Below, piece by piece: positions 1-64,000 of a DNA stretch of 64,000 bases (its first letter is position 1; the number at the start of each line of letters is the position of its first letter). The stretch is taken from contig NZ_CP084061.1 of assembly GCF_020215665.1 (NCBI RefSeq), forward strand, positions 558,001 through 622,000. Reading direction: 5' to 3'. The DNA is from Blautia parvula. GTDB lineage: Bacteria; Bacillota; Clostridia; Lachnospirales; Lachnospiraceae. The translations under genes were made by a program, and so were the position numbers. A model generated the notes under the pieces. It was not told the origin of the DNA, made no database searches, and was given only the letters and a program-made list of their open reading frames with translations.

Positions 1-1
1 G

Positions 2-1276
2 CAGAAGGCCAATGAAGCAGCCGGTAAAGTCCCCACACTGCAGGCCAATGTGGACAGCTACCAGGAGTATGTGGCATCTCTGAAAACGGCCATTGCGGAC
101 AGGACAAGGGAACTGAGCGATTGGGCAAAGCAGACATCCACAGATGTCAGCGTGGCTCTGACCCAGGCACAGGCAGATCTGACCAAGCTGCAGCAGGACC
201 TTGAAGCCCAGAAAGGCGAACAGCAGCAGATAAATGCCCAGGCAGAGGAGCTGCAGGCGTCTATTGCCGAGGCAAAGAAAAATAATCAGGATACCGCAGA
301 TCTGGAAAGACAAATGAAGGATTTAAAGGCCCAGGCGGAAAACATGGAGCCGGCGATCGATGATTTGACTTCACAGATCAATGACAAGAGTGATGAGGTG
401 ACACAGCTTCAGATTGATCAGATCGAAAGCCAGTCTGCTTCTGACCCGACAACCGATGCCCAGATTGTAGAGTGGCAGAATGAACTGGAGAGTGCCACCA
501 CAGAGCTCTCAGAGCTGCAGTCAGAACTTGCCGAACAGAAGAGTCTGGCAGACAGCGCGGATGGTGTACAGGTGACAGAAGCAGCCAAAGCGCAGATGCA
601 GGCCACCAACAATATAGCCGAGCTGGAGGCAGCTACCCTGGAAGAACTGCTGGAAAAGGGGAAACAGGGACTTCAGGCTGAGTTTTCAGGAATCGTCTCC
701 AAAGCAGACGCGTCGCAGGGCTCTGCAGCCACACAGGGCATGGAGCTTATTACCATTGCCAGCAACGAGGAGGTGGCAGTCAATGTGACCGTGTCAAAAT
801 ACGATTATGACAAGCTGAAGGAAGGCCAGAAGGCATCCATCACCATAGCAGACCATACATACAAGGGAACTGTCTCACGTATCAGCAAGATGGCTACCAC
901 CAATGAAAAAGGTGCGCCGGTCATCTGGGCTGAGGTTAAGATCGACAATCCGGATGACAACATTTTCTTAGGCGTGGAGGCAAAGGTATCGATTGAGACC
1001 GGCAGTGCCAAGGGCGTTGTGAGTGTTCCTGTCAATGCGGTGAACACAGGAAAGGACAGTACCTTCTGCTATGTGGTCAAAGACGGCGTGATCGCCAGGC
1101 AGGAAGTGGAGACCGGAATTTCATCTTCTGAGTACACAGAGATCAAGAGCGGCCTGAAGCCGGGCGATTCCGTGATTACTGAGCTTCCGGACGGATTTGC
1201 GGAGGGCATGAAGGTGGATGAGGCGGCTGCGGGCAGCACGTCCGGCGCGCAGACTGCAGATGTGGTAAAGGAGTAG
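2..1276 (+). CDS. Efflux RND/ABC periplasmic adaptor subunit (HlyD/MacA-like), 5' truncated
   Basis: The reading frame is open to the left edge, so the N-terminus lies outside the window; an apparent GTG start at 50 is internal. The first ~210 visible residues are a long Ala/Gln/Glu/Leu-rich coiled coil, as in adaptor hairpins. A beta-barrel-like region follows (IASNEEVAVNVTVSKYDYDKL, then SITIADHTYKGTVSRI) and a membrane-proximal end. Proteins of this family bridge an ABC permease to the cell exterior in Gram-positives. The stop is 3 nt before a MacB-like permease gene, so the two are co-transcribed; the ATPase partner is probably upstream, outside the window. Substrate cannot be told from sequence. 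Confidence 0.85.
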   Translation, partial: QKANEAAGKVPTLQANVDSYQEYVASLKTAIADRTRELSDWAKQTSTDVSVALTQAQADLTKLQQDLEAQKGEQQQINAQAEELQASIAEAKKNNQDTADLERQMKDLKAQAENMEPAIDDLTSQINDKSDEVTQLQIDQIESQSASDPTTDAQIVEWQNELESATTELSELQSELAEQKSLADSADGVQVTEAAKAQMQATNNIAELEAATLEELLEKGKQGLQAEFSGIVSKADASQGSAATQGMELITIASNEEVAVNVTVSKYDYDKLKEGQKASITIADHTYKGTVSRISKMATTNEKGAPVIWAEVKIDNPDDNIFLGVEAKVSIETGSAKGVVSVPVNAVNTGKDSTFCYVVKDGVIARQEVETGISSSEYTEIKSGLKPGDSVITELPDGFAEGMKVDEAAAGSTSGAQTADVVKE

Positions 1277-1279
1277 CCT

Positions 1280-2506
1280 ATGGCACAGTTAGCAGAATAC
1301 TTGAAGATGGCTCTGCAGAATATCAGGGCAAACAAAGGCCGCTCCCTTCTGACCATGCTGGGAATCATTATAGGTATCTCCTCTGTTATCACCATTATGT
1401 CAGTGGGTTCCGGATTTCAGGGTGAGATGAACCGGCAGCTCAATTCCATTGCCGGGGGACAGATCTGCATTTATTCCAATGAAGAGGGGCTCAAGCGGGA
1501 GGAATATATGAACGCGGATGATTTCGCCGCGATCGAGCAGGAAATCCCCGGAGTGACAGGAACTTCCCCTATATTTTCCGATTCGGGTACGACCCAGTCC
1601 TCAAAGGGCCAGTTTGATCTGTCCGTTACAGGCGGAGGAACGGCCCAGCAGGAGATTTCCAAATGGAAAGTGGTAAGCGGACGCTATTTTAACCAGAGTG
1701 ATATCGATACAGGAAATAAAGTCTGTGTGATCAGTAAAAAAGATGCCATTTCCCTTTTCGGCACAGATGATGTTCTGGGCATGAATCTGGAATTCAGTGT
1801 CTACCAGAGCACTGTGGACTTTACCATCATCGGAATCGTGGAGCAGGAGAATCTGGGAAATATGGTTTCCGTGGATTATGGGGATGTGAAAAGAATATCC
1901 GCGGATATTCCTTATACGGCCATGGAGAATTTCGGCTATGACACTTCTGTGACCAATTATCTGTACATCACCACAGACGGCAGTGCAGATACCGGTCAGG
2001 TGGCAAATGATGCCATTGCGCTGCTGAACCAGCGCCACTACAGTCAGGGAAAGAATTATTATGACATGGAGGACTTCAATGACCAGATGAAGCAGATCAA
2101 CTCCATGCTGAACATGATCACAGGATTTATCGCCTTAGTAGCAGGAATCTCCCTGCTGGTAGGCGGCATCGGTGTCATGAATATTATGCTTGTGTCCGTG
2201 ACGGAGAGAACAAGAGAGATTGGCATCAGGAAATCCCTGGGAGCCAGAACCTCCTCTGTTATGGTCCAGTTTTTGGCGGAATCTGCTATTATCGCCTGCA
2301 TTGGCGGTGTGATCGGCATCATTATCGGTGTGCTGCTGGCCTATGCGGTCTGTTCCATACCTACCCTGGGATTCGCACCGGGAATCAAGGTGTCTACAAT
2401 CCTGATCGCAACCCTGTTTTCATCAGGGATCGGTATCCTTTTCGGCGTATACCCTGCCAGAAAAGCAGCGAAGCTGAGTCCCATCGAAGCGCTCAGAAGA
2501 AATTAA
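1280..2506 (+). CDS. MacB-like ABC transporter permease (FtsX family)
   Basis: A 408-aa permease with the MacB/FtsX layout. There is one N-terminal membrane segment after a short basic leader (residues ~18-42, with LGIIIGISSVITI). A large extracytoplasmic MacB core domain follows (~45-270). Three C-terminal membrane segments close the protein, including the hallmark LLVGGIGVMNIMLVSVTERT and the end motif PARKAAKLSPIEALR. No ATP-binding motif is present, so a separate ATPase is needed. It starts 3 nt after the adaptor stop, with the RBS (AAAGGAG) inside the end of the adaptor gene. A strong hairpin terminator follows. Likely an exporter of peptides or toxic compounds; the substrate is unknown. 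Confidence 0.88.
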   Translation: MAQLAEYLKMALQNIRANKGRSLLTMLGIIIGISSVITIMSVGSGFQGEMNRQLNSIAGGQICIYSNEEGLKREEYMNADDFAAIEQEIPGVTGTSPIFSDSGTTQSSKGQFDLSVTGGGTAQQEISKWKVVSGRYFNQSDIDTGNKVCVISKKDAISLFGTDDVLGMNLEFSVYQSTVDFTIIGIVEQENLGNMVSVDYGDVKRISADIPYTAMENFGYDTSVTNYLYITTDGSADTGQVANDAIALLNQRHYSQGKNYYDMEDFNDQMKQINSMLNMITGFIALVAGISLLVGGIGVMNIMLVSVTERTREIGIRKSLGARTSSVMVQFLAESAIIACIGGVIGIIIGVLLAYAVCSIPTLGFAPGIKVSTILIATLFSSGIGILFGVYPARKAAKLSPIEALRRN

Positions 2507-2527
2507 AAGAAATGAACAAATGAGAAG

Positions 2528-2574
2528 AAAAAGTACCGCACAGAGTGATATCTAATACTCCTGCGGTACTTTTT
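2528..2574. terminator. Bidirectional intrinsic terminator
   Basis: A 13-bp perfect stem (2528-2540 with 2562-2574) with an A-run on the left arm and a T-run on the right. It lies between the + strand permease gene and the convergent aldo/keto reductase remnant and can terminate both. Confidence 0.85.
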
Positions 2575-2614
2575 GTATGGGGAAAAACCCCGGTATGTAT
2601 GATGTTTTTGGATA

Positions 2615-3434
2615 TCAGTCCTTATAGTAGGGAATCATATCCTCAGGGATACCGGCAGTGCGCTGGTGGGCATCCATAGCAGTAATGGCATCCATCTCCT
2701 CACGGGTCAGGGAAAAATCAAAGATTTCCGCATTTTCCCTGATGCGTTCTTTGTGTACGGACTTGGGAATGACGGATATTCCCAAGTCCGATCTGTGCGG
2801 TAGTCTTTTGGTATTTTCTTCCGATTTCCAGAAGAAGCTGGCTGTGCAGATAGGCGCCCCGGGCAAGAGGCGCATAGGCCTGTACCGCAATATTGTTCTC
2901 CCTGCAGTAGGACAGAAGCTCCGGCTGGTTGAACAGCGGATGGAATTCCACCTGATTGACTGCGGGTACCACGTCGGAGACTTTTTTCAGCATTTCCAGG
3001 TCATGTATGTGGAAGTTAGAGACGCCGATAGATTTCACACGCCCTTGTGTCTGGAGCTTTTCCAGAGCTTTCCAGGTGTCTGTATAACAGCCGGGCACAG
3101 GCCAGTGGATCAGATATAAATCCACATAATCAAGTCCCAGGCGCTCCAGACTTCTGTTGAAAGTATCTTCCACGTCGCCGATTCTCTGTGCGGTATTCCA
3201 TATTTTCGTTGTAACGAATAATTCCTCTCTTGGTATGGTAAGAGCCTTGATTCCGCGCCCCACGCCGTCTTCGTTTTTATAAACAGAAGCGGTGTCAATG
3301 AGACGGTAGCCGGCATCTGCGGCATCTGCGATCGCTTGTTCCACCTCGTTCTCACCGACGGCTTTGTAGACACCCAGACCCAGAAGCGGCATCTGGCGGC
3401 CATCGTTCAGAATGATTTTTTCGTTGAAAGACAT
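2615..3434 (-). pseudogene. Aldo/keto reductase, frameshifted
   Basis: The upstream part (start 3434, good AAAGGAGGG RBS) encodes a typical AKR N-terminus with the catalytic Asp and Tyr (DTASVY), Lys (TTKIW) and His (LIHWP). Near 2775-2790 the frame shifts. The first frame continues only into unrelated sequence and stops at 2718. The other frame supplies the normal C-terminus (DLGISVIPKSVHKERIREN) down to 2615. Comparing the join (AQIGL / DLGISVIPKS) with the usual AKR spacing (xLRWxxxxGixVIPKS) suggests that about 17 nt are missing, perhaps lost between two GGACTT copies. As read, the product would be 238 aa and lack the NADPH phosphate-binding IPKS segment. A sequencing or assembly error cannot be excluded. 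Confidence 0.85.
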
Positions 3435-3634
3435 AACAGTCCCTCCTTTAAATATTACCTTATTTCAATCCATGCTCACTGTGTTATTTCTGCCGGATAC
3501 TTAGACAGTTTACCATAGAAATGTGAAATATTTACTCCGAATTTATTAACTTTTTAATAAATCCGTGCTACTATTATAAGAAGTGCAAGCTAAAATGCAA
3601 CGAAATGCCAAAATATGGCAGTGGAGGATATCGA
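3435..3634. promoter_or_regulatory. Divergent intergenic region, AKR remnant / sbcD
   Basis: About 200 nt separate the two divergent genes. It contains the RBS of the reductase (3438-3450 on the - strand) and a 9-bp AT-only inverted repeat (3541-3549 with 3554-3562). A TATTAT box near 3572 could be the -10 of the sbcD promoter, but its -35 is weak. No gene or RNA is recognisable here. Confidence 0.35.
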
Positions 3635-4780
3635 ATGAAATTTTTTCATATGGCGGATCTGCACCTGGGAAAAAAGCTGCTTGGGGAGCCGCTGTGGAAA
3701 GAACAGCAGTATATATTAAGCCGTGTTGTGGCCATGTCTGATGAGGAGAAGCCGGAAGCTGTTTTGCTGTGCGGGGATATTTACGATAAGTCCATTCCCT
3801 CCTCGGAGGCTGTGGGGCTGCTGGACTGGTTTCTGGAAGAATTGTCCGTCCGTGGGATACAGACATTTTTGATCAGCGGCAACCACGACGGAGCCCAGAG
3901 GCTTCAGTTTGCCAGCGGGATCTTAAAAAAAGAAGGGATTCATATTGCGGGTACGTTTAAAGGGGGGCCGGAACATATTGTGCTGAGTGATGCGTTCGGC
4001 CCGGTTCATGTGTGGATGCTTCCTTTTCTGCGGCCCGGTATGCTCCGCCCATTTGCGGAGGAAATTCCGGAAACTTATGAGGAGGCCGTGAAAACCGCAC
4101 TGCATGGCGCGGTGCTTCACAGGGAAGAGCGGAACCTGCTTCTGGCACATCAGTTTGTCACGGCAGGAGGCAGAAAGCCGGAAATCTCCGATTCGGAACA
4201 GCGTTCCCTGGGCGGTATCGATCAGGTGGATGCCTCAGTCTTTGGAGCATTTGACTATGTGGCGCTGGGGCATATCCACAGACCGCAGAAAATGGGGGAT
4301 GTAAAGATACGGTATGCAGGTTCTCCCCTGAAATATTCTTTTTCTGAATGGAATCAGACAAAGTCCGTGACTGTGGCAGAGCTCAGAGAGAAAGGAAATC
4401 TGTCCGTCAGGAAGCTTCCACTGGAACCAAAAACAGAGATGGCTGTCCTAAAGGATACCATGGAGGCCCTCGCTTCGGAAAAATACAGGAAATACAGAGA
4501 AGGATATTATCTGTCCATAGTCATGACCGATGAGGAGACTCTGGAGCATCCGATGGAGAGGCTTAGAAAAATATTTCCTGGTATGCTGGAATTTGCCGTC
4601 GAAAACCGCCGGAGCAGATCCGGTGGCATATCGGGCAGTGCAGAGCTGCAGTGTCTGAAAAAAACACCCCTTGATCTGTTCGGGGAATTTTATGAAAAAC
4701 AGAATGGGATTCCCATGTCTGACACAGAACAGGAGCTGCTTGAAGAGGTGATCAAAAGCATGGAAGAGGTGGGAGTATGA
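3635..4780 (+). CDS. sbcD: Exonuclease SbcCD subunit D
   Basis: A 381-aa Mre11-type metallophosphoesterase, the nuclease half of SbcCD, which cuts DNA hairpins and double-strand ends. The metal-binding motifs are in order: ADLHLG, GDIYD, GNHD and GHIH. The start at 3635 is chosen because GGAGGATAT sits just before it and the protein then opens with the family's usual MKFFHMADLHLG. An ATG 30 nt upstream lacks a usable RBS. The stop overlaps the sbcC start (ATGA), the standard coupled arrangement. Confidence 0.95.
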   Translation: MKFFHMADLHLGKKLLGEPLWKEQQYILSRVVAMSDEEKPEAVLLCGDIYDKSIPSSEAVGLLDWFLEELSVRGIQTFLISGNHDGAQRLQFASGILKKEGIHIAGTFKGGPEHIVLSDAFGPVHVWMLPFLRPGMLRPFAEEIPETYEEAVKTALHGAVLHREERNLLLAHQFVTAGGRKPEISDSEQRSLGGIDQVDASVFGAFDYVALGHIHRPQKMGDVKIRYAGSPLKYSFSEWNQTKSVTVAELREKGNLSVRKLPLEPKTEMAVLKDTMEALASEKYRKYREGYYLSIVMTDEETLEHPMERLRKIFPGMLEFAVENRRSRSGGISGSAELQCLKKTPLDLFGEFYEKQNGIPMSDTEQELLEEVIKSMEEVGV

Positions 4781-7383
4781 GACCGATAGAGCTGGAGATG
4801 GAGGCCTTTGGGCCTTATGCGGGCAATACCTGTATCTCTTTTGAGAATTGTCAGAGAGCAGGGCTGTTTCTGATCTGCGGTGACACAGGAGCCGGCAAAA
4901 CGACAATCTTCGACGGCATTGCCTTTGCGCTGTACGACGCAGCCAGCACGGAAGTCAGAAAGCCTGAAAATCTCCACAGCGATTATGTGGAGGAGAAGGC
5001 CATGAGTAAAGTGCGTCTGCTGTTTTCCCACAAAGGAGAGCAGTATCAGGTGACCAGGACGTTTAATTTGAACAGGAAGCATGAAGCGCTTCTGGAGTGC
5101 CCGGACAAAAGTGTGCTGACGGGAAGAAGGGCAGTGAACCAGAAGCTGCAGGATATTCTGGGGCTTGATTACAGGCAGTTTAAACAGGTTTCCATGATTG
5201 CCCAAGGTGAATTCATGAACCTTCTGCTGGCAAAAAGTGACATGAGAAGCGAGATTTTCCGGAAAGTATTCGACACGGAATTCTATAAAACCATCGCGGA
5301 CCGTCTGAAAAGCATGAGTATGCAGCAGCGGGAGGAAGAAAGGCTGAGGGAAGAGCGCCGCAGGCAGGTCCTGGAGTCCTGGGATGCGCTGCATCCGGAA
5401 TGTACACTGGGGGACAGGGAAAAAGAGGATATTTTCGAGGTTCTTGACAGCCGTATCCTTTCCTCCCGGGAAAAGGAAAAGAGCAGCCGGAAGGAGGAGC
5501 AGCGCCTGGAAAAAGAGAAAGACAGAGCCCTTAAAAATCTGGAGCGGATACAAAAGGATAACGGAGAACTGAAGAACCTGGATGCCCTGAGAGGGGAGCT
5601 GGAAGGGACAAAAGTGCAGGCCGGACAGATCAGAGAGCTGGAAAAAAAGCTGTCTGAGGGGAAGAAGGCAAATCTTTATATCAAACCTCTTGCCGAGGAT
5701 TGTGCAGCGAAAAAAAAGTTGGAAACTGACGAGGAAGTGCGTATAAAGGAACTGAAGTCTCAGACAAGGGAACTGGAACAGGAGAAAAAGGCACTGCTTA
5801 TCCAGGCAGCCGCTGCGGAGAAAGAAGAGAAGCTCAGCGCAGAGATAGCAGCGCTGGAAGAACAGCTTTTACTTTACGGGAAATGGCAGCAGGAGGCTGA
5901 GGTCCTTCTGAAACTGGAATCACGAAAGGAAGAACTGCTGGAAAGTGCAGAGAAGCAGATCACGGCACAGAAGGAGCAGGCAATCGCTTATGAAACCTAC
6001 AGGGAGGAATTTTTCAGAAGTCAGGCAGGCCTGCTGGCCAGGGACCTGGAAGAAGGAAAACCCTGTCCCGTATGCGGCTCCAGGGTACATCCGGCAAAGG
6101 CTGCCTGTGAAAAACAGGAGCTGAGCGAGGCAGCGCTGAAAGAGATGGAGGCACAAAAGGAGAAGACATCTGCAGAACTGCAGAGGACCCTGACAGCCCT
6201 TGCGGAGAATGAGAAGGAATGGCAGACCAGAATGGAGCATCTGCGCAGGGAAGAGGTACTGGCAGGTAAAAAAAGCGGTGCTGCCATGCAAAAAAAAGCC
6301 TCCTCACTGATAAAAGAGACAAACGCGCGCCTGGAGAGAAAGAAGGCGAAAAGCCGCCCGGGTCTTCCGTCCCAAGAGGCGGTCAGGAAAAGACTGGAGG
6401 AGAATGCGCAGCGCCGGGCAGCCGCGGAAAGAGAGACACAGATCTGTGAAAAACGAGGAGCCAGGCTGGCAAAGGAAAGAAAAGAGGCAGAAGGAAAGCT
6501 GCTTCTGGAAGTAAAACAGCAGAAGTTTCCAAGCAGGGCAAAGGCCATGGAGGCATGTCTGGACAGAGAAGAGCTGGACCGTATGGAGAAAGAAACACAG
6601 GCATATGAAAATCATGTGAGGGACTTGCAGATCAGGATCAGGAGTCTGGCGCCTTCCCTGCGCGGAAAGAAACTGTGCCCGGAGGAGGAGGTACGGGAAC
6701 AGATACAGCGGGCGGAACAGCAGCTGAAAATTGTGCGTAATAAACTCCGGGAGGAGTACAGTGCTCTTGAAAGGACAAAAGAGGTGCGCAGACAGCTTCA
6801 GGTATTGTTTGAGGAGAGCAGCAGGACAGAGAAGACCAGGCTGGCTCTGCAGGGCCTTTCTGACACTGCCTGCGGCAGCCTGAAGGGAAAGCCGAAGATA
6901 TCCCTGGAGCGCTATGTGCAGTCCGCTTATTTCCGTATGATCACCCAGGAGGCCAACAGGCGGCTGGAACACATGTCTTCAGGCAGATACGAACTGCTCG
7001 TGCGGGAGGAAAAGGAAAATCTGCAGTCCAGGTCCGGTCTGGATCTGGATGTCTATGATTACCATACCGGCAAGGTGAGAAGCATCCGTTCCCTGTCCGG
7101 CGGAGAGAGCTTTCAGGCAGCGCTGAGCCTGGCCCTCGGTGTCTCCGGGGTCATCGGGCAGTTTGCGGGAGGCATCCGGGTGGAGACCGTGTTTGTTGAC
7201 GAGGGTTTCGGCAGTCTGGATGAGCAGTCTTTGGAGACTGCGGTGGAGACTTTATCGGCTCTTTCCAGGGAGGACTGCCTGGTGGGAATCATCTCCCATG
7301 TGCCGGAGTTAAAAGAGCGTATAGAATGCAGGATAGAGGTGGAAAAAAACAGGGGCGGAAGTTCCGTGTTTTTCACCGCTTGA
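4777..7383 (+). CDS. sbcC: Exonuclease SbcCD subunit C (SMC-like ATPase)
   Basis: An 868-aa Rad50-type ATPase partner of SbcD. Walker A GDTGAGKT is at residues 35-42, followed by a long charged coiled coil. The zinc hook CPVC is near residue 430, then a second coiled coil. The signature LSGGESFQAALSLALG and Walker B VFVDEGFGSLDE are near the C-terminus. All key motifs are intact. At 868 aa it is at the short side for SbcC (often 1000 or more), which reflects shorter coiled-coil arms rather than truncation. It is translationally coupled to sbcD. Confidence 0.95.
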   Translation: MRPIELEMEAFGPYAGNTCISFENCQRAGLFLICGDTGAGKTTIFDGIAFALYDAASTEVRKPENLHSDYVEEKAMSKVRLLFSHKGEQYQVTRTFNLNRKHEALLECPDKSVLTGRRAVNQKLQDILGLDYRQFKQVSMIAQGEFMNLLLAKSDMRSEIFRKVFDTEFYKTIADRLKSMSMQQREEERLREERRRQVLESWDALHPECTLGDREKEDIFEVLDSRILSSREKEKSSRKEEQRLEKEKDRALKNLERIQKDNGELKNLDALRGELEGTKVQAGQIRELEKKLSEGKKANLYIKPLAEDCAAKKKLETDEEVRIKELKSQTRELEQEKKALLIQAAAAEKEEKLSAEIAALEEQLLLYGKWQQEAEVLLKLESRKEELLESAEKQITAQKEQAIAYETYREEFFRSQAGLLARDLEEGKPCPVCGSRVHPAKAACEKQELSEAALKEMEAQKEKTSAELQRTLTALAENEKEWQTRMEHLRREEVLAGKKSGAAMQKKASSLIKETNARLERKKAKSRPGLPSQEAVRKRLEENAQRRAAAERETQICEKRGARLAKERKEAEGKLLLEVKQQKFPSRAKAMEACLDREELDRMEKETQAYENHVRDLQIRIRSLAPSLRGKKLCPEEEVREQIQRAEQQLKIVRNKLREEYSALERTKEVRRQLQVLFEESSRTEKTRLALQGLSDTACGSLKGKPKISLERYVQSAYFRMITQEANRRLEHMSSGRYELLVREEKENLQSRSGLDLDVYDYHTGKVRSIRSLSGGESFQAALSLALGVSGVIGQFAGGIRVETVFVDEGFGSLDEQSLETAVETLSALSREDCLVGIISHVPELKERIECRIEVEKNRGGSSVFFTA

Positions 7384-7408
7384 ACCTCTAAAAAAACATA
7401 AGAATAAC

Positions 7409-7437
7409 TTGATAAAAAAGCCGAAAGCATGTATAAT
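7409..7437 (+). promoter_or_regulatory. Sigma-A promoter of the acetyl-CoA pathway cluster
   Basis: TTGATA (7409-7414), a 17-nt spacer, then TATAAT (7432-7437). The predicted transcript would begin near 7444 with a ~65-nt leader containing an imperfect hairpin (TACTGC ~7466 with GCAGTA ~7490) before the His-rich gene at 7509. It is the only strong promoter seen between sbcC and the THF riboswitch, so it probably drives the whole acs operon. Confidence 0.75.
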
Positions 7438-7508
7438 GAATTTATTGATAAATTATTGTCATTTACTGCGCCCAAAAGCGGGAAAAGCAGTAGGGAAAGG
7501 ATGGAAAA

Positions 7509-7850
7509 ATGCATTTAATCAACGACGAAAATGGCAACATGGTTCCTCACGGACATGACCATGAGCATGACCATGTTCACAGCCATGAACACAGCCACGG
7601 CTGCAGCAGCTGTTCAGAGGGCGAATGTGGCGGAAATTGTACAGAGGAAGTGGTAGCACTTTTGAACTATATGCTTTCCCACAACGAGCATCACGCACAG
7701 GAGCTTGATCAGATGGCAGATAATCTGTCAAAGCTTGGCATGGAAGATGCAGCCAAGACCATCAAGGAAGGCGTTGCTGATTTCCAGAAAGGAAATATGC
7801 GTCTGGGCCTGGCACTGACACTGGTAAAAGAACATTTGAAGGAGGCGTAG
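7509..7850 (+). CDS. His/Cys-rich putative metal-binding protein
   Basis: A 113-aa protein that I do not recognise as a named family. Residues 14-30 alternate His with another residue (nine His in 17 positions). Four Cys follow (32, 35, 40, 44; pattern CX2C-X4-C-X3-C). The rest (~45-113) reads as two or three amphipathic helices with an extra NEHH motif. The first gene after the operon promoter, it ends 3 nt before CooT and lies upstream of two CooC-type ATPases and nickel enzymes. By analogy with CooJ (His-rich, nickel-binding, encoded beside CooT in Rhodospirillum rubrum), I infer nickel storage or delivery for CODH/ACS. The metal and role are inference; cobalt or zinc are alternatives. RBS GGAAAGGA. 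Confidence 0.8.
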   Translation: MHLINDENGNMVPHGHDHEHDHVHSHEHSHGCSSCSEGECGGNCTEEVVALLNYMLSHNEHHAQELDQMADNLSKLGMEDAAKTIKEGVADFQKGNMRLGLALTLVKEHLKEA

Positions 7851-7853
7851 GCT

Positions 7854-8036
7854 ATGTGTCTTGCAACTGTACAGAGAAGCGATGACAACACGGTCATCTG
7901 CAGAAATGTGAGCAGAATCGACGTAGATGGTGAAAAGCTTATCATACGTGACATCATGGGCGAGGAGCGAACCATTATCGGTAAAATATTAATGGTGGAC
8001 CTTGCAAACAGCCTTGTTAAGCTGGACTGCCAGTAA
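7854..8036 (+). CDS. cooT: CooT family nickel-binding protein
   Basis: A 60-aa protein of the CooT family: MCLATV start with the conserved Cys2, then a small beta-barrel pattern (VSRIDVDGEKLIIRDIMGEE) and the end KILMVDLANSLVKL. Characterised CooT is a small homodimer that binds one Ni(II) through Cys2 and helps nickel insertion into CODH. The gene is 3 nt after the His-rich gene and upstream of metF, cooC and acsA, which fits a CODH maturation role. Its length equals the family's usual 60-70 aa. Confidence 0.88.
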   Translation: MCLATVQRSDDNTVICRNVSRIDVDGEKLIIRDIMGEERTIIGKILMVDLANSLVKLDCQ

Positions 8037-8037
8037 G

Positions 8038-8103
8038 CAGCAGAAAAAGTATGGAGGACTTTCTGCTGTGCCAACACACGATTTTAGGGCTTCGGCCTTA
8101 AAA
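8038..8103 (+). other. Two intercistronic hairpins between cooT and metF
   Basis: The first stem is 8038-8046 (CAGCAGAAA) with 8060-8068. The second is 8082-8090 with 8095-8103 around a TTCG tetraloop, with one G-U pair. Neither is followed by a T-run, so they look more like mRNA processing or stability structures, or a weak attenuator, than a terminator. Confidence 0.5.
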
Positions 8104-8131
8104 ATAAATAAACAAAGCGGAGGTAGTAACT

Positions 8132-9049
8132 ATGAAATTATCTGAAGCAATGAAGAACAAAATGCTCCTTTCATTTGAGCTGTTCCCACCAAAGACAGAC
8201 AAAGGTATGGAAAATCTGCCGGGAACGATCGAGCATCTTTGTAAGTACCAGCCGGAGTACATTTCCTGTACATACGGTGCGGGCGGAACCAATGTGGGCA
8301 AGAACATGGATGTATGTAAAATGATCAAAGACGCCGGAACCATCCCGGTAACACATTTTACATGTATCGGTAACACCGCAGAAGGAATCAAAGAACAGCT
8401 TCAGAATTACCTGGACAATGGCGTAGATCATATGCTGGCACTTCGCGGCGACCTTCCATTCGGATGGACAGGAACCGGCGGAGATTTCGCTTACGCAACA
8501 GATCTGGTAGCTTATGTCCGCAAAGAATTCGGCGATAAGATCGAAATCGCTGTAGCAGGTTCACCGGAAGGACATATCGCATGCCGCAGTCTTGAATCTG
8601 ATATCGCTGTCCTGAAACAGAAACAGGATAACGGTGCTGACTACATCATGACTCAGCTTTGCTGGGATATGGAGCAGTTCAAACGCTGGCTGGATGCCAT
8701 CCGTACTGCAGGCGTTACAATGCCGGTTGACGTTGGAATTATGCCGATTCTGGATCAGGCTGCTACAATCAATATGGCACTGTCACGTAATGGCTGTGTA
8801 ATGCCGCGTAAACTTTGCGAGATCATCTCCAAAAACTGGATCTTCCCGAATCCGTTCGACAAAGATCCGTTTGACGCTGCTGTTGATGAAAAGAAAGCAG
8901 CATTCAAAGAGGCAGGTATCGAGTACACGATCAGACAGATCGATGAGTACCGCGCACTGGGCGTTAACGGTATCCATCTGTATGCTCTGAACAAATGGAA
9001 AGACGTATCTGAAATCATTGACAGATGCGGTCTTCGCACACTTGTTTAA
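8132..9049 (+). CDS. metF: 5,10-methylenetetrahydrofolate reductase (acetogenic MetF)
   Basis: A 305-aa MetF barrel with the family opening LSFELFPPKTDKG, the folate/FAD-site region CTYGAGGT, and GDLPFG. It reduces methylene-THF to methyl-THF, the methyl donor for AcsE. GGAGG lies 8 nt before the ATG. It is placed between the nickel-handling genes and cooC/acsA. In other acetogens a zinc protein MetV lies beside metF and is needed for activity; none is found in this window, so its partner and electron donor are unknown here. Confidence 0.92.
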   Translation: MKLSEAMKNKMLLSFELFPPKTDKGMENLPGTIEHLCKYQPEYISCTYGAGGTNVGKNMDVCKMIKDAGTIPVTHFTCIGNTAEGIKEQLQNYLDNGVDHMLALRGDLPFGWTGTGGDFAYATDLVAYVRKEFGDKIEIAVAGSPEGHIACRSLESDIAVLKQKQDNGADYIMTQLCWDMEQFKRWLDAIRTAGVTMPVDVGIMPILDQAATINMALSRNGCVMPRKLCEIISKNWIFPNPFDKDPFDAAVDEKKAAFKEAGIEYTIRQIDEYRALGVNGIHLYALNKWKDVSEIIDRCGLRTLV

Positions 9050-9086
9050 AATGTATTAAAATCATATTTTAGGAGGTGCCCTTTTC

Positions 9087-9857
9087 ATGGCACATGTAAT
9101 TGCAATTGCCGGCAAAGGCGGCGTAGGCAAGACGACCCTGACAGGCTTGATCATCCAGTATCTGGCTGAAAAAGGCAGGGGACCGATTCTTGCAGTAGAT
9201 GCAGATGCGAATTCAAACTTAAATGAAGTCCTGGGCATGGAGCTTGAGGCAACTCTGGGCGATATCCGTGAGGAAGTGGCCCGTGCGGAGATGTCAAAGG
9301 AAAATCCCATTCCGGCCGGAATGACAAAAGCTGATTATATGGAATTCAAGTTTGATGATGCATTGATTGAAAATGATGATTATGACCTGCTTGTCATGGG
9401 ACGTACCCAGGGGAAAGGCTGCTACTGCTTCGTGAATGGACTTCTGCAGGCTCAGCTTGCAAAGCTGCAAAAGAATTATCCATATATCATCGTGGACAAT
9501 GAAGCCGGTATGGAGCATATCAGCAGAGGCGTTCTTCCCAGTATGCAGACAGCGATTCTGGTCAGCGACTGCTCCAGAAGAGGTGTTCAGGCAGTGGGCA
9601 GGATCGCGGAACTGATAAAAGAATGTGACATGCACCCGAAGCAGGTTGGGCTTATCATCAACCGTGCGCCGGGCGGGGTACTCAATGCGGGCACAAAAGA
9701 GGAGATAGAGAAACAGGGCCTCACCCTTTTGGGAATCGTCCCGCAGGATGAAACTGTATATGACTTCGACTGCGACGGTACACCCATCGTGAAGCTTCCG
9801 GAAGATTCACCGGTGAGAAAAGCGATCAGGGATATCGTGGACAAGCTGGAGTTATAA
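9087..9857 (+). CDS. cooC: CODH nickel-insertion ATPase CooC (first copy)
   Basis: A 256-aa MinD/ParA-type P-loop ATPase. It has a deviant Walker A GKGGVGKTT at residues 8-16, DADAN, a CXC pair (KGCYCF) that in CooC sits at the dimer interface and binds nickel, and IIVDNEAGMEH. Such ATPases mature the Ni-Fe-S cluster of CODH. It lies directly upstream of acsA with RBS AGGAGGTG. Its sequence differs clearly from the second copy at 11835, which suggests separate clients rather than a recent duplication. Confidence 0.9.
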   Translation: MAHVIAIAGKGGVGKTTLTGLIIQYLAEKGRGPILAVDADANSNLNEVLGMELEATLGDIREEVARAEMSKENPIPAGMTKADYMEFKFDDALIENDDYDLLVMGRTQGKGCYCFVNGLLQAQLAKLQKNYPYIIVDNEAGMEHISRGVLPSMQTAILVSDCSRRGVQAVGRIAELIKECDMHPKQVGLIINRAPGGVLNAGTKEEIEKQGLTLLGIVPQDETVYDFDCDGTPIVKLPEDSPVRKAIRDIVDKLEL

Positions 9858-9917
9858 AACCGGGGAAGCGGACCCGGATAAAAAAGCAAAAAGAGGCGAA
9901 AAACAAGGAGGATATTC

Positions 9918-11810
9918 ATGAGTGAATTCAAATTAACCACAGTAGAAGAATTTGAAGCTGCTACTGCACGTCTCCTGGAAACAGGTGCAAAAGTCGGTGC
10001 TGACGCTTGGCAGTTCCGCGTAAAAAATCAGACACCCCATTGTAAATTTGGTGAAGAAGGCGTTTGCTGCCGTATCTGTACAATGGGACCGTGCCGTATT
10101 ACAAAAAAAGCTCCGAGAGGAATCTGCGGATGTGATGTACACGGTATCGTAGGACGTAACTACCTGAAATTTACAGCAGGCGGTTCTGCAACACACTCTG
10201 ACCATGGCCGTGAAATCTGCCATACCTTATATGAATCTGCAGCTGATGGCTGTTATAAGGTAAAAGATCCGGATAAACTGATCCGTATCGCAAAAGAGTG
10301 GGGAATCGAGACCGAAGGAAAAGATATCTATGATCTGGCACACGAAGTTGCTGAGACAGGTCTGATGGAATACGGTAAACCTTTCGGAACTCAGAGATTC
10401 TTAAAGAGAGCACCGGAATCACAGCAGGAACTGTGGGAAAAGAATGAACTTGCTCCAAGAGCAATCGACCGCGAGGTTTCCTGTTCCTTACATATGAGCC
10501 ACATGGGATGTTCTTCCAAACCGGAAGCACTGGTAAAACAGGCGATCCGTGCAGGCTTAAGTGATGGATGGGGCGGTTCCATGATGGGAACAGAGTTCTC
10601 AGACGTACTGTTCGGAACACCGAAGCCGATTGAGACAGAAGCAAACTTGGGCGTTATGGTTGAGGAGAATGTCAATATCGTTGTTCACGGACATGATCCC
10701 AGTCTTTCTGAGATGATCTGTGAATTCGCAGATGATCCGGAAATGATCGCGTACGCAAAAGAGATGGGTGCAAAGGGCATCACCGTATCCGGCGTATGCT
10801 GTACCTCAAATGAAGTTGCAATGCGCCGTGGTATTCCTATGGCCGGTAACTTCCTGCAGCAGGAAAACGTTGTTCTGACAGGTGCTTGTGAAGCGATCGT
10901 CGTAGACGTACAGTGTATCTTCCCGGCACTTGGTCCTTTGAGCAAATGTTTCCACACAAAATTCATCACAACTTCTCCGATTGCTCAGATGCCGGATTCT
11001 GAATTTATCAGATTCGATGCTCACACAGCAGGCGAGAAAGCAAAATTGATCGTTAAGACAGCTATCGAGAACTACAAAAACAGAAAACCCGAACTGGTAC
11101 ATATTCCGCAGATGAAACAGAAAGCAACTGTTGGATATTCCACAGAAGCGATCGTAAAAGCTCTGGACGGCGTAACCAACTCACAGGTAGATGAGCTGGG
11201 AACCACAAAACCGTTATTAGAGTGTATCACCTCCGGTGTTCTCCGTGGTGCTGTTGCAATGGTTGGATGTAACAACCCGAAAGTTCGTCCTGACTTAGCT
11301 CATATTGAACTTATGAAAAAACTGGTTGCTAACGATATCATCATCATCGCTTCCGGATGTTCTGCACAGGCGGCTGCAAAAGCTGGTCTGATGGACAAGA
11401 GAGCGAAAGATGTCTGCGGCGCCGGACTTAAGAGAGTTTGTGAATTGGCTGACATTCCGCCGGTACTGCACATGGGCTCATGCGTAGATATCAGCCGTAT
11501 GCTGGTTCTGGCAGCTACATTGGCAAAAGACGCAGGTCTGCACATTTCCCAGCTTCCAGTTGTTGGCTGTGCTCCTGAGTGGATGTCTGAAAAAGCAGTT
11601 TCCATCGGTAACTATGTAATTGGTTCCGGTATTGATACCTTCTTAGGTGTTGACCCGTACGCTGCAGGTTCCAGTGAAATGGTTGAAATCCTGACCAACG
11701 GAACAAGAGAATGGGTAGAGGCTGCATTTACAGTTGAAAAAGATATTGAAAAACTGGGCGATGCTATGATCGCAAGAATCGAAGAGAAGAGAGCTGCTCT
11801 TGGAATCTAA
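9918..11810 (+). CDS. acsA: CO dehydrogenase, catalytic subunit AcsA/CooS
   Basis: A 630-aa Ni-CODH that interconverts CO2 and CO and passes CO to acetyl-CoA synthase. The N-terminal cysteine block CCRICTMGPCRI...GICGC supplies the B and D iron-sulfur clusters. C-cluster regions follow: HMGCSS, SGVCCTSNE, VQCIFPAL, GCNNPKVRPD, GSCVDISR and VVGCAPEWMSEKA. Full length for the family (~630-675). It is placed between two CooC-type ATPases and followed by acsB. Strong RBS (AAGGAGG) and highly biased codons are consistent with high expression. Confidence 0.96.
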   Translation: MSEFKLTTVEEFEAATARLLETGAKVGADAWQFRVKNQTPHCKFGEEGVCCRICTMGPCRITKKAPRGICGCDVHGIVGRNYLKFTAGGSATHSDHGREICHTLYESAADGCYKVKDPDKLIRIAKEWGIETEGKDIYDLAHEVAETGLMEYGKPFGTQRFLKRAPESQQELWEKNELAPRAIDREVSCSLHMSHMGCSSKPEALVKQAIRAGLSDGWGGSMMGTEFSDVLFGTPKPIETEANLGVMVEENVNIVVHGHDPSLSEMICEFADDPEMIAYAKEMGAKGITVSGVCCTSNEVAMRRGIPMAGNFLQQENVVLTGACEAIVVDVQCIFPALGPLSKCFHTKFITTSPIAQMPDSEFIRFDAHTAGEKAKLIVKTAIENYKNRKPELVHIPQMKQKATVGYSTEAIVKALDGVTNSQVDELGTTKPLLECITSGVLRGAVAMVGCNNPKVRPDLAHIELMKKLVANDIIIIASGCSAQAAAKAGLMDKRAKDVCGAGLKRVCELADIPPVLHMGSCVDISRMLVLAATLAKDAGLHISQLPVVGCAPEWMSEKAVSIGNYVIGSGIDTFLGVDPYAAGSSEMVEILTNGTREWVEAAFTVEKDIEKLGDAMIARIEEKRAALGI

Positions 11811-11834
11811 TCTTTATCAGGAAAGGTGAATGAC

Positions 11835-12602
11835 ATGAAAATTGCAGTAACAGGAAAAGGCGGCGTTGGAAAGACTACTTTTGCTGCGACGCTGGCGCGT
11901 TTATATGCGGATGAGGGAAGAAAGGTGCTTGCTGCGGATGTGGATCCGGATGCGAATCTGGGGCTGGCACTTGGGTTTGATGATGAAACTCTGGATTCCA
12001 TTGTTCCCATTACTAAGATGCGGAAGCTGGTGGAAGAACGTACCGGGGCCAATGAGGAAAATCAGTTCTACCGGATCAATCCAAAGGTGGACGATATCCC
12101 GGATACATATTCCAAAGAAGTGAACGGAGTCAAGCTGCTTGTGCTTGGTACTGTGGAAACCGGCGGCGGCGGTTGTGTATGCCCGGAGCACGTCATGCTC
12201 CGCAGGATCATCAATAACCTGGTGCTTCACAGAGATGATGTGGTGATCATGGATATGGAAGCTGGATTGGAGCACCTCGGCCGGGGTACTACCGAATCCA
12301 TGGACCAGTTCATTGTGGTCATTGAACCGGGTGCCAGAAGCGTACAGACTTATAAGAACGTAAAAAGGCTGGCAAAGGACCTGGGCGTAAAACAGGTTCG
12401 TGTTGTAGCCAACAAGGTTCGGAACGAAGAGGATGAAGCGTTTGTGAAGGCGCATATACCGCAGGAAGATTTGCTGGGATTCATTCACTATAACACCGAA
12501 GTGATGGATGCGGACCGTCAGGGTAAGTCTCCATATGACTTCAGCAATACTGTAAAAGAGGAAATTACAAACATTAAAAACATAATCGACCAAGGATTAT
12601 GA
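11835..12602 (+). CDS. CooC/AcsF-like maturation ATPase (second copy)
   Basis: A 255-aa P-loop ATPase with MKIAVTGKGGVGKTT, DVDPDANLGLALG, a GGGGCVCPEH metal-binding CXC motif and VIMDMEAGLEHLGRG. The ATG at 11835 is preferred to a GTG at 11826 because AGGAAAGG sits just upstream and the protein then starts like other family members. It lies between acsA and acsB. In other acetogens the ATPase gene next to acsB is called AcsF and is linked to nickel insertion into ACS, but CooC and AcsF are closely related, so the client is inference. Confidence 0.88.
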   Translation: MKIAVTGKGGVGKTTFAATLARLYADEGRKVLAADVDPDANLGLALGFDDETLDSIVPITKMRKLVEERTGANEENQFYRINPKVDDIPDTYSKEVNGVKLLVLGTVETGGGGCVCPEHVMLRRIINNLVLHRDDVVIMDMEAGLEHLGRGTTESMDQFIVVIEPGARSVQTYKNVKRLAKDLGVKQVRVVANKVRNEEDEAFVKAHIPQEDLLGFIHYNTEVMDADRQGKSPYDFSNTVKEEITNIKNIIDQGL

Positions 12603-12624
12603 GAAGGTCAGGAGGAAGAGAACA

Positions 12625-14751
12625 TTGACATTATTTGAAACCGTATTTAGTGGAAATGACGCTGTCTATGGATTAACAGAAGGCGCTATTAATGCTGCAA
12701 TCGAACAGCACGGTGCTGACAAGGCTGTCAGCTTCCCGAACACCGCTTACTGCTTACCATGCTACTATGCAGTGACAGGCGTGAAGGTTAAAACTTTAGG
12801 AGAATTAAAAGAAGCTTTAGGTGTAGTGAAAACTCTGATGACAAGAGAGATGAGATTAAATGACGTATTTATGTCAGGTGTTGCTACCGCTCTCTGTGCA
12901 GAGTTCATCGAAGTTCTGAAATATATCGACGGCGCAGAGCCGTATACAGAGCCCTGCTACGGACATCTGGCAGATGCTGTGATCCGTGAGCTGGGTGTAC
13001 CCCTTGTAACAGGCGATATCCCCGGTGTTGCTGTTATCCTGGGAAGCGCTCCTACAAAAGAGGAAGCAGTTGCCCTGGTTAAGAGCTATCAGGCACAGGG
13101 TATCCTGGTAACACTGGTCGGCGGTGTGATCGATCAGGTGGCAGAGGCAGGCATGAAGACAGGCGCAAACTTACGTGTTATCCCGCTGGGCAAAGACGTG
13201 ACAAGCGTGATCCATGTAGTATCCGTTGCTTTAAGGGCAGCCCTTATCTTCGGAAACGTAACACCTGGTGATGCAGCAAACCTGATGAAATACACCTTTG
13301 AGCGTGTACCGGCATTCGTTAACGCATTCGCTCCTCTGGACGATGTGATCGTTGCCTGCGGCGCAGGTGCCATCGCACTGGGCTTCCCTGTTATCACAAA
13401 CCAGGAAGGCGTATCCACAGTACCGAAGAGCCTGATCTTACAGCCGGATGTTTCCAAATTCAACGCTACATCCCTGGAAGCACGCGATATCAAGATCAAG
13501 ATCACCAATATCGACATTCCGGTTGCATTTGCATCCGCATTCGAGGGTGAGATCATCCGCCGCGGTGACATGCAGGTAGAGTTCGACGGTTCCCGTGTAG
13601 ACTGTGCAGAGCTTGTTCAGTCAGCAGAGGCTACAGAGATCGAAGACCACAAGATCACTGTGATCGGACCGGAAGCAGATGAGATGGAGCTGGGCAGCAA
13701 GAACAGCATCGCTTATGTTGTAAAAGTTGCAGGCAAGAACATGCAGTCTGACTTTGAACCGGTTATCGAGCGTAAGTTCCATAACTACATCAACTGTATC
13801 GAAGGTGTATACCACACAGGACAGCGTGATATGCAGCGTATCCGTATCAGCAAGGATGCATTCAATGCAGGATTCCGCCTGAAACATATCGGTGAAGTTC
13901 TGTACGCATCTGTTAAGAATGAATTTGACGCTGTTGTTGACAAATGTGAAGTTGTGATCTACACAGATCCGGCAGAGTGTAAGAGGATCCGTCACGAAGT
14001 GGCAGTTCCTACCTTCAACAAACGTGATGACCGTCTGAAATCCCTGACCGATGAGTCTGTAGACGTATACTACAGCTGTATCCTGTGCCAGGCATTCTCC
14101 CCGTCACACGTATGTGTGGTAACACCGGAACGTCTGGGCCTGTGCGGTGCCGTTTCATGGCTGGATGCAAAGGCGACCAACGAGCTGGATCCAAACGGAC
14201 CCTGCCAGGTCATCACGAAAGAGAAATGTATTGACGAGAGGATTGGTGAGTACGAGGACGTCAACGAAGCCGTACGCAAATTCTCCCAGGGTGCTCTGGA
14301 AGAGGTATCTCTGTACTCCATCATGGAAAAACCAATGACATCCTGTGGATGCTTTGAGTGTATCTGCGGTATCGAGCCGTTCTCCAACGGTGTAGTTATC
14401 ACAAACCGTGAGTACGCAGGTATGACACCGCTTGGAATGACCTTCCCGGAACTGGCATCCATGACAGGCGGCGGTGTACAGACACCTGGCTTCATGGGCC
14501 ATGGAAAACACTTCATCGGTTCTAAGAAGTTCATGAAGGCAGAGGGCGGTATCGAGAGGATCGTCTGGATGCCGAAAGAGCTGAAAGAATTTGTTGCTGA
14601 GAGACTGAACCAGACAGCAAAAGAATTATACGGTATCGACAACTTCACAGACATGGTTGGTGATGAGACCATCGCAACAGATCCGGAAGAATTAGTTGCA
14701 TTCTTAACAGAAAAAGGACATCCGGCTCTTGGTCTGGACCCGATGATGTAA
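12625..14751 (+). CDS. acsB: Acetyl-CoA synthase, subunit beta (AcsB)
   Basis: A 708-aa enzyme that joins a methyl group, CO and CoA into acetyl-CoA. The A-cluster cysteines are visible: SCILCQAF, SHVC, GLCGAVS, and the distal-nickel CGC in MTSCGCFEC. Length is close to the 729 aa of the Moorella enzyme. The start is a TTG at 12625, with GGAGG at 12611-12615; the next in-frame ATG is about 70 codons later, inside conserved sequence, so TTG is the supported start. It is followed by a ~105-nt gap with a hairpin, then acsD. Confidence 0.95.
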   Translation: MTLFETVFSGNDAVYGLTEGAINAAIEQHGADKAVSFPNTAYCLPCYYAVTGVKVKTLGELKEALGVVKTLMTREMRLNDVFMSGVATALCAEFIEVLKYIDGAEPYTEPCYGHLADAVIRELGVPLVTGDIPGVAVILGSAPTKEEAVALVKSYQAQGILVTLVGGVIDQVAEAGMKTGANLRVIPLGKDVTSVIHVVSVALRAALIFGNVTPGDAANLMKYTFERVPAFVNAFAPLDDVIVACGAGAIALGFPVITNQEGVSTVPKSLILQPDVSKFNATSLEARDIKIKITNIDIPVAFASAFEGEIIRRGDMQVEFDGSRVDCAELVQSAEATEIEDHKITVIGPEADEMELGSKNSIAYVVKVAGKNMQSDFEPVIERKFHNYINCIEGVYHTGQRDMQRIRISKDAFNAGFRLKHIGEVLYASVKNEFDAVVDKCEVVIYTDPAECKRIRHEVAVPTFNKRDDRLKSLTDESVDVYYSCILCQAFSPSHVCVVTPERLGLCGAVSWLDAKATNELDPNGPCQVITKEKCIDERIGEYEDVNEAVRKFSQGALEEVSLYSIMEKPMTSCGCFECICGIEPFSNGVVITNREYAGMTPLGMTFPELASMTGGGVQTPGFMGHGKHFIGSKKFMKAEGGIERIVWMPKELKEFVAERLNQTAKELYGIDNFTDMVGDETIATDPEELVAFLTEKGHPALGLDPMM

Positions 14752-14790
14752 GATTTTGGAAGACAAAATCGCTTAATTGTAGTATCATGT

Positions 14791-14826
14791 AAACGGTGAA
14801 TGCGCGTTTTACCGTATTCACCGTTT
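14791..14826 (+). other. Intercistronic hairpin acsB/acsD
   Basis: An 11-bp perfect stem (14791-14801 with 14816-14826, AAACGGTGAAT) with a 14-nt loop, followed by AT-rich sequence without a true T-run. The acsD RBS (AAGGAGG, 14841) follows 14 nt later. Possible mRNA end-point or processing site between the ACS and CFeSP portions. Confidence 0.55.
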
Positions 14827-14857
14827 ATAAAAAATATATTAAGGAGGCTAATGAGAA

Positions 14858-15796
14858 ATGCCGTTTAATCAAAAACCACAGAAATTCAATGCAAACATTA
14901 ACACAGTTGAAATTGGCTGCGGGGACAAAGCGATCAAATTAGGAGGGGAATGCACATTTCCTTTCTATACATTTGATGCTCCCACGGAAAATGCACCAAA
15001 AGTAGGCGTGGAAATTTCCGATATGGGACTTATCAACGTTCCGGGAATCCAGGAATATTATGCAGGTGCTGCCACAATGGCCGAGATCGCAAAAAAAGCG
15101 GAAGCAATGGAAGGTGCGGACTTCGTATGCTTACGTCTGGAAGGCGGGGATCCAAACGGCGCAGACAAATCTATTGAAGAACTGATCGCAGTTGTCAAAG
15201 AAGTCGGCGAAGCTGTTTCCTGTCCTTTAGTTGTTGAAGGTTGCAAGAATGTGGAAAAAGATTCTGAATTACTGCCGAAAGTGGCAGAAGCACTTCAGGG
15301 CAAGAACGTTTTAGTCCTTTCTGCAAGAGAAGAAGATTACAAAGCAGTTGGCGCAGCAGCAGGCCTTGCATACAACCAGAAGGTTGGAGCAGAATCCGCA
15401 GTAGATATCAACCTGGCAAAACAGCTTAACGTTGTTACAACCCAGTTAGGGGTAAAAGCTCAGGATATCGTAATGAACGTTGGTTCTGCAGCAGTAGGCT
15501 ATGGTTTTGAGTACGTGGTATCCACAATGGACCGTATTAAAGGTGCAGCTCTTTCCCAGAATGATAACATGTTACAGATGCCTATCATCACTCCAGTTGC
15601 CGATGAGACATGGGGAGTAAAAGAGGCCATGGCTTCTGAGGAAGATATGCCGGAATGGGGACCGCTGGAAGAGAGAGGTATCAGTATGGAAGTACAGACA
15701 GCAGCAGCAGTTTTAGCTTCCGGTTCTGACGCTGTCATTCTGAGACATCCCAAATCTGTTGCAACAATCTCAAAAATGATTAAAGAATTAGTGTAA
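14858..15796 (+). CDS. acsD: Corrinoid iron-sulfur protein, small subunit
   Basis: A 312-aa TIM-barrel protein, the delta (small) subunit of the CFeSP that carries the methyl group between AcsE and AcsB. Recognisable segments include VGVEISDMGL, LRLEGGDPNGADKS, NVGSAAVGYGFEYV and MPIITPVADETWGVKEA. Length matches the family (~310-325). AAGGAGG is 10 nt before the ATG. The order acsB-acsD-acsC-acsE is the usual one in acetogens. Confidence 0.95.
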   Translation: MPFNQKPQKFNANINTVEIGCGDKAIKLGGECTFPFYTFDAPTENAPKVGVEISDMGLINVPGIQEYYAGAATMAEIAKKAEAMEGADFVCLRLEGGDPNGADKSIEELIAVVKEVGEAVSCPLVVEGCKNVEKDSELLPKVAEALQGKNVLVLSAREEDYKAVGAAAGLAYNQKVGAESAVDINLAKQLNVVTTQLGVKAQDIVMNVGSAAVGYGFEYVVSTMDRIKGAALSQNDNMLQMPIITPVADETWGVKEAMASEEDMPEWGPLEERGISMEVQTAAAVLASGSDAVILRHPKSVATISKMIKELV

Positions 15797-15821
15797 TCGT
15801 AGAACAGGAGGATAAAAACAA

Positions 15822-17168
15822 ATGGGATTATCAGGTATTCAAATTTTTAAACTGACACCAAAAAAGAACTGTAAAGAGTGCGGCTGCCCAACATGTATGG
15901 CTTTCTCCATGAAAGTGGCTCAGGGTGCTCTGGAAATTTCCAAATGCCCGCATATGTCTGAGGATGCTCTGGCTCAGTTATCTGAGGCAACAGCTCCGCC
16001 GATGAAGACCATCAAAGTCGGAAGCGGTGACAATGAATTTACTTTAGGCGGCGAGACTGTTTTATTCAGACATGAGAAAACATTCGTCAGCAAAACAAGA
16101 TATGCGGTTTCACTGTGCACATGCATGGATGATGCAGCAATCGACGCGAAACTGGCAGCAATTCCGAAGGTAGACTACGAACGTATCAGCGAGAGAATGT
16201 TCGTTGAAATGATTTACGTGAACTACGAAGACGGCGCTGACAAAGACAGATACGTTGAAATCGTAAAGAAAGCAGCAGCTCTTGGCAGAACTCTGGTTCT
16301 GGGCTGTAAAGATGTAGAAGCTGCTAAAGCAGCTCTGGCTGTATGCAAAGACGGCAAACCGGTATTAAACGGTGCAGATGCCTCCAACTACGCTGAGATG
16401 AGCGCAGTTGCAACAGAGGCAGGTGTTGTACTTGGCGTTACAGGTGCAGACTTAAATGAATTATATGATACAGTTGCAGCTCTGGAAAAAGCAGGCAACA
16501 AGAACCTGATTCTGGATGTTGGAACAAAATCCGTAAAAGAAGCTTACGGCAACGCAGTACAGATTCGCCGTGCAGCTTTAAAAGATCAGGACAGAACTTT
16601 CGGTTATCCGACACTGGTAAATCTGGCAGTTCTGGCACATGGCGACAGAAATATGCAGCAGGCACTGGCTTCCCTGTTCACAATGAAATATGGTTCCATT
16701 GTGGTTATGGAGCAGCTTGATTATGCAGAAGCTCTGCCGTTATTTGGTCTGAGACAGAACGTATTCACAGACCCGCAGAAACCAATGAAAGTGGAACCGG
16801 GTATTTATGCATTAAATGGTGCAGACGAGAATTCTCTGTGTCTGACAACCGTAGACTTTGCTCTTACATATTTCGTGGTATCCGGAGAGCTGGAGCGTTC
16901 CGGTGTACCGTGTAACCTGATCATCAGTGATGCAGGCGGACTTTCCGTACTGACTGCATGGGCTGCAGGTAAATTATCTTCCACTTCTGTATCTAAATAC
17001 ATTCAGGAGAACGTTGAAGATAAAGTAAAATGCAGAAAACTGGTTATTCCGGGTAAAGTTGCCGTATTAAAGGGCGATATCGAAGCAAAACTTCCGGGTT
17101 GGGAAGTTATCGTTGCCCCGTTGGAAGCAGTACAGTTAGTTAAATTCTTAAAAGACCTGACTGCATAA
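15822..17168 (+). CDS. acsC: Corrinoid iron-sulfur protein, large subunit
   Basis: A 448-aa gamma subunit. The N-terminal [4Fe-4S] motif is C17-X2-C20-X4-C25-X16-C42. A TIM-barrel follows, and a C-terminal Rossmann-like corrinoid-binding domain (~330-448) with LIISDAGGLSVLTAWAAGKLS. The bound cobalt cycles between Co(I) and methyl-Co(III). It starts 25 nt after acsD with AGGAGG, so the two subunits are co-expressed. Confidence 0.95.
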   Translation: MGLSGIQIFKLTPKKNCKECGCPTCMAFSMKVAQGALEISKCPHMSEDALAQLSEATAPPMKTIKVGSGDNEFTLGGETVLFRHEKTFVSKTRYAVSLCTCMDDAAIDAKLAAIPKVDYERISERMFVEMIYVNYEDGADKDRYVEIVKKAAALGRTLVLGCKDVEAAKAALAVCKDGKPVLNGADASNYAEMSAVATEAGVVLGVTGADLNELYDTVAALEKAGNKNLILDVGTKSVKEAYGNAVQIRRAALKDQDRTFGYPTLVNLAVLAHGDRNMQQALASLFTMKYGSIVVMEQLDYAEALPLFGLRQNVFTDPQKPMKVEPGIYALNGADENSLCLTTVDFALTYFVVSGELERSGVPCNLIISDAGGLSVLTAWAAGKLSSTSVSKYIQENVEDKVKCRKLVIPGKVAVLKGDIEAKLPGWEVIVAPLEAVQLVKFLKDLTA

Positions 17169-17254
17169 AAGAGGAAAGACAGGCTGGCAGGGAGGATGCT
17201 TTTTAGGCATCTTCTCTGTTCGGCCAAAATGAATAATTTAAAAGGAGAACTATT

Positions 17255-18040
17255 ATGGCAAAGTTTGTTACAATTGGTGAGAGAATTCACTGTATTTCCC
17301 CGTCTATCCGCAAAGCGATGGCAGAGCGTGATCCGGAACCAATCTTAAAACGTGCAAAAGAGCAGCTGGATGCAGGTGCAACTTATCTGGACGTTAATAT
17401 CGGACCGGCAGAGAATGATGGAGAAGATTTAATGAAATGGGCTGTTCAGCTGATCCAGTCCAACTTCGACAATGTTCCTCTGGCACTGGATACTGCCAAC
17501 AAAAAAGCAATCGAGGCAGGTATCTCCGTATACAACAGAAGCAAAGGAAAACCGATTGTAAACTCTGCTGATGCAGGCGGAAGAATCGAGAATATCGATC
17601 TGGCTGCAGCAAATGACGCTATCGTAATCGCTCTTTGCTCTGCAGAAGGTATTGCAGCAGACAATGATGAGCGTATGATGCACTGCCAGAACATGCTGGA
17701 AAGAGGTATGATGCTGGGTATGGAGCCTACAGATCTGTGGTTTGACCCGTTATTCCTGGTTGTTAAGGGAATGCAGGACAAACAGATGGAAGTTCTGGAA
17801 GCAATCAAAATGTTCAGCGATATGGGCCTGAATTCCACAGGTGGTCTGTCCAATAACTCCAACGGTATGCCGAAACATATTCGTCCGATTATGGATTCCG
17901 CAATGGTTGCAATGTGCATGATGCAGGGCTTAACTTCCGCAATCGTAAATCCATGTGATTTAAGACTGATGGAAACAATTAAATCCTGTGATGTTTTCAA
18001 AAACAACACATTATACGCTGACTCTTACCTGGAGATCTAA
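17255..18040 (+). CDS. acsE: Methyltetrahydrofolate:CFeSP methyltransferase
   Basis: A 261-aa pterin-binding TIM barrel that moves the methyl group from methyl-THF to the CFeSP cobalt. Family motifs include IGERIHC at the start, YLDVNIGPAENDGEDLMKW, KGKPIVNSADAGG and GLSNNSNGMPKHIRP (with the Asn-rich segment at the methyl-THF site). Length equals the family's ~262. RBS AAAGGAG. It is preceded by an 86-nt spacer with a small GATGC/GCATC hairpin. Confidence 0.95.
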   Translation: MAKFVTIGERIHCISPSIRKAMAERDPEPILKRAKEQLDAGATYLDVNIGPAENDGEDLMKWAVQLIQSNFDNVPLALDTANKKAIEAGISVYNRSKGKPIVNSADAGGRIENIDLAAANDAIVIALCSAEGIAADNDERMMHCQNMLERGMMLGMEPTDLWFDPLFLVVKGMQDKQMEVLEAIKMFSDMGLNSTGGLSNNSNGMPKHIRPIMDSAMVAMCMMQGLTSAIVNPCDLRLMETIKSCDVFKNNTLYADSYLEI

Positions 18041-18066
18041 TCACAGGCAGAGTCGTGTAATAAAAA

Positions 18067-18094
18067 GCGCCGGGGATATTTTTATCGCCGGCGC
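18067..18094 (+). other. Intercistronic GC-rich hairpin acsE/acsV
   Basis: GCGCCGG (18067-18073) pairs with CCGGCGC (18088-18094), with an inner GATA/TATC extension. No T-run follows on the + strand. It lies between the methyltransferase and the activator gene and may stabilise the upstream mRNA or reduce expression of the downstream gene. Confidence 0.55.
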
Positions 18095-18125
18095 AGATAA
18101 AAATATACAGAAAGGCTAAATTCCT

Positions 18126-20054
18126 ATGTTCAAAGTGACTTTTAAATTTGAAAACGGCGAAGACGTCACAACTTTCGCCCAGGAAGGAGAAATCCTTTTA
18201 GAAGTAGCGAGAAAAACGAATGTGGCTATCGATGCCCCCTGTTCCGGCAATGCTTCCTGTGGTAAATGCAAGGTGAAGCTGGTGGCAGGTGAAATGAATT
18301 CTCCAAAGACCCGTCACATCTCCGATGAAGAGTATGCAGAAGGTTGGAGACTGGCATGTGTGAGCAAGCTGACAGGTGATGTGGAGGTACAGGTACCCGA
18401 CATTGCATCCGCTTACAGGAGCCGGATGAAAGTCGCAGATTTGAGTTCCAAAGAGGAGATTGCCATATTTGATCAGGCAAAATCCGATGTGGAAGCAGCA
18501 GGAATTACCTTGAAAAACAGTCTGGATATTATCCATGTGACTATGGATGAACCGACTCTGGACGATACCATGCCGGACAATGAACGTCTGATGCGTGCGA
18601 TTAAAAGGGAAACCGGTGTAAAAAGAGTGCGTCTGCCTTATTCTGCACTGCGGAAGATTTCCGTTGTTTTCCGTGAAAATCATTTTGATGTACAGTGTAT
18701 TGTGCGCAGGACAGCAAATGATATTTTTGTGTATGACGTTTACGGCAGAGATGAAAAAGTAGTAATCGGCGGTTTGGCTATTGATATCGGTACAACCACG
18801 GTATCTGCACTGCTGGTCAATATGCAGACAGGTGAGATCCTTGGGAAAGCTTCAGCCGGAAACGGTCAGATTCGCTATGGCGCGGATGTTATCAACCGTA
18901 TTATCGAGTCTATGAAACCGGGCGGAAGCGAGAAGCTGCAGGATGCAGTGGTGAATGAGACGATCAATCCTATGATTGAGCAGATGTGCCGCTCCTGTGG
19001 ATTCAGCCCCCTGCACATATACCGTATGTGCATTGCATCCAACACTACCATGAACCATCTGCTGACAGGAATGAATGGTGATCCAATCCGTATGGAACCA
19101 TATATTCCTACCTTTTATAAAACAAATTCACTGTTTGCTTCTGATATCGGAATCAGAGTAAATCCGGATGCCCATATTATACTGGCACCGAATATCGGCA
19201 GTTATGTGGGCGGAGATATCACAGCAGGTACTTTGGTAAGTATGCTGTGGAATCGTCCTGAATTTTCTCTGTTTATTGATCTGGGTACCAACGGCGAGCT
19301 TGTATTCGGCAATTCTGATTTTATGATGAGCTGCGCCTGCTCTGCGGGACCTGCTTTTGAAGGCGGGGATATCAGCTGCGGTATGCGTGCGACGGACGGC
19401 GCGATCGAGGCATGTACCATTGATGCGGAAACGATGGAGCCCAGCTACTCTATTATCGGAGATGAGGGTGAGAAACCCATCGGTCTGTGTGGTTCCGGTA
19501 TCATTGATGTGATCAGCGAATTGTTCCGAACCGGTATTATCAATCCGAAAGGAAAGTTTGTCCGGGAAGGAAAACGTGTCCGCCATGATGAGTATGGCAT
19601 GGGCAGCTATGTGCTCGCATTCGAGGAAGAGTCGGGCACTGTCAAGGAAGTGGAGATTAATGAGGTGGATATTGATAACTTTATACGGGCAAAAGGTGCT
19701 ATCTTCTCAGCCATCCGTACCATGCTTGTCTCTCTTGACTTTGATATCTCCATGATTGACGATGTTTATGTAGCCGGTGGAATCGGCAGCGGCATCAATA
19801 TGAAAAATGCCGTGAGAATCGGTATGTTTCCGGATATTCCTCTGGAGAAATTCCATTACATTGGAAATTCTTCTTTGTCCGGCGCATATACCATGCTTCT
19901 GTCAAAGGAAGCAGAGCAGAAATGTTATGAGATCGCGTCCAATATGACGTACCTGGAACTTTCCACTGTACCGAGTTATATGGATGAGTTTGTAGCATGT
20001 TGTTTTATACCACATACGGATACGTCCCTGTTTCCGTCTGTAACAGAGCAGTAG
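18126..20054 (+). CDS. acsV: Reductive activator of corrinoid protein (RACo/AcsV)
   Basis: A 642-aa protein with an N-terminal plant-type [2Fe-2S] ferredoxin domain (C39-X5-C45-X2-C48-X29-C78). A linker follows, then a C-terminal actin-like ATPase domain (DUF4445) beginning near residue 218 with LAIDIGTTTVSALLV and continuing with FIDLGTNGELVFGN and CGSGIIDVISELF. RACo uses ATP to reduce CFeSP that has been oxidised to Co(II). The spacer from acsE (85 nt) holds a strong hairpin; RBS AAAGG. Length fits characterised RACo (~630-640). Confidence 0.93.
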   Translation: MFKVTFKFENGEDVTTFAQEGEILLEVARKTNVAIDAPCSGNASCGKCKVKLVAGEMNSPKTRHISDEEYAEGWRLACVSKLTGDVEVQVPDIASAYRSRMKVADLSSKEEIAIFDQAKSDVEAAGITLKNSLDIIHVTMDEPTLDDTMPDNERLMRAIKRETGVKRVRLPYSALRKISVVFRENHFDVQCIVRRTANDIFVYDVYGRDEKVVIGGLAIDIGTTTVSALLVNMQTGEILGKASAGNGQIRYGADVINRIIESMKPGGSEKLQDAVVNETINPMIEQMCRSCGFSPLHIYRMCIASNTTMNHLLTGMNGDPIRMEPYIPTFYKTNSLFASDIGIRVNPDAHIILAPNIGSYVGGDITAGTLVSMLWNRPEFSLFIDLGTNGELVFGNSDFMMSCACSAGPAFEGGDISCGMRATDGAIEACTIDAETMEPSYSIIGDEGEKPIGLCGSGIIDVISELFRTGIINPKGKFVREGKRVRHDEYGMGSYVLAFEEESGTVKEVEINEVDIDNFIRAKGAIFSAIRTMLVSLDFDISMIDDVYVAGGIGSGINMKNAVRIGMFPDIPLEKFHYIGNSSLSGAYTMLLSKEAEQKCYEIASNMTYLELSTVPSYMDEFVACCFIPHTDTSLFPSVTEQ

Positions 20055-20113
20055 AAGGTACGCTTGGCGGATCCGTTATTGCAGCGAATAAATAGACTGA
20101 CTGAGGTGAAGAG

Positions 20114-20764
20114 ATGAATTTTGAATACGCAAAGGACAGTAAAGAGCAGCGTCCTTATGAACATTATCTGAACGCATACAGAGAGATGGACCCGAAAGAA
20201 ATCAGCGGGCGAACCGGTATTCCTTACGATGAGGAAAAAGGGCTTTTTACCGTGAAACTGATGGGAAGTACCTACCAGGTGTCTTTTCCGGATTATGAAA
20301 TTCATCACGTGGAGGATTCCATTGGGGTATATCCGCTGGAGGACGCCATGAATGCCAAGATTCTCATTGTCCGCTTTTTGACAGAGAGAAGCGCAGCACC
20401 TGCATCAGGGAAATTTCTTACCTATCATGATGTTCCCTGGGGTGAGGTTTACTTCAGACAGTTCCAGGGCAGATGTCTGTTTCGGCTGGCATTTGGCTAT
20501 GGAAATAAGCTTTCTGTGTTCCGTAAGATTATGGAACATTTGGGAGCAGAAAAATGTGCAGAGGGAGACTGTTCCTATAAACTGGAATTTATGGACAATC
20601 TGCATGTAAAGTTTATCTTGTGGGAAGGGGATGACGAATTTCAGCCTTCCGCACAGATATTGTTTTCTGATAATTTTGCTGTCACATTTGCCGCGGAGGA
20701 TTTGGCGGTTGTGGGCGATATCAGTATCAACATGATGAAAGCATTAGAAAAAAAGTTGTCTTAA
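20114..20764 (+). CDS. DUF3786 domain-containing protein
   Basis: A 216-aa soluble protein resembling the DUF3786 family (N-terminal YEHYLNAYREMDPKEIS..TGIPYDEEKGLFTVKLMG, mid VPWGEVYFRQFQGRCLFRLA, C-terminal DNLHVKFILWEGDDEFQPSAQILFSDN). No catalytic motif, membrane segment or cysteine cluster is evident. As far as I recall, this family turns up in anaerobes beside corrinoid or CODH genes, and here it sits between acsV and the folate transporter. That context suggests a role in corrinoid or folate C1 chemistry, such as chaperone or activation partner, but no function is established. RBS GAGGTGAAGAG just upstream. Confidence 0.82.
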   Translation: MNFEYAKDSKEQRPYEHYLNAYREMDPKEISGRTGIPYDEEKGLFTVKLMGSTYQVSFPDYEIHHVEDSIGVYPLEDAMNAKILIVRFLTERSAAPASGKFLTYHDVPWGEVYFRQFQGRCLFRLAFGYGNKLSVFRKIMEHLGAEKCAEGDCSYKLEFMDNLHVKFILWEGDDEFQPSAQILFSDNFAVTFAAEDLAVVGDISINMMKALEKKLS

Positions 20765-20777
20765 AAAAGATTGTTAT

Positions 20778-20876
20778 AGTAGAGTAGGTATTACGCGTTA
20801 AGTGTCATGGGATGGGAAGTTGTCCATGAACGAAGGCAGCCAAAGGCTCCACGATGTAATATTGCGTCCGCTACTA
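20778..20876 (+). promoter_or_regulatory. Tetrahydrofolate (THF/folT) riboswitch aptamer
   Basis: The sequence carries the folT-motif core: GAGTAGGTATTACGCGTTAAGT, GGGATGGGAAGTTG, ACGAAGGC and TGCGTCCGCTACTAC, in the right order. P1 pairs GTAG near 20780-20787 with CTACTAC at 20871-20877. P2 pairs GTATTAC with GTAATAT. P3 pairs CATGG with CCATG. It precedes a folate ECF transporter gene, its classic target. A TATAGT box near 20775 could be a weak promoter, but transcription from the acs operon would also pass through it. Confidence 0.92.
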
Positions 20877-20945
20877 CATTAAAGGCAGATATGAATTCTT
20901 CTCTTTGGTGTAGTAAACTACTATGCCATAAGTACATAACGAGAA

Positions 20946-20964
20946 GGGACAGTTATGCTGTCCC
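20946..20964 (+). promoter_or_regulatory. Hairpin in the THF riboswitch expression platform
   Basis: GGGACAG (20946-20952) pairs perfectly with CTGTCCC (20958-20964), 20 nt before the folT RBS (AAGGAGG). There is no T-run after it, which favours control of translation or RNA stability over transcription termination. Confidence 0.45.
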
Positions 20965-20998
20965 CGGGAGACAACAGATGAAGGAGGATTTATATCTG

Positions 20999-21559
20999 AT
21001 GAAAAAAGTGAATAATGTAAAAGTTTTGGCATTTACGGGTGTTCTGGTAGCAATGAGTATCATTCTGACCAGGCTGGTCGCAATCCCTATCGGTACCAGT
21101 ATTCGGCTCACCGTAGGTCAGACGCCTGTATATCTCTGCGGCTTTTGGTTTGGCCCTTTGGTAGGGGGAATCTGCGGCTTTTTATCTGATTTCCTTGGGG
21201 CGATCCTACAGGGGTATGCACCGAATCCCATGATTTCTGTCACTGCTATTCTGGCTGGTGTGCTGCCGGGTCTGTTTCGTCATTTTTATACAAAGAAACT
21301 GGAAATCTGGCATGTGCTTGCAGTGATTGTTGTTCATGGAATCGTTGGTTCTCTTGGATTTACATGTCTGGGACTTCATATGTACTACGGAACGCCGTGG
21401 GTAGTTTTGTATGCCCAGAGACTGGTTCAGACACCGCTTCTGGTCGCACTGAATACGCTGCTGGTGTTCTTCCTCTATAAGAGTCCTCTGACAGCTATGG
21501 TAAATAAGAGCACCATGGTGAAAAATGGGCCTGTAAATGTGACTGACCATGCAAAATGA
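20999..21559 (+). CDS. folT: Folate ECF transporter S component FolT
   Basis: A 186-aa integral membrane protein of the ECF S-component type. About five or six hydrophobic segments are visible, with the folate/QueT-like motifs RLTVGQTPVYLCGFWFGPLVGGICGFLSDFLGA and GYAPNPMISVTAILAGVLPG. It binds folate and docks with a shared EcfAAT module, which is not in this window. The ATG at 20999 (MKKVNNVKVLAFTGVLVAM) is chosen because it follows AAGGAGG and starts like the family. The longer frame back to 20807 would begin inside the riboswitch. A short hairpin (ATCCC/GGGAT) followed by TTTATAT lies right at the stop. Confidence 0.9.
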   Translation: MKKVNNVKVLAFTGVLVAMSIILTRLVAIPIGTSIRLTVGQTPVYLCGFWFGPLVGGICGFLSDFLGAILQGYAPNPMISVTAILAGVLPGLFRHFYTKKLEIWHVLAVIVVHGIVGSLGFTCLGLHMYYGTPWVVLYAQRLVQTPLLVALNTLLVFFLYKSPLTAMVNKSTMVKNGPVNVTDHAK

Positions 21560-21626
21560 TCCCCTAAAGGGATTTTATATAAAGCCGGAGAAATTCGGCA
21601 ATGAAAGAAAGAGAGGTATGTGAGAG

Positions 21627-22256
21627 ATGGGATTTTCAACTGTACCATGTAATGAATTTGTAGAAGTACTGGCATCAAAAGCACCGGTTCCGGGCGGCGG
21701 CGGAGCATCTGCTCTGGTTGGCGCTGTGGGAACAGCCCTTGGCAATATGGTGGGCAGCTTGACTGTGGGCAAGAAAAAGTATGCAGAAGTGGAAGACGAG
21801 ATGTGGGAGCTGAAAAAGAAATGTGACGCCCTGCAGAAGGATTTCTTACGTCTGATTGAGAGAGATGCAGAGGTGTTTGAGCCCCTGTCAAAAGCATATG
21901 GTATGCCTCGTGCAACAGAGGAAGAGAAGGCTGAGAAAGCAAGAGTTATGGAAATCGTTTTAAAGGATGCCTGCTCTGTACCGATGGAAATTATGGAGAA
22001 GTGCTGTGAAGCGATTGAAGTGATCGTGGAATTTGCGGCAAAAGGTTCCACACTGGCAATCAGTGATGCGGGCGTTGGTGCAGCTTTCTGTAAAGCAGCT
22101 TTAAAGGGTGCCAGCCTGAATGTATATATTAACACAAAATCCATGGCTGACAGAGCTTATGCAGAAGAGCTGAATAAAAAAGCAGATGCAATGCTGGAGA
22201 AATATACGAAGATCGCTGACGAAACCTTTGACAGCGTGCTTTCCAGACTGAAATAA
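21627..22256 (+). CDS. fchA: Methenyl-THF cyclohydrolase (cyclodeaminase/cyclohydrolase family)
   Basis: A 209-aa protein of the FTCD_C family: CNEFVEVLASKAPVPGGGGASALVGAVGTALGNMVG near the N-terminus, then a long helical body (AEVEDEMWELKKKCDALQKDFLRLIERD) and ISDAGVGAAFCKAALKGA. In acetogens FchA converts formyl-THF to methenyl-THF; in other organisms the fold acts as formiminotransferase-cyclodeaminase. Context between FolT and FolD supports the C1 role. FolD also usually has cyclohydrolase activity, so the two overlap in function. Confidence 0.9.
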   Translation: MGFSTVPCNEFVEVLASKAPVPGGGGASALVGAVGTALGNMVGSLTVGKKKYAEVEDEMWELKKKCDALQKDFLRLIERDAEVFEPLSKAYGMPRATEEEKAEKARVMEIVLKDACSVPMEIMEKCCEAIEVIVEFAAKGSTLAISDAGVGAAFCKAALKGASLNVYINTKSMADRAYAEELNKKADAMLEKYTKIADETFDSVLSRLK

Positions 22257-22303
22257 TTGTTTGATACCTTATGTGACAGAAGCTGTGGCATAAGTTGCTG
22301 AGA

Positions 22304-22476
22304 GGTTACTATTCACGGCCAATGTCCCGCGAGGTGTTTTGCGAAGCAAAATCCCGAGTTAGCCAGCGCCAAAATGCAATTTATTGCATTTTGTACCCTA
22401 AAGGGCAGAACTGTGCATGGCGAAGCGTGCTACTGTTCATAGAACTGCGCTTTTTGCAGGGCTGTGAATAGTAACC
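22304..22476 (+). repeat. Hairpin-rich element with terminal inverted repeats (MITE-like)
   Basis: The 17-nt ends GGTTACTATTCACGGCC (22304-22320) and 22460-22476 are inverted repeats with one C/T difference. Inside are several hairpins: GTTTTGC/GCAAAAT (22336-22352) and an 11-bp stem CAAAATGCAAT (22370-22380 with 22383-22393), plus CCCT-type short stems. No coding frame is evident. A further imperfect inverted repeat (CTTATG..CATAAG, 22268-22294) lies just before. The element fills the fchA-folD gap and is probably transcribed as one large folded RNA. Confidence 0.7.
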
Positions 22477-22524
22477 TGAGTGCCCAAAGGGCAGGATAAA
22501 AAGATGCAGGAGGATTCATAGAGA

Positions 22525-23376
22525 ATGGCAAAAAGATTACTGGGTAAAGAAGTAACAGCAGCATTAAACGAGAGAATTAAAGCAGACGTGGCAGCACTGG
22601 AGGAAAAAGGTGTAAAACCAACTCTGTGCATAATCCGTGTAGGTGAAAATGAAAGTGATATTTCCTACGAGAGAGGTGCAACAAAACGCTGTGAAACACT
22701 TGGTGTTGCATGCGAGAAAATTCTGCTTCCGGCAGATGTAAGCCAGGAAGAACTTCTGGCAACGATTGACAAGGTGAATAAAGATGACAAGATCCATGGT
22801 GTACTTTTATTCCGTCCGCTGCCGAAACACCTGAACCAGTCCGTTATTGAAAATGCACTGGACCCGGCAAAAGATGTGGACTGCATGACCGATGGTTCCA
22901 TGTCAGGTGTATTTACAGGTAAGAACGTAGGTTTCCCGCCCTGTACCCCTCAGGCTTGTATGGAAATCCTTGACTTTTACGGAATTGACTGCACAGGTAA
23001 AAAGGCAGTTGTTGTAGGCCGAAGCCTGGTAGTAGGAAAACCGGCAGCCATGATGCTGATCAAGAAAAACGCAACGGTTACTATCTGCCATACCAGAACT
23101 GTGGATATGCCTTCTGTAGTGAGAGAGGCAGATATCGTTATCGTTGCTGCAGGACGCGCAGGTGTTATTGACGATACCTATTTAAGTGCAGGACAGACAG
23201 TGATCGATGTTGGAATCAATGTGAACGCGGAAGGAAAACTCTGCGGAGATGTTGACTTTGAGAAAGCAGAGCCTGTTGTGGATGCTATTACTCCGGTTCC
23301 GGGCGGTGTTGGAAGTGTAACTACTTCTGTACTGGTTGGACATGTAGTGGAAGCTGCAAAACGTAAATTTGCTTAA
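22525..23376 (+). CDS. folD: Bifunctional methylene-THF dehydrogenase/methenyl-THF cyclohydrolase
   Basis: A 283-aa FolD. The catalytic Tyr/Lys region is ISYERGATKRCETLG (the family's usual YVxxKxKxxxxxG is replaced by YERGATKRCETLG, the Tyr being kept and Lys shifted to K-R context). Also present are FRPLPKHL, DPAKDVDCMT, the Rossmann motif VVGRSLVVGKPAA, and DVGINV and TPVPGGVG. It interconverts methenyl- and methylene-THF. It ends the C1 cluster and is followed by a strong terminator. RBS AGGAGG is 11 nt before the ATG. Confidence 0.92.
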   Translation: MAKRLLGKEVTAALNERIKADVAALEEKGVKPTLCIIRVGENESDISYERGATKRCETLGVACEKILLPADVSQEELLATIDKVNKDDKIHGVLLFRPLPKHLNQSVIENALDPAKDVDCMTDGSMSGVFTGKNVGFPPCTPQACMEILDFYGIDCTGKKAVVVGRSLVVGKPAAMMLIKKNATVTICHTRTVDMPSVVREADIVIVAAGRAGVIDDTYLSAGQTVIDVGINVNAEGKLCGDVDFEKAEPVVDAITPVPGGVGSVTTSVLVGHVVEAAKRKFA

Positions 23377-23402
23377 TACATAAATAAATAGTTAGTATAC
23401 AT

Positions 23403-23446
23403 GCCCCTGGAAATCCATATCTGTGGATTTCCGGGGGCTTTGTTCT
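23403..23446 (+). terminator. Intrinsic terminator of the acs/folate operon
   Basis: A 15-bp stem (23403-23417 with 23424-23438, one mismatch) containing GGAAATCC, followed by TTTGTTCTT. It closes the cluster that began at the 7409 promoter. Confidence 0.85.
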
Positions 23447-23500
23447 TGACTTTTCAGGCAGAAAGCAGTATGGTGCCCTATGATAACCTATGTGGTTATC
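23446..23500 (+). promoter_or_regulatory. Promoter and palindromic site upstream of the PLD-like gene
   Basis: TTGACT (23446-23451), a 17-nt spacer, then TATGGT (23469-23474). Just after the predicted start is an inverted repeat GATAACC (23482-23488)/GGTTATC (23494-23500), which could be an operator or a leader hairpin. The promoter overlaps the tail of the preceding terminator. Confidence 0.55.
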
Positions 23501-23528
23501 TTTACAAAAACAGTAAAGGGTGATAGAA

Positions 23529-24965
23529 ATGAGAAAGTTTAAAATTCGATGGCTGTTATTTATAGTTCTATTTTTCCTGGTCTATCTCGTAGCAGGAGCG
23601 GTGGGTCCGTTTGTCCATTATAAAAAGGTGTCAGAGGAGACAAAGAAGAACTTTTCCGTGTCAGAGTGCTACAGAGACCGCACAGGCGTGGACAGAGCGA
23701 TGCTGCTGGAGACAAATAAGAGCGCATGGGATGAGAGAATCCGGCTGTTTCATCAGGCAAAGGAGCGAATTGTACTTTCCACATTTGACATGAGAGATGG
23801 AAAGAGCACAAGGGACTTGCTGGCTGTTCTGTATCACAGGGCAGAGGAGGGAATCAGAATACAAATTCTGGTAGACGGGGTGAGCGGTACCATCCGTCTG
23901 GAGGGGAATGAGCTTTTTTATGCTCTTTCTTCCCATCCGAATGTGGAGATAAAAATATATAATAAACTGAATCTGGCAATGCCCTGGAAAACCCAGGGAA
24001 GAATGCATGATAAATACGTCATTGTGGATGAAATGGCCTATATTCTGGGCGGCAGGAATACCTTTGACTACTTTATCGGCGATTATCCAAATAAAAATAT
24101 GAGTTATGACAGGGAGGTACTGATATATAACACGAATCCAAAGCAGCGGGGAGAGGATGAAAGTTCCCTGTATCAGGTGGAGGCGTATTTCAGCCGCATG
24201 TGGGATAAAAAAGAGTGCAGGCTGTTTCATGATCAGGAAAACCTGAGGGAGGACCATAAGGTTAAGAGCATGATTGACATGCTGACCAAAAGATATGAAA
24301 AACTGAAAAAGGAAAATCCGGGTTTGTTCCGGGATTGTGATTACGGTGAGATGACCTGCGAAACAAACAAGGTGACTCTTCTTTCAAATCCAACGGGAAT
24401 CTATGGGAAGAAGCCGGTATTGTTTTATGAACTTTCCGAACTTATGAAGCAGGCAAAAGAAAGAGTGATCATCCATACTCCGTATGTGGTTCTGAACGGT
24501 TACATGAAGAGAGAACTGACAGAGATCGCGGGGCAGGTACCGGACAGCAGAATGGTCATCAATTCTGTAGAAAACGGTGACAATTTTATGGCATCCAGCG
24601 ATTATCTGTACAGGAAAAACGAGGTATTTAATACCGGTGTGCAGATTCTGGAATATGACGGCGGCGTATCTTATCACGGGAAATCTGTGGTGATTGATGA
24701 GGATATGTCTATTATCGGCTCCTATAATATGGACCTGCGCAGCACATATGTGGATACTGAGCTGATGCTGGCAGTACAGAGCAGGGAACTGACAGAGGAG
24801 TTGACCGGATATATGGAGGAGATGGAGAAGGACTGCAGGACCGTGACCGGACCTGATACCTATGAAGTACCTGAGCATATACAGGTGGAGGAGATCCCTT
24901 TCTGGAAAAAGGCTGCTATGCGTGTGGTCGGACTGATCATGCAGCCATTTCGCAGTATGGTGTAG
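23529..24965 (+). CDS. Membrane-anchored phospholipase D-like protein (cardiolipin synthase-type)
   Basis: A 478-aa protein with one N-terminal membrane segment (IRWLLFIVLFFLVYLVAGAVG) and two HKD motifs: MHDKYVIVDEMAYILGGRN (~residue 160) and YHGKSVVIDEDMSIIGSYNMD (~residue 380). Both catalytic sets are intact, as needed for a PLD fold. Such proteins make cardiolipin from phosphatidylglycerol or hydrolyse phospholipids; the substrate cannot be settled. ATG at 23529 follows AAAGGG by 8 nt; a GTG at 23520 lies within that RBS. It has its own promoter and no clear operon partner. Confidence 0.88.
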   Translation: MRKFKIRWLLFIVLFFLVYLVAGAVGPFVHYKKVSEETKKNFSVSECYRDRTGVDRAMLLETNKSAWDERIRLFHQAKERIVLSTFDMRDGKSTRDLLAVLYHRAEEGIRIQILVDGVSGTIRLEGNELFYALSSHPNVEIKIYNKLNLAMPWKTQGRMHDKYVIVDEMAYILGGRNTFDYFIGDYPNKNMSYDREVLIYNTNPKQRGEDESSLYQVEAYFSRMWDKKECRLFHDQENLREDHKVKSMIDMLTKRYEKLKKENPGLFRDCDYGEMTCETNKVTLLSNPTGIYGKKPVLFYELSELMKQAKERVIIHTPYVVLNGYMKRELTEIAGQVPDSRMVINSVENGDNFMASSDYLYRKNEVFNTGVQILEYDGGVSYHGKSVVIDEDMSIIGSYNMDLRSTYVDTELMLAVQSRELTEELTGYMEEMEKDCRTVTGPDTYEVPEHIQVEEIPFWKKAAMRVVGLIMQPFRSMV

Positions 24966-25086
24966 AGAATATCCGGGAAAAGTCAGGGGAGATTCCAATC
25001 TATGGTTTTCATGGAATCATCCCGGATGTATAATAGAACTATGAGAAGTGAATCGTGTGATGAATGCAGGGAGAGGAGTTGATATC

Positions 25087-26475
25087 ATGTCAATACGTGG
25101 TGCTGTTATGGTTCCCCATCCGCCGCTTATCATTCCGGAGGTGGGAAGGGGACAGGAGAAAGGGATTTCAGCTACAACAGCGGCATATGAGAAGGCCGCG
25201 CAGCATGTGGCGAAGCTCTGTCCGGATACGGTTGTGGTGACGACACCGCACACTGTCATGTATGCGGATTATTTCCATATCTCACCGGGAAGAGGAGCAT
25301 CCGGGGATTTCGGACAGTTCAGAGCAAAAGAGATCCGGATGGATGCAGAGTATGATTCAGAATTGCGCAGCTATCTGTGCAGACTTCTGGACAGGGATGG
25401 GTTTATGGCCGGAACCAGGGGGGAGCGCGACAGCAGGCTGGACCATGGGGCTATGATTCCCCTGTATTTTCTGAAGAAACAGAACGTCAGATGTAAGGTC
25501 CTTCGTATTGGACTGTCAGGACAGTCACTGGAAGCACATTATCGGCTGGGACAGTATATCAGCCGGGCCGCTGATGCGCTTCACAGAAATGTTGTCATGA
25601 TCGCCAGCGGAGATTTATCCCATAAGCTTTTGGAGAGTGGTCCTTATGGGTACCAAAAGGAGGGGCCGGAGTATGATGAAAGAATCATGCAGGTAATGGG
25701 AACCGGAAATTTCGGGGATCTCTTGGAATTCGGGGAGGAGTTCTGTGAGAAAGCAGCAGAGTGTGGGCACCGGTCTTTTGTCATCATGGCCGGGGCTTTG
25801 GATGGAAAAGCTGTAAACGTAAGGCGTTTGTCTTATGAAGGTCCGTTTGGCGTAGGATATGGAATCTGTACATATGAGGTTTCAGGTACGGATGAGAAAA
25901 GGCATTTTCTCAGTCAGTATGAAGAGATACAGAGACGAAAGCTGGAGAGTATGAGAGCATCCGAGGATGCCTATGTGAAGTTGGCAAGAAAATCCTTGGA
26001 GACTTATGTGAAAACAGGGAGAAAGACGGCGGTTTTGGAGAATCTTCCGGAAGAATTACGTTCCGGGCGTGCAGGTGTATTTGTCTCTCTGAAACTGCAC
26101 GGAAGGCTGCGCGGATGCATTGGAACAATTTCACCTGTGACAGATTCCATAGCGGAGGAGATTGTGGAGAATGCCGTAAGCGCCGGCTGCCGTGATCCCA
26201 GATTTTCACCTGTCAGGGAGGAGGAGCTTGACAGACTCGTCTACAGTGTGGATGTTCTGGGGGAAACAGAAGAAATTGCATCACCGGAGGAGCTGGATGT
26301 AAAGGAGTACGGCGTGATTGTGTCTAAGGGGAGAAAGAGAGGTCTCCTTCTTCCGAATCTGGAGGGCGTGGATACCGTGGAAGAACAGATATCCATTGCC
26401 ATGCAGAAAGCCGGTATCGATCATATGGAAGAGGGAATCAAGCTGGAAAGATTTCGGGTGACCAGACACAAGTGA
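25087..26475 (+). CDS. AmmeMemoRadiSam system protein B-A fusion (Memo + AMMECR1)
   Basis: A 462-aa protein joining two families. Residues ~1-270 are Memo/LigB-like (MVPHPPLIIPEVGRG, TPHTVMYADYF, SGDLSHKL, HRSFVIMAGALDG). Residues ~290-462 are AMMECR1-like (ARKSLETYV, GVFVSLKLHGRLRGCIGTI, SAGCRDPRF, YSVDVLG, GLLLPNLEGVDTVEEQI). The next gene is the matching radical SAM enzyme, so this is the AmmeMemoRadiSam module with components B and A fused in that order. The biochemical role of the module is not known. ATG at 25087 follows GGAGAGGAG. A TATAAT box at 25029 and a hairpin (ATCCGGGA/TCCCGGAT) lie upstream. Confidence 0.9.
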   Translation: MSIRGAVMVPHPPLIIPEVGRGQEKGISATTAAYEKAAQHVAKLCPDTVVVTTPHTVMYADYFHISPGRGASGDFGQFRAKEIRMDAEYDSELRSYLCRLLDRDGFMAGTRGERDSRLDHGAMIPLYFLKKQNVRCKVLRIGLSGQSLEAHYRLGQYISRAADALHRNVVMIASGDLSHKLLESGPYGYQKEGPEYDERIMQVMGTGNFGDLLEFGEEFCEKAAECGHRSFVIMAGALDGKAVNVRRLSYEGPFGVGYGICTYEVSGTDEKRHFLSQYEEIQRRKLESMRASEDAYVKLARKSLETYVKTGRKTAVLENLPEELRSGRAGVFVSLKLHGRLRGCIGTISPVTDSIAEEIVENAVSAGCRDPRFSPVREEELDRLVYSVDVLGETEEIASPEELDVKEYGVIVSKGRKRGLLLPNLEGVDTVEEQISIAMQKAGIDHMEEGIKLERFRVTRHK

Positions 26476-26507
26476 TAACAGGATGCGCATGAGTGCGGAG
26501 GAATCTT

Positions 26508-27335
26508 ATGGGAAACGTATGTGGAGTTTGTATGCATCACTGCCGGCTGGAAGAGGGACAGACAGGACGCTGCAGGGCAAGGCGGAATGTGAAGGGCAGA
26601 ATAGAATCTGTCAATTATGGAAGATGTACTGCGCTGGCGCTGGACCCTGTGGAGAAGAAACCGCTGCAGAGATTCTATCCCGGAAAAAAGGTCCTTTCTG
26701 TGGGCAGTTTCGGCTGTAACATGTCCTGTCCGTTTTGTCAGAATTTTGAGATTTCCATGGCCGGTGAACAGGAACTGGAATCTGTGCCCTTCAGCCCCAA
26801 GGAGCTGGCCAAGCAGGCAGAGGCGTTGAGAACGCGTGGAAATATAGGCATCGCTTTTACATATAATGAGCCTCTTGTGGGGTATGAATATGTGCGGGAT
26901 ACTGCCAGAGAAGTAAGAAAAAGAGGAATGAAGAATATCCTTGTCACCAACGGAGCATTTACAGAGGAGACAGAGGATGCTGTGCTGTCGTATATTGATG
27001 CCATGAATATAGATCTGAAGGGATTTACAGAATCGTATTACAAAAAATTGGGAGGGGACCTGGAAACCGTAAAAGCATTTATAGAAAAAGCCGTCAAAGT
27101 GTGTCATGTGGAACTTACCACACTGGTGGTGCCCGGAGAAAATGATTCTGTTTCTGAGATGCAGAATCTGGCCAAATGGACGGCATCCTTGAGCTGTGAG
27201 ATTCCGCTGCATGTGACCAGGTTCTTTCCACGATGGAAGATGCAGGACCGGGAGGCAGCCGATGTTAGGAAGGTATATCGGCTGGCAGAAGAGGCAGGAA
27301 AGTATCTGAAGTATGTGTATACAGGAAACTGCTGA
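26508..27335 (+). CDS. AmmeMemoRadiSam system radical SAM enzyme
   Basis: A 275-aa radical SAM protein. There is an N-terminal cysteine set (C5-X2-C8-X3-C12-X9-C22) typical of PflA-like homologues in this family. The radical SAM motif CNMSCPFC (CX3CX2C) is near residue 72. AFTYNEPLVGYEY and MNIDLKGFTESYYKKLGG follow. GGAGG precedes the ATG at 26508; an upstream in-frame GTG (26493) is less likely. It ends at YVYTGNC, where longer homologues continue with a cysteine-rich tail (GNVPG..YCPxCG), so this is a short form or has lost that tail. The reaction is unknown. Confidence 0.9.
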   Translation: MGNVCGVCMHHCRLEEGQTGRCRARRNVKGRIESVNYGRCTALALDPVEKKPLQRFYPGKKVLSVGSFGCNMSCPFCQNFEISMAGEQELESVPFSPKELAKQAEALRTRGNIGIAFTYNEPLVGYEYVRDTAREVRKRGMKNILVTNGAFTEETEDAVLSYIDAMNIDLKGFTESYYKKLGGDLETVKAFIEKAVKVCHVELTTLVVPGENDSVSEMQNLAKWTASLSCEIPLHVTRFFPRWKMQDREAADVRKVYRLAEEAGKYLKYVYTGNC

Positions 27336-27362
27336 TTGGGTGTCTTGGCGTGCGCAGGTTCA

Positions 27363-28118
27363 TCACTGGAATTCAGGCATGTGTTTACGGTACCATATGG
27401 GCAGCATATTGCGTTGGCAGCGAGGGTTTTTGCGCTGTTCAATGCCGATAGTCTGAAAGAAGGATTTCCAGAGGCCCACATAGGGGTCAAAGCGGTCTTT
27501 GGAAGCTTCCATGTAGGAGAGCTCTTCATGTGTCACGGGAGTCAAAAAGTAGTCGCTGTCAGCAGGATGTACGACGGAAAGCATCCGTGTCTTGTCTACG
27601 ATCATCCAGTGTTCTGAAGGCATACGGTCCTCAAAGTTGGGGGCAAGGAGTGTGAGGACATTACATTTGGGTTCAATGATGGAGAGCAGTACCTGGTTTT
27701 TCAGCCGGGAAAAGCGGACAAATTCCCGAAAGAGATGTGCTTCATTGGCTACCTTCCGGTCCAGCTCAAAGAGAGCGGATACGGCAGGATTACCGAACAT
27801 CCGGGGGGTTTTTTCTCCGCAGACAAAACCAAGGATCATGTAGCGGTAGATAATATCCAGTTTGTCAGGATGGTCGGACATGGCAGCCCGGTAGATGTCA
27901 TGATATGAATTTTCGGAAATTTTTTGCCTGACGGAGCGGATCACTTTTTGTACTTTCTCTTCGTCGGGGTCTACGTGGCGGTAGTCGCAGAAAAGTTCCG
28001 GGGACCAGATGGGTTCAATCTGGAGTTTTATGTTGTTGTGGCCCAGACGGGCGGACCAGGCGTCGTAAATGCAGGTCATCATGGATTCAAAGGTGTCTTG
28101 GCAGGTGAATATTACCAT
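27363..28118 (-). CDS. Probable DNA metabolism protein (TIGR03915-like), partner of radical SAM
   Basis: A 251-aa soluble protein resembling the TIGR03915/DUF4130 type: MVIFTCQDTFESMMTCIYDAW at the N-terminus, then IRSVRQKISENSYHDIYRAAMS and GNPAVSALFELDRKVANEAHLFREFVRF, and a C-terminal DRMPSEHWMIVDKTRMLSVVHP. The start at 28118 is preceded by AAAGGAG; the frame is open further upstream, but only through a large inverted repeat. This family is paired with the radical SAM protein encoded just upstream (28289-29860) and is fused to uracil-DNA glycosylase in some bacteria, which gave the DNA repair label. No catalytic residues are assigned. Confidence 0.85.
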   Translation of the reverse strand: MVIFTCQDTFESMMTCIYDAWSARLGHNNIKLQIEPIWSPELFCDYRHVDPDEEKVQKVIRSVRQKISENSYHDIYRAAMSDHPDKLDIIYRYMILGFVCGEKTPRMFGNPAVSALFELDRKVANEAHLFREFVRFSRLKNQVLLSIIEPKCNVLTLLAPNFEDRMPSEHWMIVDKTRMLSVVHPADSDYFLTPVTHEELSYMEASKDRFDPYVGLWKSFFQTIGIEQRKNPRCQRNMLPIWYRKHMPEFQ

Positions 28119-28149
28119 GTGGGGGGCTCCTTTCAAATGATATTGGGAC

Positions 28150-28238
28150 GGGAAACTCGCAGGGAAGAGGCCGGGCCGCTCCACTATACATCGCTCACCG
28201 CAGACACGGTGCCCCGGCCTCTTCCCTGCGAGTTTCCC
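28150..28238 (-). repeat. Perfect 26-bp inverted repeat with 37-nt loop
   Basis: Arm 28150-28175 is exactly complementary to 28213-28238; both are GC-rich and lie between the two genes of the radical SAM operon. The loop holds a smaller CACCG/CGGTG hairpin (28196-28211). There is no T-run after it, so it is not a standard terminator. In RNA it would be a very stable, RNase III-sized duplex. Confidence 0.85.
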
Positions 28239-28288
28239 TGGGTATTGGCGGTTGAACGGTGTGAAAAGAAAAAACAAAAAAGACTATA

Positions 28289-29860
28289 CTATAGCTGGCC
28301 GCTGAGGGTTTTTAGGGAATCCTCGGGGGCGGGGGTGGACAGGTGCAGGTCGTCGAAGAGGGAGAGCTGGCGGTAGGTTTGGGGATGATCCAGGGACCAG
28401 GTGGTTTTTTGGTCGGTGGAGGTGAGCTGGCGGGTGATGAAATCCTCTTCAATGGGGGTGCGGTACAGCATTTTGCCGCTGCAGGTGATAAAGTATTGGG
28501 CGCGTTTCAGGACGACGCCCAGTTTTTTTAGGGCCGGGAAATCCAGGCGGGTGGTCCGGCGGGCCTGGACGATCCGATAGGCGGATTTGTTGCCCAGGCC
28601 GGGGACTTTCAGCAGATCCTCGTAGGATGCGGTCTGAATCTCTATGGGGAACAGCCCCAGGTGGCGCAGAGCCCAGTCGCACTTGGGATCCAAAAGGATG
28701 TTGAAGTTCGGACGGCTGGGGTCCAGAAGGTCCTCTGCGTGGAAGCCGTAAAAGCGCAGAAGCCAGTCCGCCTGGTACAGACGATGCTCTCTTAAAAGGG
28801 GAGGGGCCGTGTCCAGGGAGGGAAGGGCGGAGTCCTCGTTCAGAGGGACATAGGCGGAGAAAAAGACGCGCTTTAAGTCAAACTGCTGGTACAGGGACTG
28901 TGTTACCTGTAAAAGCTGGTAGTCGTTTTCCGGGGTGGCACCGATGATCATCTGTGTGCTCTGGCCTGCGGGGACAAAAGAACGGTTTTGGGCAGCAGGC
29001 AGAGAAGGTGTGTTTTGGCGGAAATAAAAGGACGGACTTCCGGCATCCGATGAGGGTGCAGGATGGGCCGGGGAGGCAGAAGGGCCTGTCCCGGCAGGGG
29101 TCTGAGGGCCGTTCAGAGCTTTGCTGCCGGAAGAGCCTGTGATGGTGTCCTGTTTTTCTTTTTTGTCTTTGAAGATGGAGTTGGAGAGGTAGCGGTTGGC
29201 ACTGCTGCGCTCCATCTGGGCAGACTTGCCTATGGAGAGGCGGTAGTCTGTGATGCCGTGCTGTATTTGTTTTATGGGCTTTAAGATATTCTCATGACTT
29301 TTGCCGGGTGCCAGGGCATGAAGGGACTCTCTGGTGGGAAGTTCCATATTGACGCTCATGCGGTCAGCCAAATAGCCAATCTGCTCAATGATCTCAGGAG
29401 CGGCTCCGGGGACGGCTTTGGCATGAATATAGCCGCGGAAATGGTATTTGGTGCGCAGCAGATAAAGGCTTCGATACATAAGTTCCATGGTATAGGTCGG
29501 TGTTTTTACGACGCCGGAGCTTAAAAAGAGACCTTCTATATAGTTTCTTTTATAAAATTCTACGGTAAGGCTGCAGATCTCATCCGGGGTGAAAGTGGTG
29601 CGCACTTTGTCGTTGGAACGGCGGTTCAGACAGTATTTGCAGTCATAGATGCACTCATTGGATAATAGAATTTTTAACAGGGAGATACAGCGTCCGTCAG
29701 AGGCAAAGCTGTGGCAGATGCCTGCAGCTACGGAATTGCCCAGACTGCCCTTCTCACCGCGGCGGTCAGAGCCGCTGGAGGTACAGGCCACATCGTACTT
29801 GGCCGCATCAGATAAAATCTTTAGTTTTTCTTCCAGGGTAAGGGATGATGATAAGTACAT
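28289..29860 (-). CDS. Putative DNA modification/repair radical SAM protein (TIGR03916-like)
   Basis: A 523-aa radical SAM protein. The radical SAM motif is CIYDCKYC (CX3CX2C) near residue 74, with GLFLSSGV and AKAVPGAAPEIIEQIGYLADRMSVNMELPT following. A C-terminal helix-hairpin-helix-like segment (DLLKVPGLGNKSAYRIVQARR) suggests DNA contact. About 80 residues of low complexity (Ser/Pro/Ala/Gly-rich, roughly 225-305) interrupt the barrel region, making it longer than typical relatives of ~420 aa. ATG 29860 is chosen; a TTG at 29869 is too close to the GGAAGGA RBS. Its promoter is flanked by LexA-type boxes. The reaction is unknown. Confidence 0.88.
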   Translation of the reverse strand: MYLSSSLTLEEKLKILSDAAKYDVACTSSGSDRRGEKGSLGNSVAAGICHSFASDGRCISLLKILLSNECIYDCKYCLNRRSNDKVRTTFTPDEICSLTVEFYKRNYIEGLFLSSGVVKTPTYTMELMYRSLYLLRTKYHFRGYIHAKAVPGAAPEIIEQIGYLADRMSVNMELPTRESLHALAPGKSHENILKPIKQIQHGITDYRLSIGKSAQMERSSANRYLSNSIFKDKKEKQDTITGSSGSKALNGPQTPAGTGPSASPAHPAPSSDAGSPSFYFRQNTPSLPAAQNRSFVPAGQSTQMIIGATPENDYQLLQVTQSLYQQFDLKRVFFSAYVPLNEDSALPSLDTAPPLLREHRLYQADWLLRFYGFHAEDLLDPSRPNFNILLDPKCDWALRHLGLFPIEIQTASYEDLLKVPGLGNKSAYRIVQARRTTRLDFPALKKLGVVLKRAQYFITCSGKMLYRTPIEEDFITRQLTSTDQKTTWSLDHPQTYRQLSLFDDLHLSTPAPEDSLKTLSGQL

Positions 29861-29877
29861 ATTGCTCAAATCCTTCC

Positions 29878-29937
29878 GAATGTATGTTCTGCTTACAGAA
29901 TAGCACAGGGAAGAAAAAGTGTCAAGAACAAATGTTC
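29878..29937 (-). promoter_or_regulatory. SOS-type promoter of the radical SAM operon with two LexA boxes
   Basis: On the - strand, TTGACA (29920-29925), a 17-nt spacer and TATTCT (29897-29902). Box 1, GAACAAATGTTC (29926-29937), abuts the -35 and fits the Gram-positive LexA core GAAC-N4-GTTC exactly. Box 2, at 29878-29889 (GAATGTATGTTC read on +), lies just downstream of the -10 with one mismatch. The two operators bracket the promoter. Confidence 0.8.
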
Positions 29938-29965
29938 GGTTCTATGGCATTTTATGAAAGAAAAG

Positions 29966-29994
29966 GAATATCTGAAGGGCCGGAAGCATATAAT
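29966..29994 (+). promoter_or_regulatory. Sigma-E-like sporulation promoter of spoIVA
   Basis: GAATATC (29966-29972), 14 nt, then CATATAAT (29987-29994), 28 nt before the spoIVA ATG. It resembles the mother-cell sigma-E consensus (ATA-type -35, CATACAAT -10), and spoIVA is a sigma-E target in Bacillus. Confidence 0.6.
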
Positions 29995-30021
29995 TTAGCA
30001 GTACGATAAGGGGGTATTTTC

Positions 30022-31491
30022 ATGGATACATATAACATTTATAAAGACATACAAGCCCGCACCAGAGGAGAAATTTACATAGGGGTAGTGGGACCGGTGC
30101 GGACGGGAAAATCCACATTTGTCCGCCGTTTTATGGAGCTGGCAGCACTGCCTAACATGGAAGAGACAGCACAGAAAGAGGTGAGAGACCAGCTCCCTTT
30201 AAGCGGTTCCGGAAAATTGATCACCACCGTGGAGCCAAAATTTATTCCGAAAGAAGCCGCTAAGATAAAAATCGGTGATGATGTGACCGCGAAGATCCGT
30301 CTCATCGACTGTGTAGGGTATATGGTGCCGGATGCAGCGGGCAATATGGAGGACGGCAAGGAGCGTATGGTCAAGACTCCCTGGTTCGGATATGAAATAC
30401 CTTTCCATCAGGCAGCGGAGACAGGCACAAAGAAAGTGATCGAGGAACATTCCAATATCGGTCTTGTTATCACATGTGACGGTTCTTTTGGAGAGATCCC
30501 CAGGAATAATTACATAGAGAGTGAGGAGAAAACCGTTGCGGAGCTGAAAAAAGCGGGAAAACCGTTTTTGATCCTGGTAAATTCCCAGAAGCCCTACAAG
30601 GAGGAGACACTTGCTCTGTGTGAGGAGCTGAAACAGAAGTATCAGGCAGGTGTTCTGAGCGTGAACTGTGAGCAGCTCCGCAGGGATGATGTGACCAGGA
30701 TCATGGAAAAAGTATTGTATGAGTTCCCAATCGTACAGATGGAATTTTTCATACCGAAATGGGTGGAAATCCTTCCTACAGACCATTATCTGAAAGCAGA
30801 GCTGCTTAGCTGTATCCGGGAACTCATGGGAAAAATGAAATACGTGAAAGATGCCACCAGGGATAAAATGGTTCTGAAATCTCAGTATGTGCGAAATCTG
30901 GTACCGGAGGCCCTGGATCTTTCCACCGGCAGGGTGAGGATACGGGTGGACATGGATGAGAACTGGTACTATGCTGTCTTAAGTGAGATGACAGGGGTAT
31001 CCATTTCCGACGAGTATGAGCTGATCCATACCATGCAGGAACTGGCTAAAATGAAGGAAGAATACGTGAAGGTGCGGGAAGCCATCTCCTCTGTGAGAGG
31101 AAAGGGCTACGGTGTAGTGACACCGGATAAATCGGAAATTAAGCTGGAAGAGCCCATGGTCATTAAACAGGGCAGCAAATACGGCGTGAAAATTAAATCC
31201 GTCAGTCCGTCCATCCATATGATACGGGCCAATATTGAGACAGAAATTGCTCCCATCGTGGGAAGCGAGGAACAGGCAAAAGACCTGATCGAATATATCA
31301 AGACCAGCGATGAGAGACAGGAGAGTATCTGGCAGACAAATATTTTCGGCAAGTCCATCGGACAGTTAGTTGAGGACGGCATTCACACAAAACTGGTCCA
31401 GATCAGCGATGAGAGCCAGGTAAAACTTCAGGATACCATGCAGAAAATTGTCAATGACAGCAAAGGCGGACTTGTCTGCATCATCATCTGA
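30022..31491 (+). CDS. spoIVA: Stage IV sporulation protein A
   Basis: A 489-aa SpoIVA, the ATPase that polymerises on the forespore surface to form the base of the spore coat. Walker A GPVRTGKST is at residues 24-32, with VEPKFIPKEA, RLIDCVGYMVPDA (Walker B region) and VTCDGSFGEIPR following. The C-terminal end GGLVCIII is conserved, being the part that meets SpoVM and the membrane. Full length for the family (~492). GGGGG-rich RBS (AAGGGGG) 9 nt upstream. It marks the organism as an endospore former. Confidence 0.95.
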   Translation: MDTYNIYKDIQARTRGEIYIGVVGPVRTGKSTFVRRFMELAALPNMEETAQKEVRDQLPLSGSGKLITTVEPKFIPKEAAKIKIGDDVTAKIRLIDCVGYMVPDAAGNMEDGKERMVKTPWFGYEIPFHQAAETGTKKVIEEHSNIGLVITCDGSFGEIPRNNYIESEEKTVAELKKAGKPFLILVNSQKPYKEETLALCEELKQKYQAGVLSVNCEQLRRDDVTRIMEKVLYEFPIVQMEFFIPKWVEILPTDHYLKAELLSCIRELMGKMKYVKDATRDKMVLKSQYVRNLVPEALDLSTGRVRIRVDMDENWYYAVLSEMTGVSISDEYELIHTMQELAKMKEEYVKVREAISSVRGKGYGVVTPDKSEIKLEEPMVIKQGSKYGVKIKSVSPSIHMIRANIETEIAPIVGSEEQAKDLIEYIKTSDERQESIWQTNIFGKSIGQLVEDGIHTKLVQISDESQVKLQDTMQKIVNDSKGGLVCIII

Positions 31492-31509
31492 CGGAAGTGC
31501 GCTTTTACA

Positions 31510-31538
31510 TTGACTTTTCCCGGGGAAAATTATATAAT
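31510..31538 (+). promoter_or_regulatory. Promoter of the corrinoid biosynthesis operon
   Basis: TTGACT (31510-31515), a 17-nt spacer, TATAAT (31533-31538). The spacer itself contains a near-palindrome TTTTCCCGGGGAAAA (31515-31529), which could be an additional operator. Transcription would start near 31545, just before the riboswitch. Confidence 0.8.
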
Positions 31539-31544
31539 TACAAC

Positions 31545-31690
31545 AGTGATTATATGACCCGGAAACGTTACGGAAGCAGGTGGAATTCCTGTGCAAGTCC
31601 GTTACTGTAAAGCCAGATACGTGCGGTGCCGGAGAGGGGGACGTCTGCGGCAACCGGACAGTTCAAAACAACAGGATAAGTGTGTGTTTT
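31545..31690 (+). promoter_or_regulatory. Cobalamin riboswitch (cbiD operon)
   Basis: The B12-box core is clear: GGAAGCAGGTGGAATTCC, GCAAGTCCGTTACTGTAAAGCCAGATAC. It matches the aptamer pattern of GGTG-AA, then a purine-CCG-ACTGT block and AGCCAGATAC. It lies between a strong promoter and a terminator upstream of cbiD. The exact 5' and 3' limits are estimated. Confidence 0.85.
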
Positions 31691-31721
31691 TTATTCTGCT
31701 GTTACCCATAAGAAAAAGAAT

Positions 31722-31750
31722 CCGTTGTCAGTTTTCTGGCAGCGGTTTTT
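31722..31750 (+). terminator. Riboswitch-controlled terminator before cbiD
   Basis: CCGTTGTCAG (31722-31731) pairs with CTGGCAGCGG (31736-31745; two G-U pairs) and is followed by TTTTT. A segment upstream (AACAGGATAA ~31666 with TTATTCTGCTGTT ~31691) can form an alternative stem. A further hairpin GAAAACC../GGGTTTTC lies at ~31764-31785. Confidence 0.75.
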
Positions 31751-31840
31751 CATTTATGAAAATAGAAAACCGCAGAGCGGGTTTTCTGAGATTTTAGCAA
31801 AAGATGCGGCTGATACCGGCCGATTCGGAGAAATGAACAT

Positions 31841-32998
31841 ATGACACATAAGACTGGTCTGGAAGACTATTACATTATCAGGAATAACAGGAAGATGCGT
31901 TTCGGTTACACCACCGGAACCTGTGCGGCTGCAGCTTCCGAAGCGGCTGCCCGGATGCTTTTGTCAGGAGAGGAGATCCGGGACATCTCCTTTATGACAC
32001 CAAAAGGAATACTGCTGAATCTGGAGATTCTGCATATCGAAAAGGGGGAGGATTTTGTGTCCTGCGCTGTGCGCAAGGACGCGGGAGATGACCCGGATAT
32101 GACAGACGGTCTGGAGATCTTTTCCCGGGTAAAGAAAACCGGTGAATCTAAAATAGTTCTGGACGGCGGCCCCGGCGTGGGACGCGTGACAAAGAAAGGT
32201 CTGGAACAGCCGGTGGGCAGTGCGGCAATCAACAAAGTACCCCGCAGTATGATTCTGAAAGCAGCGGAGGACATCTGTTCGGAATATGATCATGAGGGTG
32301 GTCTGGAAATCATTATAAGCGTTCCTAACGGGGAGGAGGCGGCGAAGAAGACCTTTAACCCAAGGCTGGGTATTCAGGGAGGTATTTCTATTCTGGGAAC
32401 CTCCGGAATTGTGGAGCCCATGAGTGAGAGCGCGCTCATAAAAACCATAGAAGTGGAAATGCGGCAGCGTGTGGAAAACGGCAGCCGTTTTCTGCTGGTG
32501 ACCCCCGGCAATTACGGCTCCGCATATCTGAAGGAGCATATGGACCTTCCCCTTGAGGGGGCCATGAAATGCAGCAACTACGTGGGTGAGACAATCGACA
32601 TGGCAGTTTCCATGGGTGTGGAAGGCATTCTTTTTGTATCCCATATCGGAAAATTTGTAAAAGTGGCGGCAGGGATCATGAACACCCATTCCCGCTGTGC
32701 AGACGCCAGGGCTGAAGTACTGGCTGCCAATGCCATGCGCGCGGGAATATCCGCAGAGACGGCACTGGATATTCTGAACACCGTCACCACAGATGAAGCG
32801 CTGGTGCTGATTCAGAGAGAGGGAAAGCTGAAGGAGACCATGAAAGAGGTGACAGACAGGATTTCCTATTATCTGCATCACCGCGCTTATGACAGGATGA
32901 AGATGGGTGCCGTTATTTTTTCAAACGAATTCGGCTATCTCGGAGAGACAGAAAAAGCCGGGGAGCTGATGAGGCTGATAAAAGAAGAACAGCGGTAA
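31841..32998 (+). CDS. cbiD: Cobalt-precorrin-5B C1-methyltransferase
   Basis: A 385-aa CbiD of the anaerobic corrinoid pathway, which methylates C1 during ring contraction. Family motifs: RFGYTTGTCAAAASEAA near the N-terminus, DAGDDPDMTDG, GGPGVGRVTKKGL, NPRLGIQGGISILGTSGIVEPMSE and TPGNYGSAYL. First gene after the cobalamin riboswitch. GGAG precedes the ATG at 31841 by 10 nt. Length is usual for the family. Confidence 0.94.
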   Translation: MTHKTGLEDYYIIRNNRKMRFGYTTGTCAAAASEAAARMLLSGEEIRDISFMTPKGILLNLEILHIEKGEDFVSCAVRKDAGDDPDMTDGLEIFSRVKKTGESKIVLDGGPGVGRVTKKGLEQPVGSAAINKVPRSMILKAAEDICSEYDHEGGLEIIISVPNGEEAAKKTFNPRLGIQGGISILGTSGIVEPMSESALIKTIEVEMRQRVENGSRFLLVTPGNYGSAYLKEHMDLPLEGAMKCSNYVGETIDMAVSMGVEGILFVSHIGKFVKVAAGIMNTHSRCADARAEVLAANAMRAGISAETALDILNTVTTDEALVLIQREGKLKETMKEVTDRISYYLHHRAYDRMKMGAVIFSNEFGYLGETEKAGELMRLIKEEQR

Positions 32999-33061
32999 CC
33001 GTTCAGCCTTCCGCTGTCACAAAGAAAATACGATATCAAAAGATAAAGGAGAAGGAAACAG

Positions 33062-33763
33062 ATGAAAGGTAAATTGTTTGGATTAGGAGTGGGGCCGGGA
33101 GACCCGGAACTGCTTACACTCAAGGCGCTCCGCCTGATCAGGGAAAGCGAGGTCATCGCCGTACCCGGAAATAATGTTAAGGAGAGTGTGGCTTATAAAA
33201 TTGTAAAAGGTGCCTATGACGGCCTGGATGAAAAAGAACTCATTCCAGTTGCCATGCCCATGACAAAGGACAAAAAGGTATTGGAGGCCAATCACGACAA
33301 GGCGGCAGACGATGTGGAAGCCCGGCTGAAAGAGGGGAAAAATGTGGCGTTTCTCACACTGGGGGACCCCACTGTGTACTCCACTTATCTCTATGTACAT
33401 AAAAGGATCGTGGAGCGCGGATATGAGGCTGAGATCGTAAGCGGCATTACCTCCTTCTGCGCAGTGGCGGCCAGACTGAATATGGGACTTGTGGAGATGG
33501 CAGAGCCTCTTCATGTGATTCCGGCTACCTATAATGCGGATACCATGGATGACATTCTGAAGCTTCCGGGCACCAAAGTGCTGATGAAGACAGGTAAAAA
33601 ACTGAAACAGGTGCGTGAGAGCATACTGGAAAGCGGACAGGCAGCAGTTATGATCGAGGACTGCGGTATGCCCACAGAAAAAATATATGAGTGCGCAGAG
33701 GACATACCGGAACAGTCCGGATATTATTCCCTGATTATTGCAAAAGAGAAGGAGACATTATGA
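33062..33763 (+). CDS. cbiL: Cobalt-factor II / precorrin-2 C20-methyltransferase
   Basis: A 233-aa SAM-dependent tetrapyrrole methylase: LFGLGVGPGDPELLTLKALRLI at the start, then ANHDKAADDVEARLKEGKNVAFLTLGDPTVYSTY, VSGITSFCAVAARL and PLHVIPAT. It adds the C20 methyl to cobalt-sirohydrochlorin in the cobalt-early route. RBS AAAGGAGAAGG. It overlaps cbiF by ATGA, so the two are translationally coupled. Confidence 0.93.
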   Translation: MKGKLFGLGVGPGDPELLTLKALRLIRESEVIAVPGNNVKESVAYKIVKGAYDGLDEKELIPVAMPMTKDKKVLEANHDKAADDVEARLKEGKNVAFLTLGDPTVYSTYLYVHKRIVERGYEAEIVSGITSFCAVAARLNMGLVEMAEPLHVIPATYNADTMDDILKLPGTKVLMKTGKKLKQVRESILESGQAAVMIEDCGMPTEKIYECAEDIPEQSGYYSLIIAKEKETL

Positions 33764-34524
33764 TACATTTTGTAGGAGCGGGGAGCGGTGCCCCTGATTT
33801 GATCACCCTGAGAGGAAAGAAATTTCTGGAGGAAGCAGATATCATCATTTATGCAGGTTCCCTGGTGAATCCGCAGCTTCTGGAGTACGCAAAGGAAGGC
33901 TGTGAGATTTTCAACAGTGCCAGGATGACACTGGAGGAGGTTCTGGATGTTATGCGCAGGGCCGAGGAGGAGAATAAAGTGACGGTGCGCCTTCATACAG
34001 GTGACCCCTGTCTGTACGGTGCCATCCGGGAGCAGATGGATGTGCTGGATAAGGAGAACATTGCCTATGATTACTGTCCGGGCGTAAGTTCCTTCTGCGG
34101 AGCAGCTGCAGCTCTGGATCTGGAATATACGCTGCCAAATGTGTCCCAGAGTGTGATCATCACAAGAATGGCAGGCAGAACGCCGGTGCCGGAAAAGGAG
34201 AGTATTGAGTCTTTTGCGGCGCACCATGCCACCATGGTGGTGTTTTTGAGCACAGGCCTTCTGGAAGAGCTTTCCAGGCGGCTGATCGAGGGCGGTTATA
34301 CCGCGGATACACCGGCAGCAATCGTGTACAAGGCCACCTGGGAGGATGAGAAATCCTTTGTCTGCACAGTGGGAACTCTGGCGGAGACAGCCAGGGAGAA
34401 CCAGATCACCAAGACAGCACTTATGATCATCGGCGATGTGGTGGCGCATAACGGATATGACCGTTCAAAATTATATGATCCCGGTTTTACAACAGAATTC
34501 AGAAAGGGTACGGATTCCATATGA
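33760..34524 (+). CDS. cbiF: Cobalt-precorrin-4 / precorrin-4 C11-methyltransferase
   Basis: A 254-aa tetrapyrrole methylase: MIHFVGAGSGAPDLITLRG, YAGSLVNPQLL, RLHTGDPCLYGAIREQMDVL, PGVSSFCGAAAAL and SVIITRMAGRTPVPEKE, all typical of CobM/CbiF. The ATG at 33760 overlaps the cbiL stop and follows GGAGA. An in-frame ATG at 33691 lies inside cbiL and lacks support. Confidence 0.94.
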   Translation: MIHFVGAGSGAPDLITLRGKKFLEEADIIIYAGSLVNPQLLEYAKEGCEIFNSARMTLEEVLDVMRRAEEENKVTVRLHTGDPCLYGAIREQMDVLDKENIAYDYCPGVSSFCGAAAALDLEYTLPNVSQSVIITRMAGRTPVPEKESIESFAAHHATMVVFLSTGLLEELSRRLIEGGYTADTPAAIVYKATWEDEKSFVCTVGTLAETARENQITKTALMIIGDVVAHNGYDRSKLYDPGFTTEFRKGTDSI

Positions 34525-35639
34525 AAGTTTCCATTATCAGCTTCAGCCGTGCGGGATACCGTTTGAGCGAGATGCTCTACTGGGTGATGAAAGAGCGCGG
34601 ATATGAGGTAGAGTCCTATACAAAAAGTAAATATACAAAAAAAGTCATGGATGAGTCACAGCTTGAGGTGGACGACAGGTCCTTCCGCAATGTAAAGCAG
34701 TTTGCAAAGCCTGTTGACGCCTCCATAAAAGAATGGGCGGGCATGCGCTTCCGGGATTCAGATGCCATTGTGTTTGTGGGAGCCTGCGGAATCGCTGTGC
34801 GCAGCATTGCCCCCTTTGTGACCAGTAAGAAAATAGATCCGGCTGTCATTGTGGTAGATGAGCAGGGCGGTTTTGCCATTTCCCTGCTGTCAGGACATAT
34901 CGGCGGTGCCAATGAACTCACGGAGGAGATCGCGGACATCATTCACGCCACACCGGTCATCACCACAGCGACGGATATCAATAAGAAATTTGCGGTGGAT
35001 GTGTTTGCCAGGAAAAACGGATGCTATATTTCCGATATGGATCTGGCGAAGGAGATTTCCGCAGCGCTTGTGGATGGAAAGGAAGTGGGATTTGCCAGTG
35101 ATTTTCCATGGATCGGGGATATCCCCTCAGAGCTTGTGCTGCTGGATGAGGAAAAAGAAAAACCGGAGATCGGTATCTATGTGACGGATAATTACCAGAA
35201 GCATCCTTTTGTCCATACCCTGTACCTGGTGCCAAGAGTGGTGACAGTAGGTGTGGGCTGCAGAAAGGATACCGAAAAAGAGACTGTGGAGCGTGTCATC
35301 CGCAGAGCCTGCGATGAGCTGCTGCTTCCCTCTGTATCTATGGAGCGGGTGGCAAGCATTGACCTGAAAAAGGATGAGGCGGGAATTATAGGGTACTGTC
35401 AGGACAGAAACCTGCCTTTTGTCACTTATACAAAGGAGGAGCTGGCACAGGTGGAAGGCACCTTTGCGGAGTCAAAATTTGTGGAAGAGGTGACAGGCGT
35501 GGACAATGTCTGTGAACGAAGCGCAGTACTGGGCAGCAGCCAGGACGGCGTGAAGAGTATGTTGATCTTAAGAAAATATGCGGAGGACGGAGTGACCGTT
35601 GCTCTGGCCAGAAGGAAATGGAGTGTGCATTTTGAATAA
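34521..35639 (+). CDS. cbiG: Cobalt-precorrin-5A hydrolase
   Basis: A 372-aa CbiG, which opens the delta-lactone of cobalt-precorrin-5A and releases acetaldehyde. The N-terminal domain has VFVGACGIAVRSIAP and LSGHIGGANELTEEIA, and the C-terminal CobE-like domain has VTVGVGCRKDTEKETVERVI and VERSAVLGS-like VCERSAVLGSSQDG. It overlaps cbiF by 4 nt and cbiH by 8 nt. Confidence 0.93.
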   Translation: MKVSIISFSRAGYRLSEMLYWVMKERGYEVESYTKSKYTKKVMDESQLEVDDRSFRNVKQFAKPVDASIKEWAGMRFRDSDAIVFVGACGIAVRSIAPFVTSKKIDPAVIVVDEQGGFAISLLSGHIGGANELTEEIADIIHATPVITTATDINKKFAVDVFARKNGCYISDMDLAKEISAALVDGKEVGFASDFPWIGDIPSELVLLDEEKEKPEIGIYVTDNYQKHPFVHTLYLVPRVVTVGVGCRKDTEKETVERVIRRACDELLLPSVSMERVASIDLKKDEAGIIGYCQDRNLPFVTYTKEELAQVEGTFAESKFVEEVTGVDNVCERSAVLGSSQDGVKSMLILRKYAEDGVTVALARRKWSVHFE

Positions 35640-36363
35640 ATTATACGTGGTGGGTATCGGTCCCGGTGCCTATGAAAAGATGACAATTGAGGCTGCGGAA
35701 GCCCTGAAGAACAGTGATGTGATCATTGGATATACGGTATATGTGGATCTGGTAAAGGACCATTTTCCGGGAAAAGAGTTTCTCACAACGCCTATGAAAA
35801 AGGAAGTGGAGCGCTGTGTCATGGCTTTTGAGGAAGCCGTGAAGGGAAAGACCGTATCCATGATCTGCAGCGGTGATGCAGGTGTGTACGGTATGGCCGG
35901 CCTGATGTATGAGGTAGGCGTGGGATATCCCAGCGTGGAACTCACTATCATTCCGGGGGTTACGGCAGCCACCGGCGGGGCAGCAGTTCTCGGAGCGCCT
36001 CTGATCCATGATTTCTGTCTGATAAGCCTCAGCGACCTGCTGACTCCATGGGAGAAGATTGAGACCAGGCTGTTAGATGCGGCTCACGGGGATTTTGTAG
36101 TCTGCTTGTACAATCCGTCCAGTAAAAAGCGCCATGATTACCTGATGAAAGCCTGTGACCTGATGATGAAATACAAGTCAGAGGACACTGTCTGCGGAAT
36201 TGTGGGCAATATCGGAAGAGATGGGGAAGAGATGAAAGTCATGACTCTGAAAGAGTTGAGGGAGACAAAAGTGGATATGTTTACCACAGTCTTCATCGGC
36301 AATTCCCAGACAAAGGAAATCGGCGGCAGGATGGTGACGCCGAGAGGCTATAAAAATGTGTAA
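35632..36363 (+). CDS. cbiH: Cobalt-factor III / precorrin-3B C17-methyltransferase
   Basis: A 243-aa tetrapyrrole methylase: NKLYVVGIGPGAYEKMTIEAAEAL, ICSGDAGVYGMAGLMYEV, IPGVTAATGGAAVLGAPLIHDFCLISLSDLLTPW and VCLYNPSSKKRHDYL are classical CobJ/CbiH features. The best start is a TTG at 35632, 8 nt after GGAG, giving the usual MNKLYVVGIGPG opening; a GTG at 35623 is possible. The gene overlaps cbiG by 8 nt and the next gene by 8 nt. Confidence 0.92.
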   Translation: MNKLYVVGIGPGAYEKMTIEAAEALKNSDVIIGYTVYVDLVKDHFPGKEFLTTPMKKEVERCVMAFEEAVKGKTVSMICSGDAGVYGMAGLMYEVGVGYPSVELTIIPGVTAATGGAAVLGAPLIHDFCLISLSDLLTPWEKIETRLLDAAHGDFVVCLYNPSSKKRHDYLMKACDLMMKYKSEDTVCGIVGNIGRDGEEMKVMTLKELRETKVDMFTTVFIGNSQTKEIGGRMVTPRGYKNV

Positions 36364-38335
36364 GGTCCTTGTGTTTGCAGGCACCACGGAAGGCCGTAAG
36401 ACTGCGGAATTTCTGGACAGCCAGTCCATACCCTCCCATATCTGTGTGGCTACGGAGTACGGGGAGGAGCTGCTGCCTAAAAGCGGGAATATGACGGTTT
36501 CCCATACGCGCCTTACAGAGGAGGATATGGAAAATCTTATGCGCAGCATACAGGCAGACCCGGTCATTGATGCCACCCATCCCTATGCGGCTGAGGTGAC
36601 AAAGAACATCCGCACAGCCTGCGAGAAGACAGGATGCAGATATGTAAGGCTTCTCCGCAGCAGCAGGGAGAGTGATCAAAAAAATGACAGAGCCGTTTAC
36701 GTCTCCAGTGTGGACGAGGCTGCCGAGTATCTGAAGGGCACCAAGGGAAACATTCTGGTGACAACCGGAAGCAAGGAAATCGCCAAATATACAGTTATTC
36801 CCGATTACAGAGAGCGGGTGTTTGCCCGGGTACTCTCCCTGGCAAATGTGGCGGCACAGTGCGCGGAACATGGATTTGAAGGGAAAAATCTAATCTGCAT
36901 GCAGGGGCCGTTCTCGAAAGAGATGAACAGGGCTATGATAGAGCAGCTTAACTGTAAATACCTGGTCACAAAAATGTCAGGCGCCACCGGAGGGTATCAG
37001 GAAAAACTGGATGCAGCCCTGGAGACAGGCTGTACCCCTATCGTGGTGGGAAGACCTCTTGTGGAGGAAGGAATTTCCCTTGCTGCGTGCAGGAGGATGC
37101 TCTGCAAAAAGTTTTCCCTGCATCCGTCCCGGGAAATTTCTCTTGTGGGAATAGGTGTAGGCAGCGAAAAACTCATGACACTGGAGGCACAGCAGGTGCT
37201 GAAGGAGGCGGAACTCATCATCGGCGCCAGACGTATGGTGGAGGCAGCCGCTTATGAGGGGCAGGATACCTGCATGGAGTATGACAGTGATAAAATCTGC
37301 AGCTATATAGAGGAACATCCGGAATATGAGAAGACAGCCGTTGTATTGTCCGGGGACGTGGGCTTTTACAGCGGAGCAAGAAAACTTCTGGAAAAGCTTT
37401 CGGGACATCACGTGCGGGTGGTATGCGGAATCTCCTCCCTGGTGTATTTCATGGGAAAAATCGGCAGATCCTGGGATGACGCATTTATCACAAGCGCCCA
37501 CGGAAGAAATGCAAATCTGGCAGCAGCAGTCCGCACCCATGAGAAGGTTTTCGCAATTCTTGGCAGCAGGGACGGCGTGTCTGTGCTGGCAGGGAAACTG
37601 ATGGATTACGGAATGGAGCATGTACGTCTGTTTGTGGGAGAGCAGCTTTCCTATGAACAGGAGAAGATCATTTCCGGTTATCCAAAAGATTTTATCTCTT
37701 ATACAGGAGATGCTTTAAGCGTGGTATATGCGGAGAACAAAGCATTCGTGCCATATCCGGCCACCCATGGCATACGGGATGAAGAATTTGTAAGGGATAA
37801 AGTGCCCATGACAAAGGAGGAGGTGCGCACAGTATCTCTTGCCAAGCTGGGGCTTCTCAGTGACTCTGTCTGCTGGGATGTGGGAGCAGGAACAGGTTCT
37901 GTCTCTGTGGAGATGGCGCTTCGGGCCGCCCGGGGAAGGGTTTACGCCATTGAGAAAAAATCCCTGGCTGCGGAACTGCTTCAGAAAAATAAAATGAAAT
38001 TTGCAGCGGAGAATCTGATCGTTGTGGAGGGGGAGGCCCCGGAGGTGCTGGAAGATCTGGAAGCGCCTACTCATGCCTTCATCGGCGGCTCATCCGGAAA
38101 TATGAAAGCCATTATGGAACTGCTGCTGCGAAAAAATCCCAGGGTCAGAATCGTGATAAACTGCATTGCCATGGAGAGTGTGGCGGAGGCGCTGCGCTGC
38201 TTAAAGGAGCTGCCGGTCACGGATACGGATGTGGTGCAGCTCAGTGTGGGAAGGGCAAAAAAAGCAGGGCCTTACCATATGATGATGGGCGAGAATCCAA
38301 TCACCATTATTTCCTGTACAGGAGACATCAGATAG
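36356..38335 (+). CDS. cbiJET: CbiJ-CbiE-CbiT trifunctional fusion
   Basis: A 659-aa protein with three enzymes in order. Residues ~1-250 are precorrin-6A reductase CbiJ/CobK (VLVFAGTTEGRKTAEFL, DATHPYAAEVTKNI, GPFSKEMN, TKMSGATGGYQEKLDAAL). Residues ~257-455 are C5-methyltransferase CbiE (ISLVGIGVGSEKLMTLEAQQVL, LSGDVGFYSGARKLL, VCGISSLVYFMGKIG). Residues ~480-659 are decarboxylating C15-methyltransferase CbiT (VPMTKEEVRTVSLAKL, WDVGAGTGSVSVEMAL, AFIGGSSGNMKAIM). CbiE-CbiT fusions (CobL) are common; adding CbiJ is less so. It overlaps cbiH by 8 nt. Confidence 0.93.
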   Translation: MCKVLVFAGTTEGRKTAEFLDSQSIPSHICVATEYGEELLPKSGNMTVSHTRLTEEDMENLMRSIQADPVIDATHPYAAEVTKNIRTACEKTGCRYVRLLRSSRESDQKNDRAVYVSSVDEAAEYLKGTKGNILVTTGSKEIAKYTVIPDYRERVFARVLSLANVAAQCAEHGFEGKNLICMQGPFSKEMNRAMIEQLNCKYLVTKMSGATGGYQEKLDAALETGCTPIVVGRPLVEEGISLAACRRMLCKKFSLHPSREISLVGIGVGSEKLMTLEAQQVLKEAELIIGARRMVEAAAYEGQDTCMEYDSDKICSYIEEHPEYEKTAVVLSGDVGFYSGARKLLEKLSGHHVRVVCGISSLVYFMGKIGRSWDDAFITSAHGRNANLAAAVRTHEKVFAILGSRDGVSVLAGKLMDYGMEHVRLFVGEQLSYEQEKIISGYPKDFISYTGDALSVVYAENKAFVPYPATHGIRDEEFVRDKVPMTKEEVRTVSLAKLGLLSDSVCWDVGAGTGSVSVEMALRAARGRVYAIEKKSLAAELLQKNKMKFAAENLIVVEGEAPEVLEDLEAPTHAFIGGSSGNMKAIMELLLRKNPRVRIVINCIAMESVAEALRCLKELPVTDTDVVQLSVGRAKKAGPYHMMMGENPITIISCTGDIR

Positions 38336-38347
38336 GAGAGATATTAT

Positions 38348-39724
38348 ATGAAAATACCGCGCATACTTCTTTGTGCCGGTGCCAGCGGCAGCGGCAAAAC
38401 TCTGCTCACCTGCGGCATTCTTCAGGTATTGAAAAACCGCGGGCTGAAAGTGGCATCCTTCAAGTGCGGGCCGGATTATATTGATCCCATGTTCCATACA
38501 AAAGTCATTGGGACAAAATCCAGAAACCTGGACACCTTTTTCACTGACAGGGATATGGTGCGGTATCTGCTTGCAAAAAACAGCCGCTGCATGGATGTTG
38601 CAGTTATGGAAGGCGTCATGGGATATTATGACGGGGTCGGAGGGACCACCAGCAGGGCCAGTGCCTATGAGCTGGCAAATGTGACGGAGACGCCGGCAAT
38701 TCTCATTGTGAACTGCCGGGGCATGAGTGTGTCTGTGCTCCCCTATATCAAGGGATTTGCGGAGTATAAAAAGGACAGCCGGATCGCCGGCGTGATTCTG
38801 AATCAAATGACAGCCATGCTGTATCCGAGAGTCCGGAAAATGATAGAGGAGGAGCTTTCCATCCCCGTTCTGGGATATGTGCCGAAGGTGGAAGACTGTG
38901 TGCTGGAGAGCCGCCATCTGGGACTTGTAATGCCTGAAGAGGTGGAGGGATTCCGGGAAAAACTCATGAAACTTGCAGGGATACTGGAGCAGACGCTCTG
39001 CGTGGACAAAATCCTGGAGATCGCGGGGAGTGCCCCGGAAATCCCGGAGGAAAAGCCCTGGAAGGAGGATAGCGCGTATGCATTTTCCCTACCCGAAAAA
39101 GTCAGAATCGGAGTTGCCAGGGATGAGGCGTTCTGCTTTGTCTATGAGGACAACTTAAAGCTGCTGGAGCAGATGGGGGCAGAGATTGTATATTTTTCAC
39201 CTGTCCATGACAAAAGGCTTCCGGAAGGGGTCTGCGGCCTGATTTTTTACGGCGGTTATCCGGAGCTTTTGGGGAAAGAGCTGGAGGATAATTACCCGAT
39301 CCGCCGTGCCATTCTGGCAGAATATCAGAGGGGGATTCCTATTCTGGCAGAGTGCGGCGGTTTTATGTATCTGCATGAATCCATGGAGGATATGGATAAA
39401 AATCCGTGCGACGGTGTGGGAATCATACCGGGACATGCCTACAGAACGGAAAAACTGGGACGGTTTGGATATGTGACGCTTACCCAGAGGGAGGGAACCG
39501 TATTCGGAAAAAATATTGGGAAAAGTCCTGCCCATGAGTTCCATTATTTCGAGTCCACATCCTGCGGCCATGAATTTTTGGCGGAGAAGCCAATGAGCAG
39601 CAGGACATGGAAGTGTCTGCATGCATCGGAGCATCTGCTGGCAGGTTTTCCGCATTTTTATTACTATGGAAATCCCAGGCTTCCCCAGGCATTTCTGGAA
39701 AAATGCCTGGAATATAAAAAATGA
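38348..39724 (+). CDS. cbiA: Cobyrinate a,c-diamide synthase
   Basis: A 458-aa glutamine amidotransferase with an N-terminal ATP-binding dethiobiotin synthetase-like domain (GASGSGKTLLTCGIL, FKCGPDYIDPMFH, VMEGVMGYYDGVGG). A C-terminal class I-type GATase domain carries the nucleophile Cys in AECGGFMYLHESM and the late motif AHEFHYFES. It amidates the a and c side chains. AGGAGAGATATTAT precedes the ATG; 12 nt after the cbiJET stop. Confidence 0.94.
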   Translation: MKIPRILLCAGASGSGKTLLTCGILQVLKNRGLKVASFKCGPDYIDPMFHTKVIGTKSRNLDTFFTDRDMVRYLLAKNSRCMDVAVMEGVMGYYDGVGGTTSRASAYELANVTETPAILIVNCRGMSVSVLPYIKGFAEYKKDSRIAGVILNQMTAMLYPRVRKMIEEELSIPVLGYVPKVEDCVLESRHLGLVMPEEVEGFREKLMKLAGILEQTLCVDKILEIAGSAPEIPEEKPWKEDSAYAFSLPEKVRIGVARDEAFCFVYEDNLKLLEQMGAEIVYFSPVHDKRLPEGVCGLIFYGGYPELLGKELEDNYPIRRAILAEYQRGIPILAECGGFMYLHESMEDMDKNPCDGVGIIPGHAYRTEKLGRFGYVTLTQREGTVFGKNIGKSPAHEFHYFESTSCGHEFLAEKPMSSRTWKCLHASEHLLAGFPHFYYYGNPRLPQAFLEKCLEYKK

Positions 39725-39813
39725 GATATCTATTCAGACGTTCTGCGCAGGGAATGCACTGATCTGCTGAATCGTTACCACAAAATACAGAAAGAGGAAG
39801 AGAGGAAAGAAAC

Positions 39814-40863
39814 ATGAAACTGGAAGAGGCTTTGAAAAGAATTGAACCGGTCAATGAGGAAGTGATGGAGGAGAGCAAAAAACGCTGGGACAGTATAGCG
39901 CATCCCCTTCACAGCCTGGGCAAGCTGGAGGACCTGCTGGTACAGATCACAGGTATCACAGGCTGTCTGGATATCCATCTGGAAAAGAAAGCACTGGTTC
40001 CCATGTGTGCGGACAACGGCGTGGTCGAGGAGGGTGTGACCCAGACCGGGCAGGAGATCACAGCTCTGGTGGCAGAGAATTTCCTGCAGACAAAAGCTGT
40101 CTCCAGCATCATGTGTAAAACCGTCGGAGCGGAGATCTTCCCTGTTGACGTGGGCGTGGCAAAAGATGTCAGTATCTTAAACCGCAAGATCGCCTATGGA
40201 ACAAAGAACATGACAAAAGAACCTGCCATGACAAGAGAGCAGGCGGTAAGAGCCATCGAGACAGGCATTGAGATGGTGGAAATGCTGAAAGAGAAAGGAT
40301 ACGGCATCATTGCCACCGGTGAGATGGGAATCGGAAATACCACAACCAGCAGTGCTGTGGCATCCGTGCTCCTGGATATGCCTGTGGAGAATATGACAGG
40401 CCGCGGCGCAGGTCTTTCCAGTGAGGGCTTAAACCGTAAGATCAATGCCATCAAAAAAGCGGTGGAGGTGAACAAACCGGATAAAAACGATGCCATCGAT
40501 GTGGTTGCCAAGGTGGGAGGATTTGATATCGCTGCTATTGCAGGTCTGTTTTTGGGCGGTGCTGCTCTTAAGATCCCTGTTGTCATTGACGGCGTCATTT
40601 CAGCCACCGGAGCCCTGGTTGCAGCCGGTATCTGCCCCACTGCAAAACAGTATATGATCGCCAGCCATGTGTCAAAAGAGCCTGCAGGCCATCTGCTTTT
40701 AGAAGCCCTTGGCAAGGAAGCTTGTCTGCACTGTGATATGTGCCTGGGAGAGGGAACAGGAGCCGTGGCTTTCTTCCCGCTCTTAGACATTGCCACAGCA
40801 GTATTTTACGGAATGAGCGATTTCGGCGGTATCGGCATGGATGCTTATGTGCCGTTAGATTAA
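39814..40863 (+). CDS. cobT: Nicotinate-nucleotide:dimethylbenzimidazole phosphoribosyltransferase
   Basis: A 349-aa CobT that activates the lower-ligand base as an alpha-riboside phosphate. Family motifs: HSLGKLEDLLVQITGI, MCADNGVVEEGVTQTGQEIT, GEMGIGNTTTSSAV, GRGAGLSSEGLNRKI and GGFDIAAIAGLFLGGAA. No lower-ligand synthesis genes (bluB or bzaA-E) are seen in the window, so the base used is not evident. An 89-nt gap separates it from cbiA, with RBS GAGGAAGAGAGGAAAG. Confidence 0.95.
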   Translation: MKLEEALKRIEPVNEEVMEESKKRWDSIAHPLHSLGKLEDLLVQITGITGCLDIHLEKKALVPMCADNGVVEEGVTQTGQEITALVAENFLQTKAVSSIMCKTVGAEIFPVDVGVAKDVSILNRKIAYGTKNMTKEPAMTREQAVRAIETGIEMVEMLKEKGYGIIATGEMGIGNTTTSSAVASVLLDMPVENMTGRGAGLSSEGLNRKINAIKKAVEVNKPDKNDAIDVVAKVGGFDIAAIAGLFLGGAALKIPVVIDGVISATGALVAAGICPTAKQYMIASHVSKEPAGHLLLEALGKEACLHCDMCLGEGTGAVAFFPLLDIATAVFYGMSDFGGIGMDAYVPLD

Positions 40864-40881
40864 GGAAAGCGGAGCGAAATT

Positions 40882-41445
40882 ATGATAACTTTGGTGACGG
40901 GGGGAAGCGGGAGCGGAAAATCCGCCTATGCGGAGGATGTGCTCACTGGCTTTGGCAGTTGTGAAAGGATTTACATTGCCACCATGTACCCCTTTGATGA
41001 GGAGAGCAAAAAGCGTGTGGAGCGCCACAGGCGTATGCGCGCCGAGAAGAATTTCACAACAATAGAGTGTTATACAGGATTGAAACATGTGCAGGTGCCA
41101 AAAGGCGCCTGTGTGCTTCTGGAGTGTATGTCCAATCTGACCGCCAATGAGATGTTTCAGGAGGACGGCGCAAAGGAGAGGACCGTGGAGGCAGTGCTGG
41201 AAGGGATTGAGGCTCTGGATGCGCAGGCAGCGGAGCTGGTGATCGTGACCAACGAAATTTTTTCCGACGGCATAGAGTATGAGGAGGAGACCAGACGGTA
41301 CCAGAAATACCTGGGTGAGATCAACCGGGAGACAGCACGCCGGGCCTGTCAGGTGACAGAGGTGGTGTATGGCATTCCCCTCACATACAAGAACAGGACA
41401 GAGAAAACAGACAGGACGGGGGAAATATCGGATGAGACAGAGTAA
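40882..41445 (+). CDS. cobU: Adenosylcobinamide kinase / guanylyltransferase
   Basis: A 187-aa CobU with an intact P-loop (VTGGSGSGKSAYAED), YIATMYPFDEESKKRVERHRRMR (guanylyl-accepting His region) and VLLECMSNL...LVIVTNEI. It phosphorylates adenosylcobinamide and transfers GMP to it. A second, shorter CobU-like gene without a P-loop lies at 42314. The C-terminal part is less like the canonical GxGIVPxxxxxRxFRD segment, which is instead well kept in that second protein. Confidence 0.88.
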   Translation: MITLVTGGSGSGKSAYAEDVLTGFGSCERIYIATMYPFDEESKKRVERHRRMRAEKNFTTIECYTGLKHVQVPKGACVLLECMSNLTANEMFQEDGAKERTVEAVLEGIEALDAQAAELVIVTNEIFSDGIEYEEETRRYQKYLGEINRETARRACQVTEVVYGIPLTYKNRTEKTDRTGEISDETE

Positions 41446-42220
41446 AGCGGCACAGTTTTGGAACAGTTTTAAGATCGCATTTTCCATGTATTCCAAGATT
41501 CCCATGCCTCAGAGTGAATGGACGAAGGAAAACATGCGGTATGTCATGTGCTTTTTTCCATTGATAGGCGTGGTGATCGGCGGGCTTTCCTGGCTCTGGG
41601 GTACATATGCCGGCAGTTTTCTGGACAGCCGTATCTTTATCACCATTGTGCTTCTTCTGATTCCTGTTGCGGTAAGCGGCGGAATCCATCTGGACGGCCT
41701 TCTGGACACCTCAGATGCCCTGAATTCCTATCAGCCCAGGGAGAAGAAACTGGAAATTTTAAAGGATTCCAATGCAGGAGCCTTTGCCATTATCGTGGGA
41801 ATCTGCTATTTCCTTCTGTATTTTGGCGTGTACAGTGAGCTGACCGAAGCGGGGCTTCCTGTTGTGTGTATGGGATTTGTACTCTCCAGAGGGATGGGGG
41901 CATTTTCAATCGCGTCCTTTCCCATGGCTAAGAATACCGGACTGGCAGCCACTTTTTCAGACGGTGCGCAGAAAAACGCGGTGAGAGTGGTCTCTGTACT
42001 TTTTTCACTGGCAGCGGCTGTGCTGATGGTTTTCTATCAGCCGGTGATCGGTGGGTTTGCCATACTGGGTGCGGCGTTGGAATATCTGTATTATTACCGT
42101 ATGTCCATGAAACAGTTCGGAGGGATCACAGGTGACCTGGCCGGTTTTCATATGCAGATCTGTGAGCTTGTCATTGCCCTGTTCACAGTGATCGGTGAGG
42201 TGGTTGTGCGCTGCCTGTAG
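41432..42220 (+). CDS. cobS: Cobalamin (adenosylcobinamide-GDP ribazoletransferase) synthase
   Basis: A 262-aa membrane protein that joins adenosylcobinamide-GDP to alpha-ribazole (phosphate). Motifs: FSMYSKIPMPQ, MCFFPLIGVVIGGL, GGIHLDGLLDTSDAL (the acidic metal-binding region) and KDSNAGAFAIIVG, with six or so hydrophobic segments. The ATG at 41432 overlaps the end of cobU by 14 nt and follows GGGGAA. Active in the cell membrane. Confidence 0.93.
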   Translation: MRQSKAAQFWNSFKIAFSMYSKIPMPQSEWTKENMRYVMCFFPLIGVVIGGLSWLWGTYAGSFLDSRIFITIVLLLIPVAVSGGIHLDGLLDTSDALNSYQPREKKLEILKDSNAGAFAIIVGICYFLLYFGVYSELTEAGLPVVCMGFVLSRGMGAFSIASFPMAKNTGLAATFSDGAQKNAVRVVSVLFSLAAAVLMVFYQPVIGGFAILGAALEYLYYYRMSMKQFGGITGDLAGFHMQICELVIALFTVIGEVVVRCL

Positions 42221-42313
42221 AAGAAAAGTGACCAAATGCAGCCGGCAGTCAGGCTGAATTCCGTAGACAAAGGACTGTGAGGGTACAAAGGAAACAGAAT
42301 GGAGGAAAGGTAT

Positions 42314-42700
42314 ATGCAGCTGATTATTGGCGGAGCATTTCAGGGAAAAAAGGAATATGTAAAAACCATGCAGGGATTTGAGGAGAAAGAGATGACAGAC
42401 GGGGCAGATGCCTCCTATGAAGATATTTTCTCCTGCGGATGCCTGTATCATTTCCATGAGTGGATACGGGCGAGACTTTTGGAGGGCAGGGACCTGGATG
42501 ATCTGGAAAAGGAATTATCCGTGAGAAATCCGGACATTGTGCTGGTCTCCAATGAACTGGGGTATGGTGTGGTCCCTGTGGATGCCTTTGACCGAAAATA
42601 CCGGGAGGCTGTGGGCAGGATCTGCACAAGGATGGCAGCCGCGGCGAAACGTGTAGTCCGGGTGACCTGCGGAATCGGGACGGTGATAAAAGATGCTTAA
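42314..42700 (+). CDS. CobU-like protein lacking the P-loop
   Basis: A 128-aa protein related to CobU at both ends. It starts MQLIIGGAFQGKKEYV, where CobU has GGxxSGKS, and ends VLVSNELGYGVVPVDAFDRKYREAVGRICTRMAAAAKRVVRVTCGIGTVIK, close to the canonical CobU C-terminus. The middle, including the HRxxR segment, is missing or diverged. The Lys of the P-loop is kept but the Ser/Thr that holds magnesium is replaced by Lys. GGAGG is 9 nt before the ATG at 42314. It probably cannot act as a kinase alone; a role as CobU partner or a changed nucleotide-binding enzyme is inference. Confidence 0.8.
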   Translation: MQLIIGGAFQGKKEYVKTMQGFEEKEMTDGADASYEDIFSCGCLYHFHEWIRARLLEGRDLDDLEKELSVRNPDIVLVSNELGYGVVPVDAFDRKYREAVGRICTRMAAAAKRVVRVTCGIGTVIKDA

Positions 42701-43310
42701 GATTCTATTGATCCGCCATTCCATGACGGCGGGGAACAGACTGGGGCGTTATATTGGCTCCCGCACGGATGAACCTCTCTGCGAGGAGGGAATCCTTCTT
42801 CTTGGTAAGTTTTCCTACCCGCCTGTCCAGCGGGTTTTTGTAAGCCCCATGCGCAGGTGTCTGGAGACAGCCGGGATTCTGTTTCCGGGTACGGAGAAAG
42901 AAGAGGAAGTGCTTTTAAAAGAATGCGACTTCGGCATTTTTGAAAATAAGAATTACCAAGAGCTGTCAGGAAATCCGGAGTATCAGGCATGGATCGACAG
43001 CAGCGGAACCCTGCCTTTTCCTGAGGGGGAAAGCCAGGAAATGTTTCAGAAGCGGTGCGTCCGGGGATTTGCCCGCTGTGTGGAGCAGTGTCTGAAGGAT
43101 GGCCTGCACACAGCAGCCCTTGTGGTGCACGGGGGAACGATCATGAGTATCCTTGGCGCTTGTGCAGACGCGGACAGGAGCTATTTTGACTGGCAGGTGA
43201 AGAATGCCCAGGGATACGAGGTACTGGTGGAAGAAAAGAAGTGGAGAGAGAGCCAGAAGATACAGGTGGCCGGCAAATATACACAGGAAGGATTTGACAA
43301 GACATGGTAA
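42693..43310 (+). CDS. Histidine phosphatase family protein (CobC-like)
   Basis: A 205-aa phosphoglycerate mutase-like phosphatase. The catalytic motif is LLIRHSMT (RHS in place of RHG), with SPMRRCLETA, the acid region ECDFGIFENKNYQEL and the second His in VVHGGTIMSIL. By position between cobU/cobS and cbiB it is likely alpha-ribazole-5'-phosphate or adenosylcobalamin-5'-phosphate phosphatase (CobC). The substrate is inferred from context only. It overlaps the CobU-like gene by 8 nt and cbiB by 7 nt. Confidence 0.85.
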   Translation: MLKILLIRHSMTAGNRLGRYIGSRTDEPLCEEGILLLGKFSYPPVQRVFVSPMRRCLETAGILFPGTEKEEEVLLKECDFGIFENKNYQELSGNPEYQAWIDSSGTLPFPEGESQEMFQKRCVRGFARCVEQCLKDGLHTAALVVHGGTIMSILGACADADRSYFDWQVKNAQGYEVLVEEKKWRESQKIQVAGKYTQEGFDKTW

Positions 43311-44275
43311 AATGGACAGCACTGGCCCTGATACTGGGCTTTTTGATAGATCTGCTTCTGGGGGATCCCAGATGGCTGTACCATCCGGTCCGTATCATCG
43401 GAAATGGTATCTCACTGCTGGAAAAAATACTCAGGCGTATGTTTCCAAAAACCCCGGGGGGGGAGAAGACAGCCGGATTTTTTCTTGTTCTGCTTATCTG
43501 TATAGGAAGCGGAGGAGTTCCGTTTCTGCTTCTGTATCTGGCTTACCATATCCACACGGTTCTGGGGATCGCCCTGGAAACCTTCATGTGCTATCAGATG
43601 CTGGCAGTGAAGTCTCTGAAGGCGGAAAGTATGCGTGTGTATGAGGCGCTGAAAAAGCCGGACCTGCCGGGTGCAAGAACCGCGGTTTCCATGATCGTGG
43701 GAAGAGATACCCGGAGCTTATCCGCAGCCGGTGTGACAAAGGCAGCGGTGGAGACCATTGCGGAAAATACATCTGACGGCATCATTGCACCCCTTTTTTA
43801 TATGGCTATTGGGGGACCTGCCCTCATGTTTTTGTATAAGGGGATCAATACCATGGATTCCATGGTGGGGTATAAAAATGAAAAATACCTGCATTTCGGA
43901 AGATATGCAGCAAAGCTTGATGATATTGCCAATTACATACCGGCCAGGATCAGCGCCTGGCTGATGATACTGGCCTCCTTTTTTGCGGGATTTGACTGGA
44001 AAAACGCGAAGAAAATCTTTCTGAGGGACCGCTACAATCATGCAAGCCCAAACTCTGCCCAGACAGAGGCTGTCATGGCAGGTGCTCTGGACATCCAGCT
44101 TGCGGGAAATGCTTTTTATTTCGGAAAATTATATGAAAAACCCACCATCGGAGACGCGGTAAGAGAGGTGGAAACAGAGGACATTAAAAGGGCAAACCGT
44201 CTGCTGTATGCAAGCGCTGCCCTGGGGACTCTTTTCTTTGCCCTGATCCGTATGGGGATTTTCATGTTACTGTAA
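43304..44275 (+). CDS. cbiB: Adenosylcobinamide-phosphate synthase
   Basis: A 323-aa membrane protein that attaches aminopropanol phosphate to adenosylcobyric acid. Motifs: LGFLIDLLLGDPRWLYHPVRIIG, ARTAVSMIVGRDTRSLSAAGVTKAAVETIAENTSDGIIAPLFY, DSMVGYKNEKYLHFG and HASPNSAQTEAVMAGAL. Four or five hydrophobic segments are seen. Named CobD in the aerobic pathway. It starts inside the end of the phosphatase gene. Confidence 0.94.
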   Translation: MVKWTALALILGFLIDLLLGDPRWLYHPVRIIGNGISLLEKILRRMFPKTPGGEKTAGFFLVLLICIGSGGVPFLLLYLAYHIHTVLGIALETFMCYQMLAVKSLKAESMRVYEALKKPDLPGARTAVSMIVGRDTRSLSAAGVTKAAVETIAENTSDGIIAPLFYMAIGGPALMFLYKGINTMDSMVGYKNEKYLHFGRYAAKLDDIANYIPARISAWLMILASFFAGFDWKNAKKIFLRDRYNHASPNSAQTEAVMAGALDIQLAGNAFYFGKLYEKPTIGDAVREVETEDIKRANRLLYASAALGTLFFALIRMGIFMLL

Positions 44276-44286
44276 GGAGAAAATAG

Positions 44287-45342
44287 ATGATAAGTTACCA
44301 CACCCATGGCGGGGATGTCTACCGCCATCAGAATGTGACGGATTTTTCCGCCAATTGTAATCCCTTCGGCACGCCCGAATCTGTAAAGGAGGCTGTAGCC
44401 AGAGCCATGGATCAGGTCTGCCATTATCCGGATGTGGAGTGTGAGCGGTTGAGAGAGGCAATCAGCCGGTATGAGGAGACTCCGCAGGAGCAGATCATCT
44501 GCGGAAACGGCGCAGCGGATCTGATCTTTGCCCTGGTGCTGGCCCTGAAACCAAAAAAGGCATTGCTTCCCGCCCCTACATTTGCGGAATACGAACAGGC
44601 TCTGGAGGCGGTGGACTGTGAGATCAAACGGTACACGCTGAAGGAGGAATGCGGATTTTTGGTGGGAAGGGAGTTTTTGGAGTGCATCACAGAAGAACTG
44701 GATATGGTTTTTCTGTGCAACCCAAATAACCCTACCGGTGTGCTTATGGAGCAGGATTTTTTACAGGATGTGCTGCGCCGCTGTGAGAAATGCGGTTGTA
44801 TCCTTATGCTGGATGAATGCTTTGTGGATTTTGTGGAACATCCAAATGTGCATACCATGAAGCCGTATTTGGCAGAGAGTGAAAATCTTTTTATACTCAA
44901 GGCATTTACAAAGCGCTATGCCATGGCAGGTGTCAGACTGGGATATGCCCTGTGCGCAGACAGAGAACTGCTTGAAAAAATGCGGATGGTGACCCAGCCG
45001 TGGAATGTGTCCATTCTGGCCCAGGAAGCCGGTATTGCGGCACTTTCAGAGCGGGAATATGTGGAGGAATCCATGAAAGCCATACACAGGGAGCGCATCT
45101 GGCTTTTGGATGGCATGAAGCGCCTGGGGTATCAGACCTATGCCTCAAGTGCCAATTACATATTTTTTAAAGGACCCGAAGACCTTTACCGGCAATGTCT
45201 GGAAAGAGGGATTTTAATCCGGGACTGCAGCAATTACTACGGACTTTCCAGGGGGTACTACAGGATTGCTGTAAGGCTCAGGGAAGAGAATACAAAACTC
45301 CTGCATGTGCTTGAAGAGATTCGGGCGCTGCAGGCAGTCTGA
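44287..45342 (+). CDS. cobD: Threonine-phosphate decarboxylase (CobD)
   Basis: A 351-aa class II aminotransferase-fold PLP enzyme that makes (R)-1-amino-2-propanol phosphate from threonine phosphate for Cbi[11 protein letters not shown]-like opening ([20 protein letters not shown]), [18 protein letters not shown] and the PLP lysine in [19 protein letters not shown]. It resembles histidinol-phosphate aminotransferase, but the GGD..DFSAN start and gene context point to CobD. Starts 11 nt after cbiB. Confidence 0.92.
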
Positions 45343-45380
45343 ATAGAGAAATACACCGGGAGAAAGGAAGGGAACAGGAA

Positions 45381-46889
45381 ATGGCAAAAGCAATAATGGT
45401 GCAGGGGACCATGTCCAATGCGGGGAAAAGTCTTCTGACGGCTGGCCTGTGCCGTATATTTAAACAGGACGGATACAAGGTGGCCCCTTTTAAATCGCAG
45501 AACATGGCACTCAACTCTTTTATAACAGAGGAGGGTCTGGAGATGGGCCGGGCGCAGGTGATGCAGGCTGAGGCAGCAGGAATCGCGCCCTCTGTCTACA
45601 TGAATCCAATTTTGTTAAAACCTACCAATGAGACGGGCAGCCAGGTGATTGTAAACGGAGAGGTTCTGGGAACCATGAGCGCAAGGGAATATTTTGCCTA
45701 CAAAAAGAACCTGATACCGGAAGTTAAGAAAGCTTATGACAAACTGGCATCGGAATATGATATTGTAGTGATCGAAGGCGCAGGCAGTCCTGCGGAGATC
45801 AACCTGAAACAGGAAGATATCGTAAATATGGGAATGGCGAAAATAGCAGGAGCGCCGGTGCTTTTGGTAGGCGATATTGACCGTGGCGGTGTGTTCGCAC
45901 AGTTGATCGGCACGGTGATGCTTCTTGAGGAGGACGAGAAAGAAATCGTCAAGGGTATGATCATCAACAAGTTCCGGGGTGATAAGACCATTCTGGACCC
46001 GGGGATTGCAATGCTGGAAGAAAAGAGCGGCATTCCTGTGGTGGGTGTAGCCCCTTATCTGAACATTGAGGTGGAAGATGAAGACAGCCTGACAGAGCGG
46101 TTTGACGGGAAACAGGAAGTGGATCTGATCGATATTGCAGTGATCCGCACCCCGCGTATCTCCAACTTTACGGATTTTAATGCGCTGGAGGTGATTCCGG
46201 GCGTGTCTGTGCGTTATGTGAAAACCGTACGGGAGCTGAAAAATCCCGATATGATCGTGCTTCCGGGTTCTAAAAACACCATGGAGGATCTTCTCTGGCT
46301 GCGCCAGAACGGTCTGGAGGCTGCTGTCTTAAAAAAGGCGGCAGAGGGAAAAATCATTTTCGGTGTATGCGGCGGTTATCAGATGCTGGGAGAAACACTG
46401 TCTGATCCGGATCATGTGGAAGCAGGCGGACAGTTAAAGGGCATGGGGCTTCTTCCAATGGATACCATATTCCGGGGCGCCAAGACAAGGACCAGAGTGC
46501 AGGGAAGCTTTCCAAAGGTGGAAGGCGTATTAAAAGGCCTGACAGGCGTTAAGCTGGAGGGCTATGAAATCCATATGGGAGTGACAACCCTGAAAGAAGG
46601 AGCCAGCCCCTTTGTGAACATCACAGATACGGTGAAGGGCACATCCAAGGAGGACGGAGCCTGTGCAGGAAATGTCTATGGTTCTTATGTGCACGGTATT
46701 TTTGACAAAGAGGAAGTGGCCAGGAAGATAGTGGAAGCCATAGGGGAAATAAAAGGCCTGGATGTAAGCCAGATGACAGGTGTGGAATTTGCAGAGTTTA
46801 AGGAGACACAGTACGATATTCTGGCAAGTGAGCTGAGAAAGCATCTGGATATGAAAAAGATATATGAAATCCTGGAAGCCGGCATATAG
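45381..46889 (+). CDS. cbiP: Cobyric acid synthase
   Basis: A 502-aa amidotransferase that amidates positions b, d, e and g. The N-terminal synthetase domain has [46 protein letters not shown] and [13 protein letters not shown]. The GATase domain has [16 protein letters not shown], the nucleophile Cys in [10 protein letters not shown], and [13 protein letters not shown]. Called CobQ in the aerobic pathway. RBS GGAAGGGAACAGG. Followed by a hairpin-rich element and cbiC. Confidence 0.95.
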
Positions 46890-46893
46890 AAAG

Positions 46894-47025
46894 GTAACAG
46901 TTCAGATAAGCTGAACTGTTACGCATCCAGCCATGAAAAATCGCTTCGCGATGGGCTGGATGCCTGCAGGCGCTACCTGTTCATACGGTCAGTGCAGTAA
47001 ATGCGCAGACCTGTCTGAACTGTTA
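46894..47025 (+). repeat. Hairpin-rich element between cbiP and cbiC
   Basis: The element begins with a perfect 12-bp hairpin (46894-46905 with 46911-46922, arm GTAACAGTTCAG). A second hairpin follows (GCATCCAGCC 46923-46932 with 46954-46963, enclosing ATCGC/GCGAT). It ends with TCTGAACTGTTA (47014-47025), which is complementary to the first arm. The left arm can thus pair with either of two partners. The ends resemble those of the 22304-22476 element (GGT-AC--TTCA), so both may belong to one family. Confidence 0.65.
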
Positions 47026-47044
47026 TATAGAAAGGGCAGATGAG

Positions 47045-47695
47045 ATGAAGACAGAATTAGAAAATGTAAAACCAAAAGAGATTGAAACAAGAAGCTTTGA
47101 GATTATTACAGAGGAGCTGGGAGACAGAAAACTGATTCCGGGTACAGAGCTGATCGTAAAACGCTGTATTCATACAAGCGCTGATTTTGATTATGCGGAG
47201 AATCTCTGCTTTTCCGAGCATGCAGTGGAGAAAGCCATCGATGCCATTAAGAATGGTGCCTGTATTGTGACAGATACACAGATGGCAAAAGCGGGCATTA
47301 ACAAGAAAGCGCTGGCAAAGTACGGCGGGGAGGTTTTCTGTTTTATGTCTGATGAGGATGTGGCTTTTGCGGCAAAGAGCCAGGGGACGACACGTGCGGT
47401 GGCAAGTATGGACAAAGCCGCTTCCATGGGAAAGCCTCTTATATTCGCCATCGGAAATGCGCCCACAGCCCTGGTCCGTCTGTATGAACTGATCAGGGAG
47501 GGGAAAATTTCTCCATATCTCATAATAGGGGTTCCCGTAGGCTTTGTAAATGTGGTACAATCTAAGGAAATGATCATGGAAACAGAAGTTCCCTACATTG
47601 TGGCAAAGGGAAGAAAGGGCGGCAGCAACATCGCAGCCTGTATCTGCAATGCGCTTCTCTATATGATTGATAATGAGAGGGACTACTGGAAATAA
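47045..47695 (+). CDS. cbiC: Cobalt-precorrin-8 methylmutase
   Basis: A 216-aa CbiC/CobH that moves the methyl from C11 to C12. Motifs: IETRSFEIITEEL, VKRCIHTSADFDYAENLCFSEHA (with the catalytic His), CIVTDTQMAKAGINK, GNAPTALVRLYELI and IIGVPVGFVNVVQSKE. It follows the repeat element rather than sitting next to the other ring-methylation genes. RBS AAAGGGCAGATGAG. Confidence 0.95.
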   Translation: MKTELENVKPKEIETRSFEIITEELGDRKLIPGTELIVKRCIHTSADFDYAENLCFSEHAVEKAIDAIKNGACIVTDTQMAKAGINKKALAKYGGEVFCFMSDEDVAFAAKSQGTTRAVASMDKAASMGKPLIFAIGNAPTALVRLYELIREGKISPYLIIGVPVGFVNVVQSKEMIMETEVPYIVAKGRKGGSNIAACICNALLYMIDNERDYWK

Positions 47696-47795
47696 AATTT
47701 CTGTTCACTCTGTGTTATGCAGCATAAACTGCGATACACAGAAAAGAGCACTGCAAAACACATCAGAGTGAAATGGCAGAAAGGGGAAGTATAAT

Positions 47796-49340
47796 ATGAA
47801 GTGTGAAAGATGCGGCCATGAGCTGGACAACGATGATTTATTCTGCTCAAAGTGCGGAAAAGCGGTGTTCGAGGAATACATGGATGAGGACGACATCTGG
47901 GAGTTTTATAAAAGCGACGAAGAGCTGAAGGCCATGAAGATGGAGGCTGCCGCAGCAGCGGATAAGGATACAGAGGATTCCGCTCACAGCGTTGCAGCAG
48001 CCGCGGCAGCAGGGTATGAAAAGACTGATAAAGTCTATGTTTCCGAGAATCAGAGGGAGGGGAATGGTTCCGGGAATGTGGATGCGAAAGCGGCAGATGC
48101 GGTAAAAGCAGATTATGATGCAGGTGCTAAAGCGGCAGACGTGGTACAAGCAGACTATGATGCAGATTCTAAAGCGGCAGACGTGGTACAAGCAGACTAT
48201 GATGCAGATTCTAAAGCGGCAGATACGCCAAAAGCTGATTATGATGCAGATGTTAAAGCAGCGGATGCTGTAATAGCAGACCATAATATAGATGGCAGCG
48301 CAGCAGATTCCGAAAATACGGATCATGAGGAGACAGATTACAAAGCAGCGGACCCCGTAAGCACAGAGGATTCTGACGCAGAATACAGTGATGCAGATAT
48401 TATGGATTCAGACTCTGCAGACACAGAGGAACTTCCTTTTGAAAATCTGGTCAGTCAGGCACAGAAATCTGCTGCGAACAAGCCAAAAAAAGAAAAACAT
48501 CGGGGAGAGCCTGAGAATAAGAGTCCCATCTGGCTCATATCCGGTTGCATTTTGATCGTATGTCTTCTGATCGGCATTCTGTGGGGTGTGCGCACCATGC
48601 AGCAGATGGATGAGGAGAAGAAGGCATACTATGCCAAGATAGAGCCGGAAGACAAAACGTCCGGTGCGCAGGCGCAGAATACAGAGAATAAGCAGGATGC
48701 AGCCAACAAGGACACAGACAGCGGCGAAGAGGCAGATAAAGATGCCGGCAAGAAGGACAGCGGTGCTGCAGATGCTGACAAGAAAGATAAGGACAAAGAG
48801 CCGGAGAAGGAAGAAAAGCCTAAGGAAGAAAAAAAGGAAGAGAAGAAAGAGGAAAAGAAACAGGAATATTTTAAACAGGTGGATGCAGACAGCATTGACT
48901 TTTCAAAATTCCAGAAGGTTTCCATTGCATCCGCTGACCAGAATTCCCAGCAGTCCTCCGAAAAATATGATTACAGTGCAGCCAGCGCTGTGGATGGTGA
49001 CACTGCTTCCTCCTGGCAGGAGGGAGAAGACGGACTGGGCGAAGGCACCGGCATCCGGCTGGATTTTGACAAAGCCCGCAAAGTGCGGTACATGGTGCTT
49101 TACCTGGGCAACTGGAGAAGTGAAAACATGTGGGAGGCAAATGCCAGACCTGCGTCCCTGACCATCAGCGTGGGCGATTCCCAGAAAAAGGATGTGGAGT
49201 TCTCTGATGAGATGAAAGCGTTCTGCCTGTCCTTTGATGAACCCGTGGAAGCTTCCTATGTATCCCTTTATATCAAAAGCGGATATGAAGGAGACAGATG
49301 GAATGACAACTGTATCTCCGAAGTTGAGATATATGAATAA
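47796..49340 (+). CDS. Zinc-ribbon, repeat-rich single-pass membrane protein with C-terminal discoidin/NADase-type domain
   Basis: A 514-aa protein of unknown function. Residues 1-27 form a zinc ribbon (CERCGHEL...FCSKCGK). A strongly acidic low-complexity region follows, with five ~14-residue repeats (KAADVVQADYDADS type, residues ~98-167). A basic stretch leads to one membrane segment (WLISGCILIVCLLIGILWGV, ~residue 247). A KEE/KDKE-rich stalk follows, then a C-terminal ~150-residue F5/8 (discoidin)-like domain (ASAVDGDTASSWQEG, GIRLDFDKARKVRYMVLYLGNW, CISEVEIYE), resembling the NADase-type glycan-binding domain. The N-terminus is probably cytosolic and the C-terminal domain outside. It lies last before the operon terminator; no link with corrinoids is evident. 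Confidence 0.85.
   Translation: MKCERCGHELDNDDLFCSKCGKAVFEEYMDEDDIWEFYKSDEELKAMKMEAAAAADKDTEDSAHSVAAAAAAGYEKTDKVYVSENQREGNGSGNVDAKAADAVKADYDAGAKAADVVQADYDADSKAADVVQADYDADSKAADTPKADYDADVKAADAVIADHNIDGSAADSENTDHEETDYKAADPVSTEDSDAEYSDADIMDSDSADTEELPFENLVSQAQKSAANKPKKEKHRGEPENKSPIWLISGCILIVCLLIGILWGVRTMQQMDEEKKAYYAKIEPEDKTSGAQAQNTENKQDAANKDTDSGEEADKDAGKKDSGAADADKKDKDKEPEKEEKPKEEKKEEKKEEKKQEYFKQVDADSIDFSKFQKVSIASADQNSQQSSEKYDYSAASAVDGDTASSWQEGEDGLGEGTGIRLDFDKARKVRYMVLYLGNWRSENMWEANARPASLTISVGDSQKKDVEFSDEMKAFCLSFDEPVEASYVSLYIKSGYEGDRWNDNCISEVEIYE
48087..48296 (+). repeat. In-frame 42-bp tandem repeats in the zinc-ribbon protein gene
   Basis: Five consecutive 42-nt units starting at 48087, 48129, 48171, 48213 and 48255. 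Units 2 and 3 are identical at the nucleotide level; the others differ at several positions. The repeats encode 14-residue acidic units and keep the frame, so copy number can change without breaking the protein. Confidence 0.9.
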
Positions 49341-49346
49341 CAATAT

Positions 49347-49394
49347 AAAAAGGCCATGGAGCAGAAGAGCAGCTTTCTGCTTCATGGCCTTTTT
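49347..49394. terminator. Bidirectional terminator at the end of the corrinoid operon
   Basis: AAAAAGGCCATG (49347-49358) pairs with CATGGCCTTTTT (49383-49394), and AGCAGAA extends the stem inward against TTCTGCT. It lies between the + strand zinc-ribbon gene and the convergent cbiO-cbiK gene. Confidence 0.88.
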
Positions 49395-49434
49395 GGCAAC
49401 AGCTCCGATGCCTGAATGGCTGCCGGAGACATAT

Positions 49435-51099
49435 TTATCTGTCAATCGCACGGATGTGGTCAATAAAGAGACTGCGTATGCCTTCATATTCACCGAGACC
49501 TTTTAACACGGTCTTCACTTCATATCCCTCGTCTTTAAACTGGCTGTACCAGGATTCCGGGTCATCTCCTGCCATATCATTTTTCGCGTGGTCCCCTGCC
49601 ACGATCATAAAGGGAGCCAGAACTACTTCCTTTGGCCGGTAAGCCTTCACCATTTTTTTCAGGCTTTCCATGGAAGGATAGGCTTCCACGGTCCCAAGGA
49701 AGAAATTGTGGTAGCCTTTATCCTTGAACGTGTAATCAAGAGCCGCATAGATGGAGTTGGCAAAATGTGTGGTGCCGTGTCCCATGAATACCAGTGCCTG
49801 ATCCTTTGTAATATGGGAAAATTCCCGGGCGATGGCAGCGATCACTTTATGGCTGTCATCCTCTGTGGTGAGCAGCGGATCTCCGAAAGAAATGGAGTGG
49901 AAGGAATCCCGGAAGGAGAGGGCGTCCTCCTTCATTCGGTCATTTTCAATGCCGTTGATCACATGGGTGGGCTGTACCAGCACATCCGTGATGCCGTCGG
50001 CTGCCATCTGCTCCATGGCCTCCTTTACTGTGGGGACAATAATGTTGTCACGGTTTTTCAGCTTCCGTATGATCATTTTGCTGGTCCATGCCCGGTAGAC
50101 AGGGTATTCGGGAAATGCCTGTCTCATGGAATCTTCAATGGCGTCAATGGTGACCTTTCTGGTGTCCTCATGGCTGGTGCCGAAGCTGACTGCCAGGATT
50201 GCTTTCTTTGTCTCTGTGTTCACTGGTGATATTCCTCCGTAATGTGTAGTATTCATATTGACATCTGCGATGTATTTTTCCAGAGTCTTCAGATTTTTGG
50301 GGACAGGCAGTGTGGGCTTTAAAATACCCTTCATACACAGACTGTCAAACAGCTCCAGAACAGCAGGCGGTTCCAGGTTCGTCCGGGCGAGGACTGCCTT
50401 GTTGCTGAATACATCAGCGGGGGTGCCGTGCATGAGAACCTTTCCCTCATGAAAAAGCATGATCTCATCTGCCCACTCATAGGCATAATTCACATCATGG
50501 GTTGCCATGAGGACGGTGATCCCGGCCTCTGTCAGACGATTGACGATGTGGTTGACCATGGTGGTGTGTTTGGGGTCCAGAGCCGCTGCCGGTTCATCTA
50601 AAATGATAATATCCGGATGCATAACAAGGATGTCTGCAATCGAGACCTGTTTTTTCTGCCCTCCGCTTAGGGAGTGGGTAGGCTTGTGGCGGAAAGGTGT
50701 GATCTCCAGATGATCAATAACCTCCTCCACCTCTTTTTTTGCATCCTCCTCGGACACACCCAGATTCAGGATGCCAAAGGAGATTTCCTGGTATACACTG
50801 GCTGAGAAGAGCTGGTTGTCAGGGTCCTGGAATACGATTCCTACCTTGCTGCGCAGTTTTAAGAGTCCCTTCTTGTCATAGGTGACCGGTTCTCCGTCAA
50901 AGTACAGGGTACCGGAGGAGGGACGGTGAATGCCGTTGCAGCATAAAAAGAAAGTGGATTTTCCGGAACCGTTGGAACCCATAAACGCAACTTTTTGTCC
51001 GCGTTTGATTTCCAGACTGAGACCGTTTAACGAATGGGAATTTTCATCGTCATAAGAAAAATATAAATTCTCTGCTTTCAGTATAATGTCATTGTTCAT
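49435..51099 (-). CDS. cbiO-cbiK: CbiO-CbiK fusion: cobalt ECF transport ATPase joined to sirohydrochlorin cobaltochelatase
   Basis: A 554-aa protein in one frame. Residues 1-~235 are an ECF-type ABC ATPase: Walker A GSNGSGKST (41-49), Q-loop VFQDPDNQLF, signature SLSGGQKKQ, Walker B IIILDEPAAALDP and switch ATHD. A linker of ~60 residues follows. Residues ~297-554 are a class II chelatase CbiK: ILAVSFGTSHEDTR, VQPTHVINGIEND (catalytic His), VFMGHGTTHFAN (metal His) and VLAPFMIVAGDHAKNDMAG. One half powers cobalt import by CbiMNQ, the other inserts cobalt into sirohydrochlorin. No internal stop or RBS was noticed at the junction. It overlaps cbiQ by 4 nt. Confidence 0.93.
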   Translation of the reverse strand: MNNDIILKAENLYFSYDDENSHSLNGLSLEIKRGQKVAFMGSNGSGKSTFFLCCNGIHRPSSGTLYFDGEPVTYDKKGLLKLRSKVGIVFQDPDNQLFSASVYQEISFGILNLGVSEEDAKKEVEEVIDHLEITPFRHKPTHSLSGGQKKQVSIADILVMHPDIIILDEPAAALDPKHTTMVNHIVNRLTEAGITVLMATHDVNYAYEWADEIMLFHEGKVLMHGTPADVFSNKAVLARTNLEPPAVLELFDSLCMKGILKPTLPVPKNLKTLEKYIADVNMNTTHYGGISPVNTETKKAILAVSFGTSHEDTRKVTIDAIEDSMRQAFPEYPVYRAWTSKMIIRKLKNRDNIIVPTVKEAMEQMAADGITDVLVQPTHVINGIENDRMKEDALSFRDSFHSISFGDPLLTTEDDSHKVIAAIAREFSHITKDQALVFMGHGTTHFANSIYAALDYTFKDKGYHNFFLGTVEAYPSMESLKKMVKAYRPKEVVLAPFMIVAGDHAKNDMAGDDPESWYSQFKDEGYEVKTVLKGLGEYEGIRSLFIDHIRAIDR

Positions 51100-51872
51100 G
51101 TGAAGAACCTCCTCCAGATCATGATGGAAAATAAAAAGATTTCAAATAAAACAATCCACACAATCACTTTTTTCTTAGGAGGATAGGTTTCATTCAAAAC
51201 ATGGATGGTGCCGTCATAGCAGCGTGCTTCCATGGCACTGTAGAGGGCATTGGAGCGCTTTACTGCCCGAATCATCAAAACAGAGCCAAGGGAGCCGAAG
51301 GACTTTAAGCTTGTCCTGTAATCCCTGTTTCCAAGGCGGCTGTTCTGTGATGTGGAAATATAATACGCAGTGTCCAGCAGCACGAAGATGAACCGGTAGA
51401 TGAGCAGCATAAGCTCGATCATCAGTTTGGGACAGTGGAGCTTTCCCAGTACATTTAAGATGTCCGGCATAGGTGTTGTCATGGACAGAAAATACAGGCA
51501 GGAGACTGCGGAAAGTGCCGTCAGGATCAACTGCAGAGCGTAGAGCAGGGCATCCAGACTTCCTGTGAGATATAAGCTCCCGATTGGGATGGCAAACAGG
51601 TCCAGCGGTTCGTGCTTTACATTCAGAACAATGGCAATGGTGCTCAGAATCAGGAAAGCCAGCGGCACAGTCATAAAGTGCAGATAGCGGGAAAAAGGGA
51701 TTCCCCCCTTATAAACGGTGAGAATCCCTGTGACTGCTAAAACAATGCATGCGACCACGATGGAACGACTCATTACACAAAAAAGAAGTGTAATCATCGC
51801 AAACGCAAACTTTTCACCGGCATTTTCATATCTAAGCTTGGAAGTATAGCAAAGCTTATCAATGGTTATCAT
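51096..51872 (-). CDS. cbiQ: Cobalt ECF transporter T component
   Basis: A 258-aa membrane protein with about five hydrophobic segments and the CbiQ features LCYTSKLRYENAGEKFAFAMITLLFCV, SMTTPMPDILNVLGKLHCPKLMIELMLLIYRFIFVLLD and the Ala-Arg coupling region SLGSVLMIRAVKRSNALYSAMEARCY, which contacts CbiO. It lies between cbiN and cbiO-cbiK and overlaps the latter by ATGA. Confidence 0.93.
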   Translation of the reverse strand: MITIDKLCYTSKLRYENAGEKFAFAMITLLFCVMSRSIVVACIVLAVTGILTVYKGGIPFSRYLHFMTVPLAFLILSTIAIVLNVKHEPLDLFAIPIGSLYLTGSLDALLYALQLILTALSAVSCLYFLSMTTPMPDILNVLGKLHCPKLMIELMLLIYRFIFVLLDTAYYISTSQNSRLGNRDYRTSLKSFGSLGSVLMIRAVKRSNALYSAMEARCYDGTIHVLNETYPPKKKVIVWIVLFEIFLFSIMIWRRFFT

Positions 51873-51901
51873 AAGTTACTCCTTTCGCCGGATGAAAAGT
51901 A

Positions 51902-52201
51902 TCATTCGCCTTTTCCCAGCTTCTTTCTTTCTACAAAACGTCCCATAAAGAAGGCCAGAATGCCCACTCCGATGGAAGACTGTACGCAGAACAGAAGACT
52001 TTCCACTTCGCCCGGAAGCTCGCGGCCAAGCATTTTTTCAAGGAGCGGTTCCGCGATGGGCTGGAAGCCGGAATCCACTTCCTCAACTACCTGGCTGCCG
52101 GCATCATCAGAGCCGCCGAATTCAGCATCTTTTAATGCAAAAAGCGGAACAAACGCAATTAAGAGAATCACAACTAATAATCCGATCACTGTTTTTTTCA
52201 T
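51902..52201 (-). CDS. cbiN: Cobalt transporter subunit CbiN
   Basis: A 99-aa protein with two membrane segments: an N-terminal one (VIGLLVVILLIAFVPLFAL) and a C-terminal one (SIGVGILAFFMGRF), joined by an extracytoplasmic loop with EFGGSDDAG and PLLEKMLGRELPGEVESLLF. This is the CbiN layout; it assists CbiM in loading cobalt. One nucleotide separates it from the cbiM stop. Confidence 0.92.
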   Translation of the reverse strand: MKKTVIGLLVVILLIAFVPLFALKDAEFGGSDDAGSQVVEEVDSGFQPIAEPLLEKMLGRELPGEVESLLFCVQSSIGVGILAFFMGRFVERKKLGKGE

Positions 52202-52202
52202 A

Positions 52203-52949
52203 TTACTTTGCCTCCTTTAAAAAACCGATGGTACGAAGTTCCGGTTTCGCATAGGTTTCAAGACCCATGATAATAAGAACTGTGATGATGCCTTCGATAA
52301 TTGCCAGAGGTAACTGTGTAGGTGCGAACACCAGCAGGAATTTTCCCATGGCGCCCATGATTGTGGTATCTGCATGATGAGCCAGGGCCATCTGAACAGC
52401 AGTAACGCAGTATGTAAATAAATCACCCAGAGTTGCTGCAAGGAAAATGGAAATATGCTTGTTTACCCTGCATTTTTTACATACGAAGAAAATTCCGTAG
52501 GATACAAAAGGTCCTGCAATCGCCATGGAAAAAGTATTGGCGCCCAGTGTGGTGAGTCCGCCGTGTGCCAGCAGGATTGCCTGGAAGAGCAGCACGATAA
52601 TACCCAGAATAGAAACTGCGCTGGGACCGAAAAGGATGGCACCCAGTCCGGTTCCTGTCATATGGGAACAGCTTCCTGTCACTGACGGGATCTTCAGAGA
52701 TGAGATAACGAACACGAACGCTCCTGACATTGCCAGCAGGGTGATCAGATTTCTGTGTTCATTCAGGGTTTTCTTGATGGACATGAATCCTGCGATCAGG
52801 AATGGTACGCAGATGACACCCCATGCGATGCAGAACCCTCCGGGAAGATAACCTTCCATGATGTGCATGGCGCTGACGTTGGGCACGATACCAAAGGTCA
52901 GTGCGAACATGCTTGCCAGTACAATGATTTTTTTCTGTTTCTTACTCAT
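52203..52949 (-). CDS. cbiM: Cobalt ECF transporter S component
   Basis: A 248-aa integral membrane protein with an N-terminal signal peptide (KKIIVLASMFALTFGIVPNVSA) followed by MHIMEGYLPGGFCIAW. Cleavage after VSA would expose Met-His at the mature N-terminus, where CbiM/NikM bind the metal through the terminal amine and His2. Other motifs are SSLKIPSVTGSCSHMTGTGLGAILFG and LLAHGGLTTLGANTFSMA. First gene of a cobalt-import operon under a cobalamin riboswitch; RBS AGAAGGAGGAAAAG. Confidence 0.95.
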   Translation of the reverse strand: MSKKQKKIIVLASMFALTFGIVPNVSAMHIMEGYLPGGFCIAWGVICVPFLIAGFMSIKKTLNEHRNLITLLAMSGAFVFVISSLKIPSVTGSCSHMTGTGLGAILFGPSAVSILGIIVLLFQAILLAHGGLTTLGANTFSMAIAGPFVSYGIFFVCKKCRVNKHISIFLAATLGDLFTYCVTAVQMALAHHADTTIMGAMGKFLLVFAPTQLPLAIIEGIITVLIIMGLETYAKPELRTIGFLKEAK

Positions 52950-53021
52950 TTTGTCTTTTCCTCCTTCTGATCGAGTAATAAAGCCTTACCCTTTAACCGG
53001 CAAAAGGCCAAAAAGGGTATA

Positions 53022-53052
53022 AAAAAACCTGGCGGCAGAAATACCGACAGGC
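53022..53052 (-). terminator. Terminator of the cbiM cobalamin riboswitch
   Basis: Read on the - strand: CCTG, T, CGG, an 8-nt loop, CCG, C, CAGG, then seven T. It lies between the aptamer and the cbiM RBS, where riboswitch-controlled termination would act. Confidence 0.7.
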
Positions 53053-53157
53053 CATCAGAAGAACAAACGCGGGGCAGGTGACTTTATACAAAGAATAAAT
53101 GCCGTATCCGCCTGTTCTTACACAAGGCCATCGTTCGTAACCATTGTGTAAATCGTT

Positions 53158-53326
53158 TGTGACAGGCAGGTCTTCTGACTCGGGCCTCATCGCTGCATTT
53201 TGCCTTCCCAGTTTCCCAGTGACATTATAAAATGCAGCTCTTCCCTCACAGCGGCGTGACCGTGTGAGCTTTTAACTCAACTTTCCTATTCTTCCGCAAA
53301 AGCGGACACCTGTGCACACTCAATTC
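53158..53326 (-). promoter_or_regulatory. Cobalamin riboswitch (cbiMNQ-OK operon)
   Basis: The - strand carries a classic AdoCbl aptamer: GCACAGGTGTCC near 53310, GGAAAGTTGAGTTAAAAGC, CACGCCGCTGTGAGGGAAGAG, and the closing GAGTCAGAAGACCTGCCTGTC (53161-53181). It starts at the transcription start predicted from the promoter at 53334-53362. It differs in sequence from the cbiD riboswitch, so it is not a recent copy. Confidence 0.93.
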
Positions 53327-53333
53327 TGTGATT

Positions 53334-53362
53334 ATTGTATCTCCCCGGAAGTTTTTTGTCAA
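53334..53362 (-). promoter_or_regulatory. Promoter of the cobalt-import operon
   Basis: On the - strand TTGACA (53357-53362), a 17-nt spacer and TACAAT (53334-53339), placing the start near 53327 at the 5' end of the riboswitch. Confidence 0.8.
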
Positions 53363-53436
53363 TTGAATTCGACAAGAAAAATCAGAAAACTATTATGGCA
53401 CCAGATCTTCCTGCCGGGTATACGGGGAACAAGATG

Positions 53437-53465
53437 TTGCACCCGTTTTCATTCTGTGCTAATAT
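53437..53465 (+). promoter_or_regulatory. Promoter of the hemA operon
   Basis: TTGCAC (53437-53442), a 17-nt spacer and TAATAT (53460-53465). The leader to the hemA start is ~90 nt. No riboswitch is recognisable in it. The 612-nt gap between cbiM and hemA holds only the riboswitch, its terminator and the two divergent promoters. Confidence 0.6.
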
Positions 53466-53561
53466 GAAAAAACAGCAGGTGCCGTATAAGATTTGGAACA
53501 GTCATATTTTATGACCGCGGCATCTAAAAAACGGAAACGAAAGATATGGAGTGTAGGAACT

Positions 53562-54791
53562 ATGAGTATTTCCATGATTGGAATTGATCACAGCAGAGCA
53601 TCCGTAGATGTCCGGGCCAGATTTTCTTTCACCAAAAAAAATGCGGTGAGCGCTATGGAGCGTCTGAAAGAAGACAGGGACATCTTAGGGTGTATTATTT
53701 TGTCGACCTGCAACCGGATGGAGATCTGGGCCAGTGTGCAGGAAGACTGGGAGGGGTCCCTTCTTAGCTTTTTATGCAGAGAAAAAGAAGTTCCCGAGGA
53801 GGAATACCGGGAGTATTTTATTACAAGGGAAGGAAGGGAGGCTGTGGAGCATCTGTTTTATCTGACCAGCGGCCTGAAATCCCAGATTCTGGCGGAGGAC
53901 CAGATCATTACCCAGGTGAAGGACGCACTGACTCTTTCCAGGGATGCCTACTGTACGGACGGTGTGCTGGAGGTGCTTTTTCGGATGGCAGTGACGGCGG
54001 CGAAGAAGGTTAAGACAGAAGTGGTATTTTCAAGGGCCAATACCTCTGTCATCCATCAGGCCATTGACAGGCTGGAAAACCAGGGATTTTCCATTCAGGG
54101 AAAAACCTGCATGGTCATCGGCAACGGGGAGATGGGAAAGGTGACAGCACTGGCTCTGAAAGAAGCAGGCGCTGATGTGACCGTGACCGTCCGTCAGTAC
54201 CGGAGCGGCATTGTGACCATTCCCCAGGGGTGTGAGCGTATCAACTACGGCGACAGAATGGAACTGCTGCCAAAATGTGATCTGGTGGTATCCGCCACAG
54301 CCAGCCCGAACTGCACCATAACAAAAGAGCTTTTTGAAAACGCAGAGGTTCCCCATCATGTGATACTGATCGACCTGGCTGTGCCAAGAGATATTGACCC
54401 GGAGGTGGGAGAGCTGCAGAATGTGACGCTCTATGACATTGACAGCTTCAAGATCGATGCTGCCTCCCCAAGACTCCGGGCCAGCATGCAGAAGGCGGGG
54501 GCCATTTTGGATGAGCAGATGTCGGAATTTTATAATTGGTTTTCAGGGCGCGATGTATTTCCGAGAATCCAGGATATCAAGACAGAGGCAGTGGAGGATC
54601 TGAACGCGCGGATTCTGAAAATCTTAAAAAAGACGCCCATGGAGGACAGTGACAGGGAAAAACTCCTGAAAGCCATTGACACGGCAGCCGGAAAAGTGGT
54701 GAACAAAATGATCTTCGGCCTGCGGGACTCCCTGGAACAGGACGCGTTTATGGAGTGCGTGGCCGGATTGGAGAAGGTTTATGAAGACTGA
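53562..54791 (+). CDS. hemA: Glutamyl-tRNA reductase
   Basis: A 409-aa HemA, the first step of C5-pathway tetrapyrrole synthesis. It has MIGIDHSRASVDVR (the family's GxxHxxAxVxxRE region), the catalytic Cys in STCNRMEIWA, EDQIITQVKDAL (family EDQILGQVK) and the NADPH domain GNGEMGKVTALAL. ATG at 53562 is chosen because GGAGTGTAGGA precedes it and the sequence then starts like HemA; the longer frame to 53493 adds a basic leader. It overlaps the next gene by 11 nt. Confidence 0.93.
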   Translation: MSISMIGIDHSRASVDVRARFSFTKKNAVSAMERLKEDRDILGCIILSTCNRMEIWASVQEDWEGSLLSFLCREKEVPEEEYREYFITREGREAVEHLFYLTSGLKSQILAEDQIITQVKDALTLSRDAYCTDGVLEVLFRMAVTAAKKVKTEVVFSRANTSVIHQAIDRLENQGFSIQGKTCMVIGNGEMGKVTALALKEAGADVTVTVRQYRSGIVTIPQGCERINYGDRMELLPKCDLVVSATASPNCTITKELFENAEVPHHVILIDLAVPRDIDPEVGELQNVTLYDIDSFKIDAASPRLRASMQKAGAILDEQMSEFYNWFSGRDVFPRIQDIKTEAVEDLNARILKILKKTPMEDSDREKLLKAIDTAAGKVVNKMIFGLRDSLEQDAFMECVAGLEKVYED

Positions 54792-55257
54792 GAAAAAACT
54801 GTTTCCCCTGTATACAGACCTGACACAGAAAAAAGCCGTGGTCATCGGCGGAGGAAAGATCGCTGCCAGAAGGATCACAAGCCTTCTGGGATTTGTGGGG
54901 GAGCTGGTGGTGATCGCTCCTCTTGTACAGCCGGAGATCCGGGAGCTTGCAGAGAAGGGGGAGCTTATCTGGAAACAGAAAGAATACCGGCGGGAAGATC
55001 TGTATGACGCGGATTTGGCTCTGGCAGCCACAGATGACAGCAGAGTAAATGATGATATTTACAGTGCCTGCAAGTGTCTGGGCATACTGGTGAATACAGC
55101 CAGTGACCAGAACAAGTGTGATTTTCATTTCCCGGGACTTATCTGCCATGATGGCGTGGTCATTGGATTTAACGCGGCGGGAAAAGATCATAAAAAGACA
55201 AGACAGATGCGGGAAAAAGTGGAAGAATTTTTGAAAACGCCGGGAGGTAGAGCATGA
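54781..55257 (+). CDS. Precorrin-2 dehydrogenase (SirC/CysG N-domain-like)
   Basis: A 158-aa NAD-dependent dehydrogenase that oxidises precorrin-2 to sirohydrochlorin. KLFPLYTDLTQKKAVVIGGGKIAARRITSLL carries the GGGxxA Rossmann motif; LALAATDDSRVNDDI and LVNTASDQNKCDFHFPGL are family features. It lacks the ferrochelatase and methylase domains of full CysG. Chelation is then provided by CbiK at 49435. It overlaps hemA and, by 4 nt, the following fusion gene. Confidence 0.9.
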   Translation: MKTEKKLFPLYTDLTQKKAVVIGGGKIAARRITSLLGFVGELVVIAPLVQPEIRELAEKGELIWKQKEYRREDLYDADLALAATDDSRVNDDIYSACKCLGILVNTASDQNKCDFHFPGLICHDGVVIGFNAAGKDHKKTRQMREKVEEFLKTPGGRA

Positions 55258-57689
55258 ACAGCAGGACAGTGGTAATCGGCAGCCGGGAGAGCCGGCTTGC
55301 TGTGATACAGAGCGAAATGGTGAAGGACTACATAGAGAAGAACAATGAGGGACTGAAGGCGGAGCTTCTCACCATGAAGACAACAGGGGATATCATTCTG
55401 GACCGAACCCTTGACAAAGTGGGGGGAAAGGGACTGTTTGTAAAAGAACTGGACCGGGCGCTTTTGGACGGAAGAAGTGAACTTTCCGTGCACAGCCTGA
55501 AGGATATGCCCATGGAGGTTCCGGATGAACTGCCTCTTCTGGCCTTTTCAAAAAGAGAGGACCCCAGAGATGTACTGGTGCTCCCGGAGGGAGTGACCGA
55601 GCTTGACAGGACAAAGCCCATCGGCTGTTCCAGTCTCAGGCGTACCCTGCAGCTTCGGGAATTATTCCCGGATATGGAGTGCAGGAGTGTCAGAGGAAAT
55701 GTGCAGACGCGGCTTCGGAAACTGGACAGCGGGGAATACAGCGCGCTGGTGCTGGCAGCGGCGGGCCTTAAAAGGCTGGGGCTTACCCACAGGATTTCCA
55801 GATATTTTGAGCCGGAGGAGATGCTTCCGGCAGCAGGACAGGGCATTTTGACCGTGCAGGGCAGAAAAGGGAAGGATTACTCTTATCTGGACGGATACGG
55901 GGACGCGGACAGTACCTGTGCGGCTTTGGCAGAGCGCTCTTTTGTAAGGTTTTTGGACGGCGGATGTTCCTCGCCGGTGGCTGCCCACGCGGTGGTGGTC
56001 CGGGATGAAATCCTGCTTACCGGACTCTATTACGAGGAAGAGACAGGCGCTTATAAAAAGGGCAGTCTGAAAGGGAAAAGAGAGGAAGCAGAGGAGCTGG
56101 GCGTGCGTCTTGCACAGAAACTGAGAGAGGAGTGCAGAAGAGAGAATATGACAGCCAGTGAACAGGAAACAGACAATAGATACTGCAAAGGAAAGGTCTG
56201 GCTTGTGGGCGCCGGCCCGGGCGACATCGGACTTTTTACCCTGAAGGGCATGGAGACCTTGAAAAACGCACAGGTGGTAGTATATGACAGCCTGGTGGGG
56301 CAGGGGGTATTATCCCGGATTCCGGCCGGCGTGCGCCTGATCAACGTGGGAAAACGTGCCTCCCACCATATTATGCCCCAGGAACAGATCAACCAGGTTC
56401 TTGTGGATGAGGCAAAAAAAGGTTACCGGGTGGTGCGTCTAAAGGGCGGGGACCCGTTCCTCTTCGGAAGAGGCGGGGAGGAGCTGGAGCTTCTTACAAA
56501 AGAGGGAATCCCCTACGAAGTGGTGCCCGGAGTGACCTCACCTTTGGCAGTCCCTGCGTACAACGGGATTCCCGTGACACACAGGAATTACTGTTCCTCC
56601 CTGCACATTATCACAGGCCACAAAAAGCAGGGGGAGGCCTATGACATAGATTTTGACGCGCTTGTGCGCACGAAGGGCACTCTGGTATTTCTTATGGGCG
56701 TCACCGCGCTTCCGGATATCTGTAACTCTCTGCTGCAGGCGGGTATGCAAAAAGAGATGCCGGCTGCCATTTTACAGAAGGGAACCACAGCGGGGCAGAA
56801 GCGGATCGTGGCCACAGTTGCCACACTTGAGGAGGAAGTAAAGCGCCGGGGAATCGAGACACCGGCGATCATTGTAGTGGGTGAGGTGTGTTCCCTTGCG
56901 GATACCTTCGGATGGTATGAAAAGCTGCCTCTTGCAGGGTATAAAGTGCTGGTCACAAGACCCAGGGAAACCATTTCCACCATGTCACAAAAACTGCGTC
57001 TGATGGGTGCTGAGGTGCTGGAGCTTCCGGCTATCCGCACAGCTCCCCTTGCAGACCAGAGCGCGCTTCATAACGCATTCGGACAGCTTCACACCTATGA
57101 CTGGCTGGCATTTACAAGTCCTATCGGTGTAAACGTGTTCTTTGAGGAGATGAAAAAAGCCGGGACAGATGTCCGCAGACTAGGCCGCGCGAAGATTGCC
57201 GCCATCGGAAAGGGCACGAAAAAGGCACTGGAGGAGAGAGGTCTGTTCGTGGATCTCATGCCTGAAGTGTTTGACGGGGAATCTCTGGGGAAAGCTCTGT
57301 GCAGTGTTTGCAGCGGGAATGAGAAGATCCTTCTTCCGAGAGCCAAGATCGGCGGAAAAGAGATCATCCAGGAGCTGGAGAAAAAGCCGGGACTTTTCAT
57401 CTGTGATGTGCCCACTTATGACACTTTCTATGAAAAACAGGAAGTGATCGATGAGAAAAAAGCTTTTGAGAGCGGAGAGATCAACTGCGCGGTTTTCACA
57501 AGCGCATCCACGGTAAGAGGATTTGCGGAGGCGGTAAAAGGGCTTGACTTTACAAAAGTAACGGCTGCCTGCATTGGAAAACAGACGAAAGCCGCGGCGG
57601 ATGCCCTGGGTATGAAGACATTTATGGCGAAACAGGCCACCATTGACAGTGTGGTGGATTTGGTTGTAGACTTAAAAAATAGCAGATAA
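55254..57689 (+). CDS. hemC-cobA-hemD: HemC-CobA-HemD trifunctional fusion
   Basis: An 811-aa protein with three enzymes. Residues ~1-300 are porphobilinogen deaminase (GSRESRLAVIQSEMV, GGKGLFVKELDRALLDGRSELSVHSLKDMP, dipyrromethane Cys in FLDGGCSSPVAAHA near 239). Residues ~310-560 are uroporphyrinogen-III C-methyltransferase (VWLVGAGPGDIGLFTLKGMETL, RLKGGDPFLFGRGGEELE, PGVTSPLAVPAYNGIPVTHR). Residues ~565-811 are uroporphyrinogen-III synthase (VLVTRPRETISTMSQKL, FTSPIGVNVFFEEM, FTSASTVRGFAEAV). Together they turn porphobilinogen into precorrin-2. CobA-HemD fusions are common in Clostridia; HemC in the same chain is less usual. Confidence 0.93.
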   Translation: MNSRTVVIGSRESRLAVIQSEMVKDYIEKNNEGLKAELLTMKTTGDIILDRTLDKVGGKGLFVKELDRALLDGRSELSVHSLKDMPMEVPDELPLLAFSKREDPRDVLVLPEGVTELDRTKPIGCSSLRRTLQLRELFPDMECRSVRGNVQTRLRKLDSGEYSALVLAAAGLKRLGLTHRISRYFEPEEMLPAAGQGILTVQGRKGKDYSYLDGYGDADSTCAALAERSFVRFLDGGCSSPVAAHAVVVRDEILLTGLYYEEETGAYKKGSLKGKREEAEELGVRLAQKLREECRRENMTASEQETDNRYCKGKVWLVGAGPGDIGLFTLKGMETLKNAQVVVYDSLVGQGVLSRIPAGVRLINVGKRASHHIMPQEQINQVLVDEAKKGYRVVRLKGGDPFLFGRGGEELELLTKEGIPYEVVPGVTSPLAVPAYNGIPVTHRNYCSSLHIITGHKKQGEAYDIDFDALVRTKGTLVFLMGVTALPDICNSLLQAGMQKEMPAAILQKGTTAGQKRIVATVATLEEEVKRRGIETPAIIVVGEVCSLADTFGWYEKLPLAGYKVLVTRPRETISTMSQKLRLMGAEVLELPAIRTAPLADQSALHNAFGQLHTYDWLAFTSPIGVNVFFEEMKKAGTDVRRLGRAKIAAIGKGTKKALEERGLFVDLMPEVFDGESLGKALCSVCSGNEKILLPRAKIGGKEIIQELEKKPGLFICDVPTYDTFYEKQEVIDEKKAFESGEINCAVFTSASTVRGFAEAVKGLDFTKVTAACIGKQTKAAADALGMKTFMAKQATIDSVVDLVVDLKNSR

Positions 57690-57714
57690 CAGAGGATAAA
57701 AGGAGTGTAGCAAC

Positions 57715-58698
57715 ATGGAAATGACAGTCAGACCGAGAAGGCTTCGGAAAAACGATACCCTGCGCAGAATGGTGCGTGAGACCAGGATGGACAAAAGTTC
57801 TTTGATCTATCCCATTTTTGTCCGTGAGGGAGAAAATATGGAGGAGGAAATCCCCTCCATGGAAGGACAGTTCCGATACAGCATTGACAGGCTGCCTTAT
57901 GCCCTGGAAGGACTTATGAAGGCAGGCGTGGATAAAGTGATGTTCTTCGGGATTCCGGATGAAAAGGACGAGGTGGGAAGCCAGGCGTATGCGGAGGACG
58001 GAATTGTACAGAGGGCGCTTCGGGAAGCCAGAAAACAGTTCCCGGAAATGTATCTGATCACAGATGTCTGCATGTGTGAGTACACATCCCACGGCCACTG
58101 CGGCGTGCTGTGCGGTCATGATGTGGAAAATGACGCGACACTGGAGCTTTTGGCAAAGACAGCCCTTTCCCACGTGGAGGCAGGAGCCGATATGGTAGCA
58201 CCCTCAGATATGATGGACGGCAGAGTCAGAGCAATCCGTGAGATCCTGGATACCCATCAGCACAAGGACATACCGATCATGTCCTACGCGGTAAAATATG
58301 CCTCTGCCTTTTACGGTCCATTCAGGGAAGCAGCAGGTTCTGCCCCTTCTTTCGGAGACAGAAAGAGCTATCAGATGGATTTTCACAACAAGAGGGAAGG
58401 CCTGAAGGAGGCGCTTCTGGATGTACAGGAGGGCGCGGATATCATTATGGTGAAACCGGCGCTTTCCTACCTGGATGTGATCAGTGAGGTGAAACAGAGT
58501 ATACATCTGCCTGTGGCCGCCTATTCTGTCAGCGGCGAATATGCCATGGTGAAGGCAGGGGCAAAGCTTGGCTACATTGACGAGGAGAAGATCATCTGTG
58601 AGATGGCAGTGAGCACCTACCGTGCGGGAGCTGACATTTACCTGACTTATTTTGCAAAAGAGCTGGCCGGATATATGGACGAAGGGAGAATCGGGTAA
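57715..58698 (+). CDS. hemB: Delta-aminolevulinic acid dehydratase (porphobilinogen synthase)
   Basis: A 327-aa HemB: RPRRLRKNDTLRRMVRET at the N-terminus, the zinc-type cysteine cluster DVCMCEYTSHGHCG, the two Schiff-base lysines in MSYAVKYASAFYGPFREAAGS and IIMVKPALSYLD, and AAYSVSGEYAMVKAG. Condenses two ALA into porphobilinogen. GGAGTG precedes the start; hemL begins in its stop codon (TAATG). Confidence 0.95.
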   Translation: MEMTVRPRRLRKNDTLRRMVRETRMDKSSLIYPIFVREGENMEEEIPSMEGQFRYSIDRLPYALEGLMKAGVDKVMFFGIPDEKDEVGSQAYAEDGIVQRALREARKQFPEMYLITDVCMCEYTSHGHCGVLCGHDVENDATLELLAKTALSHVEAGADMVAPSDMMDGRVRAIREILDTHQHKDIPIMSYAVKYASAFYGPFREAAGSAPSFGDRKSYQMDFHNKREGLKEALLDVQEGADIIMVKPALSYLDVISEVKQSIHLPVAAYSVSGEYAMVKAGAKLGYIDEEKIICEMAVSTYRAGADIYLTYFAKELAGYMDEGRIG

Positions 58699-59975
58699 TG
58701 ACAAGATCAGAAGAATTATTTGAGCGCGCCGTAAAACGGATTCCCGGAGGGGTGAACAGCCCCGTAAGGGCTTACGGTGCCATTGGGGAGACCCCACGCT
58801 TTATACAGGGTGCAGTGGGAAGTAAAATATTCGATGTGGACGGCAATTCCTACACGGATTATATCGGGTCCTGGGGACCTATGATCCTGGGACACAACCA
58901 TCCTGCTATTCGTGAGGCAGTGATCAAAGCCAGTGAAAATGGTCTGAGCTTTGGCTGTGCAACTGCAAAAGAGGTGGAGATGGCTGAATTCATCTGCGAG
59001 AGGATTCCCCATGTGGAGATGATCCGTATGGTAAATTCCGGAACAGAGGCCGTCATGAGCGCCATCCGCGTGGCCAGAGGCTTTACGGGGAAAGATAAGA
59101 TCATCAAATTTGCAGGATGCTATCACGGCCACACGGATGCCATGCTGGTGAGTGCAGGCAGCGGAGTCATGACCAGTGGTGTGCCGGACAGCGCCGGCGT
59201 GCCCAAGGGCTGTACGCAGGATACCATGATCGCAGTGTATAATGATCTTGAAAGTGTGGAAGAACTTCTGACAGAGAGCAAAGACCAGGTGGCTGCTGTG
59301 ATCGTGGAGCCAGTGGGCGCCAATATGGGCGTGGTCCCTCCTGCTGACGGTTTCCTTCAGGGGCTTCGGACCCTTTGTGATGCGCATGGGGCACTGCTGA
59401 TCTTTGATGAAGTGATTACCGGTTTTCGGCTTAAATTTGACGGGGCCGCGGGATTCTACGGGGTGACACCGGACCTTGTCACCTATGGTAAGATCATCGG
59501 CGCCGGAATGCCTGTGGGCGCTTACGGCGGAAGAAAGGAAATCATGGAAAAGGTTTCCCCGGCAGGTCCTGTATACCAGGCAGGTACCTTAAGCGGCAAT
59601 CCCATCGCCATGGCAGCAGGCCTTGCGCAGCTTAAGATCCTGTATGAAGATCCGGAGATCTATACAAGGCTGTACCAGAAAGGGGAGATGATGTTTGAGG
59701 GAATCCGCAGGATTTTCCTTGAGAACAATATTCCTTATCAGGTAAACAGTGTGGCATCTCTGGGATGTATCTTCTTTACAGAAAATAAGGTGACAGACTA
59801 TGCCTCTGCCAAGACATCGGATACAGATGCCTTTGCAAAATATTTTAAATATATGCTGAACCACAGCGTACATCTGGCACCTTCACAGTTTGAGGCCATG
59901 TTCCTGTCAGATGCCCATACAAATGAGGATATAGAAGCAGCACTGAAGCTGATAAAAGATTATTTCTGCGCATGA
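58698..59975 (+). CDS. hemL: Glutamate-1-semialdehyde 2,1-aminomutase
   Basis: A 425-aa PLP enzyme that converts glutamate semialdehyde to ALA. Motifs: RIPGGVNSPVRAYGAIG, DYIGSWGPMILGHNHPAI, VNSGTEAVMSAIRVARGFTGKDKIIKFAGCYHGH, DEVITGFRLKFDGAAGFYGVTPDLVTYGKIIGAGMPVGAYGG (PLP Lys) and TLSGNPIAMAAG. Overlaps the hemB stop by one nucleotide; end of the tetrapyrrole operon. Confidence 0.95.
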   Translation: MTRSEELFERAVKRIPGGVNSPVRAYGAIGETPRFIQGAVGSKIFDVDGNSYTDYIGSWGPMILGHNHPAIREAVIKASENGLSFGCATAKEVEMAEFICERIPHVEMIRMVNSGTEAVMSAIRVARGFTGKDKIIKFAGCYHGHTDAMLVSAGSGVMTSGVPDSAGVPKGCTQDTMIAVYNDLESVEELLTESKDQVAAVIVEPVGANMGVVPPADGFLQGLRTLCDAHGALLIFDEVITGFRLKFDGAAGFYGVTPDLVTYGKIIGAGMPVGAYGGRKEIMEKVSPAGPVYQAGTLSGNPIAMAAGLAQLKILYEDPEIYTRLYQKGEMMFEGIRRIFLENNIPYQVNSVASLGCIFFTENKVTDYASAKTSDTDAFAKYFKYMLNHSVHLAPSQFEAMFLSDAHTNEDIEAALKLIKDYFCA

Positions 59976-60037
59976 GCGTGTCATAAGATTGCTTTACGGA
60001 TACGCTCATAACTGGTAAAAGAAAACGGAGGACAGCT

Positions 60038-61750
60038 ATGAGTGAGACAACCTTGTGGACAGGACTGATCATCATTTTTGTGGCAGTCGTATTTGTGACC
60101 ATGTTTCAGGAAAACAGGAGAAGACAGCGGGAATTTCTCCAGAAAATAAAAAAGGGCTGGGGACAGATTCCGGATCGGGAATACACCTGGGATAAGCTGG
60201 AACAGATTGGGGAGTATTTTCGCAGGAGGAAGGACGGGCGGTTTGTCATTGACGATATTACCTGGAATGATCTGGATATGGACCGTGTGTTTATGCTTAT
60301 GAACCAGACAATATCCTCACCGGGGGAGGACTATCTGTACTATCTTCTCCGTACTCCTGAATATCAGGAGGAAAAGCTTGCGGAGAGGGAACGGCTGTAC
60401 ACATTTTTTCGGGAACATGAAAAAGAACGCCAGAAGGTCCAGGAGATCCTGGCACACATCAGAAAGCCGCCTTCATCGTCTGTTTACCAGGCTATTCATG
60501 TGACAAAAGAGTATGACGCGGGAAAACCGTGGAAGCAGATTCTCATGTGCCTGGCTTTTGTGCTTTCTATTGCTGCGTTCATAGCGGTTCCAAGGTACGG
60601 CGTCTTTGCCTTTCTGCTTGTGACCTGTATCAATATGGGAACGTATCTGAAAGACAAGGAAGTCATACAGGTATATCTGACCGGATTTAAGTGCATGCTC
60701 CAGCTTATAAACTGTGCAGGTGCTCTGGACAAACTGAAGATAGAGGAACTTCACAGGTATACGGAGCGTCTGAATGTCTGTGAAAAAGGTTTTTCCGGCT
60801 TCCGAAACGGGGCAAATCTGGTTTTGGACCGGGATGGATTTGCCAGCGGACCGGAATCCTTTATTCTGGATTATATCAGAATGATGACCCATATCGATCT
60901 GATTAAGTTCAATTCCATGATGAAGGCCATGAAGGAGCATAAAGCGGAAGCGGAGGAGATGCTGGAGATATACGGACTTCTGGACGCCTGTATTTCCATT
61001 GCATCCTTTCGGGAGGCCATGCCGTATTACTGTGTGCCGGATTTTACGAGGTATCAAAAGGGAAGTGATGTGCGGATGAAGGTGGAAAATCTGTACCATC
61101 CGCTGATTCATGAACCTGTGGCAAACAGTATTGATGCGTCCGGCGGCATCCTGGTGACCGGCTCTAATGCCTCCGGAAAATCCACTTTCTTAAAAAATGT
61201 GGCGATGAATGCCATTCTCGCGCAGACCGTGTATACCTGTACTGCCACAGAATACGCCGCTCCGTTTTTTAAGATACAGACTTCCATGGCACTTCGGGAT
61301 GACCTGGAGAGCAAGGAGAGCTACTACATTGTGGAGATCAAGTCCCTGAAGAGAATCCTGGAGGAATCCAAGGAGGAAGCCCCCCTTCTGTGCATCATTG
61401 ATGAGGTGCTCCGGGGAACAAATACCATTGAGAGAATCGCGGCTTCCTCCAATATTCTGGCGCATTTGAAAAAGCCCCATGTGCTTCCCTTTGCGGCGAC
61501 ACATGATATTGAGCTGTCTTATATGCTGGAGGGAGCGTATACCAACTATCACTTTGAGGAGGAATTCAGGGAGGATGACGTGGAATTTAACTATCTGCTG
61601 AAAAAGGGCAGGGTTACCACAAGGAATGCCATCCGCCTGCTCTCCATGGTAGGGTACGACAGAGAAATTGTAGAAGAGTCGGAAGCTGCGGTGGCTGATT
61701 TTGAAACCACCGGAATCTGGAAAAAGGTAGGAAATGAAAATGCTTGTTAA
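60038..61750 (+). CDS. Membrane-anchored MutS-family ATPase
   Basis: A 570-aa protein with a MutS domain V ATPase at the C-terminus: Walker A GSNASGKSTFLKN (~residue 372), DDLESKESYYIVEIKSL and Walker B LCIIDEVLRGTNTIERIA, then AATHDIELS. The N-terminus is a membrane segment (LWTGLIIIFVAVVFVTMF), and two more hydrophobic segments lie near residues 168-205. There is no mismatch-recognition domain I. This is the short, membrane-located MutS-like type found in Firmicutes; its function is not known. RBS CGGAGGA; the gene overlaps rnhA. Confidence 0.88.
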   Translation: MSETTLWTGLIIIFVAVVFVTMFQENRRRQREFLQKIKKGWGQIPDREYTWDKLEQIGEYFRRRKDGRFVIDDITWNDLDMDRVFMLMNQTISSPGEDYLYYLLRTPEYQEEKLAERERLYTFFREHEKERQKVQEILAHIRKPPSSSVYQAIHVTKEYDAGKPWKQILMCLAFVLSIAAFIAVPRYGVFAFLLVTCINMGTYLKDKEVIQVYLTGFKCMLQLINCAGALDKLKIEELHRYTERLNVCEKGFSGFRNGANLVLDRDGFASGPESFILDYIRMMTHIDLIKFNSMMKAMKEHKAEAEEMLEIYGLLDACISIASFREAMPYYCVPDFTRYQKGSDVRMKVENLYHPLIHEPVANSIDASGGILVTGSNASGKSTFLKNVAMNAILAQTVYTCTATEYAAPFFKIQTSMALRDDLESKESYYIVEIKSLKRILEESKEEAPLLCIIDEVLRGTNTIERIAASSNILAHLKKPHVLPFAATHDIELSYMLEGAYTNYHFEEEFREDDVEFNYLLKKGRVTTRNAIRLLSMVGYDREIVEESEAAVADFETTGIWKKVGNENAC

Positions 61751-62213
61751 AATATATACAGATGGTTCTGCCAGGGGAAACCCGGACGGACCGGGAGGAT
61801 ACGGCTGTGTCCTCCACTATACGGACGCAAAAGGAACGCTGCATGAGCGTGAGTTTTCTCAGGGATATGTGCGCACCACCAACAACCGCATGGAGCTTAT
61901 GGCAGCCATTGTGGGAATGGAAGCGCTGACAAAGCCGTGTGAGGTGGAGCTGTATTCAGATTCCAAGTATCTGGTGGATGCCTTTAATCAGCACTGGATT
62001 GACGGCTGGCTGAAAAAGGGCTGGAAACGGGGAAAAAATGAACCGGTTAAGAATGTGGATCTATGGAAACGGCTCTTGAAGGCAAAAGAGCCGCATAAAG
62101 TGACATTTATCTGGGTGAAAGGGCACGACGGACACGAAATGAATGAACGCTGTGACTATCTGGCTACCAGTGCGGCGGATGGTGAAGACCTGCTGGTGGA
62201 CCCCGGTGTGTAA
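61740..62213 (+). CDS. rnhA: Ribonuclease HI
   Basis: A 157-aa RNase HI that cuts RNA in RNA-DNA hybrids. All four acidic catalytic positions are visible: YTDGSARGN, NRMELMAAI, YSDSKYLVDAF and ERCDYLA. The basic protrusion region GWLKKGWKRGKNEPVKN is present, as in the E. coli type. ATG at 61740 gives better spacing from AAGGTAGG than the ATG at 61734. It overlaps the MutS-like gene by 11 nt and is followed by a terminator. Confidence 0.93.
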   Translation: MLVKIYTDGSARGNPDGPGGYGCVLHYTDAKGTLHEREFSQGYVRTTNNRMELMAAIVGMEALTKPCEVELYSDSKYLVDAFNQHWIDGWLKKGWKRGKNEPVKNVDLWKRLLKAKEPHKVTFIWVKGHDGHEMNERCDYLATSAADGEDLLVDPGV

Positions 62214-62225
62214 CTGCTTCATTTC

Positions 62226-62278
62226 AAAAGGGACTGCTGCCCGGCTGAATGGTTTCAGTCGGTGCAGCAGTCTCTTTT
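62226..62278. terminator. Bidirectional terminator between rnhA and the transporter
   Basis: AAAAGGGACTGCTGC at 62226-62240 pairs with GCAGCAGTCTCTTTT at 62264-62278 (one mismatch), with an inner CGGCTGA/TCAGTCGG stem. It serves the two convergent genes. Confidence 0.85.
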
Positions 62279-62286
62279 CTGTGTGG

Positions 62287-63711
62287 TTATCTGTTTTGTT
62301 TTCTCTTCTCGATTTCTGCAGAATATCCCTCGATATCCTTGCTTGACAGCTTATACCCGAATATCAGAATAAGCGCGCCGATTCCTACTGCAATAGCCGG
62401 AATTACGGTAAATCCCATACTGATTCCCCTTGCCAGCTTTTCCGTGACCTCATTGGACTGTACCACTGCAAGTGAAAAACCTGCCATGGCAAGACATGCA
62501 TTGATCAGGATTCCACGGCTCACTACACCGATCTTCAGGGGGATATTACTCAGTCCCATGATCATACCGGTGGCATTTGTGCCTGTCTTATACTCGCTGT
62601 AAATTGCACAGTCTGCGTAGAGTGCCGGTCCGCAGGCGTTGGTCATGGTACAGAAAAACTGTGCAATGCTCACCATGATAAGGACCACCCAGGTACTGTT
62701 GTAGAAAAGGAAGCCAAGTACCAGCACCACGACCATACTCAGATAAGCGATGATAACGGTGTTTCTGGCCGAAAATTTTCCGGCTGCCTTTTTCGAGAGA
62801 TAAGAAGCAGCGACGCCCAGCAGATTGGAAATGAGAATAAAGGTGGCGGTCAGACCGGCATTACCGGCAACATAGGTAAAGTAGTAAACGGCAATACCAT
62901 TTGCTACAAACATGTAGACATATTTTGCCAGATCCGCAACGATCAGACCCAGAAGATAGGGATTTGATGTGAGTGATTTCAGCATTCCATGTCCTTTTTC
63001 TGCATGCTGGTCCTGTTTTGCCTTTTTCTCTCTCTGGAGTCTGGCAATCTCCTCTGCGCCGGTTTCTTCATATCCTTCAAACATTTTGAAATGTGCAAAG
63101 TATCCGGCTGCCATCAGAGCACCGAACACGAATGCTGCCGCACCGTATGAATTTTTGGCTCCCACAACGGCAGCCAGTATGGATACGGCACCCGGTCCCA
63201 CGTAAGAATAAAGAACCATGCCCAGTGCGCCCTATAAAGCTCTCGTTGAGGAGAGGGCCATCCTGTCATCCGGTGTTTTGGAGGCAATATTGATCATTGA
63301 AATATTGGCCACAAAAGGAATATTCCAGGCAATATGACTGGTGATCGTAGCCACAATGATTACAACAATACCTGCCGCCCCGTCATTCAGCTTGATGAAC
63401 TGGAATGCATACAAAAACGGCACCAGCCAGGGAATGACTGCCAGCCAGGAGCGGTAACGTCCCCATTTCATAGGTTTCATGGTATTGAGCAGAACACCGT
63501 ACACCCAGGACAAGGCCGCGTCCACAAGACTGGTCAGTGTGGCTATCAGAGTTACAACAGGTATTGTATATTTTGCAATATCTGTCAGGAAAAACTGGAA
63601 ATAATAGGTTTCAATATTCGTCATAAGATTGAAACCAAAATCTCCTACGCCAAAAAAGCGTTTTAACGATTTACTGATTTCCTTGCGCTCATTACTACTG
63701 TGATCTTCCAT
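62287..63711 (-). pseudogene. GPH family sugar:cation symporter interrupted by an in-frame TAG
   Basis: The start ATG is 63709-63711, preceded by GGAGGAAGG. The first 159 codons give a typical GPH/melibiose-permease N-terminus (FFGVGDFGFNLMTNIETYYFQFFLTDIA, then GRYRSWL). A TAG at 63232-63234 then stops the frame, and four codons later the same frame resumes with MVLYSYVGPGAVSILAAVVG, running to 62287 with the remaining membrane segments. The position after SSTRAL is often Trp in relatives, so TGG to TAG is the simplest origin. As read, neither half should transport alone. Substrate class (glycoside, pentoside or hexuronide) is from family only. Confidence 0.85.
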
Positions 63712-63729
63712 AATCCTTCCTCCCGTGCT

Positions 63730-63748
63730 GTCCGCCAAAAAAGCGGAC
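63730..63748 (-). other. Leader hairpin upstream of the GPH transporter RBS
   Basis: GTCCGC pairs with GCGGAC around a 7-nt loop (CAAAAAA on the + strand). It lies only a few nucleotides before the GGAGGAAGG RBS and could affect translation. Confidence 0.4.
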
Positions 63749-63793
63749 TTTGTCATTGGTTACACGTTTTGGCACCTCCTGTCCATTTTTATT

Positions 63794-63875
63794 TTATGTA
63801 TTCCGTACATAAGTTTCTGATAGTATTGAGGAGTATTTCTCACAGTTTCAGTTGGAATTTTGTTTTGTATACAAA
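63794..63875 (-). promoter_or_regulatory. Two operator-like palindromes in the GPH transporter leader
   Basis: TTATGTA-N5-TACATAA (63794-63812) and the perfect palindrome TTTGTATACAAA (63864-63875). Both lie downstream of the predicted transcription start, where a repressor would block elongation. The rest of the 289-nt region holds no recognisable gene. Confidence 0.5.
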
Positions 63876-63905
63876 TATAGGCGATCATCGGATTCTTTTG
63901 GGATA

Positions 63906-63934
63906 ATTATACTGCGGCTGTAAGGTTTATACAA
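63906..63934 (-). promoter_or_regulatory. Promoter of the GPH transporter
   Basis: On the - strand TTGTAT (63929-63934), a 17-nt spacer and TATAAT (63906-63911). The leader to the ATG is ~190 nt. Confidence 0.6.
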
Positions 63935-64000
63935 TGTTTTGAGGACAAAAATTGAATCTTTGTGACATTTTACAATTTTTAGTGTGGTTTATATGGCTGC

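Follow-up and report, generated by a model that had tools for sequence, protein, structure and literature searches.

The closest described counterparts of the locus analysed here are separate proteins. Cobalt transporters of the CbiMNQO ECF type are represented by the structures 5x3x/5x41, which we take to be CbiMQO of Rhodobacter capsulatus, and by 3gfo, CbiO1 of C. perfringens; their CbiO chains are individual ATPases of 275 to 292 residues. CbiK of Salmonella (1qgo/2xwp) is a stand-alone protein of 264 residues, and excerpts of PMC7689651 assign catalytic roles to its His145 and His207. The same excerpts describe class II chelatases as intrinsically poor at telling metals apart, which leaves the choice to metal availability, and give CbiMQO a stoichiometry of 1:1:2. 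In the consulted portion of PMC10206600, Salmonella CbiK is reported to take its cobalt out of the buffered cytosol along a favourable gradient and with no chaperone, and the cobalt occupancy of the enzyme with sirohydrochlorin is estimated at 12% in standard LB. In-frame nested products of internal initiation have also been reported, e.g., Haloferax Cas11b from cas8b (PMC11899642, in excerpt).

In the window, i.e., the complete 64,000-nucleotide stretch of the Blautia parvula genome under analysis, an ATPase and a chelatase of these families share one open reading frame. Both families are known; their fusion, a conserved nested start within it and a series of fused relatives with decayed ATPase halves were not met in the open-access literature searched, and the portions consulted, including those of PMC7689651, PMC2667541, PMC6461909 and PMC6593275, do not describe a CbiO-CbiK fusion. 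Overall, the locus is probably the product of a stop-codon loss between two neighbouring genes in which the internal restart was kept, so that a tethered and a free chelatase would be made from one riboswitch-controlled message.

Operon context and domain architecture

The features of the locus, in the order of transcription and all on the reverse strand, are as follows.

53334..53362 (-): promoter-like site TTGACA-17-TACAAT directly 5' of the riboswitch (near-consensus match only)
53148..53328 (-): cobalamin riboswitch, 96.7 bits (gathering score 31.5), located 198 bases 5' of cbiM
52203..52949 (-): cbiM, substrate-specific component, 260.9 bits, over the cut-off of 184.15
51902..52201 (-): cbiN, in the expected place; 60.8 of 104.85 bits, both matching models being under their curated cut-offs
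51096..51872 (-): cbiQ, transmembrane T component, 158.4 bits, over the cut-off of 111.8
49435..51099 (-): fused CbiO-CbiK ORF, 554 aa from ATG start to stop (ORF, Pfam, PDB relatives, fold)
50251..51099 (-): CbiO half, residues 1-283, ECF-type cobalt transporter ATPase (Pfam, models, PDB relatives, motifs)
50224..50259 (-): linker, residues 281-292, holding a translated putative ribosome-binding site; low-confidence coil (sequence, AlphaFold model)
50234..50238 (-): putative internal Shine-Dalgarno (SD) sequence GGAGG, codons 288-289, Gly-Gly (sequence, conservation)
50221..50223 (-): putative internal start codon GTG at residue 293, spaced 10 bases from GGAGG (29/30 related ORFs have NTG)
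49435..50223 (-): predicted free CbiK of 262 aa if translation begins at the internal start; identical in residues to the CbiK half

Behind the riboswitch, cbiM, cbiN, cbiQ and the fusion follow each other on one strand, with a 4-base overlap between cbiQ and the fused ORF, which bears out the preliminary description in placing the fusion under a cobalamin riboswitch. GGAGG is found 10, 9 and 8 bases ahead of cbiM, cbiN and cbiO, respectively, and AAAGGAG ahead of cbiQ.

The preliminary description had also claimed a 554-codon frame with two complete halves, and this was confirmed by Pfam domains far over their cut-offs, i.e., ABC_tran at residues 24-171 (110 bits versus 25) and CbiK at residues 299-551 (290.3 bits versus a gathering score of 26.2). 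The fused ORF moreover passes the cbiO subfamily model TIGR01166 (233.4 bits versus a curated cut-off of 211.8). Equivalog cut-offs were missed by the CbiO half (ECF_ATPase_1, 239.2 of 315; PRK13636, 279.8 of 463) and by the CbiK half (NCBIfam SiroCoChCbiK, NF047852, 257.9 of 400 bits), and the exact equivalog name of the latter therefore rests on Pfam, the histidines and the operon. Solved sequence relatives of the CbiO half are C. perfringens CbiO1 (3gfo, 1.4e-73) and CbiO of the CbiMQO complex (5x3x, 1.3e-61), whereas Salmonella CbiK (1qgo) was matched with 1.1e-51 by the whole query and, over its full length, with 2.4e-52 by the CbiK half. The likeness to the CbiMNQO transporters thus comprises the sequence and fold of the CbiO half together with cbiM, cbiN and cbiQ ahead of it in the operon, but its C terminus runs into a chelatase. 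The likeness to Salmonella CbiK comprises the full-length match, both catalytic histidines and the fold, but here the enzyme forms the C-terminal half of a chain that begins with a transporter ATPase, and it is very probably made as a nested product too.

The catalytic motifs, described earlier as intact, are so without exception in an alignment of 41 of 60 fused proteins (that of the window and 40 chosen relatives, three proteins with a decayed ATPase having been left out). Invariant are residues of the Walker A motif (G41, N43, G44, G46, K47, S48 and T49), the Q-loop (Q91), the LSGGQ signature (144-148), Walker B (D168/E169) and the H-loop (H201). The same applies to the chelatase residues His441 and His504, which align with His145 and His207 of Salmonella CbiK and were both found in 60/60 fused ORFs. 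Judged by family and histidines, the CbiK half is predicted to be a class II cobaltochelatase that would insert cobalt into sirohydrochlorin.

A Foldseek search of the PDB with the AlphaFold model of the fused protein returned CbiO chains on top and 1qgo in ninth place, with other transporter ATPases between and after them; the CbiK fold was matched with a TMt of 0.94. The model (mean pLDDT 85.9, pTM 0.51) consists of two confident domains and a low-confidence coil linker between them (residues 281-290, mean pLDDT 49), which suggests a flexible tether, and no channel is visible in it.

Several further features of the window were recorded. A THF riboswitch is located at 20778-20875 (+) (72.1 bits). 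A 514-aa protein at 47796-49340 (+), adjoining cbiC and out of keeping with the surrounding B12 genes, has a C-terminal domain that matches Pfam NADase_transloc and, by eye, a zinc-ribbon-like start, a low-complexity repeat of the KAADVVQADYDADS type and one transmembrane stretch. Between cbiP and cbiC, the region 46890-47040 appears repeat-like by eye, with the inverted sequences AACAGTTCAG...CTGAACTGTT.

Conservation and distribution of the fusion

Conservation of the domain pair in other genomes had been proposed as a check of the fusion, and the pair is indeed widespread in the genus. A dedicated search showed the junction in one open frame in 20/20 genus genomes, and a search with the whole ORF found matches in all 20, of which 19 are almost full length and one (G014) is in two pieces, its ORF being cut by a contig end. 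In the family sample (397 genomes, 334 genera), 226 genomes gave some match to the junction query, and among the matches listed the whole junction is in one intact frame in at least 16 genomes of 14 genera. Three of these 16, the window's own genome among them, belong to its genus; a seventeenth match at the junction (G439) is a broken Dorea frame. In the phylum sample (398 genomes, the window's own included), the whole junction was matched only in the window's gene and in G518 (L159), the latter with a stop between cbiO and cbiK, and a fusion outside the family was thus not found in these 398 genomes.

Among the best 80 loci from a scan of named genomes, the fusion is found, for instance, in Blautia species, Lactonifactor, Murimonas, Robinsoniella, Hominisplanchenecus, Lachnoclostridium and Ca. 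Scatomonas. From 158 loci, 126 with an adjacent cbiO-cbiK pair were retained and reduced to 75 by the removal of duplicates; 60 of these are fused and 15 separate, a ratio that is no frequency because the loci were picked by their likeness to the fusion and the sampling favours it. The 60 fused rows include one with an apparent frameshift (L137), one cut by a contig end (L087) and the three with a decayed ATPase. Separate cbiO and cbiK genes are also present among the fused relatives (L121, L111, L075), which indicates that stop codons come or go. On the tree of all 75 rows, the fused and separate states require six changes, at least two of them forced by the starred branches, and five changes remain with ten rows removed (the truncated L087 and nine that are broken or on long branches). 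The AU test on this reduced tree against a single fused clade gave a p value of 0.0486, which we treat as borderline, and the status of one single origin of the fusion is likewise borderline; gain and loss are indistinguishable on the tree.

An isolated observation concerns Dorea sp. D27 (L137), whose cbiO and cbiK are fused and which falls outside the Blautia branch; its junction carries GGAGGGCAGATGATG. Its apparent frameshift at Walker A is the reason why we do not rely on it as an independent fusion.

A frame error, which resequencing would reveal and which no other genome would share, had been named as the finding that would speak against the fusion. The Dorea frameshift lends such a reading its single precedent among the fused relatives, but the open junction in all 20 genus genomes and in many independent assemblies, single-contig ones included, rules out a sequencing or assembly error or a pseudogene for the window's gene, and we regard its probability as practically nil. 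Since there is no stop codon between the halves, the fusion follows if cbiO is translated, and a single CbiO-CbiK chain is in all likelihood produced.

The junction and its putative internal start

The coding strand at the junction of the window reads TAC GGA GGA ATA TCA CCA GTG. At the same place, the separate-gene relatives L111 and L121 have a stop codon, AGGAGG and ATG, and their stand-alone CbiK starts exactly at the codon that corresponds to the GTG of the window. The separate CbiO of L121 stops at a position equivalent to about residue 282 in the protein of the window, and the linker would therefore approximate the old intergenic gap.

Codon usage at the junction was analysed in 30 fused ORFs that form one branch including the window (SH-aLRT 95). 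At residue 288, GGA is used in 28/28 rows with glycine, and the other two rows have GAA GGG, which is still SD-like; by comparison, three or four glycine codons are used in each of the 21 invariant ungapped glycine columns. Counted on a tree built without the junction, the residue-288 column has no third-base changes, as the sole column of 549 after the exclusion of those with Met or Trp in at least 28 rows, versus a median of 10 changes in the 112 conserved fourfold columns. The internal start column contains GTG 14 times, TTG 8 times, ATG 7 times and ATT once, i.e., NTG in 29/30 ORFs, with nine changes at bases 1 and 2 and one at base 3 on the same tree. Among the 33 columns that vary among V, L, M and I, the start column included, no other shows this pattern, and a single third base is found only in two near-invariant Met columns. 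Leucine is encoded by TTG in 8/8 Leu rows of the start column versus 6.1% elsewhere in these ORFs, and valine by GTG in 14/14 Val rows versus 27.5%.

Beyond codon choice, an in-frame GGAGG-N5..11-NTG is present at the junction column in 42/60 fused ORFs, the next best column having 13. The mean pairing with the anti-SD is strongest at the junction among 548 columns, and the local RNA structure is near its weakest there (residue 293 on rank 3 and residue 295 on rank 1 of 535). With a wider definition (GGAGG, AGGAG, AAGGA or GAAGGG, followed by a start after 4 to 13 bases), a restart is found in 47/60 fused ORFs, comprising 29/30 of the Blautia group and 18/30 outside of it. Judged from this conserved in-frame combination of SD and start codon, the junction signal is selected beyond coding constraint, and a free CbiK of 262 residues is very probably produced from it as well. 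A single gene would thus give rise to both a fusion of about 62 kDa and the free chelatase.

These results modify several statements of the preliminary description. The frame described as uninterrupted has no stop, but it contains a strong SD (50234..50238) and a GTG start (50221..50223) as translation signals. The single protein of about 62 kDa expected there is in all likelihood made, but in view of the conserved internal restart it would not be the only product. Internal restart yielding two separate proteins had been named as evidence against a fusion; such a restart is strongly indicated by conservation, but it would add a free CbiK and not remove the fused one.

A reading in which only the fusion is made, and in which the internal SD and start represent a remnant or a translational pause at the domain boundary, could appeal to elongating ribosomes, which might mask the site when crossing it, and to the existence of lineages without the site. 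However, a pause or remnant leaves unexplained the NTG with its first-base swaps among V, M and L and the fixed distance, as well as the zero third-base drift at the SD glycine amid much-changed neighbours, and we consider this reading very improbable. An independent cbiK promoter was rejected as well. The match at 50348-50321 (-), about 100 bases before the internal start, is probably due to chance, because nine promoter-like sites were found in the region versus 5.5 expected and because its TTGACA falls on a codon for Asp or Glu among the relatives.

The proposed nested free CbiK resembles Cas11b/cas8b (PMC11899642, in excerpt) in that a single frame would specify a long protein and a C-terminal product of internal initiation. 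It differs in that the long form unites two once-separate enzymes and in that the internal site resembles an old intergenic ribosome-binding site.

A second fusion of consecutive tetrapyrrole-pathway enzymes is encoded in the same window, i.e., an 811-aa HemC-CobA-HemD triple fusion at 55254-57689 (+) that combines a porphobilinogen deaminase, a tetrapyrrole methylase and HemD in one frame. Judged by its position, the methylase is presumably of the CobA type. Unlike CbiO-CbiK, the triple fusion lacks a GGAGG-type start in frame at its junctions. It contains weaker SD-like sites in frame at residues 150, 284 and 666; that at residue 284 (AGGAG-6-GTG) lies within the C-terminal domain of HemC and precedes the CobA domain by 30 residues.

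Proposed tethered and free chelatase

The restart is absent in 13/60 fused ORFs, and its presence and absence need at least six changes on the tree. Velocimicrobium (L114), one of the 13, has kept a weaker GGGAG and an ATG and may be a borderline case. Seven of the 13 genomes have one CbiK match, four a close separate second CbiK (G447, G851, G366, G844) and two a divergent second one only. A close second CbiK is found in 0/18 counted restart-bearing genomes (Fisher p 0.023 versus 4/13; the comparison is post hoc, the genomes are not independent, and the split between close and divergent CbiK was drawn after the data had been seen). The sole Blautia-group row with a lost start codon (L099, ATT) belongs to a genome with a separate second CbiK (G447). 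A second CbiK as the cause of the restart loss was nevertheless rejected as a general explanation and accounts for it only partly, since 7/13 restart-less genomes lack a second copy. A divergent second CbiK is present in two of the 18 counted genomes with a restart (G293, G376) and in two without (G845, G848). The CbiK-family matches in question (G293:C28, G376:C12, G845:C43, G848:C25) have E values of about 1e-70 to 1e-72 and lie in frames of 430-535 aa.

CbiX as the real chelatase of the restart-less genomes was discarded, because every CbiX match there lies inside a counted CbiK ORF; no CbiX outside these ORFs was found in the 13 genomes, several of which are draft bins so that the absence is not firm, and none was found in the window's genome. 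Since the fusion is the sole CbiK/CbiX match in 7/13 restart-less genomes, the fused CbiK probably works and suffices alone in some lineages. The lack of the start site in 13/60 fused ORFs is accordingly indicative of lineages in which a free CbiK is dispensable, and in others it seems to be wanted.

A decayed ATPase half is seen in three fused ORFs, two from Ca. Fusicatenibacter (L130, L133) and one from Ca. Pseudolachnospira (L126). Walker A is present, the Q-loop segment is unrecognisable, and the catalytic Glu of LDEP is replaced by Leu or Gly; the ABC signature is LSDGQ in L130 and L133 and is missing in L126, which also lacks the H-loop His. All three are without a restart and have both chelatase histidines intact. 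Among 28 genomes searched for CbiM, it was not found in just these three, the completeness of which is not stated, and cbiMNQ are not beside the fused ORF at the two loci looked at (L130, L126). A second CbiK match is also present in G844 and G845, two of the three genomes. The importer thus seems to be gone here while CbiK is still joined to the decayed ATPase, which argues that retention of the chelatase does not depend on a tether to a functional importer. On the sequence level, the decay series shows a chelatase apparently kept as a fused chain.

The fusion might also be a tolerated by-product, in which a stop codon was lost by chance, CbiO carries a passenger domain, free CbiK does the chelation and the tether has no function. 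The restart site in 29/30 Blautia-group ORFs, the separate genes among fused relatives and the two histidines kept in the CbiK half of all three decayed-ATPase ORFs would fit such a history, but an intact frame recurs in 14 genera of the family sample, and the restart is absent in 13/60 ORFs. In the seven genomes of these that have no other CbiK or CbiX match, the fused CbiK must work if cobamides are made and the assemblies are complete. This reading is therefore a serious but rather doubtful alternative to a fusion that supplies both forms of the enzyme.

For the latter, the following sequence of events is proposed. Neighbouring cbiO and cbiK genes would have been joined by the loss of the cbiO stop codon, and the former intergenic ribosome-binding site would have become a short linker. 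Translation from the cbiO start would yield the fusion, and, the old cbiK start having presumably been kept in frame by selection, ribosomes would initiate there too and release free CbiK. CbiO is expected to be paired under CbiM/CbiQ as is normal, so that flexible tethers would hold chelatase domains on the cytoplasmic side of the importer; given the 1:1:2 stoichiometry of CbiMQO (PMC7689651, in excerpt), one importer could carry two of them. Tethering may raise the local cobalt for a chelatase that is itself a poor metal discriminator and may thereby give CbiK a benefit. The limited metal specificity of class II chelatases and the occupancy estimate of 12% would favour such a benefit, whereas the unaided cobalt acquisition of Salmonella CbiK speaks against the tether being necessary. 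A single riboswitch-controlled message would then provide the importer, the tethered chelatase and the free chelatase.

The preliminary description went further and proposed direct channelling, in which cobalt passes from CbiMNQO straight to the tethered CbiK outside the free pool. Such a transfer would be in line with two halves that act in sequence on one metal, with the little metal specificity that excerpts of PMC7689651 ascribe to class II chelatases and with the estimated cobalt occupancy of only 12% for Salmonella CbiK-sirohydrochlorin (PMC10206600, in excerpt). Against it stand the low-confidence linker of the AlphaFold model, the domain interface of which was judged by the pTM of 0.51, the cytosolic cobalt that Salmonella CbiK draws without delivery (PMC10206600, same portion) and the free CbiK, which would bypass a channel. 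We therefore regard channelling as unlikely.

Returning to the combination of tethered and free chelatase, its distribution in the family provides a natural test set that comprises separate genes, fusion with restart, fusion alone and a decayed ATPase that is still fused. Gene finders are expected to call one gene at such loci and to miss the probable free CbiK. Stop losses with a retained ribosome-binding site could exist at other operon junctions as well and are searchable by the same signature. Whether a metal, once imported, is passed straight on to the enzyme that requires it is a long-standing question in metal biology. As a speculative extension that we would not bet on, the fusion could turn the importer into a metal-loading station, where a chelatase tethered at the exit takes cobalt before iron or nickel, the restart sets the ratio of tethered to free enzyme, and one B12 riboswitch switches both. 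If true, this would represent a metal hand-over between transporter and enzyme within one gene and with a tunable dual output.
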